The translations under genes and the position numbers were made by a program. From NCBI GenBank assembly GCA_944326635.1, contig CALVEU010000008.1:1-32582 (forward strand): a stretch of 32,582 nucleotides of DNA, written 5' to 3'. Shown here one piece after another: positions 1 through 32,582 of this stretch (its first letter is position 1; each line of letters starts with the position of its first letter). The stretch comes from Candidatus Gastranaerophilales bacterium (GTDB lineage: Bacteria; Cyanobacteriota; Vampirovibrionia; Gastranaerophilales; Gastranaerophilaceae). The notes under the pieces were generated by a model. That model made no database searches and was not told the DNA's origin. It saw nothing but the letters and a program-made list of their open reading frames with translations.

Positions 1-2
1 GA

Positions 3-644
3 GGCGGAAATAAACTTGTTAAATTCATAAAAGAAAATACAAAAATTCCTGTACTTGGTCACGCTGACGGAATTTGCCACATATTTGTAGATGAAACAGC
101 TGATATTGATATGGCAATAAAAGTTGTAACAGATGCAAAAACTCAATATCCGAGTGCTTGTAACGCTGTTGAAACTTTGTTAATCCATGAAAAATTCCCT
201 AAAATTGATAACCTGCTTGCAGCTTTGCAATTATCAGAAATTCAATTGATAGACAAACCTGAAAGCTGGTCTCATGAATACGGTGATAAAATTTTATCAT
301 TCAAAACCGTAAAAAATGTTGACGAAGCAATCGAACATATTAATACATACGGTTCAGGTCATACTGACAGCATTATTACAAAAAATATAGAAAATGCAGA
401 AAATTTTATGAACAAAGTTGATTCTGCTGGAGTATATTTTAATGCATCTACAAGATTTGCAGACGGTTTCCGCTACGGATTCGGAGCCGAAGTCGGGATT
501 TCTACAAACAAAACTCATGCAAGAGGTCCTGTAGGATTAGAAGGTTTAACAATTTATAAATATAAGCTTATAGGCAACGGAAATATTGTAAAAGATTATG
601 TTGACGGTACAAAACATTTTTCACATAAAGATGTAAGAACATAA
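3..644 (+). CDS. proA: Glutamate-5-semialdehyde dehydrogenase (gamma-glutamyl phosphate reductase), 5' partial
   Basis: ProA reduces gamma-glutamyl phosphate to glutamate-5-semialdehyde with NADPH, the second step of proline synthesis. The frame is open from base 3, so the gene begins before the window and only about the last 213 residues are seen. Recognisable family segments are IPVLGHADGICHIFVD near the start, then YPSACNAVETLLIHEKF, which contains the conserved cysteine that attacks the substrate. Further on, the aldehyde-dehydrogenase-like C-terminal half includes GVYFNASTRFADGFRYGFGAEVGIS and ends at a TAA at 642-644. The first internal ATG, at 111, is not the true start because the sequence before it is plainly ProA. 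Only 11 bases separate it from the following tRNA gene. No proB is visible. Confidence 0.95.
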   Translation, partial: GGNKLVKFIKENTKIPVLGHADGICHIFVDETADIDMAIKVVTDAKTQYPSACNAVETLLIHEKFPKIDNLLAALQLSEIQLIDKPESWSHEYGDKILSFKTVKNVDEAIEHINTYGSGHTDSIITKNIENAENFMNKVDSAGVYFNASTRFADGFRYGFGAEVGISTNKTHARGPVGLEGLTIYKYKLIGNGNIVKDYVDGTKHFSHKDVRT

Positions 645-655
645 CAAATAAAAAA

Positions 656-742
656 GGAGAGGTGTCCGAGTGGTTTAAGGTGCAGATCTCGAAAGTCTGT
701 GAGGGATAACACTCTCCGTGGGTTCGAATCCCACTCTCTCCG
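656..742 (+). tRNA. tRNA-Ser (anticodon CGA)
   Basis: The 87-base cloverleaf has an acceptor stem in which GGAGAGG pairs with TCTCTCC, discriminator G at 742, and no encoded CCA. The anticodon stem is CAGAT/GTCTG around the seven-base loop CTCGAAA, giving anticodon CGA, which reads UCG serine codons. The long variable arm (GAGGGATAACACTCTC) is the class II arm expected of a serine tRNA. The T arm is GTGGG-TTCGAAT-CCCAC. It may be co-transcribed with the gene that follows. Confidence 0.95.
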
Positions 743-810
743 TGCGTCAATTATTTTTATTTTATTTAAAACGTTATCCTAAATATAAAAAAAGAAAGAA
801 GGAATTTGTT

Positions 811-1776
811 ATGTTAAAAGATTTATTAGATAAAAAAGAATGTTTTAAACTTGTATGCGGTGCTGGTAATGAAGATGCAACAGAAGTAGAAAGACTTGTC
901 ACAATTTATTCACTTGCAGGCTGCAACTTTTTTGATTTATGCGCAAAACCTGAAATTGTAGACGCAGCAAAAAGAGGACTAGAAAGAGCTGGTATAAAAG
1001 AAGACAGATACTTATGTGTAAGTGTCGGAATTGATGGCGATCCTCATATTACAAAAGCTGTAATCGATCAGACAAAATGCGTTAAATGCGGAAAATGTAA
1101 ATTAATCTGCCCGCATGATGCAATTATTGAACTTGATAAATACAAAGTAAAAAAAGAAAGATGCATCGGCTGCACTCAATGTGCTAATAACTGCCCTAAA
1201 CAAGCAATTGAAATGGTAAGTCAACTTCAAGATTACAAAGAAGTTTTACCAAAATTAATCGAAAAAGGCATTGATTGTATCGAATTCCACGCGATTTCAA
1301 CAGATGAAAAAGATGTAATGGATAAATGGTTACAAATCAATGATTTCTTTGACGGAATGCTATGTATTTCAATTGACAGATCAGAACTAGGTGACAAAAA
1401 GCTTAAAGAACGTGTTAAAAAGATGTTGAGTCTAAGAAAGCCTTACACAACAATTATTCAGGCTGACGGGATTGCAATGAGCGGAAGCAACGACCACTTT
1501 GGAACAACATTGCAAGCTGTTGCAACTGCACAATTATTTGAAAATGCAAAATTCCCTGCATACATTATGATGTCTGGCGGAACTAACTCAAATTCTATTG
1601 AACTTGCACATATGTGCGATGTTCACCCACATTGTCTTGCAGTAGGTTCTTACGCAAGAAAAATTGTAAAAGATTACTTGACAAACGATAATCTGTTCAA
1701 CGATCCAAAATTAATGGAAGAAGCAGTAAAAATAGCAAAAGAACTTGTAAATACAATCGTAAAGGCAGACAAATAA
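811..1776 (+). CDS. LdpA-like 4Fe-4S protein
   Basis: The 321-residue protein resembles cyanobacterial LdpA, an iron-sulfur protein that feeds redox or light input to the circadian clock. Visible LdpA features are an N-terminal FKLVCGAGNEDATEVERL segment and a TIM-barrel-like stretch, SLAGCNFFDLCAKPEIVDAA. Two ferredoxin-type cysteine sets follow, CVKCGKCKLICP and CIGCTQCANNCP (about residues 90-135), each able to bind a 4Fe-4S cluster. A conserved C-terminal half then runs through MMSGGTNSNSIELAHMC. The start is the ATG at 811, preceded by AAGGAA. The longer open frame back to 718 would overlap the tRNA and reads as non-coding. The stop overlaps the next start as TAATG, so the HAD gene is probably translated with it. 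Its role in an organism without visible photosynthesis genes is unknown. Confidence 0.8.
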   Translation: MLKDLLDKKECFKLVCGAGNEDATEVERLVTIYSLAGCNFFDLCAKPEIVDAAKRGLERAGIKEDRYLCVSVGIDGDPHITKAVIDQTKCVKCGKCKLICPHDAIIELDKYKVKKERCIGCTQCANNCPKQAIEMVSQLQDYKEVLPKLIEKGIDCIEFHAISTDEKDVMDKWLQINDFFDGMLCISIDRSELGDKKLKERVKKMLSLRKPYTTIIQADGIAMSGSNDHFGTTLQAVATAQLFENAKFPAYIMMSGGTNSNSIELAHMCDVHPHCLAVGSYARKIVKDYLTNDNLFNDPKLMEEAVKIAKELVNTIVKADK

Positions 1777-2531
1777 TGATTAATCTAAAAACTAACAAAT
1801 GGACTATAAACAATATTGATACAATATTGTTTGATAAAGACGGAACTTTCATTGATTTGCACTATTTTTGGGGCAAAATGACAGAGATGAGAGTTGAAGA
1901 AATTATTGAAAAATTTAATCTATCAAAAGACTTATTCCCAAAACTTTGTCTTTACTTAGGCTATGATATTTCAAAAGGTGAAATGCTTCATGATGGCATT
2001 ACAGCTATGTATTCAAGACCTGTGATTATCGAAATATTTTGCAAAAACCTAAATGACTTAGGCATAAAAATTACAGAAAACGATATTGAAAAAATATTCG
2101 ACCACATAAGCAAAGTATTTTATGAAAACATGTCTGAATATACAAAACCGATTGAATCTGCAATAAATTTCATAAGAAAAGTTAAAGCTAAAGGCTTAAA
2201 GACTGGAATTGTCACTTCAGATGCAAAAGAATCAACTCTTTTAACTCTGAAACATTTTCAATGGGAAAATTTATTTGATGTCGTAATCGGCAGAGAATCC
2301 ACTAAAGAGACTAAAGAAAGTGGCGCTCCTGTCAAATTGGCATTAGAATTATTAAAATCAAATCCTGAAAATACACTTATGGTAGGCGATGCCCCAATGG
2401 ACTTTATTGCAGCCAAAAACGGCGGAGTAAATCAAACAATTCTTGTATCTACAGGACAAATTGATGAAAATACTCTTATGCAGACATCTGAATTTACAAC
2501 AACTTCACTTGATAATATCGAAATATATTAA
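1776..2531 (+). CDS. HAD-family phosphatase (phosphoglycolate phosphatase-like)
   Basis: The 251-residue protein carries the haloacid dehalogenase motifs. Motif I is LFDKDGT (nucleophile D20, acid D22), motif II is in GIVTSDAKES, a lysine is near the KESGAPVKLALELL stretch, and motif III is VGDAPMDFIAA. The helical cap between motifs I and II resembles that of Gph/PGPase-type enzymes, which remove phosphate from small metabolites. The substrate cannot be read from sequence. The ATG overlaps the stop of the LdpA-like gene by one base, indicating translational coupling. It ends one base short of the convergent nitroreductase gene. Confidence 0.85.
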   Translation: MINLKTNKWTINNIDTILFDKDGTFIDLHYFWGKMTEMRVEEIIEKFNLSKDLFPKLCLYLGYDISKGEMLHDGITAMYSRPVIIEIFCKNLNDLGIKITENDIEKIFDHISKVFYENMSEYTKPIESAINFIRKVKAKGLKTGIVTSDAKESTLLTLKHFQWENLFDVVIGRESTKETKESGAPVKLALELLKSNPENTLMVGDAPMDFIAAKNGGVNQTILVSTGQIDENTLMQTSEFTTTSLDNIEIY

Positions 2532-2532
2532 T

Positions 2533-3051
2533 CTAGAATTTGTTATAAAAAACGGTATGACTTAATTCATATCTCTCATTATGATGAGGATTTGGAATGG
2601 AATCTTTAGCAGGATAACCGATAGGCAAAATCGCCACAGGTTCAAAATTGTCAGGAATATTAAAAAATTCCCTCAATAGTTCTGTTTTAAAAGATCCCAC
2701 CCAAGTTGTGCCGAGTCCAATATTTTCGACTTCAAGCATCATTTGTGTGGTAACAATACTTGCATCTACAGGTCCCATTTCATAACCGTCATGGCCTCTT
2801 TTCCAGCTCACAGTGTTATCATAGCAAATTAAAAGAGCTAAAGGTGCATTAAAATGATAAGGAGTACATTTTTTCAAGTTTTCAAGTGCTTCCTGAGATT
2901 CAATTACAAGAATTCTTTGCGGTTGAAAATTAACTGCTGTCGGAGCAACTCTGCCTGCTTCCAATATCAAATCAAGTTTTTCTTTCGCTACTTTTCTATC
3001 ATCAAATTTTCTTACTGAATATCTTTTCTTTAAAAGTTCTAATAAATCCAT
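2533..3051 (-). CDS. Nitroreductase family protein
   Basis: This 172-residue protein of the FMN-dependent nitroreductase fold begins with LLKKRYSVRKFDDRKV, the usual FMN-phosphate-binding arginine segment. It continues with EAGRVAPTAVNFQPQRILVI and, near the C-terminus, GLGTTWVGSF and PVAILPIGYP, which match the family's cofactor and dimer regions. Such enzymes reduce nitro compounds, quinones or flavins with NAD(P)H, but the true substrate is not evident. The start ATG follows a strong AAGGGGGT ribosome site. The gene is monocistronic and convergent with the HAD gene. Confidence 0.9.
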   Translation of the reverse strand: MDLLELLKKRYSVRKFDDRKVAKEKLDLILEAGRVAPTAVNFQPQRILVIESQEALENLKKCTPYHFNAPLALLICYDNTVSWKRGHDGYEMGPVDASIVTTQMMLEVENIGLGTTWVGSFKTELLREFFNIPDNFEPVAILPIGYPAKDSIPNPHHNERYELSHTVFYNKF

Positions 3052-3108
3052 AATACCCCCTTTTTATCTGACAATTATATTAAACAATAATGAGTTAGTC
3101 AATTTGTA

Positions 3109-3117
3109 TGCTATAAT
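3109..3117 (+). promoter_or_regulatory. Extended -10 promoter of tyrA, predicted leaderless start
   Basis: TGC-TATAAT lies exactly six bases (AATTTT) before the tyrA ATG, placing the predicted +1 on the A of the start codon. There is no Shine-Dalgarno sequence before the ATG and no good -35 at 16-18 bases. The same layout occurs before ruvC, mfd and rarA. Confidence 0.65.
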
Positions 3118-3123
3118 AATTTT

Positions 3124-3888
3124 ATGAAAATAGGAATTATTGGACTAGGCTTAATTGGCGGATCTTTATTCAAAGATTTAACAAAAAAATATGATGTAAT
3201 AGCAGTTTCGCAATCTCAAAATGGAGATAAAATCTTCAAATCTTATGAAGTTTTAAAAGATAGAGATTTAATTTTTGTATGCACTCCAATGAACAAAACA
3301 CTTGCTGTACTAGATGAATTAGAAAACTATTTATCACCTGATACAGTAGTTACAGACGTATGTAGTTTGAAAAAATTTGTATCAGAAAAACAAAGACCTT
3401 ATAAATTCATTCCATCACACCCAATGGCTGGGACTGAACATAAAGGGTTTGAAAACTCTTTTGAAGGACTTTTTAAAAATGCTAAATGGGTAATCATAAG
3501 CAATCAAGAGGACAAAAAGGCAAGAGGTCAAGCGTTATTACTAAAAATTATTGATTATGTCGGCGCAACTCCTATTTTCACAACCGCAGAAAAACATGAC
3601 GAAGCAGTTGCAATGATTTCGCATATGCCAATGGTAATTGCACAAAGCCTTATGCTTGCTGCAAAAGAGAATCCACTGGCATTAAAAATTGCCTCAAGCG
3701 GTTTTCGTGATATGACACGTCTTGCAATGTCTAATGAAGAAATGGCAAATGATATGGTTACAATGAACCATAAAAATATTGAACAATCAATTTTAAAATT
3801 ATACAAAGCAATCGGAGAATTAACAAACGGCGACTATCCAAAGACAATCGCCGAGTTAAAAAATATTCGTTCTAAAATGTTTATTTAG
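3124..3888 (+). CDS. tyrA: Prephenate/arogenate dehydrogenase
   Basis: TyrA oxidatively decarboxylates prephenate or arogenate in tyrosine synthesis. The 254-residue protein opens with the NAD(P) Rossmann motif GIIGLGLIGGSL (residues 4-15). It contains the family signature PSHPMAGTEHKGFENS, in which the catalytic histidine lies, and the C-terminal helical-domain motif ISHMPMVIAQSLM. Length and motifs fit monofunctional enzymes; there is no chorismate mutase or ACT domain. Whether it prefers prephenate or arogenate is not visible, though cyanobacterial enzymes usually use arogenate. The ATG has no ribosome site and follows an extended -10 by six bases. The 3' end overlaps the convergent mtnA by eight bases. 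Confidence 0.93.
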   Translation: MKIGIIGLGLIGGSLFKDLTKKYDVIAVSQSQNGDKIFKSYEVLKDRDLIFVCTPMNKTLAVLDELENYLSPDTVVTDVCSLKKFVSEKQRPYKFIPSHPMAGTEHKGFENSFEGLFKNAKWVIISNQEDKKARGQALLLKIIDYVGATPIFTTAEKHDEAVAMISHMPMVIAQSLMLAAKENPLALKIASSGFRDMTRLAMSNEEMANDMVTMNHKNIEQSILKLYKAIGELTNGDYPKTIAELKNIRSKMFI

Positions 3889-4939
3889 CAAATGCTTCTG
3901 CAATTGATTTGTGATAATCAGGTCTTAAAATACCTTTTTCTGTAATAATACCGGCAATTAATTCATGCGGAGTAACATCAAATCCTGGGTTGATTACATT
4001 TACATCAGGAGCACAAATTATTTTTCCGTTAATGTGAGTTACTTCATCATGAGAACGTTCTTCAATTACAATTTCATCACCTGTTTTAATACTTGTATCA
4101 ATAGTTGATAAAGGTGCTGCAACATAAAATGGAACATTATGATATTTCGCTGCTATTGCTACAGTATAAGTCCCGATTTTATTAGCGGTATCACCATTAG
4201 CTGCAATTCTGTCTGCACCTACCACTACCATATCAATCATACCTTTTTTCATGAAATATGAACACATTCCATCAGTAATTAAAGTTGTAGGAATTCCGTC
4301 CATTGTCAATTCAAATGTAGTAATTCTTGCACCTTGCTGACGAGGACGAGTTTCATCTGCAAATACTTGAATAGTCGGATCATTTGCGAATGCTGAACGG
4401 ACAACACCTAAAGCTGTTCCGTAACCGACAGTTGCAAGTCCGCCTGCATTACAGTGAGTTAGAATTGTTGCACCTTTTGGCACAACTTCCGCTCCGTAAT
4501 CACCTATTTTTTTATTGATTGCAATATCTTCATCTTCTAATCTAATTCCGTTTTGTTTTAACTCTTCTACAATTCCTTGAATATCTGATTTAGAATTTTT
4601 TATAACTTCTTTTTGTTTTTCACAAGCCCACATCAAGTTTACTGCAGTAGGTCTTGATGTTGCCATATAATCAGCTTTTTCAAGAAGTTTTTTTACAAAT
4701 TCATCCCTAGAAAGATTTTCTTTCGCAAGTTCTTGAGCGTATAATACAACTCCATGAGCACCTGCAACACCAATTGCCGGAGCTCCACGAACTATCATTG
4801 TTCTGATTGCATCAAACATCTCCTGACCGCCAGTGATATTTACATATTTAAATTCATAAGGCAACAATGTCTGATCAACCATTTTTGAATAATTATCTAC
4901 CCATTCGATTGTTTTTATTTTTGAATGAAATTCTGCCAT
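3881..4939 (-). CDS. mtnA: S-methyl-5-thioribose-1-phosphate isomerase
   Basis: MtnA converts methylthioribose-1-phosphate to methylthioribulose-1-phosphate in recycling of methylthioadenosine. The 352-residue protein has the family motifs RGAPAIGVAGAHGV, LTHCNAGGLATVGYGTALGV (with the active-site cysteine), ADETRPRQQGARITTFEL and VVGADRIAANGDTANKIGTY (with the active-site aspartate). Length is normal. AGAGGAAA precedes the ATG at good spacing. It lies 35 bases after the membrane-protein gene on the same strand and may be transcribed with it. No other methionine-salvage genes are in the window, so it could instead serve a shortened MTA-recycling shunt. Confidence 0.93.
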   Translation of the reverse strand: MAEFHSKIKTIEWVDNYSKMVDQTLLPYEFKYVNITGGQEMFDAIRTMIVRGAPAIGVAGAHGVVLYAQELAKENLSRDEFVKKLLEKADYMATSRPTAVNLMWACEKQKEVIKNSKSDIQGIVEELKQNGIRLEDEDIAINKKIGDYGAEVVPKGATILTHCNAGGLATVGYGTALGVVRSAFANDPTIQVFADETRPRQQGARITTFELTMDGIPTTLITDGMCSYFMKKGMIDMVVVGADRIAANGDTANKIGTYTVAIAAKYHNVPFYVAAPLSTIDTSIKTGDEIVIEERSHDEVTHINGKIICAPDVNVINPGFDVTPHELIAGIITEKGILRPDYHKSIAEAFAK

Positions 4940-4974
4940 TTTTATTTCCTCTTTTACTAATTAAACTAAAAATT

Positions 4975-5439
4975 TTACTTATTCCTAAACACGCCTAAAA
5001 AATCCATTACATAGAAAGTTAAAAATCCTGTAAAAGCGTTAACTGTTGCACTCAAAACACCCATAAAAAGAGAGATTACAACAAGAATAAAAAAGCTAGC
5101 ATGCTCAAGCATCAGCCCTACTCCGTAATTTGCAGCTATATGAAAAAACTTCATTAAAATAACCGAAATAGGTACATAGATTATTGAAAAGCCTAAATAT
5201 GAAACAAATCCCGATATAGCTCCGATAATAATACTGTCTTTTGTCGATAAATAAGAAAGACAATCATATTTAGTCAAAAGCCAAATTACAATCGGTGAAA
5301 TGAAACATAATAAAAAAACAAAAGACACAACTCCTAAATAAGGTATTAAAGTCACAGCACCAAGTACAGCTCCGAAAAACACACTTAATATAGAAATTTG
5401 TCTTAATAATACATAATTAATATCCATAGAAATAATCAT
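4975..5439 (-). CDS. Small integral membrane protein, unknown function
   Basis: I do not recognise this 154-residue protein. It appears to have four hydrophobic segments: around ISILSVFFGAVLGAVTL, VVSFVFLLCFISPIVIWLL, IIIGAISGFVSYLGFSIIY and ASFFILVVISLFMGVLSA. Short polar loops and a C-terminal RNK follow. The preferred start is the ATG at 5439, which overlaps the ruvC stop as ATGA, the usual coupling arrangement. An upstream in-frame ATG at 5463 lies inside ruvC, and a third at 5427 is also possible. Coupling to ruvC does not by itself suggest a repair role, because small membrane proteins often ride in such operons. Confidence 0.8.
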   Translation of the reverse strand: MIISMDINYVLLRQISILSVFFGAVLGAVTLIPYLGVVSFVFLLCFISPIVIWLLTKYDCLSYLSTKDSIIIGAISGFVSYLGFSIIYVPISVILMKFFHIAANYGVGLMLEHASFFILVVISLFMGVLSATVNAFTGFLTFYVMDFLGVFRNK

Positions 5440-5909
5440 AACATGATTGAACGCGTATGACAAATTGCAATTGCAATTGAATCTACTGTATCATCAAGTT
5501 TCGGCAAAGTATCGACACCCAGTGACAATTTAACCATTTGTTCTACTTCTTTTTTATCCGCACGACCATATCCAGTCAAAACCTGTTTAACTTCCATAGG
5601 AGTATATTCGTATATAGGGATTTGAAATTTTTCAAGAACTGTTAAAATCACACCTCTAGCATGGGCAACAGGCATTACTGTTGTTTGATTTCTAAAGAAA
5701 AATAGTTTTTCTATCGCAGCACAATCAGGTCTGTATCTTTCAACTATAGTATTCATATCCTCGAAAATCTCTAAAAGTCTTGCAGATTCTCGAGCACCTT
5801 TTTGAGTTTGAATAGAACCTGAATGTAAAAGTACAGGAGTTTCTCCATCATATTCAACAATAGAATATCCTACAATTCCTAACCCTGGGTCGATACCTAA
5901 AATTTTCAT
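5436..5909 (-). CDS. ruvC: Crossover junction endodeoxyribonuclease RuvC
   Basis: RuvC is the dimeric nuclease that cuts Holliday junctions in the RuvABC system. The 157-residue protein begins MKILGIDPGLGIVGYSIVEY. It keeps all four metal-binding acids of the RNase H fold: D7, E67 in AAIEKLFF, and D140 and D143 in KLDDTVDSIAIAICH. Length is typical. The ATG lacks a ribosome site and sits six bases after a TGG-TATAAT box, so it probably has its own leaderless promoter in addition to any read-through from the methyltransferase gene 25 bases upstream. Its stop overlaps the membrane-protein start. Confidence 0.95.
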   Translation of the reverse strand: MKILGIDPGLGIVGYSIVEYDGETPVLLHSGSIQTQKGARESARLLEIFEDMNTIVERYRPDCAAIEKLFFFRNQTTVMPVAHARGVILTVLEKFQIPIYEYTPMEVKQVLTGYGRADKKEVEQMVKLSLGVDTLPKLDDTVDSIAIAICHTRSIML

Positions 5910-5915
5910 AAAATT

Positions 5916-5924
5916 ATTATACCA
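5916..5924 (-). promoter_or_regulatory. Extended -10 promoter of ruvC, predicted leaderless start
   Basis: On the minus strand TGG-TATAAT is followed by six bases (AATTTT) and then the ruvC ATG. The six-base spacer is identical to the one at tyrA. No Shine-Dalgarno sequence is present. Confidence 0.65.
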
Positions 5925-5934
5925 TAATTAATAC

Positions 5935-6501
5935 TTATTTAATTTTTCTAGCTAAGGATAAACCTGCCGGTAATGGTAATACAACGTTTTCATAATTTGG
6001 ATTTGCGTTAATCGCATCAATAAAAGGTTTACATTTTGCCTCATGTGACAATACATTATCACATGCGATTATGCCATTTTTTTTCAAATGCTTATCGATA
6101 AATTCGAAATACTTGATATACTCCGATTTATTAGCGTCTACAAAAGCAAAATCAATTTCAAAATCATCAGGTAAATATTCAAGATGCATCAAAGCAGAAC
6201 CTTTTAGTGTTGTAATCACATCATCAACTTTGCAAGTTTTAAAATTTTCTTTTGCAACATCAAGTCTTTTATCATAAAACTCGATAGTTGTAAGATGTCC
6301 GCCATTTTCTTTTACTGCCTTGCCAAGCCAAATTCCTGAATAGCCGTTTGAAGTTCCTACTTCCAAAACATTTTTTGACTTTTCTGATCTTATTAATGTA
6401 TATAAAAATTCTGCAGTAACTCTTGCAATATTCCAAAATTGTTTTTGAGTTTTTTCTAATTCGCTAAGTACATTTTCAGTTGTGTCATCAAAATATTTCA
6501 T
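5935..6501 (-). CDS. Class I SAM-dependent O-methyltransferase
   Basis: The 188-residue protein has the S-adenosylmethionine motif VLEVGTSNGYSGIWL, with an acidic residue ending strand 2 in LTTIEFYDKRLDVAKENF. DFAFVDANKSEYIKYFEF follows, the metal/catechol-type motif of the PF01596-like O-methyltransferases, then IIACDNVLSHEAK. The domain order and length match the small cation-dependent catechol/caffeoyl-CoA methyltransferase group. The substrate cannot be inferred. AGG lies about ten bases before the ATG. It is 23 bases downstream of the beta-propeller gene and probably in the same operon as dnaJ. Confidence 0.85.
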   Translation of the reverse strand: MKYFDDTTENVLSELEKTQKQFWNIARVTAEFLYTLIRSEKSKNVLEVGTSNGYSGIWLGKAVKENGGHLTTIEFYDKRLDVAKENFKTCKVDDVITTLKGSALMHLEYLPDDFEIDFAFVDANKSEYIKYFEFIDKHLKKNGIIACDNVLSHEAKCKPFIDAINANPNYENVVLPLPAGLSLARKIK

Positions 6502-6524
6502 AATTTCATTGCCTGTATAAATAA

Positions 6525-8000
6525 TTATTTATTAATCTTTTTAACTTTTTCAGTTACAACAATTGTATTTGCAGGAATATCAATAGGAATAGTTTTAATA
6601 ACCTTGTTAGTTCCTAAATCAAATACTGTATATAATGAAGCCTTTGTATCAGTAATAAGAGCTATATTTGTATTTTCTATCTGATTAATTTTTGTAGAAA
6701 AGCCATTTGTATTCAAATAAATAGAATCAGTTAATGTATCAGTTTTAGCATCTACAACTTGAATAGAATTATCCCCAGCTCCTAATACATATACTCTTTC
6801 ATGGAAAGCTAGCATATCAATAGGTTTTTCACAAATTTCAATTTCAGCAATCAAATTTATCGTATCATAATCAATAATTGCTAGTCTGTTTTTTGTTCTG
6901 CTTGTTATATAAATTTTGTTATTAGTGTATACAATTTTCGAAACATTTGGGAATTTACCAATTTCTTTTAACAAATAATTATTATCCAACTCAATAGCCC
7001 AAATATCACGAGTTCTTTTATCATAATAAAAGAGTTTTGTACCATCTTCAGATAATGTCAATTTTTCGCACATGCCTGTAATTTTTATTTGTTTTGACAA
7101 AGTCATAGTTTCAAGATTTACTGTATAAATACTTGAATCTACGGAACTTGAAATATAAGCAATATTTTTATTTTTATCAATTACAATCTCATCAGGCTGA
7201 GTTTTAATATAAATTTGTTTTATAATTTGATCATCAGCTAATGAAATAACATCTACTGAAGGCTTTTCATAAGCTGTTACAAGTAAAAATTGATCATTAT
7301 AAGCATCCATATCAATAGGCACATTAGTTTGAGCCAATGAATACTCAGGAGTCTTAGCTCCAAGATTTAAGACTTGAATATTTTTAGAATAAGGTGATGA
7401 GACATAAAAACTTTTATTTTTTAATTGTGGAATTTGCGAAAGAGTTTTCAAAGTAGAACCTGTAAGTTGTGTCACAACAGGTTTTGAACTTTCTACTCGA
7501 ATACCAGGATCATTAACTGTTTTAATTTCCAAATTTCCAACAATTGATTTCATATTTTCCGGTATAATTAATCCTTTCGGAACTAACATATCCTGAGGCA
7601 AAAGGCCAGTTCTTAACTCCATAGGAGGATTTGCCATTTTGTAAATAGTTTTATGCCCATTTGTATCTGTCAAAACTTTCAACAACGCAAAATCATTATT
7701 CAAAATAACAATATTTGGCTTTGAGGCAAAAGTTTTTCCTGTAGGATAAGTTTGTTTTATCTCTAATTTTTCAGGAGTAATAATCTTTGCAGGAAGTAAT
7801 GGTAAATAAATCGTATTATCAGGCAGAATAATTACCCCATCAAATCTAAAAGTAGTGTTTGGGAAATCCTTAACAACAAACTTTTGTACATTATCAGGAA
7901 TTTTTGTCGCAAAAGCAGGAACTGTGAAACTCATCATAACTGCTGTTACAACACAAATTTTAGCTGCTATATTTTTTAGCTGCCCGATTTTTTTATTCAT
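6525..8000 (-). CDS. Exported YVTN-type beta-propeller protein
   Basis: The 491-residue protein has a signal peptide (basic [10 protein letters not shown], a hydrophobic stretch, then AFA before TKIPD). The second half carries repeated blades of the YVTN/surface-antigen style: SVDVISLADDQIIKQIYI, NIAYISSSVDSSIYTVNLET, RLAIIDYDTINLIAEI and SIQVVDAKTDTLTDSIYL. These repeats build a seven-bladed propeller in known relatives and usually serve extracytoplasmic binding. The first 190 residues are less clear. The start overlaps the dnaJ stop as TAATG, which supports this ATG. Why an exported propeller is coupled to a cytosolic chaperone gene is not evident. Confidence 0.8.
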   Translation of the reverse strand: MNKKIGQLKNIAAKICVVTAVMMSFTVPAFATKIPDNVQKFVVKDFPNTTFRFDGVIILPDNTIYLPLLPAKIITPEKLEIKQTYPTGKTFASKPNIVILNNDFALLKVLTDTNGHKTIYKMANPPMELRTGLLPQDMLVPKGLIIPENMKSIVGNLEIKTVNDPGIRVESSKPVVTQLTGSTLKTLSQIPQLKNKSFYVSSPYSKNIQVLNLGAKTPEYSLAQTNVPIDMDAYNDQFLLVTAYEKPSVDVISLADDQIIKQIYIKTQPDEIVIDKNKNIAYISSSVDSSIYTVNLETMTLSKQIKITGMCEKLTLSEDGTKLFYYDKRTRDIWAIELDNNYLLKEIGKFPNVSKIVYTNNKIYITSRTKNRLAIIDYDTINLIAEIEICEKPIDMLAFHERVYVLGAGDNSIQVVDAKTDTLTDSIYLNTNGFSTKINQIENTNIALITDTKASLYTVFDLGTNKVIKTIPIDIPANTIVVTEKVKKINK

Positions 8001-9130
8001 TACTGAAATACTCCCTTAACTTTATCCATTATTGATGATTGTTGTGAAGCCTTTTTATTATTTTGAATTTCATATAATTTTCTATATAAATTTCTTTCTT
8101 CATCAGAAAGTTTTGTAGGAGTTTTAACTGCAACAATCACAATATGATCCCCTCTCTGAGAAGGTCTTGCAATATATGGAACACCTGCACCTTTTATTTT
8201 TATAGAATTCCCGCTTTGGACACCTGCTTGGACTGTAATTTTTTGTTCTCCATCAAGAGTTTTGACAACAACCTCATCTCCTAAAGCTGCTTGTGCAGGA
8301 GTAATATCAAGTCTTGAATAAACGTCATTTCCTTCTCGCTTGAAATAATCAGAAGCTTTTACATGTAATACAACATATAAATCACCTGCTGGTCCACCGT
8401 TAGAACCTGCGTCTCCTTCACGAGAAACTCTAATTTTTGACATATTATCAACACCTGCAGGAATTTTTATATTAATTTTCTTTTCTTTTTGAATTTTTCC
8501 TTGACCTTTACAATCTTTACAAGGTTTAGAAATCTTTTTACCAGCGCCATGACAATCTGGACAAGTAACTATTTGAGCAATAGAACCCAAAGGAGTTCTC
8601 ATAACTTGCTGAACTTGCCCTGTACCATGACAAGTTGGACAAGTTTCAGGTTTAGATCCTTTTTCAGCGCCAGAACCTCCACAAGATGGGCATAATTCTA
8701 AATGATCAAATTTTATTTCTTTTTCACAGCCGAATACAGCTTTTTCAAAATCAATTTCAATATCTAATCTTAAATCATCACCTTCAACTGGTGCATTAGG
8801 ATCAGGTCTGCCGCCAAATCCAAAACCTCCCATTCCGCCAAAGAATGAGTTAAATATATCGTTTAAATCGCCAAAGCCGCCAGCGAATGGTCCATTTGTA
8901 TCAAAACCGGCGTTTTTCAAGCCATCTTCGCCATATCTGTCATATGTTGCACGCTTATTATCATCCATTAATGTTTCATAAGCTTTACCCAATTCCTTAA
9001 ATTTTTCTTCCGCATCCGGAGCTTTGTTTACATCGGGGTGTAATGTCCTTGCCTTCTTTCTGAAAGCAGATTTTATCTCATCTTTTGAAGCATCTTTTGA
9101 TACTCCGAGTATTTCATAGTAATCTGTCAT
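8000..9130 (-). CDS. dnaJ: Chaperone protein DnaJ (type I Hsp40)
   Basis: DnaJ delivers unfolded clients to DnaK and stimulates its ATPase. The 376-residue protein has the complete type I layout. The J domain carries HPD at residues 31-33. A Gly/Phe-rich linker ([20 protein letters not shown]) follows. The zinc domain has four repeats: [24 protein letters not shown] and CKDCKGQG. Last are the C-terminal client-binding domains with [22 protein letters not shown] precedes the ATG. grpE lies 77 bases upstream, but dnaK is not between or beside them. The stop overlaps the propeller gene. Confidence 0.97.
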
Positions 9131-9207
9131 TTTATACTAAATCTTCCCTATCCTAATTATTCAATAATTGTATTTTATCATGTAAATCCATAAGGGCAAA
9201 ATAAAGC

Positions 9208-9783
9208 TTAACCTTCAGCAGTAGCTACATTTACAAGAGCTGGTCTTAAAACTTTATCTCCCATTTTATACCCTTTTTGCAATTCATTAATAATTGTATG
9301 TTCAGGGTGTTCAGATGTAGGAGTTTGCATAACTGCATCATGAAAATTCGGATCAAATTCTTTACCTTCTGTCTCAATAGGTTCTAATCCTAATTTTGTT
9401 AAAGAATCAATTACTTGTTTGTGGACAAGATCAAAACTTTCTTTAACCTTCTGGCAATCCTCAACATTTTCTAATGCCTTTTTCCCGCGTTCAAAATTAT
9501 CTAACACTTCAATCATTTTTTTAAGAGCATTTTCTGTTCCGAATTTTAATAATTCTTCTCTTTCATGTTCTTGTCTTTTGCGGAAATTATCAAAATCAGC
9601 AGCTAATCTTAAATATTGCTGATTTAATGTATCATATTTTTTTTGTAATTCGTCTAATTCTGAACTATTTTTTTCTGCAGCTTCTTCTTTATTTTCAGAA
9701 GTTTCAACATTTTCTTGTTTAATTTCTTCATCTAGATTTTCAGAATTTTTAAACGGATTATTATTATGATGTTTATGTGACAT
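9208..9783 (-). CDS. grpE: Nucleotide exchange factor GrpE
   Basis: GrpE releases ADP from DnaK. The 191-residue protein has a charged, disordered N-terminus (MSHKHHNNNPF, then a Glu-rich stretch). A long coiled coil runs from ELDELQKKYDTLNQQYLRLA into the signature ADFDNFRKRQEHEREEL. The beta-domain motif GLEPIETEGKEFDPNFHDAV follows, and it ends near GYKMGDKVLRPALVNVA. AGAGGTAGAG before the ATG is a good ribosome site, and a TATAAT at 9818-9823 on this strand is a plausible -10. It is the first gene of the grpE-dnaJ transcription unit. Confidence 0.96.
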   Translation of the reverse strand: MSHKHHNNNPFKNSENLDEEIKQENVETSENKEEAAEKNSSELDELQKKYDTLNQQYLRLAADFDNFRKRQEHEREELLKFGTENALKKMIEVLDNFERGKKALENVEDCQKVKESFDLVHKQVIDSLTKLGLEPIETEGKEFDPNFHDAVMQTPTSEHPEHTIINELQKGYKMGDKVLRPALVNVATAEG

Positions 9784-9869
9784 ATCTCTACCTCTTAATT
9801 AATATTTCATATTGTATATTATAGTTTATCAATATTAATTAACAACAAAAATTTATTATTTTTTAATAA

Positions 9870-10538
9870 TTAAGAACCTCTTTTAATAGGCAAATAACTT
9901 TTCAATAAAGCTTCTAAATAATTTGCACCTTGTTTTACATATACAGGTTCATGTAAAGTTGCTACAACATCATCAATTGCATTAAATAATTTTTCTTTAT
10001 CTTTGTTTGATAATTCAATACTCTCGTCATTCAGAAATAAATCAAACTTTTCAACCAAACCAGTTTTTGATAAAAGATCTAATTCTCCCTTAGTTCCATC
10101 AATGTAATTCTCAATATTATCTTTGTACACTAATCCATTTTGAACTTCTTCTTTTAAATGATGGTTCTTATCTAATTTAAAATCTTTTATTTTTAAATTT
10201 TTAACTCTATTTACTAAATTTCTAGCAAAAGAAACTAGACTAGCACCTTCATTGTCAGGAAGAATAAACTGTCCATTTAATAAAACCCTTGAATATAAAG
10301 CATTATCTATATTTGTTAAACCATACTCAACATTTAAAAATTTATCATTTAGCACATTTTTAAATGTTGGATATTGCTGCAAAATTTTTCTATAGTTTGT
10401 TAAATCCTTATTTTGACAAGTATTAGTCAATTCCATATTCATTATTATACGACTTTGCGGAATATTATTTTCCTGATACCCCAAAATTCTTGCATAACCT
10501 ATATTTTTAATTCCAGTAAAATTAATCGGACTAATCAT
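9870..10538 (-). CDS. Hypothetical protein, no recognised domain
   Basis: I do not recognise this 222-residue protein. It starts MISPINFTGIKNIGYARILGY, has no signal peptide or membrane segment, and is rich in Asn, Lys and Leu. Predicted helices are concentrated in the second half (SNKDKEKLFNAIDDVVATL and NYLEALLKSYLPI). AAAGGAAA lies at good spacing before the ATG. It is monocistronic, 86 bases upstream of grpE. Compositional similarity to its neighbours and a proper ribosome site support it being real. The N-terminal SPINFTG motif may mark a lineage-restricted family. Confidence 0.75.
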   Translation of the reverse strand: MISPINFTGIKNIGYARILGYQENNIPQSRIIMNMELTNTCQNKDLTNYRKILQQYPTFKNVLNDKFLNVEYGLTNIDNALYSRVLLNGQFILPDNEGASLVSFARNLVNRVKNLKIKDFKLDKNHHLKEEVQNGLVYKDNIENYIDGTKGELDLLSKTGLVEKFDLFLNDESIELSNKDKEKLFNAIDDVVATLHEPVYVKQGANYLEALLKSYLPIKRGS

Positions 10539-10640
10539 TTTTATAAATTTCCTTTCTCTATAGTGGAGAGAAAAACTAAAAAAAATTTTTTTAATAATTA
10601 AATTAATTTTAAACTGAATTTCTTTACATTATTTAACTTA

Positions 10641-10669
10641 TTTACACCATGCAAAAGAAATTGTATTAT
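10641..10669 (+). promoter_or_regulatory. Sigma70-type promoter upstream of murA
   Basis: A TTTACA -35 (10641-10646), a 17-base spacer and a TATTAT -10 (10664-10669) precede a leader of about 40 bases to the TTG start at 10716. This leadered arrangement contrasts with the leaderless mfd promoter downstream. Confidence 0.5.
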
Positions 10670-10715
10670 TATAAAAGAAAAGTGAAAATATTTTTTATTT
10701 GAAAAGGTAAGAAAA

Positions 10716-12041
10716 TTGACAGAAAAATTTTATATAAAAGGTGGTACCCCTTTAAAAGGAGAAGTTTCAATAGGCGGAGCTAAAAATTCAGTATTAAAAT
10801 TAATGGCTGCCGCATTATTAGCAAAAGGTGAAACAAAAATATATAACGTTCCTGATTTAACAGACGTTGAAATTATGCTAAGTGTTATCGCTCAATTAGG
10901 AGCAAAAACAACTTATGATAAGTCAGAAAAATCAGTAACAATTGATGCAACAGATTTAACAAGCATTACAGCAAAATATGAACTTGTAAGTAAAATGAGA
11001 GCATCATTTATCGTACTTGGAGCATTAGTATCAAGATGTAGAGAAGCAATTGTAGCTCTTCCTGGCGGATGTGCAATCGGGGAAAGAAGAGTTGATTTTC
11101 ACATTAAAGGTTTAGAAGCTCTTGGTGCTAAAATAAAAATTGAAAACGGTTATGTACATGCAAAAGTTCCAAAACTTGTAGGTACTGACATCTATTTAGA
11201 TATTCCATCTGTTGGAGCTACCGAAAACTTAATGCTTGCATCAATTTTAGCAGAAGGCTCTACAAGAATCCAAAATGCAGCACAAGAACCTGAAATAGTG
11301 GATCTTGCTAATTTCTTAAATTCAATGGGGGCTGATGTAGTAGGAGCTGGGACATCTGAAATTGTAATTAATGGTGTAAAACAAGACGATTTACATCCTA
11401 TCGAATACACAACAATCCCTGACAGAATTGAAGCAGGAACATTTATGTCTGCAATTATTGCGACTAAAGGGAAAGCAATTATAAAAAATGTATTCCCTGC
11501 ACATTTGACATTTTTTACAGACAAACTTTTAAAAATGGGAGCTAATATTAAATTAGTAGAACCAACAACATTAGAAGTTTCTTGTAAAAACAGATTGAAC
11601 TCTATTAATTTTGTCACTCAACCATATCCTGGATTTCCAACTGACTTACAGTCTATGGCAATGACACTTTTGACTACAGCAAACGGTGTTGGAATTATCA
11701 CAGAAAGTTTGTATGAAAATAGATTTATGCAAGTTCCAGAATTACGCAGAATGGGAGCTGATATTCATCAAGACAGAAATCATGCAATCATCAAAGGCGT
11801 AAAAAAATTAACAGGAGCTACATTAGCTGCAAGTGACTTACGTGCTGGAGCATCTCTAGTTGTTGCAGCTTTAATGGCTGAAGGTAATTCTACAATAGAA
11901 AACCTACATCATATAGATAGAGGATACGAAAATTTCGAAAATAAGCTAAGATTATTAGGAGGCAAAATAGAGAGAAAAAATGAAGAACAAATCATTACTC
12001 CTGTTGAGCCAAAAGTAAACCTAACGGAGGGCTTATTATAA
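10716..12041 (+). CDS. murA: UDP-N-acetylglucosamine 1-carboxyvinyltransferase
   Basis: MurA transfers enolpyruvate from PEP to UDP-GlcNAc, the first committed step of peptidoglycan synthesis. The 441-residue protein has the EPSP-synthase-like repeats. It contains GGAKNSVLKLMAAALLA with the substrate lysine, ALPGGCAIGERRVDFHIKGL with the fosfomycin-target cysteine at C119, and DRIEAGTFM and DLRAGASLVVAALMAEG near the end. The start is a TTG, chosen because it follows a strong AAGGTAAG ribosome site and begins the conserved MTEKFYIKGG segment. The length is slightly over the usual 420 because of a short C-terminal tail. It is coupled to the next gene through a TAATG overlap. Confidence 0.96.
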   Translation: MTEKFYIKGGTPLKGEVSIGGAKNSVLKLMAAALLAKGETKIYNVPDLTDVEIMLSVIAQLGAKTTYDKSEKSVTIDATDLTSITAKYELVSKMRASFIVLGALVSRCREAIVALPGGCAIGERRVDFHIKGLEALGAKIKIENGYVHAKVPKLVGTDIYLDIPSVGATENLMLASILAEGSTRIQNAAQEPEIVDLANFLNSMGADVVGAGTSEIVINGVKQDDLHPIEYTTIPDRIEAGTFMSAIIATKGKAIIKNVFPAHLTFFTDKLLKMGANIKLVEPTTLEVSCKNRLNSINFVTQPYPGFPTDLQSMAMTLLTTANGVGIITESLYENRFMQVPELRRMGADIHQDRNHAIIKGVKKLTGATLAASDLRAGASLVVAALMAEGNSTIENLHHIDRGYENFENKLRLLGGKIERKNEEQIITPVEPKVNLTEGLL

Positions 12042-12385
12042 TGGCACCTGCATATAAACGCTGGTATGATCATGATCCATTATTACTTGAAGTAATTGAG
12101 CTTTTAAAAAATTATCAAACAGAATTAAGAGCTCAAGCAGAAATTTTCTTACAAAAAATTGAAGAAAAAGTATCTAAAGAAACTATTGATAAATTTTATG
12201 CAATGGTCAAACCCGTTAATGCAAATAACCGTTGGTACGATAAAGATCCAGTAATTTCAAAGACAGTTGAAATTTTAAGAATAGTACCTCCGGAAGCTCA
12301 AAAAATTTGTGCCCAAAATTTTATTAGAACACTTAAAGAAATGGGCATTGAATATGAAAGTCCAAATAAAACAGATGTTAAATAA
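12041..12385 (+). CDS. Small protein with duplicated RWYD-DP motif
   Basis: I do not recognise a named family for this 114-residue protein. It consists of two diverged copies of one unit. RWYDHDPLLLEVIELLK (residues 7-23) and RWYDKDPVISKTVEILR (64-80) are each followed by an amphipathic helix ending in LQKIEEK or IRTLKEM. The protein is soluble and helical with no signal peptide. The ATG overlaps the murA stop by one base and has GGAGG in the end of murA as a ribosome site. It therefore should be made together with MurA, which hints at a cell-wall link but does not prove one. A terminator follows. Confidence 0.85.
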   Translation: MAPAYKRWYDHDPLLLEVIELLKNYQTELRAQAEIFLQKIEEKVSKETIDKFYAMVKPVNANNRWYDKDPVISKTVEILRIVPPEAQKICAQNFIRTLKEMGIEYESPNKTDVK

Positions 12386-12397
12386 AAAAAAATAAAA

Positions 12398-12423
12398 AAG
12401 CCCTGAATTCTCAGAGCTTTTTT
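12398..12423 (+). terminator. Intrinsic terminator of the murA unit
   Basis: AAGCCCTGA and TCAGAGCTT pair around an ATTC loop with one mismatch, followed by a T run. It closes the murA operon just before the mfd promoter. Confidence 0.8.
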
Positions 12424-12429
12424 ATTTTA

Positions 12430-12438
12430 TGATAAAAT
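12430..12438 (+). promoter_or_regulatory. Extended -10 promoter of mfd, predicted leaderless start
   Basis: TGA-TAAAAT is followed by six bases (TAAACT) and then the mfd ATG at 12445, so the predicted +1 is the start codon. The preceding terminator ends about seven bases upstream of the box, leaving little room for a -35 and none for a ribosome site. Confidence 0.6.
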
Positions 12439-12444
12439 TAAACT

Positions 12445-15400
12445 ATGTTTAAAATTAACGTGCCTGAAAATAATGAAAATTATGCTTTGTTTGAAAGATA
12501 TCTTACAAAGTCTTTTTCGTTTGCAATAACAGGTCTTACAACAATTTTAAGATTATTTTTAATAACGAAAATAAAAAAAATTACAGACAAAAAAATTCTT
12601 TTTATCGCATCAACAGAACAAAATGCTCTTAAGTATCAAAACGATTTACTTAAAGCTTTTAATGAAAAAACAGAACTTATACCATTTCAAAACATCTCTA
12701 TGTATGAGAGTGTATCACCAAATCGTTACGATTATGCAGAACAAGTAAGAATTTTAACAGAAAAACCTGACATTGTAATTTGTCCTGTAAAAACACTACT
12801 AGAAAAATTCCCAACAGAAAATTTCTATAAAGAAAATTATATTACATTAAAAATCGATGATGAAATTGATGTAAAAGATATTTCTCAAAAATTTATAGAC
12901 TTAGGATACAAAAGATCTACAATGGTATCTGATATTGGAGAATTTAGTATTCGTGGAGATATTATTGATTTTTATTCTCTTGATAAACACCCTACAAGAA
13001 TTGAACTTTGGGGAGATGAAATTGTTGATATAAGATACTTCAACAACGAAACTCAAAAATCAATAGAAAAACTATCATCTGCAAATATTATGCCGATGTA
13101 TAAATTCACAATAAAAAACGGTATTCCAGATGAAATTAAACCTGAAGATGAGGATGGGTACTTTGAAGGAATAGAAATTTATCAAAACTATTTCAACAAT
13201 AATCTCGTAAGTATTTTGGACTATTTCAAAGATTACATAATTGTATTTGATGAAATATCAGAAATATATTCAAAATACGAATTTACAGACAAAAATTACG
13301 AAGAACAACTTCAAGAAAATCTGAAATTAGGTCTAAACATAGATTTAAAAGGGCGAAATCATATTCCTTTTGAAGATTTTATCAAAAAAACAGCAGGATT
13401 TGTAAAAATAGGTCTAAATAATTTCCTTGATAGTGAAACCGATGAAATTGTAGAGTTTAATACACAAACAGTACAAAATTTCGGTGCAAAACTTGATGAT
13501 ATCGCAAATTACATTAATTCAAAACAAGATTATCACATAATTATAGCAACAGATTACCCTGAAAGAGTTAAAGAAATACTTTCAGAAAAAAATATTTTTG
13601 ACGTTGAATATAATGAAAGCATTTCCTCTCACGGTTCAGTACTAGAAGATTTTAAAACAGTAATAATTACAGATAGAGAGCTATTCAACAAACGAACAAA
13701 AGAAATTACCTCAACTAAACGTTCATATTACAAAGAAAAGCCTGAATATATTGAAAATATCAACGATATAAAAGAAGGTGAATATGTAGTCCACAGTATC
13801 CACGGGGTAGGAATTTACAAAGGCTTATCCCAACAAGAAATCGACGGACAGTTAAAAGATTATCTGACCATTGAATATGCAAATAAAGACAGACTTCATA
13901 TCCCAGCAGAACAAATTAACCTACTTGTAAGATACAGAGGTTCAGGAGCACTAAAGCCTAAACTTTCAAGAATGGGCGGTAAAGATTGGGAAAATACAAA
14001 AACTCGCGTCAAAAAAGAAGTTGAACAAGTCGCATATGACCTTTTAAGACTTTATGCAAAACGAAAAATGCAAAAAGGCATTCAATTCTTGCCTGATACC
14101 ACATGGCAGGTTGAAATGGAAGAAGCTTTTGAATACACAGAAACTCCTGATCAAATGAAAGCCATAAATGATGTAAAAGCAGATATGGAAAGTGAACAAC
14201 CAATGGATAGGTTGATTTGCGGAGATGTAGGTTTTGGGAAAACAGAAGTTGCAATGCGCGGAATATTTAAAGCTGTTACTTCTGGCAAACAAGTAGCAGT
14301 AGTAGTTCCTACAACCATCCTTGCATTCCAACATTTCCAAACGATTTCCGAAAGATTCAAACCTTTCGGTGTAAATGTAGAATTATTATCACGTTTTCGT
14401 TCTCAAAAAGAGCAAAAAGAAACTGTTAAACATCTCGCGACAGGGGAATGTGATGTTGTAGTCGGCACACATAGATTACTACAAGAAGGTATAATTTTTA
14501 AAGATTTAGGTCTTTTAGTAATTGATGAAGAACATCGTTTTGGAGTAAGACACAAAGAAAAATTAAAACAATTACGAGAAAATATTGATATTATTACAAT
14601 GTCAGCAACACCAATTCCAAGAACGCTTTATATGTCTTTATCAGGCATTAAAGATATGTCGATAATAAACACTCCACCTAAAAACAGACTTCCAATCAAA
14701 ACCTATGTTGGAGAATGGAATGAAAATATGGTAAAAAATGCCATAATCCATGAATTAGACAGAGAAGGTCAAGTATTTTATCTTTATAATAGAGTCGAAA
14801 CAATTGACGAATTTAGAATGCAATTACAAAAATTAGTTCCTAACGCAAAAATTGCCATCGGCCATGGTCAAATGGACGAAAAAACGTTAGAAAAAGTAAT
14901 TATTGATTTTGCCAACCACGAATATGATATTCTACTTGCAACTACAATTATTGAAAATGGTATAGATATTCCAAATGCCAACACAATGATAATTCACAAT
15001 GCTGACAAATTCGGACTTGCTCAACTATACCAACTAAGAGGACGTGTAGGACGTTCTCAACGTCAAGCATATTGTTATTGCCTATATACAAAATCAAAAG
15101 AAATTACCCATGATGCCGTCCAAAGATTAAAAGCTATAAAAGAATTTACAACACTCGGCAGCGGTTACCAAATAGCAATGAGAGATGTAGAAATCCGCGG
15201 AGTTGGAAATATTTTAGGGACAAAACAACACGGACATATGGTAAACGTTGGTTTTGATACATACTGTCAATTGTTGGAAGAAACAGTTCAAGAACTTCAA
15301 GGACAAATCGTCGATAAATCAAACCCAACTATAGTTGATATTAATGTCACAGCATTTATCCCAGATGAATGGGTCGGATCAGCAGAACAAAAAATGATTG

Positions 15401-15804
15401 AATATAAACGTCTGGCGGATGTTAAATCTGATATTGAACTAGATTATATTACAGAAGAGTGGAAAGACAGATTTGCAAAACCGCCTGAAAGCGTTGAAAA
15501 CTTGATAAAACTAATAAAAATAAGACTTGCTGCAACAGATGTAAAAATTTCATTAATAAGAGAAACTGAAGATAATATAAGAATTTATACTCCATACAGC
15601 CAAGCTGAATGGAAAATTATCCAAAGGACACTACCTTCAGAAATTTTAAAAAGAATAAAATTTACAATTGCTCCAAAATCTTGCACTGAAGGGAATTCTA
15701 TATTATTATTAAATAATTCATACATGAATTTTAATGAAATATTTAACTTTTTAACAGATTTGTTTTATTATATACATAAAACAAGTAACGAATTTAAATA
15801 TTAA
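12445..15804 (+). CDS. mfd: Transcription-repair coupling factor Mfd
   Basis: Mfd removes RNA polymerase stalled at DNA lesions and recruits UvrA. The 1119-residue protein has the full architecture. A UvrB-like N-terminal module includes GEFSIRGDIIDFYS. The CarD-like polymerase-interacting domain lies at about 440-510 (EGEYVVHSIHGVGIYKGL and ADKDRL-like NKDRLHIP). The RecG-like translocase has Walker A GDVGFGKT at 593-600, DEEH at 694-697, TMSATPIPRTL and QLRGRVGRSQRQAYCY. A C-terminal TRCF domain ends the protein. The UvrB-like segment before the CarD domain is somewhat short. The gene has a leaderless-type start and no ribosome site. Confidence 0.97.
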   Translation: MFKINVPENNENYALFERYLTKSFSFAITGLTTILRLFLITKIKKITDKKILFIASTEQNALKYQNDLLKAFNEKTELIPFQNISMYESVSPNRYDYAEQVRILTEKPDIVICPVKTLLEKFPTENFYKENYITLKIDDEIDVKDISQKFIDLGYKRSTMVSDIGEFSIRGDIIDFYSLDKHPTRIELWGDEIVDIRYFNNETQKSIEKLSSANIMPMYKFTIKNGIPDEIKPEDEDGYFEGIEIYQNYFNNNLVSILDYFKDYIIVFDEISEIYSKYEFTDKNYEEQLQENLKLGLNIDLKGRNHIPFEDFIKKTAGFVKIGLNNFLDSETDEIVEFNTQTVQNFGAKLDDIANYINSKQDYHIIIATDYPERVKEILSEKNIFDVEYNESISSHGSVLEDFKTVIITDRELFNKRTKEITSTKRSYYKEKPEYIENINDIKEGEYVVHSIHGVGIYKGLSQQEIDGQLKDYLTIEYANKDRLHIPAEQINLLVRYRGSGALKPKLSRMGGKDWENTKTRVKKEVEQVAYDLLRLYAKRKMQKGIQFLPDTTWQVEMEEAFEYTETPDQMKAINDVKADMESEQPMDRLICGDVGFGKTEVAMRGIFKAVTSGKQVAVVVPTTILAFQHFQTISERFKPFGVNVELLSRFRSQKEQKETVKHLATGECDVVVGTHRLLQEGIIFKDLGLLVIDEEHRFGVRHKEKLKQLRENIDIITMSATPIPRTLYMSLSGIKDMSIINTPPKNRLPIKTYVGEWNENMVKNAIIHELDREGQVFYLYNRVETIDEFRMQLQKLVPNAKIAIGHGQMDEKTLEKVIIDFANHEYDILLATTIIENGIDIPNANTMIIHNADKFGLAQLYQLRGRVGRSQRQAYCYCLYTKSKEITHDAVQRLKAIKEFTTLGSGYQIAMRDVEIRGVGNILGTKQHGHMVNVGFDTYCQLLEETVQELQGQIVDKSNPTIVDINVTAFIPDEWVGSAEQKMIEYKRLADVKSDIELDYITEEWKDRFAKPPESVENLIKLIKIRLAATDVKISLIRETEDNIRIYTPYSQAEWKIIQRTLPSEILKRIKFTIAPKSCTEGNSILLLNNSYMNFNEIFNFLTDLFYYIHKTSNEFKY

Positions 15805-15841
15805 GAGAGAAATTCAATTAACACATAACAAAGGAGACATT

Positions 15842-16996
15842 ATGAGAGGGAAAAAATTACTTGCAACACTTGCGATATCTGCAGTATTGTTTGCAGGCTG
15901 CGGTCTAAAATCAGGAGAAGCTATTATTAAAGTTAATGATAAAACAATTACTCAAGGCCAATTTGATCAAGAATTTGATAAACAAGCAGGAAGTGGGATT
16001 GCAAAAGCATTAGGGATTAATATAAAAGATGATAAAAATAGCTTTTTATATTTATTAATAAAAGATAGAGTAATAAATGAATTAATTGTAAAAACTTTAT
16101 TGGATGAGGAAATCGCAAAACGCGGCATTACAGTAACAAACAAAGATGTAGATGATGCTGTTAAAGAAGTAATCGAAAAAGTTGGCTCTAAAGAACAACT
16201 TAATGCTTTATTAAAAGAACATGGAATGTCTAATGCTCAATTCAAAAAAGATTTAAAAGAAGAAGTTAAAATGAAACGCTTAGCAGAACAACTAGGTTCT
16301 TCAAAAGTATCTGATGCTGAAGCTAAAAAGTTCTATGACAATAATATTAATAAATTCAAACACCCTGACAAAGTAAGAGCTTCTCATATTCTAATATCAG
16401 CAAATCCTGAAGAAATTGCAGCAAAAATAAAAGCTGATCCTAAAAATAAAGGACTTGATGATGCAGCTATAAAAGCAAAAGTTCAAGAAGAACTTAATGC
16501 TAAAGAAGCAAAAGCTAACCAAATACTAGCAGAAGCTAAAAAAGATTTAACTCAATTTGCAAAAATAGCTAAAGAAAATTCTGAAGACACAGCTTCTGCA
16601 GTAAAAGGCGGAGATTTAGGCTTCTTTGCAGAAAAAGAAATGGTTCCAGAATTTTCAAAAGCTGCATTTTCTATGAAACCAAATTCAATATCTGAAAAAC
16701 CTGTAAAATCTCAATATGGATACCATATTATAATGGTTACAGATAGAGCTGCCGCTAGCCAAGATCCATTCGAAAAAGTTAAAGATAACATCAAAGGGTA
16801 CTTAGAAAATCAAAAACAAATTGAAAAAATTGATCAATTGACTGAATCATTAAAGAAAAATGCTAAAATTGAATATATAAATCCTGATTATGATCCTGCA
16901 AATGTTCAAAAAGGGGTTCAAGAATCAATTAAAAACAGTGGAGAAACTGCTAAAAAAGTAAAAGCTGAAGCTGAAGCAAAAAATAAGAAAAAATAA
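15842..16996 (+). CDS. Parvulin-type peptidyl-prolyl isomerase lipoprotein (PrsA/SurA-like)
   Basis: The protein is a 384-residue extracytoplasmic foldase. The lipoprotein signal MRGKKLLATLAISAVLFAGC places the lipidated cysteine at C20. A SurA-N-like helical region follows (IKVNDKTITQGQFDQEF and helices to about residue 170). The PPIC domain opens with KVRASHILIS and includes ENSEDTASAVKGGDLGFF and QYGYHIIMVTDR. A helical insertion of about 45 residues (KIKADPKNKGLDDAAIKAKV) interrupts it after the first strand. The tail is Lys/Ala-rich. AAAGGAGA precedes the ATG. It acts outside the inner membrane on secreted or outer-membrane proteins; which of the two cannot be told. Confidence 0.9.
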   Translation: MRGKKLLATLAISAVLFAGCGLKSGEAIIKVNDKTITQGQFDQEFDKQAGSGIAKALGINIKDDKNSFLYLLIKDRVINELIVKTLLDEEIAKRGITVTNKDVDDAVKEVIEKVGSKEQLNALLKEHGMSNAQFKKDLKEEVKMKRLAEQLGSSKVSDAEAKKFYDNNINKFKHPDKVRASHILISANPEEIAAKIKADPKNKGLDDAAIKAKVQEELNAKEAKANQILAEAKKDLTQFAKIAKENSEDTASAVKGGDLGFFAEKEMVPEFSKAAFSMKPNSISEKPVKSQYGYHIIMVTDRAAASQDPFEKVKDNIKGYLENQKQIEKIDQLTESLKKNAKIEYINPDYDPANVQKGVQESIKNSGETAKKVKAEAEAKNKKK

Positions 16997-17020
16997 AATA
17001 AACTTTATACAATAAAAAAA

Positions 17021-17049
17021 AGACCGATTATAAAATCGGTCTTTTTTTT
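17021..17049 (+). terminator. Terminator after the PrsA/SurA-like gene
   Basis: The stem AGACCGATT/AATCGGTCT has an ATAA loop and is flanked by an A run and eight Ts, so it can work on both strands. It also ends the minus-strand rnpB transcript. A nearly identical copy follows rarA at 22351. Confidence 0.9.
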
Positions 17050-17054
17050 ATAAA

Positions 17055-17403
17055 AATAAAGTAACTCGTAAGCCGTGTTCTGTTTCTAAATAATCATCTG
17101 TCTTGTATTGAAATTACTTTCAATCTCTAGCGATATTTTTGAAGTTGGCGGACAGCCTTTATAACCTTCAGTTTAATCTTGCATTCGATTGGGGTTTACC
17201 TAGCCGATACTTCTCAGTATCGCTGGTGAAGCTCTTAACTCACCGTTGCACCATCGCCTGTGATATGAAATCCATCGGCAGTCATCATTTCTGTGGCACT
17301 ATCCACCGGCTCACGCCGTCCGGAGTTTCTCCGGCAATCTGTCCTTGAATGCACGGACTTTCCTCACTTAGAAAATATCTAAGCGCGATTATTCGATTAC
17401 TTT
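17055..17403 (-). ncRNA. rnpB: RNase P RNA (bacterial type A)
   Basis: This is the catalytic RNA that trims tRNA 5' ends. Reading the minus strand, the conserved elements occur in order: GAGGAAAGTCCG (P4 strand and J3/4), AGTGCCACAGAAA, GGTGAGTTAAGAGCTTCACC, GGTAAACCCC, and near the 3' end ACAGAACACGGCTTACG, which pairs back to form P4. The ends AAAGTAATCG and CGAGTTACTTT are complementary and probably form P1, so the boundaries are accurate to a few bases. It lies immediately downstream of the prepilin gene. Plus-strand open frames over this interval are spurious. Confidence 0.95.
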
Positions 17404-17433
17404 ATTATATTCCATCTCTAATTGAAGTGTTAA
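17404..17433 (-). promoter_or_regulatory. Promoter of rnpB
   Basis: On the minus strand TTAACA (-35), an 18-base spacer and TATAAT (-10, 17404-17409) lie just before the RNase P RNA. The -10 box overlaps the stop codon of the prepilin gene, so the promoter is embedded in the end of that coding sequence. The exact +1 is probably near 17397, a few bases inside the putative P1 strand. Confidence 0.6.
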
Positions 17434-18049
17434 TTGTTACATACTCAATAGCTTTTGTATCTTCATCAGCGACTTTCATTTTACCTGTAGCCATTACCTC
17501 AATTACATATTGGTCAAAATCATCAGCACTGGAATCCTTTTGTCTTGCATTTGGGCCATCATTTCCATTTACATCAATAAGAATTTTTCCAATACCAGCA
17601 TCTTTCGGACCTGAAGTCTTTTTCTTTATCCAAGCGCCCTCAGTTCCTGATAAATCCCATTTTACACCATCAGTAGTATAAAAAACAGCACCCGTACCTG
17701 ATTTAACATTCAATCTACTTCTAAAAAGACCTTCAAATTTTGTATTTCCAGCATATGTTTCACCCTCATAGCGGACAGAATCATCTGCATCAAACCCCCA
17801 AGCACAATAGTAATTTTCTGTTGTTTCAACTCCACCTTCACAGGCTTCTCTCATATCTGGGTATAATCTTGCATCATTTATCAAAGTAGCAACAATTTGT
17901 TCTGTTGTATAAAAAGTCTTTTTTATCATCATTTTATTTTTATTTGGTCTTGTTTTCATTATCGTAGGAGTAACTACTGCAACCAAAATACCAATAACTG
18001 CAAGAGCTACCATTAATTCAGACAGAGTAAAACCTTTTAATCTTCTCAT
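17405..18049 (-). CDS. Type IV prepilin-like protein
   Basis: The 214-residue protein starts MRRLKGFTLSELMVALAVIG, a class III prepilin leader. Cleavage is expected between G6 and F7, with glutamate at mature position 5, followed by the hydrophobic helix LAVIGILVAVVTPTI. The C-terminal part includes NYYCAWGFDADDSVRY and GKILIDVNGNDGPN, which resembles the calcium-site loop of pseudopilins, and DQYVIEVMATGKMK. It could be a pilus subunit, a minor pilin or a type II secretion pseudopilin. The start at 18049 is chosen over the ATG at 18055 because AGGAAGG is six bases upstream of the former and directly abuts the latter. No assembly genes are in the window. Confidence 0.87.
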   Translation of the reverse strand: MRRLKGFTLSELMVALAVIGILVAVVTPTIMKTRPNKNKMMIKKTFYTTEQIVATLINDARLYPDMREACEGGVETTENYYCAWGFDADDSVRYEGETYAGNTKFEGLFRSRLNVKSGTGAVFYTTDGVKWDLSGTEGAWIKKKTSGPKDAGIGKILIDVNGNDGPNARQKDSSADDFDQYVIEVMATGKMKVADEDTKAIEYVTINTSIRDGI

Positions 18050-18281
18050 ATACATCCTTCCTATAATTGTTCTATTATAATAATAACATATATACCCGTT
18101 TTTTTCAATATTTAATCTTGGAGAAAATCATTGTCCCTATTGGGTTTTATATAAATTCTATTTATTGTAAATTTTTATTAATTAACTAGCAAAATAATCT
18201 ATTCAGACGAGTTAATAAATTATTCAATCTGCTAGGATAACATGAGAGATTGAAAAAACAATAAACAGAGGGTTATAAAAT

Positions 18282-18671
18282 ATGGTCGATAACAGATCAG
18301 CAGGATTCTTTGGAATCGGAGGCTCTTTTAATTTCAAAAGCGGAGATATTTCCGGAACAGCTGCCAAAACTCAAGATGATAAAATGGGGCAAGGTGGAGA
18401 ATACTTCGCGCAACAAAAAAGAGAGGATGATGAAGAGAATCAAGACAGTCAAAAATATACTGATAGAAGTGCTCAATTACGAGCTACTTTAAACTCTCTT
18501 GCTATGATGAACGTTGCTAATGTTATAAATTCCCGTAAAAAAGCTCTTGAAGAACAAAAAGAAAGAGAAAGAAATTCCCAAAAACTTTCTAAAGAGGAAA
18601 ATGCTGAATTAGAATTAGAAGAAGAGTTTTATAATATTGCAAAAGAAATAAAAAAAGATAATAATAAGTAA
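18282..18671 (+). CDS. Hypothetical charged protein
   Basis: I do not recognise this 129-residue protein. A Gly/Phe-rich beginning (SAGFFGIGGSFNFKSGD) is followed by a polar linker, a short apolar helix (LNSLAMMNVANVINS) and a strongly charged predicted coiled coil to the end (KKALEEQKERERN and onward). It has no signal peptide or membrane segment. GAGGG lies 12 bases before the ATG, a somewhat long spacing. The 232-base gap between it and the divergent prepilin gene holds no other gene that I can see. It converges with the next gene, ten bases away. Confidence 0.65.
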   Translation: MVDNRSAGFFGIGGSFNFKSGDISGTAAKTQDDKMGQGGEYFAQQKREDDEENQDSQKYTDRSAQLRATLNSLAMMNVANVINSRKKALEEQKERERNSQKLSKEENAELELEEEFYNIAKEIKKDNNK

Positions 18672-18681
18672 ATATTACTAA

Positions 18682-19185
18682 TTATGCTACAACAGCTTCT
18701 TCATTTTCTTTATCTTTTTTAATGAACAAAAATTCACCTTTATAAGATGGTGCTGAACCATTTTTATCTTTACCTGCACCTAAACTTATAATACTATTGA
18801 ATGCATGAGCTGTTTCTGTTTTTTGAGTATTGCCAACACCTTCATTCAAAGCAACTGTAATTTTGCCTTCAACATTCTTTTGAACATTTTGAGCAGCTTT
18901 TGCATTTAAATATTGAATAGATTGCATAACTTCTTGATTTAATTGAATTTGGAAACCTGAATTGTTCATTGCAACTTGACGAGCAACGTTTGTGTCAACT
19001 TTTCCATTATACAAATCAATACCAATATTATTTACATTTTTGAATATATTATTTAAAGAAGATGTATTTGTATTATATTGGCTATTTTTTTCAGCAGCAC
19101 GTTTCAAAATTTCATTTGAAACTTGCTTCAATGTTGTTGTATCAATTCCTAATTTGTATTGTGCGTTAAAAAGACCAATTGACAT
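18682..19185 (-). CDS. Hypothetical protein
   Basis: I do not recognise this 167-residue protein. It begins MSIGLFNAQYKLGIDTTTL, is rich in Asn and Gln (YLNAKAAQNVQKNVEGKI), has no signal peptide or membrane segment, and ends in an acidic tail (KENEEAVVA). AAGGA is immediately before the ATG with a further GGG upstream. It is divergent from the glycine-rich gene across a 172-base gap that presumably holds both promoters. Two neighbouring orphan genes of similar size suggest a lineage-specific cluster. Confidence 0.65.
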   Translation of the reverse strand: MSIGLFNAQYKLGIDTTTLKQVSNEILKRAAEKNSQYNTNTSSLNNIFKNVNNIGIDLYNGKVDTNVARQVAMNNSGFQIQLNQEVMQSIQYLNAKAAQNVQKNVEGKITVALNEGVGNTQKTETAHAFNSIISLGAGKDKNGSAPSYKGEFLFIKKDKENEEAVVA

Positions 19186-19357
19186 ATCCTTAAATCCCTT
19201 TTTTTTGTTTCCTTAATAATGTATTCGGATTAATTTCGCAATTTCTTTAAGGCTTTGAACCTATTTGTTACAATACTTAATATTTAATTAAAAACAAGCA
19301 ATTTTTACTAAATTATATACTTTATATATATACAAGTATATAAGCGAGAGAATTATT

Positions 19358-19807
19358 ATGAGTTTAGATAGCGCAATATATGCACTTAGCAATTTTAATG
19401 CACTTGCTGGAAGTGCCTTAGGAGCAGTTGATGCAAGAAATCAAGGAGCATCAGCAGGTAGTTCATTAATGGGCTTTGGTTTTAATGTTATGAATGGAGC
19501 ATTAAGAAACGAAGCTGCAAGAGAAATAGAACGCCATACTGGCAGTTATTTAGGTTATGCAATAAATTCTGCAGCAGGTTATGGAAACCCAGTAGCTAAT
19601 GCAAGAGGTACAATGGGACTTATTGGTGCTTCAATGTTAACATCTCCTTTTGGAATTTTTGGATACGGATTTAACCCATATATGACATCATCAATTTATG
19701 GATGTGGACCTTTTGGTGGAAGCTTCTTTGGAGGTGGCTGCGGTTGTGGATCTGGATTTATGTTTGGAGGCCCGACATTTTTTGGAATCAGAGGCTTTTG
19801 GTGCTAA
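19358..19807 (+). CDS. Hypothetical Gly/Ala-rich protein with cysteine-glycine C-terminus
   Basis: I do not recognise this 149-residue protein. The first 90 residues are Ala/Gly/Asn-rich and weakly amphipathic (ALAGSALGAVDARNQGA). The end is strikingly rich in Gly and Phe with clustered cysteines: YGCGPFGGSFFGGGCGCGSG and a terminal FWC. There is no cleavable signal peptide. The small-residue pattern resembles glycine-zipper or bacteriocin-like membrane-active peptides, but there is no leader cleavage site or partner gene to support that. GCGAGAGA lies before the ATG. The stop overlaps the convergent solute-binding protein gene by four bases. Confidence 0.7.
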   Translation: MSLDSAIYALSNFNALAGSALGAVDARNQGASAGSSLMGFGFNVMNGALRNEAAREIERHTGSYLGYAINSAAGYGNPVANARGTMGLIGASMLTSPFGIFGYGFNPYMTSSIYGCGPFGGSFFGGGCGCGSGFMFGGPTFFGIRGFWC

Positions 19808-21021
19808 TCTGCTTCCAACATATTAATTTTTTTCAAAACATCATCAAGAATACTCTTGGTGGTGTTTTTGTTTAATAATATTTGTTGAACTGCAGAATTT
19901 ACAACCGTATTAACCTCTTTCTGATCTTTTAGTGTTTTAAAAGAAGGTTCTATTTTATAAAGTTGATTTGCACTAATAACACGAGCTTTTGCCATAAGAT
20001 CATTTTTATCATATGTAGTATAAAAATCATCTTTTAAAGTTTCTTCATTGACGGCAAGTACATTTGTTAACTTTGCAAGCTCTAATTGATTTTCATAATT
20101 TGTTAGAAATAAAGCAAATTTTAGAGCTTCTTGTTTATGCTTTGCTCGAACAGGGATTACAAAATTCATTAAAGAAAAATCATTCTGACCTAATTTCCCT
20201 GTAATCTGAGGAGCTACATCTGTATTTTTATAAGTTGATGGAGCATTTTCTTTTATCATATTTAAAAAATTTGCTCCAGCTTGGAAAAATACTATTTGTT
20301 CTGCCATATATTTTTCTAATGCTTCACGATGAGTTTGCGTCACGGACTCTTTCGGGATTAAATCTTTTTCATACAAGTTTTTAAAATAATCAAAAACAGC
20401 AATTGATTCTTTTGAATTTATATTGAGAGCTGTTACTCCATATTTATTTAAAATTCTCAACATCGTATCATTTTCAGTAATATTAGGTAGCAAAACATAA
20501 GCACCAGTCTTTTCTTTTATAATAGGTGCAATTTTCCCTAAATCTTCAAAAGTCCTTGACATTTTAGCCCCAGATATTGAAAGAAGTTTTTTATTATAAA
20601 TAGTCACTGCAGAAGTCGCATACCAAGGAAGGGAATACAATTTCCCTTCATATTTTAATGAATTTATAATCTGTTTATTAAATTGTCCAGTATACTGCTC
20701 ATCAATTTCGTATAATGCACCTCTTTGAGCTAAAAGTGCTGAAAAATCAGGGTTTAAATTAATTAAATCAGGCGGATTATCGCTCAACACAGATGCTAAA
20801 GTTCTTTTTTCGCCTTCAGAGAATGGAACATCTACCCATTTAATTTTTATTTCGGGATTTTGTTCCTCAAACTCTTTTATAACCTTATTCATATAAGGTG
20901 AAAAATCACTCATTTGCAAAGTCCAAAAAATAATTTCATTACTATTATCTTGTTTCTTTCCATAAGGAATTGTGATTGCAACTAATAAAATTACAACTAA
21001 TATTAAAAGAAATTTTTTCAT
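19804..21021 (-). CDS. Extracellular solute-binding protein (ABC sugar-type)
   Basis: The 405-residue protein belongs to solute-binding protein family 1. An N-terminal hydrophobic segment (FLLILVVILLVAITIPYG) lacks a lipobox cysteine, so the protein may be membrane-anchored or released. The mature part starts IIFWTLQMSDFSPYMNKVIK. It continues with family segments PPDLINLNPDFSALLAQRGAL, GKLYSLPWYATSAVTIYNKK and the C-terminal QEALKFALFLTNYENQ. Relatives bind sugars or glycerol phosphate for import. No permease or ATPase gene is adjacent, so it is an orphan here. AAGGGTG precedes the ATG. Confidence 0.88.
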   Translation of the reverse strand: MKKFLLILVVILLVAITIPYGKKQDNSNEIIFWTLQMSDFSPYMNKVIKEFEEQNPEIKIKWVDVPFSEGEKRTLASVLSDNPPDLINLNPDFSALLAQRGALYEIDEQYTGQFNKQIINSLKYEGKLYSLPWYATSAVTIYNKKLLSISGAKMSRTFEDLGKIAPIIKEKTGAYVLLPNITENDTMLRILNKYGVTALNINSKESIAVFDYFKNLYEKDLIPKESVTQTHREALEKYMAEQIVFFQAGANFLNMIKENAPSTYKNTDVAPQITGKLGQNDFSLMNFVIPVRAKHKQEALKFALFLTNYENQLELAKLTNVLAVNEETLKDDFYTTYDKNDLMAKARVISANQLYKIEPSFKTLKDQKEVNTVVNSAVQQILLNKNTTKSILDDVLKKINMLEAD

Positions 21022-21088
21022 TAAACACCCTTTTTTTTATTTTCTCTATAATCATAAGAAGCATCTTTCAATGTAAGTTCTTATTTTA

Positions 21089-21097
21089 TGCTACAAT
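21089..21097 (+). promoter_or_regulatory. Extended -10 promoter of rarA, predicted leaderless start
   Basis: TGC-TACAAT is followed by six bases (TATACT) and the rarA ATG at 21104. There is no Shine-Dalgarno sequence upstream. The layout is the same as at tyrA, ruvC and mfd. Confidence 0.6.
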
Positions 21098-21103
21098 TAT
21101 ACT

Positions 21104-22336
21104 ATGAATAATCTATTTACGGAATTAGAAAATCAAAATAAGCAAATACCGCTTGCAGAAATTCTTCGGCCCAAAACTCTTGAAGACTTTTTAGGTCAAA
21201 GTAATGTTGTATCACCTAATAGCCCGATTTTAAACCTTTTAAAAACAAACAGATTATTCTCTTTAATATTTTGGGGTACACCCGGATGTGGGAAAACAAC
21301 ACTTGCAAGACTAATTGCGACCAAAACAAATGCAAATTTTATTGAAATTTCAGCTGTTACATCAGGCGTAAAAGATATTAAAGATGCTGTAGAAAGCGCT
21401 AAAGAAGCACTAAGATGCGGACATAAAACAATTCTGTTTATAGACGAAATCCACAGATATTCAAAAACTCAACAAGATGCCCTATTACCACATTTGGAAA
21501 ACGGAACATTATTTTTAATTGGTTCAACAACAGAAAACCCATCTTTTCAAGTAGTACCAGCTCTTTTATCAAGAGTTCAAGTCGTAAGACTAAATTCAAT
21601 AGACGATACAAGTATGGACAAAATTATAAAAAAAGGTTTTGCATACTTGGCAAAAAATTATCTGCCTATGGATTGCGAAAGCGGCGCTATAGATTTTATA
21701 ATAAACCTTGCTCGAGGAGATGCAAGATATGCACTTAATGTTGTTGAAAATGCCTACTTTGCAAGTGATTTAAAAGATAACAGAAGAAATTTAACAGTAA
21801 AAATTATTGAAGAAATCTGCCAAAAAAGAAACACAAGATATTCTCAACAAGAACATTATGACTGCGCATCAGCGTTCCAAAAAAGCCTTAGAGGAAGTGA
21901 CCCAGATGCAGCAATTTATTATCTTGCAAAAATGATTGCAGCTGGGGAAGATCCAAGATTTATTGCAAGAAGATTAATCACATGTTCTGCAGAAGATGTT
22001 GGTAATGCTGACCCAAACGCATTAAATGTTGCAATTAATGCTTATAAAGCTGTTGAATTACTTGGGCTCCCAGAAGGAAGAATTCCTCTTGCTCAAGCTG
22101 TAATATATGTTGCTCGAGCCCCAAAATCAAATGAAACAGTCTTAGCAATAGATTCAGCATTACACGATATTGAAACAGGAAAAGACTTCCCACCACCAAT
22201 GCATCTTAGAGATGCACACTACAAAGATGCAAAAAACTACGGATTTGGAATAGGTTATATATATTCACACGATGCCCCAGATGTAAAACAACAATTTTTA
22301 CCCGACGAACTTGTAGGGAAAAAATATACTAAATAA
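21104..22336 (+). CDS. rarA: Replication-associated recombination protein A (MgsA/WRNIP1 AAA ATPase)
   Basis: RarA is a clamp-loader-like AAA+ ATPase that acts at stalled replication forks. The 410-residue protein has the N-terminal PLAEILRPKTLEDFLGQ segment, Walker A GTPGCGKT at 58-65 and Walker B LFIDEIHRYSKTQQDALLPH. Sensor 1 is in GSTTENPSFQV, with LLSRVQVVRL after it. The C-terminal tetramerisation region includes GSDPDAAIYYLAKMIAAGEDPR, ITCSAEDVGNADP and GIGYIYSHDAP. Length is slightly under that of the E. coli protein. A leaderless-type start precedes it and a terminator follows. Confidence 0.95.
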   Translation: MNNLFTELENQNKQIPLAEILRPKTLEDFLGQSNVVSPNSPILNLLKTNRLFSLIFWGTPGCGKTTLARLIATKTNANFIEISAVTSGVKDIKDAVESAKEALRCGHKTILFIDEIHRYSKTQQDALLPHLENGTLFLIGSTTENPSFQVVPALLSRVQVVRLNSIDDTSMDKIIKKGFAYLAKNYLPMDCESGAIDFIINLARGDARYALNVVENAYFASDLKDNRRNLTVKIIEEICQKRNTRYSQQEHYDCASAFQKSLRGSDPDAAIYYLAKMIAAGEDPRFIARRLITCSAEDVGNADPNALNVAINAYKAVELLGLPEGRIPLAQAVIYVARAPKSNETVLAIDSALHDIETGKDFPPPMHLRDAHYKDAKNYGFGIGYIYSHDAPDVKQQFLPDELVGKKYTK

Positions 22337-22350
22337 ATAAGCCAATAAAA

Positions 22351-22381
22351 AAAAGACCGATTTAAAAATCGGTCTTTTTTT
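22351..22381. terminator. Bidirectional terminator between rarA and the LysM gene
   Basis: GACCGATT/AATCGGTC with four A-T pairs on each side and a T run. It differs from the terminator at 17021 only in two loop positions and T-run length. It serves rarA and, on the other strand, the LysM gene, whose stop codon touches it. Confidence 0.9.
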
Positions 22382-22943
22382 ATTGAGCTTCCTTTTCTTC
22401 CATCGGAATTGTTAATTTTTGTCCGATTGAAAGTTTATTTGGATTTGTCATGTTATTTGTTTTCAACACAAGCGATTCTTTTTCTTTGCTATAAGATCCA
22501 TAAAATCTGATCAAAATGCTTTCCATTGTATCACCGCTTTGCACTGTATAAACTTCATTTGTAGCTGTTGGTTCTTCTTTTTCTGTAGAAGATGGAATAA
22601 AATTCAAACTTAATTTTTCCTTTTTAACAGGAGCTGGAGTAGAAGTTATATTATCTTGAATAGAACGTAATCCGTTAGCTGAAAAACTAATCATTACCAT
22701 CAAAACTAACATTACGACAGCACCAACAATAAATCCTGCAACTAAATATATACTTGGAGATTTATCATTTTTTTGATTTACTTTAAAATTTTGCCATAAT
22801 ACATCTAATTCTCGTTCTTTATTTGGTCTTACATAAATTCCTGGAGAATTATCATATGGATCATTTTTATATTGAGCTAATGCTTGAAGCACAGCCATCT
22901 TTTCCTTAGATAAATTTGATCTTCTGATAGTTGAACTTTTCAT
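22380..22943 (-). CDS. Membrane-anchored LysM-domain protein
   Basis: The 187-residue protein has about 75 cytoplasmic residues (basic, with KMAVLQALAQYKNDPYDNSPG). One membrane helix follows (YLVAGFIVGAVVMLVLMVMI), then a Pro/Thr-rich linker. The C-terminal LysM domain runs VYTVQSGDTMESILIRFYG to NKLSIGQKLTIPME. LysM binds glycan chains such as peptidoglycan, so the protein is expected to link the inner membrane to the wall. No catalytic domain is attached. GGG lies 11 bases before the ATG, a weak site; a promoter was not clear. Confidence 0.88.
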   Translation of the reverse strand: MKSSTIRRSNLSKEKMAVLQALAQYKNDPYDNSPGIYVRPNKERELDVLWQNFKVNQKNDKSPSIYLVAGFIVGAVVMLVLMVMISFSANGLRSIQDNITSTPAPVKKEKLSLNFIPSSTEKEEPTATNEVYTVQSGDTMESILIRFYGSYSKEKESLVLKTNNMTNPNKLSIGQKLTIPMEEKEAQ

Positions 22944-23142
22944 TTTTCCATACCCTAATAATAAATTGTTCTTAATAAATGAAATATATCATAAGGCAAA
23001 TTTTAATTCAAGTAGTTATAAAATCGTTACATTTAAAGGTTTTACAGGATAGACTTAACTTATTTTAACATGCTTCTTGATTTTTCTCATTTTTAATATA
23101 TTATAAAAATACACAAACTAGCTAGAAAAGGAAATTAAAACT

Positions 23143-23334
23143 ATGTCAAAAAAATGTGATGTATGCGGTAAAGCACCGATCAAAGCAGCGAAATTAACAT
23201 TCTCGCATAAACAAATTGTTCACACACAAGAACCTAACTTACAATCAGTAAAAGTTAATGTTAATGGAACAGTTAAAAGAATTAAAGTTTGCACTTCTTG
23301 CTTAAGAGCAGGCAAAGTACAAAAAGCAGTATAA
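23143..23334 (+). CDS. rpmB: 50S ribosomal protein bL28
   Basis: The 63-residue L28 begins SKKCDVCGKAPIKAAKLTFS and ends KRIKVCTSCLRAGKVQKAV. The two CxxC pairs make this the zinc-binding form of bL28. Length is normal. AAAAGGAAA lies eight bases before the ATG. It stands alone, with no rpmG beside it, and is closed by its own terminator. The 199-base gap upstream shows AT-rich sequence and a possible TATAAA-type -10 but no other gene. Confidence 0.96.
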   Translation: MSKKCDVCGKAPIKAAKLTFSHKQIVHTQEPNLQSVKVNVNGTVKRIKVCTSCLRAGKVQKAV

Positions 23335-23356
23335 GAGAATAAGCTGGAAATATAAA

Positions 23357-23384
23357 AAAGAGAACCTAAAAAGGTTCTCTTTTT
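23357..23384. terminator. Bidirectional terminator between rpmB and the TonB-like gene
   Basis: AAGAGAACC/GGTTCTCTT with a TAAAAA loop, preceded by As and followed by a T run, lies between two convergent genes. Confidence 0.9.
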
Positions 23385-23391
23385 TATTACA

Positions 23392-24306
23392 TTACATAAC
23401 TGACTTTTTAAATTTCTTATACTCAAATACAAATTGTAATTTTATATTATCTGCACCTTTTTTAATTCCGGAGAATTTATCATAAGGAACACATTTTTCA
23501 GCAACACTTATAATAGAACGATCAGTAGCTTCATCTCCTGACGATTTTGCTATGTCATACTTCTGCAAACTACCATCTATGCCTATTGTTAAAATAATAA
23601 TTGTTTGCGTATTTTGACCTGATTTTGGTGGCTGCCAATTTTCATTTAGTCGTGTACTAATTTCTGCAACATATTCTTTTAAATCAGTTGCATTTGATAA
23701 AGTTTGGATTTTTTGCGGAGGTTGTTGTACTTGTTGTGGTTTAGTTTCATTAATTTTTTTGGGTTCTATTTTCTTTCCATTATCAGCATTACTATCAAGC
23801 CCTCTAATTTCAGGTTTAGAATCAGCCTCATCATTTTGTTTTACATCTGAAATACCTTCATTAGATACATTATCTGGAGAAAAAGCATCTGTCTTTGCCT
23901 CTACAGCAACATCACTCTTTTCTGTTTTTTCTTCTGCATAAAGTTTTGAAATATAATTATGAGAATATACAAGGAAAGAATCATTATCAATAGGCTTCAT
24001 AAAAACATGGGCATTTGCAAAATACGATTTTGGGTGATAATTGTCTTTATTATAAATTTCAGCTCTAATTATACCCAAATAATTTGTTTTGATATTAGAT
24101 TTTAAATATGCAACTTTTTCAATTTTGTCTCCTGATTGAAATTTTATAGCATATAAGTATTCCTGTGGACTAACATTTTTTATTGAATCTTTATCCACAT
24201 ATAAATAAAAATTAGAATAATTTGTATCTACAGGAATCCAATCCTCAGCATTAACTGAGATTCCTGACAACAATAAAAACATTAATAATAAAAATCTCTT
24301 TTTCAT
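23392..24306 (-). CDS. Exported protein with TonB/TolA C-terminal domain
   Basis: The 304-residue protein has a signal peptide (MKKRFLLLMFLLLSGISVNA before EDW). A beta-rich N-terminal domain of about 115 residues (NFYLYVDKDSIKNVSPQEYLY) is followed by an acidic, then Pro/Gln/Lys-rich linker. The C-terminal TonB-C-like domain runs from VAEISTRLNENWQPPKSGQN through ILTIGIDGSLQKYDIAKSSG to AEKCVPYDKF. Classical TonB keeps an uncleaved N-terminal anchor and has no N-terminal globular domain, so this is not a standard TonB. The N-terminal domain resembles surface-adhesin E-like modules of secreted proteins, a weak impression. No ExbBD is nearby. Confidence 0.8.
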   Translation of the reverse strand: MKKRFLLLMFLLLSGISVNAEDWIPVDTNYSNFYLYVDKDSIKNVSPQEYLYAIKFQSGDKIEKVAYLKSNIKTNYLGIIRAEIYNKDNYHPKSYFANAHVFMKPIDNDSFLVYSHNYISKLYAEEKTEKSDVAVEAKTDAFSPDNVSNEGISDVKQNDEADSKPEIRGLDSNADNGKKIEPKKINETKPQQVQQPPQKIQTLSNATDLKEYVAEISTRLNENWQPPKSGQNTQTIIILTIGIDGSLQKYDIAKSSGDEATDRSIISVAEKCVPYDKFSGIKKGADNIKLQFVFEYKKFKKSVM

Positions 24307-24489
24307 AACTTTAAATCCTCTTTCAGAATTATTAAATTAAAAATAAAAATATAAAACAAGGATTAAATGAATGATTTACAACAAATCTATTAAAAATTTA
24401 TTAAGTGATGTTACAAGATTGCAAAATCTATTTGTCTTTTTTTTATATATAAAATACAATATAATTGGAGAAATTTAGAGGGATAGAAG

Positions 24490-24987
24490 ATGATATTAGA
24501 ACAAGAATTGAAGGGGAAAACCTTATCTCCTCAAGAAGTGAGAAGTATTTTAAAAACAGATAATAAAGAAATTGTCGAATTATGTAAACGAGCTTCTATA
24601 TTACCTAGAAAAAACAGCAAAGGACAAACTTATTTTTCTTATGAAGAAGTAAAAAATTTAAGAAAAGTTCAAGCTATGAAAGGAGCATCTTTACCTCCTG
24701 CTAAAACAGATGCCAAACAGCCATCTGCAGTTCTTAATATTTTAAATTCTTTAAAAGAAATGGAAAATAAGTTAAGCAACAGAATTGCCAAAGTTATTGA
24801 CGAAAAACTTGAAGGCATGGACGAAGTAGTTGTAGAACTTATTCGTTGCAAAACAGATAATGAAACATTAAGACAAAAAATAATTGATTTAAATAAAGAA
24901 ATTTATCAATTAAAAAATGACTTACACTCATACAAACCAGTAGGTCTTGGCTTTTATAAAAAGAAAGAAAAACATGTTTGGGAATAA
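24490..24987 (+). CDS. MerR-like helix-turn-helix coiled-coil protein upstream of recA
   Basis: I do not recognise a named protein. The first 60 residues look like a helix-turn-helix of the MerR/excisionase type: LSPQEVRSILKTDNKEIVEL, then GQTYFSYEEVKNLRKVQ. A Pro/Ala linker follows, then a long coiled coil (ILNSLKEMENKLSNRIAKVI, later LRQKIIDLNKEIYQLKNDL). It ends in the distinctive tail YKPVGLGFYKKKEKHVWE. GAGGGATAGA precedes the ATG, and a TATAAT lies at 24460. recA begins 41 bases downstream with no terminator between, so both are probably on one transcript. It may be a DNA-binding or nucleoid protein. Confidence 0.75.
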   Translation: MILEQELKGKTLSPQEVRSILKTDNKEIVELCKRASILPRKNSKGQTYFSYEEVKNLRKVQAMKGASLPPAKTDAKQPSAVLNILNSLKEMENKLSNRIAKVIDEKLEGMDEVVVELIRCKTDNETLRQKIIDLNKEIYQLKNDLHSYKPVGLGFYKKKEKHVWE

Positions 24988-25028
24988 CAAGATAATACTT
25001 GCCCGCCAATAATTAAAGGAATTAAATA

Positions 25029-26054
25029 ATGGCAGTAAAAGAAAAAGAAAACGAAACAACATCAAATTTAGATGAAAGAAGTAAAGCTTTAAAACTTGCA
25101 ATAGAAAAAATCGAAAAGGATTTTGGAAAAGGCTCAATTATGAAACTTGGAGATAAAGCTACTGTAAATGTAGACGCCATTCCAACTGGAGCCCTTTCAC
25201 TAGATGTTGCTTTAGGTATAGGTGGAATTCCTAGAGGTCGAATTATAGAAATATATGGTCCAGAAAGTTCAGGTAAAACAACCTTAGCACAGCACATCGT
25301 AGCTGAATGCCAAAAACGAGGTGGAATTGCAGCTTTTGTTGATGCTGAGCACGCTTTAGATCCAGAATATGCAAGGAATCTTGGAGTTCAAGTAGACGAT
25401 TTACTAATTTCACAACCTGATACAGGAGAACAAGCTCTTGATATTACAGAAGAACTTGTACGTTCAGGTGCTGTAGATGTAGTAGTTGTTGACTCTGTAG
25501 CAGCACTTGTTCCAAAAGCCGAAATTGAAGGTTCTATGGAAGATCAACAGATGGGGCTTCAAGCTCGTTTAATGAGTAAAGCTCTAAGAAAATTAACAGG
25601 TATTATCGGAAAAACAAACACTACAGTAATTTTCATTAACCAATTAAGAATGAAAATTGGGGTAATGTATGGCAATCCTGAAACTACAACAGGTGGAAAT
25701 GCTTTAAAATATTATGCTTCTGTTCGTATGGAAATTAAACGCACAGAAGGAGTAAAAGGTGAAGACGGTGATGTAGGAAACCACGTTCGTGTAAGAGTCC
25801 TTAAAAATAAAGTTGCCCCTCCATTTAGAACTGCTGAATTTGATATTATTTTCGGTAAAGGGATTTGCAAAATTGGGAATATCTTAGATGTTGCTGTAAA
25901 TCTTGATATCGTAAAAAAAGCTGGTTCTTGGTTTAGTTTTAATGAAGAAAAACTAGGACAAGGACGAGATAAAGCTCGAGACTTTTTAGCAGAAAACCCT
26001 GATATTTTAAATACAATTGAAACATTAGTAAGAGAAAAATTAGCTGCTTCATAA
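25029..26054 (+). CDS. recA: Recombinase A
   Basis: RecA forms filaments on single-stranded DNA, carries out strand exchange and drives LexA cleavage where LexA exists. The 341-residue protein contains [11 protein letters not shown], Walker A GPESSGKT at 77-84, the [16 protein letters not shown] segment, [18 protein letters not shown], and loop regions [16 protein letters not shown] and [20 protein letters not shown]. Length is typical with a short C-terminal tail. AAAGGA lies ten bases before the ATG. I did not see a convincing LexA box upstream, so its control may be different or come through the preceding MerR-like gene. Confidence 0.98.
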
Positions 26055-26110
26055 CAAATATAAACAAATGTAAAGCAGTCAAAAAACAGATATAACACTA
26101 ATTTAGTCAA

Positions 26111-26165
26111 AAAAACATGTTTTTGTTATTATTTATTAGCAACTAAAAACATGTTTTTCTTTTAT
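26111..26165 (+). terminator. Twin palindrome / probable terminator after recA
   Basis: The self-complementary 14-mer AAAAACATGTTTTT occurs at 26111-26124 and exactly again at 26145-26158. GTT follows the first copy and AAC(T) precedes the second. As one long hairpin the copies pair and end in a T run, fitting a recA terminator. As DNA, the two palindromes 34 bases apart could instead be tandem operator sites upstream of the lipoprotein gene. Confidence 0.6.
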
Positions 26166-26209
26166 ATACATACAATTAAAAAGTGTAGAAAATGGAGGTA
26201 AATACCCAA

Positions 26210-27253
26210 ATGGACGTCAAAGCAATTAGTAATAGTTTAAATATTCAAAGTTTTGAAGGTAACAATAAGAAAACCACTAAAAAACAAAATAATAATCATT
26301 ATTCAGAACAACAAAAAATGACCTCAAAAAATTCAAGTAAAGCTATGAGAAATATGATGCTTGGCCTGATGGCATTAGGGGCAACAGCAAATACAGTAAC
26401 AAGTTGTGCACCAGATGATGTAATAGCAGAAGCAAGTTCATCATCATCATCTTCTTCTTCTGCGAATGCAACAATTATAGGCGGAGGTTGCCACCACCAC
26501 GATACAATTACAATTATTAAACCTGATACTATTTATATGCCTGGTGACACTATATACATGCCTGGTGATACTATAATCCATACAGAAATTAAACCTATTT
26601 ATGTAAAAGATTATCCATTCCATATTGGCGATTCATTAATTGCACAAGGTCAAAATATAGGTATCCCTATTGATGGACCTGTACCTGATGGCTCTGGATT
26701 AGACAGTGTTGTATATGTTGGTTCAAAAGCACATAATCGATATGACAATAAATTTTATGAATCAAGTGTAGACAGTGTAGGAACAAATAAACGAGAATTA
26801 GCAGTAGTAACAAAAGTTTTAGATTTATATGATTCTAAAAATCCAAAAACATCTTTTATGAAATCAGTAGTAACAGATGTTCCAGGCAAAGGAATAAAAA
26901 TTACTCGTTATGTAGCAAATACAGATAGAAAACCAGAAGATGATGAACAATATTTATGGAATTATGCCGGTTACGAAGTTCGAACAAATGGCAGAGATAG
27001 AAAACAAAATATTCGTTCAATCTTTGATAATAATAATAACTTAGTTTACCGTGGAAATTATGAAAAAGGAACAAATCCAGGTTCATTCTTATACGGCTCA
27101 TTAATTATAGATGAAGAAACAGGTGAACCAATTTATGATGAAAATGGAAATCCAGAATTTGCACAATATGATTTTGACCAATCTGTCGTATATTCTGACT
27201 ATGCAAAAAGAAGTGATGATTACAAACATCCAGGCTGGAAATACGAAGATTAA
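26210..27253 (+). CDS. Putative lipoprotein with late lipobox and poly-Ser tract
   Basis: I do not recognise this 347-residue protein. An unusually long polar N-terminus (about 45 residues, rich in Asn, Lys and Gln) precedes a short hydrophobic stretch and a lipobox-like end, LGLMALGATANTVTSC, with C66. Nine consecutive serines follow, then GGGCHHHDTITI and two tandem copies of DTIYMPG with a partial third. The remainder is a soluble domain including KGIKITRYVANT and NYAGYEVRTNGRDRKQNIRS. The start at 26210 is chosen because GGAGGT lies at good spacing before it; the ATG at 26192 overlaps that site. The lipidation is uncertain because the N-region is so long. Confidence 0.75.
   Translation: MDVKAISNSLNIQSFEGNNKKTTKKQNNNHYSEQQKMTSKNSSKAMRNMMLGLMALGATANTVTSCAPDDVIAEASSSSSSSSSANATIIGGGCHHHDTITIIKPDTIYMPGDTIYMPGDTIIHTEIKPIYVKDYPFHIGDSLIAQGQNIGIPIDGPVPDGSGLDSVVYVGSKAHNRYDNKFYESSVDSVGTNKRELAVVTKVLDLYDSKNPKTSFMKSVVTDVPGKGIKITRYVANTDRKPEDDEQYLWNYAGYEVRTNGRDRKQNIRSIFDNNNNLVYRGNYEKGTNPGSFLYGSLIIDEETGEPIYDENGNPEFAQYDFDQSVVYSDYAKRSDDYKHPGWKYED
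26525..26566 (+). repeat. In-frame tandem repeat encoding DTIYMPG twice
   Basis: Two 21-base units differing only at third codon positions encode identical heptapeptides, followed by a partial unit encoding DTI. Synonymous differences with the peptide conserved suggest selection on the protein rather than a fresh slippage event. Confidence 0.75.
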
Positions 27254-27285
27254 TAATTACCTACAAACTTTTTTCTACACAACTT

Positions 27286-27318
27286 GTAAACACCCTCTTG
27301 AATAAAGAGGGTGTTTAC
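27286..27318. promoter_or_regulatory. Perfect 14-bp inverted repeat before the XRE gene
   Basis: GTAAACACCCTCTT and AAGAGGGTGTTTAC form a perfect stem with a five-base loop. No T run follows on either strand; instead TATAAAAT comes directly after it, 18 bases before the regulator's ATG. It may end the lipoprotein transcript or act as an operator covering the -35 region of the next gene. Confidence 0.6.
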
Positions 27319-27335
27319 GTTATAAAATAAAAATT

Positions 27336-27740
27336 ATGAACACATTAGCACAATTTATCCAACACAAAAGAGATGAAATAGGTCTTTCTCCAAAAGGATT
27401 AGCAAAAGAATGTAATCTTCCGCTAAATTATATAGAAGATATTGAAGCAGGGAAAGAACTTTTTCTACCTGTAACTGTACGACAAAACTTAGCAAAAGTA
27501 TTAAAATGTTTACCAGAAGAAATAAAATCTTTAGAAAAAGACTTTACAAGTTACACAGTATCACAAGAAATAATCGATAGCTTAAAAGAACTAATTTTAA
27601 ATGGTGCCGGAGGCTTAAAATGTCCAAAATGCGGAGCACCATTAGTTACAAGAATTGCAAGATTATATGATTTAGAAGACAATTTAATGCTTCATCCCAA
27701 AGCTCATTGTTCAAAATGTTCATTCCACATAACAGAATAA
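27336..27740 (+). CDS. XRE-family regulator with C-terminal zinc ribbon
   Basis: The 134-residue protein has an N-terminal HTH_3 domain (LAQFIQHKRDEIGLSPKGLA, then CNLPLNYIEDIEAGKELFLP) for DNA binding. The C-terminal zinc ribbon has CPKCG and CSKC pairs (residues 96-130) separated by a short beta region. I know no named member with this exact pairing. No ribosome site is visible; a TAAAAT box lies seven bases before the ATG, so it may be another leaderless mRNA. The perfect inverted repeat just upstream is a candidate autoregulatory operator. ssrA follows downstream from its own promoter. Confidence 0.8.
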   Translation: MNTLAQFIQHKRDEIGLSPKGLAKECNLPLNYIEDIEAGKELFLPVTVRQNLAKVLKCLPEEIKSLEKDFTSYTVSQEIIDSLKELILNGAGGLKCPKCGAPLVTRIARLYDLEDNLMLHPKAHCSKCSFHITE

Positions 27741-27744
27741 TCGC

Positions 27745-27772
27745 TTGAAATAAAAAAGAAATAGTTTATAAT
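27745..27772 (+). promoter_or_regulatory. Promoter of ssrA
   Basis: TTGAAA (-35, 27745-27750), a 16-base spacer and TATAAT (-10, 27767-27772) predict a start near 27779, about 22 bases before the mature tmRNA 5' end, which RNase P would then trim. Confidence 0.65.
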
Positions 27773-27800
27773 ATAAAATAGCACATTTAAAACTAAATAT

Positions 27801-28192
27801 GGGGACGTTTTGGATTTGACAGGATGTTCGGTTGAGATGAATTGCGAGTCCGAGCGCTGTTCTCGGTCATCAACGAGCAAACTAAATTAAATGCTAACAA
27901 CGTAATTAAAGCAGACTTCTCTAGAGCTCAAGCTTTAGCAGCATAGTCGCTAATTATAGCTACTCATATTACCCAGCTTGCCGGTGATATGGGTCCATCC
28001 TGCAAGCGGCAGTGCATCAATGACGGTAGATGCATCAAGATAACCGTTAAAGGTTAGTGTTTCCGCAAAAAACACTTTGGATTATAACAAAGGTTATGAT
28101 ATTCCCTGCATAATCCGAGAGAATTAATATCTACACTCGTAGAAGTTTATCAAGATCCATTTTGGACAGGGGTTCGACTCCCCTCGTCTCCA
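27801..28192 (+). ncRNA. ssrA: tmRNA (one-piece)
   Basis: tmRNA rescues stalled ribosomes and tags the unfinished protein for degradation. The 5' GGGGACG pairs with 3' CGTCTCC to make the tRNA-like acceptor, with discriminator A at 28192 and CCA not encoded. The T arm is CAGGG-GTTCGACT-CCCTC-like. The 5' end continues TTTTGGATTTGACAGGATG as in other tmRNAs. The tag reading frame starts at GCT, 27893, and ends at TAG, 27944-27946, giving ANNVIKADFSRAQALAA, whose ALAA end suits ClpXP recognition. It is a single continuous RNA, not the permuted two-piece form found in some cyanobacteria. Accessory genes lie just downstream. Confidence 0.96.
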
Positions 28193-28278
28193 GTTTTTAG
28201 TCCATAGGACAACGATTAGACCAAAATCTATACGGCTAAAGCCTGCTATTATCGGACTTTATAACAACAAAAAACAAA

Positions 28279-28314
28279 CAGAGAATTTATTTTATTAAAC
28301 TTCTCTGCTTTTTA
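28279..28314 (+). terminator. Terminator downstream of ssrA
   Basis: CAGAGAA (28279-28285) pairs with TTCTCTG (28301-28307), followed by CTTTTT. The 86 bases between ssrA and this hairpin contain only a small GGCT/AGCC hairpin. Between the hairpin and 28414 there is a TATAAT at 28377 that could drive the next gene. Confidence 0.7.
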
Positions 28315-28414
28315 ATGCTTATTTTTATTGAAATTCTCTCTTTGCAAGAGACCTAGTCCAAAATAAAATTTTTTAGTATAATGACTGTTAATGAAATAAC
28401 TATATCGGTGAAAT

Positions 28415-29395
28415 ATGTCAAGAATGCGTACTTGTGGTTCAGTTAAAATACAATTAATTAAAAAGTCTAGAGAAGCTGCATTATCTGCGGTACAAATATT
28501 TAATAATCCAAACATTTTATTTAAATCTGAAACTTATATTGTTTTAATGATTATTGCTTGGACATACTTATTACATGCTTACTTTAAAGATAAGCATATA
28601 GATTATAGATATATTGACAAAAATAAATCAATGGGAAAAAGAAAGTTTTACCAAGTTAGAGATGGAGATTATTTATATTGGGATTTATCGAAATGTTTAA
28701 ATTTTGAACAATGCCCATTAAGCAATGATTGTAAGAATAATTTAAAATTTTTAATTGGTTTGAGAAATAAAATTGAACATAAAATGGCTGGAGAACTAGA
28801 TGATGCATTAAGTGCAAGATTTCAAGCTTGTTGTTTAAATTATAATAAATATATAACTGAAATATTTGGAGAAAAATATGCAATTGATAAGTATTTATCG
28901 TTCTCTTTACAATTTTCAAAACTAAATAAAGAACAAAGAGAACTAATTGAAGATTATAAATTACCTGAAACAATTGAAACATATATTAAAACTTTTGATG
29001 CAGGTTTAACTGAAGAAGAGTTTAATAGTGAAGAATATGCAACAAGATATTTATTTGTACCTAAAACTGCAAATAGACCTGGTCAAGCTGATAGAGTTAT
29101 TGAATTTGTTAAAGAAGATTCCGAATTAGCTGTAGGCTTAAATAAAGAATATGTTTTAATTAAAGAAGCGGAAAAAACAAAATATCTAGCTGGACAAATT
29201 GTAAAATTAATGAAAGAAAAAGGGTTTTCAAAATTTAGTATGCATAAACATACAGAATTGTGGAAGAAATGTGATGCAAAAAATCCTAAGTATGGCAATG
29301 GAGGGTTAGTTGCCGGAAAACATTGGTATTGGTACAAAAAATGGGTAGATTTTGTTGAAAAACATTGTAACGAAAATAAAGAAATTTATTGCTAG
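28415..29395 (+). CDS. DUF3644-like protein
   Basis: The 326-residue protein opens with VKIQLIKKSREAALSAVQIF and NNPNILFKSETYIVLMIIAW, as in DUF3644 proteins. These have a HEPN-like alpha-helical look and often occur in genomic islands near restriction and other defence genes. A conserved patch, LKFLIGLRNKIEHKM, contains an R-N-K-I-E-H sequence close to the RxxxxH/RNxxxH motif of HEPN ribonucleases. The second half has a possible winged-helix-like region (GQIVKLMKEKGFSKFSMHKH) and ends with WYWYKKWVDFVEKHC. GGTGA precedes the ATG. The stop overlaps the recombinase gene end by four bases. Function is inferred only. Confidence 0.7.
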   Translation: MSRMRTCGSVKIQLIKKSREAALSAVQIFNNPNILFKSETYIVLMIIAWTYLLHAYFKDKHIDYRYIDKNKSMGKRKFYQVRDGDYLYWDLSKCLNFEQCPLSNDCKNNLKFLIGLRNKIEHKMAGELDDALSARFQACCLNYNKYITEIFGEKYAIDKYLSFSLQFSKLNKEQRELIEDYKLPETIETYIKTFDAGLTEEEFNSEEYATRYLFVPKTANRPGQADRVIEFVKEDSELAVGLNKEYVLIKEAEKTKYLAGQIVKLMKEKGFSKFSMHKHTELWKKCDAKNPKYGNGGLVAGKHWYWYKKWVDFVEKHCNENKEIYC

Positions 29396-31008
29396 AATTT
29401 ATATTTTTCTATCAATTTATTTAAACTCAAATCTTTGCTTTGAGTTCCGGTTAAAATTTGTTCAGTTAATTCCGGTGAAATATATTTCAAATTTAAAATG
29501 TTTCGAATATATTTTGAGTCCTTTAAGCCTTCTTCTGTTTGTAAATCGTCAATAGTTTTGCCGTTTCTTATTTGCTTGTGGTAGTAGTAACTTTTAACAA
29601 TTGCATTTACAAGATACGGATTTGGCTCAGGAGTATTATATTCTTTTGCGTTCAAAATTAAAATATTATCATTTCGTGATGGCTGTGTGATTTTTATTTT
29701 TTTAGTAATCGTAATCGGGTTAAATTTTTCATTTCTATCAGGGACAATAATTTTTTGGTTACTAGTCAACGCATTCAATACATTTATCAAAGAATTTGCA
29801 TTTATTGTAATTTCGATTGAGTTTTTGGATATAATAATTTTATGAATAATAGCTCTGATTAGCTTCGGCTCTGAGTAATCTTTAATATTCTGTGCCGTAT
29901 AAATAAGTTTGTTTTGTTTACTAACTTTAAAATCTTTTACAAGTCTTTGAGTCTGTTCTTTATCTTGTAAAAATTCTTTTGTTGTTTCGACTACAAATTT
30001 TTCAACTTCGCCTGCGGGGATTTTTGAAATTGTACCAACTTCGCTGTCATTGTAATTTTTTAAAGCAGTGCTAACATAATATCTGTACCGCCTTTTGTGG
30101 CTATTACTGTGGCTTGGTGTCATCAAATTATTTTTATCATCAAAAATCAAACCTGCAAGCAACGAATTTGAAGAACATTTTGTTCCACAGGTTTTGTCTA
30201 CTTTGTTTTCATATAAAAGTTTTTGAACTTCTTCAAAAATTACCTCAGAAATAATTGCATCATGTTCACCCTCATAAACTTTATCTTTATGTGTGATTTT
30301 TCCGATATAAACCTTATTAACAAGTAAATGATATAATTGACCTTTTGAAAAATTTTTGTCAATTCGTGTTTTAATTTCATTTTCTTTTAGATATTGCATC
30401 AATTTTGGTACACTTTTTAATTCAAGATATTTGTTAAAAATCATCCGAACTTTTTTGGATTCTTCTTCGTAAATAATAAGTTTTTTGTCTTCTTTTTTGT
30501 AACCTAGCGGAACTTTCCCACCCATCCACATTCCTTTTTTCTTGGATGCCGCGATTTTATCTCTAATTCTTTCACCCGTAACTTCACGTTCAAATTGGGC
30601 GAAAGATAAGAGAATGTTGAGGGTCAGTCTTCCCATTGACGTTGTTGTATTAAATTGTTGGGTTATTGATACAAAAGAAGTTTCATGCCTGTCAAATACA
30701 TCAATAATCTTTGAAAAATCCATCAACGAACGGGTTAAACGGTCAACTTTATAAACAACTACAATATCTATTTTATTATTTTCAATATCCCTCAAAAGTT
30801 CTTTAAAGGCAGGTCTTTCCATTGTACCACCTGAAAAACCTCCATCATTATACTGTTTATCAACAAGAATCCATCCCTCGTGCATTTGAGATTTTATATA
30901 AGCTTCGCAAGCTTCACGCTGTGCATCAAGTGAGTTAAAATCCTGTTCTAAACCTTCTTCAGAGGATTTTCTTGTGTAAATAGCACATCTTATTAGTTTC
31001 TTATCCAT
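29392..31008 (-). CDS. Large serine recombinase
   Basis: The 538-residue site-specific recombinase has a resolvase/invertase catalytic domain starting IRCAIYTRKSSEEGLEQDFN, with the nucleophile probably S15. VYKVDRLTRSLMDFSKIIDV and LLSFAQFEREVTGERIRDKI contain the conserved arginines. A recombinase domain (GYKKEDKKLIIYEEESKKV through VPKLMQYLKENEIKTR) follows, then a region where a zinc ribbon normally lies. Here that region (LLAGLIFDDKNNLMTPSHSN) lacks the cysteine pairs. The C-terminus has an HTH-like piece, KYIRNILNLKYISPELTEQI. This form with DUF2924 upstream is common in alphaproteobacterial prophage-like elements. Its ATG overlaps the DUF2924 stop by eight bases. Confidence 0.93.
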   Translation of the reverse strand: MDKKLIRCAIYTRKSSEEGLEQDFNSLDAQREACEAYIKSQMHEGWILVDKQYNDGGFSGGTMERPAFKELLRDIENNKIDIVVVYKVDRLTRSLMDFSKIIDVFDRHETSFVSITQQFNTTTSMGRLTLNILLSFAQFEREVTGERIRDKIAASKKKGMWMGGKVPLGYKKEDKKLIIYEEESKKVRMIFNKYLELKSVPKLMQYLKENEIKTRIDKNFSKGQLYHLLVNKVYIGKITHKDKVYEGEHDAIISEVIFEEVQKLLYENKVDKTCGTKCSSNSLLAGLIFDDKNNLMTPSHSNSHKRRYRYYVSTALKNYNDSEVGTISKIPAGEVEKFVVETTKEFLQDKEQTQRLVKDFKVSKQNKLIYTAQNIKDYSEPKLIRAIIHKIIISKNSIEITINANSLINVLNALTSNQKIIVPDRNEKFNPITITKKIKITQPSRNDNILILNAKEYNTPEPNPYLVNAIVKSYYYHKQIRNGKTIDDLQTEEGLKDSKYIRNILNLKYISPELTEQILTGTQSKDLSLNKLIEKYKF

Positions 31009-31465
31009 TGGCTACCCCGAAGAATTTCTTCCCATTCCAATGCGTTCCAGTTATAACATTAGCAACAGCTGAAAGAGTTTTGTAAATTTTGCCTTTGAAA
31101 TTAAATCCACCTTCAACTGCCATAACTTCATATTTTTCACCTTTAAACTCACGAATAAATTTTGTTCCAATTGTTACTTCAAACTTTTTGAGCTTTTTGA
31201 TATTAATATTCTTTGTCTTTTCATAATTATTAACAAGATTATTTATCTGATTTTGTAACTTACTTGGTAATTTATTATATTGATAATACCAAGTAAGCTC
31301 TTTAACCAAATATGATTTAGTGTAACCTTTTGGTGCGGGCATTTTAAATATTTCTTGCCATTTATTTTTAAGTTCTTTGGTAGTTAAAGATTTTAAATTA
31401 CCCATACTTACATTAGTTGCTCTTATTGCAGATAAAATCAAGCCTATTGACACAAATGTTATCAT
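31001..31465 (-). CDS. DUF2924 family protein
   Basis: This family is typically found immediately upstream of large serine recombinases, and its role is not established. The signature is visible: LTTKELKNKWQEIF near the start, then LPSKLQNQINNLVNN, GTKFIREFKGEKYEVMAVEG, and the conserved end YKTLSAVANVITGTHWNGKK followed by FFGVANG. Two starts are possible. The ATG at 31465 overlaps the stop of the 48-residue gene as TAATG, arguing for coupled translation. The ATG at 31405 begins closer to the usual family N-terminus, and the 20 extra residues (ITFVSIGLILSAIRATNVS) are hydrophobic. The gene overlaps the recombinase start, so the three form one translation unit. Confidence 0.85.
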   Translation of the reverse strand: MITFVSIGLILSAIRATNVSMGNLKSLTTKELKNKWQEIFKMPAPKGYTKSYLVKELTWYYQYNKLPSKLQNQINNLVNNYEKTKNINIKKLKKFEVTIGTKFIREFKGEKYEVMAVEGGFNFKGKIYKTLSAVANVITGTHWNGKKFFGVANG

Positions 31466-31611
31466 TAAAGCTCAATAAAATAGCCATCTTCCTGGTCTGG
31501 TCTTGTTATTAATATGTACTTATTGTAGATTCTTACATCTGCAGTTTTATTTTCAGGATCTAAATTTTGCACCTCAGTAAGTACACCAATAAGTTCTTCT
31601 AAATTCGCCAT
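31465..31611 (-). CDS. 48-residue acidic protein at the head of the recombinase operon
   Basis: This short gene encodes MANLEELIGVLTEVQNLDPE, then about 28 more residues ending QEDGYFIEL and a TAA. It has a clear AAAGGAT ribosome site at good spacing, and its stop is shared with the DUF2924 start as TAATG. I do not recognise the family. The position, directly before DUF2924 and the recombinase, suggests a small accessory such as a directionality or regulatory factor, but that is inference. Its net charge is negative, so direct DNA binding is not favoured. Confidence 0.75.
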   Translation of the reverse strand: MANLEELIGVLTEVQNLDPENKTADVRIYNKYILITRPDQEDGYFIEL

Positions 31612-31615
31612 AATA

Positions 31616-31661
31616 AAATCCTTTCAAGTTCTGTACTTACATACATCACTCAAAAGGATTT
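31616..31661 (-). promoter_or_regulatory. Inverted repeat that can mask the ribosome site of the recombinase operon
   Basis: AAATCCTTT (31616-31624 on the plus strand) and AAAGGATTT (31653-31661) are a perfect 9-bp inverted repeat with a 28-base loop. In the minus-strand RNA one arm contains the Shine-Dalgarno AAAGGA of the 48-residue gene. A second repeat, CTTACA/TGTAAG (31636-31641 and 31671-31676), interleaves with it. The masking would require transcription to start upstream of 31661. Confidence 0.45.
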
Positions 31662-31709
31662 AATATCAAGTGTAAGAATACATTTTGTATCATTAACAGA
31701 AACAAAAAT

Positions 31710-32447
31710 TTATTTTTTAAGACGTAAAACATCTTTATCGAAATCAGGTGGTAAAGTTTTGTAAGTTTTATCTTTATCTTCTAAATAAAGAGTTTCTTTT
31801 CTTTGAAATTCTCTTAATTCTTCAATATTAACTTCGCCAATCAAAATATTATCATCTCCACCTTTTATATTTAAAATAGTCATTTCATCTGATTTCTTAG
31901 GTGCAATAATTTTACTATCTCCAAACTGAGATGTGTTAACCTGTATAACATAACAATGTAAATCTCTAGCGGCTGCTTCAGTGATATTAGTAAAATATTT
32001 AATATCTCTATTCCATTCACAACCAATTATAAAATCAACTTTTGATTTAAATTCAGATCTAAAATTTATATCTGCTAATTCAAAACAATCATAAACCGCA
32101 AAATGTAAATTATTCCATACAAATAAAATATTTTTTGTTTGGTTAGCACCTTCAGGAACATTTAATTTATGTTTTTTTATTTCTTTTTCTTCTCCAGGTG
32201 CATACCATTTTTTCAATCTAAATGTAATATAACAATCATTCTTATATCCATATTTAAATGGAAGTAATGTTACAATATAATTTTGTGCGACTTTTGAATC
32301 TGTGTCAATTATATGTTTTAAACCACAAATAATTGCAACATTATGTTTTTTTGAAAAATCAGAAAGCAAACCTAGCCATTGAATAGGTACAGAAACTTCA
32401 GGAAAAACTATAATATTTGCTTTAGATTCATTGGTTTGAATCGACAT
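31710..32447 (-). CDS. Nitrilase-superfamily (C-N hydrolase) domain protein, possibly the broken or split C-terminus of a larger gene
   Basis: The 245 residues show the nitrilase fold with all three catalytic positions. The glutamate is in NIIVFPEVSVP (E17), the lysine in FRLKKWYAPGEEKEI (K79 or K80), and the cysteine in LHFAVYDCFELADINFR (C121). The reading frame stays open upstream for 32 more residues with plausible protein sequence (ending FKDLQKLIKFLN) and then meets a TAA at 32544-32546. None of those codons is ATG, GTG or TTG. The ATG at 32447 would cut into the first helix of the domain and has no ribosome site. The protein is therefore likely the tail of a gene interrupted by a stop or frameshift, or one read from an unusual start. 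UG1/DRT1 defence reverse transcriptases carry such a C-terminal domain. Confidence 0.7.
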   Translation of the reverse strand: MSIQTNESKANIIVFPEVSVPIQWLGLLSDFSKKHNVAIICGLKHIIDTDSKVAQNYIVTLLPFKYGYKNDCYITFRLKKWYAPGEEKEIKKHKLNVPEGANQTKNILFVWNNLHFAVYDCFELADINFRSEFKSKVDFIIGCEWNRDIKYFTNITEAAARDLHCYVIQVNTSQFGDSKIIAPKKSDEMTILNIKGGDDNILIGEVNIEELREFQRKETLYLEDKDKTYKTLPPDFDKDVLRLKK

Positions 32448-32582
32448 ATTTAAAAATTTTATAAGTTTTTGTAAATCTTTAAATCCAGCGTTTAAATTTC
32501 CTTCAAGATGTTTGTTTATATCCGGATCATTTTCTTTTGTATTTTATTTTCCTTTTCTTATCTTAGACTATTCTATTGTTTT
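32448..32582. other. Window edge upstream of the nitrilase-like gene
   Basis: On the minus strand all three frames contain a stop within this stretch: TAA at 32544 in the nitrilase frame, and TAG or TAA in the others. It does not show a continuous long gene leading into the nitrilase domain, and any partner gene would lie further upstream, outside the window. An AGGAAAA-like ribosome site sits near 32550 but no good start codon follows in the nitrilase frame. Confidence 0.6.

Follow-up and report, generated by a model that had tools for sequence, protein, structure and literature searches.

A nitrilase frame at a contig end as the probable 3′ quarter of a UG5-nitrilase reverse transcriptase gene

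Our analysis covered one stretch of DNA, hereafter the window, of 32,582 nucleotides from a Candidatus Gastranaerophilales bacterium. The window is an entire contig of its genome assembly (C8), and base 32582 is an assembly end. At that end lies a nitrilase-like frame that we assign, with a probability of roughly 0.92, to a UG5-nitrilase gene, a defence-associated reverse transcriptase (DRT) of class 3. It would be the 3′-terminal quarter of that gene, the rest of which is missing because the contig stops at 32582. For the same reason, no gene upstream of the frame can be read. What is established here comprises the family, the catalytic residues and the lid-motif spacing of the frame, the fused architecture of its relatives and its mobile setting. 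Whether an ordinary family member or a remnant, it is a piece of a defence gene of known type; being a truncated copy from an established defence family, it carries little weight on its own. The features at this end of the window are as follows.

31710..32543, minus strand: 277-residue open frame for the nitrilase domain that ends a UG5-nitrilase reverse transcriptase
32523..32582, minus strand: contig-terminal 60 bases, with in-register homology to the gene interior at 52% identity
32544..32546, minus strand: in-frame TAA, falling on the Y of the conserved strand GLYNTKV and closing the frame upstream
32568..32570, minus strand: second in-frame TAG, upstream of the TAA
32397..32399, minus strand: catalytic Glu E49 in an FPE motif (alignment column E50)
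32211..32213, minus strand: catalytic Lys K111 in an RLK motif (alignment column K110)
32190..32192, minus strand: second active-site Glu E118 (alignment column E117)
32085..32087, minus strand: nucleophile Cys C153 in YDCFELAD (alignment column C156, aligned with C1116 of DRT1)
31740..31760, minus strand: C-terminal K-x-x-P-x-x-F, spaced like K1219/P1222/F1225 in the lid region of DRT1

The frame occupies 32543-31713 on the minus strand, followed by its own stop codon (31710-31712). An earlier note, made from the letters of the window, had described it as nitrilase-like, with E, K and C in their expected motifs; the frame is real, and every feature so described is present. The same holds for the upstream stop (TAA, 32544-32546) and for the lack of a usable start, since neither ATG, GTG nor TTG occurs in this frame between that TAA and the ATG at 32447. 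The first domain helix (FKDLQKLIKFLN) does begin before this ATG, as does the first strand preceding it (GLYNTKV in relatives), and the ATG itself sits inside the nitrilase domain. Translation of the assembled sequence from that ATG would omit this strand and helix from the nitrilase fold, and the product is expected to be inactive. The frame being interrupted as assembled (TAG at 32568, TAA at 32544; possibly contig-end errors), we file it as a fragment of a UG5-nitrilase member and not as a working one.

The earlier note suggested that the frame may be the tail of a DRT1-like defence gene and proposed a profile search against the C-terminal domains of UG1 and UG5, two of the UG classes that Mestre et al. 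2022 reportedly define. With PADLOC profiles, RT_UG5-nitrilase was the best match by far (E 2.9e-90, 302 bits, positions 644-892 of 907, for the 277-residue frame). The next different family, RTasNitrilase (E 1.3e-38, 131 bits), has a related nitrilase domain but models a separate RT-associated protein, whereas the window provides no start codon for one. Drt1a scored 58 bits (E 7.9e-17) on the same frame. By these profiles, the frame encodes the nitrilase end of a UG5-nitrilase reverse transcriptase and not that of DRT1/UG1: the earlier proposal was right that the C-terminal nitrilase comes from a defence reverse transcriptase and wrong about its class. Co-occurrence of UG5 and nitrilase has been published (PMC8934634), in agreement with this assignment. 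With UG5-nitrilase reverse transcriptases, a DRT group, the window shares its best profile match and the same catalytic residues, and their domain order is the same in all intact relatives; it differs in comprising only the C-terminal quarter and in carrying two stops at the contig end.

All four active-site residues—E49, K111, E118, and C153—are invariant in the seven aligned sequences, and the K-x-x-P-x-x-F motif is likewise common to all seven. The sole sequence match in the PDB was DRT1 (9yfd), whose C1116 pairs with C153. DRT1 (UG1; PDB 9YFD, PMC13275509) thus resembles the window in its C-terminal nitrilase, the aligned cysteine, and the K-x-x-P-x-x-F spacing, but by profile belongs to a separate family (58 vs 302 bits). 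Mutation of C1116 in DRT1 is reported to have abolished immunity; residues 1218-1221 are described as sitting over the active site, and the K1219A and A1223F substitutions as destroying protection (PMC13275509). The similarity between the UG5-nitrilase motif and the DRT1 lid is a lead, and we keep it at that level because the C-terminal alignment to DRT1 is of modest certainty; it would make the DRT1 lid model testable in a second family. AlphaFold models had low pLDDT (48 for the domain, 37 for the full-length protein) and were therefore not used for detail. At the level of the fold, Foldseek with the low-confidence domain model returned nitrilase-superfamily structures as all of its top matches.

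Relatives place the domain within a larger gene. Of 288 genomes from the window's bacterial family, nine carry it, counting the window's own, and the fused family genes show 41-62% identity in the nitrilase domain. Of the other eight copies, seven lie in stop-free open frames of 989-1087 residues, and that of G053 is truncated at the start of its contig. Where the gene is intact in this family, it is a single fusion of about 1000-1090 residues, with a reverse transcriptase carrying a YVDD motif upstream of the nitrilase, and matches the UG5-nitrilase profile over nearly its full length; one example is a 1064-residue gene at L015:7634-10828. The same fusion is seen in plasmid relatives from Sinorhizobium, E. 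coli, and Leptospira, some of them annotated as reverse transcriptase domain proteins. In the nearest relative, L017 (CALVRI010000055.1; 90% DNA identity over 31705-32522), the reverse transcriptase lies upstream in one frame. The missing reverse transcriptase half is absent elsewhere in the window's assembly, so the fused state of this particular gene is deduced from its relatives. Searches of viral contigs, with a single query or an alignment, and of phage records returned no relatives.

Several copies have peculiarities of their own. L017 carries a frame change in an A run, and its contig is binned as an uncultured Bacilli bacterium, which points either to a transfer across phyla or to misbinning. 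An isolated nitrilase remnant of this family with an internal TAA is found in another genome (G307; locus L062, 6769-7350), preceded by a kinase-like fragment and no reverse transcriptase. The G053 copy (L016, 1-72) is cut by 72 foreign bases with a hairpin at the contig start—possibly the end of an insertion sequence, and present in a single copy in that assembly. Three genomes (L059-L061) share a distinct UG5-nitrilase lineage of 1011 residues, flanked by a RhuM-like PDC-S23 gene and a gene for a 420-residue protein. Neighbours vary among the loci compared, and no constant partner gene of UG5-nitrilase was seen.

The two stops fall in the contig-terminal 60 bases, which align to L017 in frame and ungapped, matching it at 31 of 60 positions. 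No shuffle out of 5000 reached this similarity; the homology of these bases to the interior of a fused gene is therefore real, and chance similarity is ruled out. Taken together, the comparisons suggest that the stops reflect a contig-end error or local decay and not a split gene. Of these two, the former is slightly ahead, with about an even chance that the organism carries an intact gene and that the stops arose by error at the tip of the contig. Differences from L017 cluster in the final 60 bases, where identity falls to 52% from the 90% further in, and 20 of 29 of them are towards A, as against 24 of 73 in the body of the frame (Fisher p 0.0016). The A content of this tip (62%) exceeds that of all 19 other contig ends examined (maximum 48%). 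Silent and replacement sites are both disturbed there, and the silent ones are saturated, which is beyond what loss of selection alone would give. In the body, by contrast, dN is 0.053 and dS 0.333 (dN/dS about 0.16 over 254 codons), which argues that the gene was constrained until recently. Two points weigh against an error: identity declines gradually, over about 120 bases, instead of dropping at once, and L017, the sequence compared, comes from another genome. Somewhat short of even, yet substantial, is the probability of a real pseudogene, a copy that mutations have disrupted within a prophage or island undergoing decay. Other copies do look broken, by the A-run frame change of L017, the remnant in G307, and the foreign sequence in G053. 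However, most of the domain in the window is under constraint with its catalytic residues all kept, and the differences cluster at the contig end.

Two further readings treat the nitrilase as a protein in its own right, and both are far less probable. That it belongs to a split system, like the PADLOC RTasNitrilase, is very unlikely: a model for separate RT-associated nitrilases exists and does match (E 1.3e-38), but it reaches 131 bits to the 302 of the fused-gene model, the domain has no start codon ahead of it, the available ATG is internal, and the bases upstream align with the interior of the fused gene. No intact stand-alone nitrilase copy was present among the genomes searched. More improbable still is a split class 3 DRT whose nitrilase would be translated apart by way of a non-standard start or stop read-through. 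The earlier note had entertained both a split version, with transferase and nitrilase as separate proteins, and a new nitrilase-based system; the former finds no support where intact relatives are fused single genes, and neither does the latter, the relatives being fused and the bases upstream of the stops aligning in frame with a fused-gene interior. A stand-alone metabolic amidase or nitrilase, which the earlier note had named as one outcome that would overturn its proposal, has a negligible probability. The fold and catalytic residues of a nitrilase are present, but Pfam CN_hydrolase reached 16.7 bits, under its cut-off of 23.2, NCBIfam profiles gave no match to the frame, and the close relatives are fusions to reverse transcriptases; family searches thus refute this candidate.

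For the UG5-nitrilase gene of which the window holds the end, DRT1 offers a model, and it is from DRT1 that we infer both mechanism and defence function. As a class 3 DRT, the gene would encode a single polypeptide that starts with a reverse transcriptase and ends with a nitrilase effector. By analogy with what is reported for DRT1 (PMC13275509), the product of an intact gene would carry out template-free DNA synthesis primed on itself and assemble via its nitrilase domains, with a C-terminal lid over the active site; on infection, nitrilase activity would be released against an essential small molecule, resulting in abortive infection. The priming residue of DRT1, Ser402, is described as not conserved in other class 3 DRTs, and the same report also tested proteins named DRT5S and DRT5L, which may or may not be UG5 members (PMC13275509). 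In the papers covered, no UG5-nitrilase with experimentally tested defence activity was found.

The surroundings of the fragment are most readily interpreted as those of a prophage family whose defence cargo varies. The neighbouring features of the window are listed here.

27801..28192, plus strand: ssrA (tmRNA), at whose 3′ end the element begins
28415..29395, plus strand: DUF3644 protein (HEPN family) with the Rx4H motif RNKIEH; PADLOC PDC-S19, E 2e-142
29392..31008, minus strand: large serine recombinase, phage integrase family PHROG 95
31001..31465, minus strand: DUF2924 protein, PHROG 11806
31465..31611, minus strand: 48-residue ORF between the nitrilase tail and the DUF2924 gene, with a similar ORF in the same place on contig C24

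The DUF3644 protein (28415..29395) and recombinase (29392..31008) are thus confirmed as the island neighbours that the earlier note had pointed out. Among the same-genus genomes that were compared in detail, most lose homology to the window at 28192-28197. One genome (G207) has the same ssrA junction and a recombinase and DUF2924 region 81% identical to that of the window, beyond which lie terminase and ParB/methyltransferase genes; in another (G094), an intact UG5-nitrilase gene adjoins such a recombinase. A second att copy of the ssrA end was sought in the window's genome, where only the ssrA copy itself was found, and the far end of the element was not located. DUF3644, a HEPN family (PMC3710099), is the first cargo gene after ssrA, and G207 has an HNH protein in the same place.

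Three recombinase modules are present in the window's genome (in the window, on C24, and on C29), and these gut bacteria appear to host a serine-recombinase prophage family that carries varied defence genes beside the recombinase. On C24 (L094, 3015-6083), a recombinase/DUF2924 module has a KAP NTPase fragment (PDC-S20) in place of the nitrilase tail. The module on C29 (L113, 3211-16796) has a recombinase/DUF2924 pair of the same type as that of the window; its recombinase is flanked on one side by genes for two cytosine methyltransferases, an HNH protein, and a DrmD-like SNF2 helicase, and on the opposite side by those for ParB and terminase.
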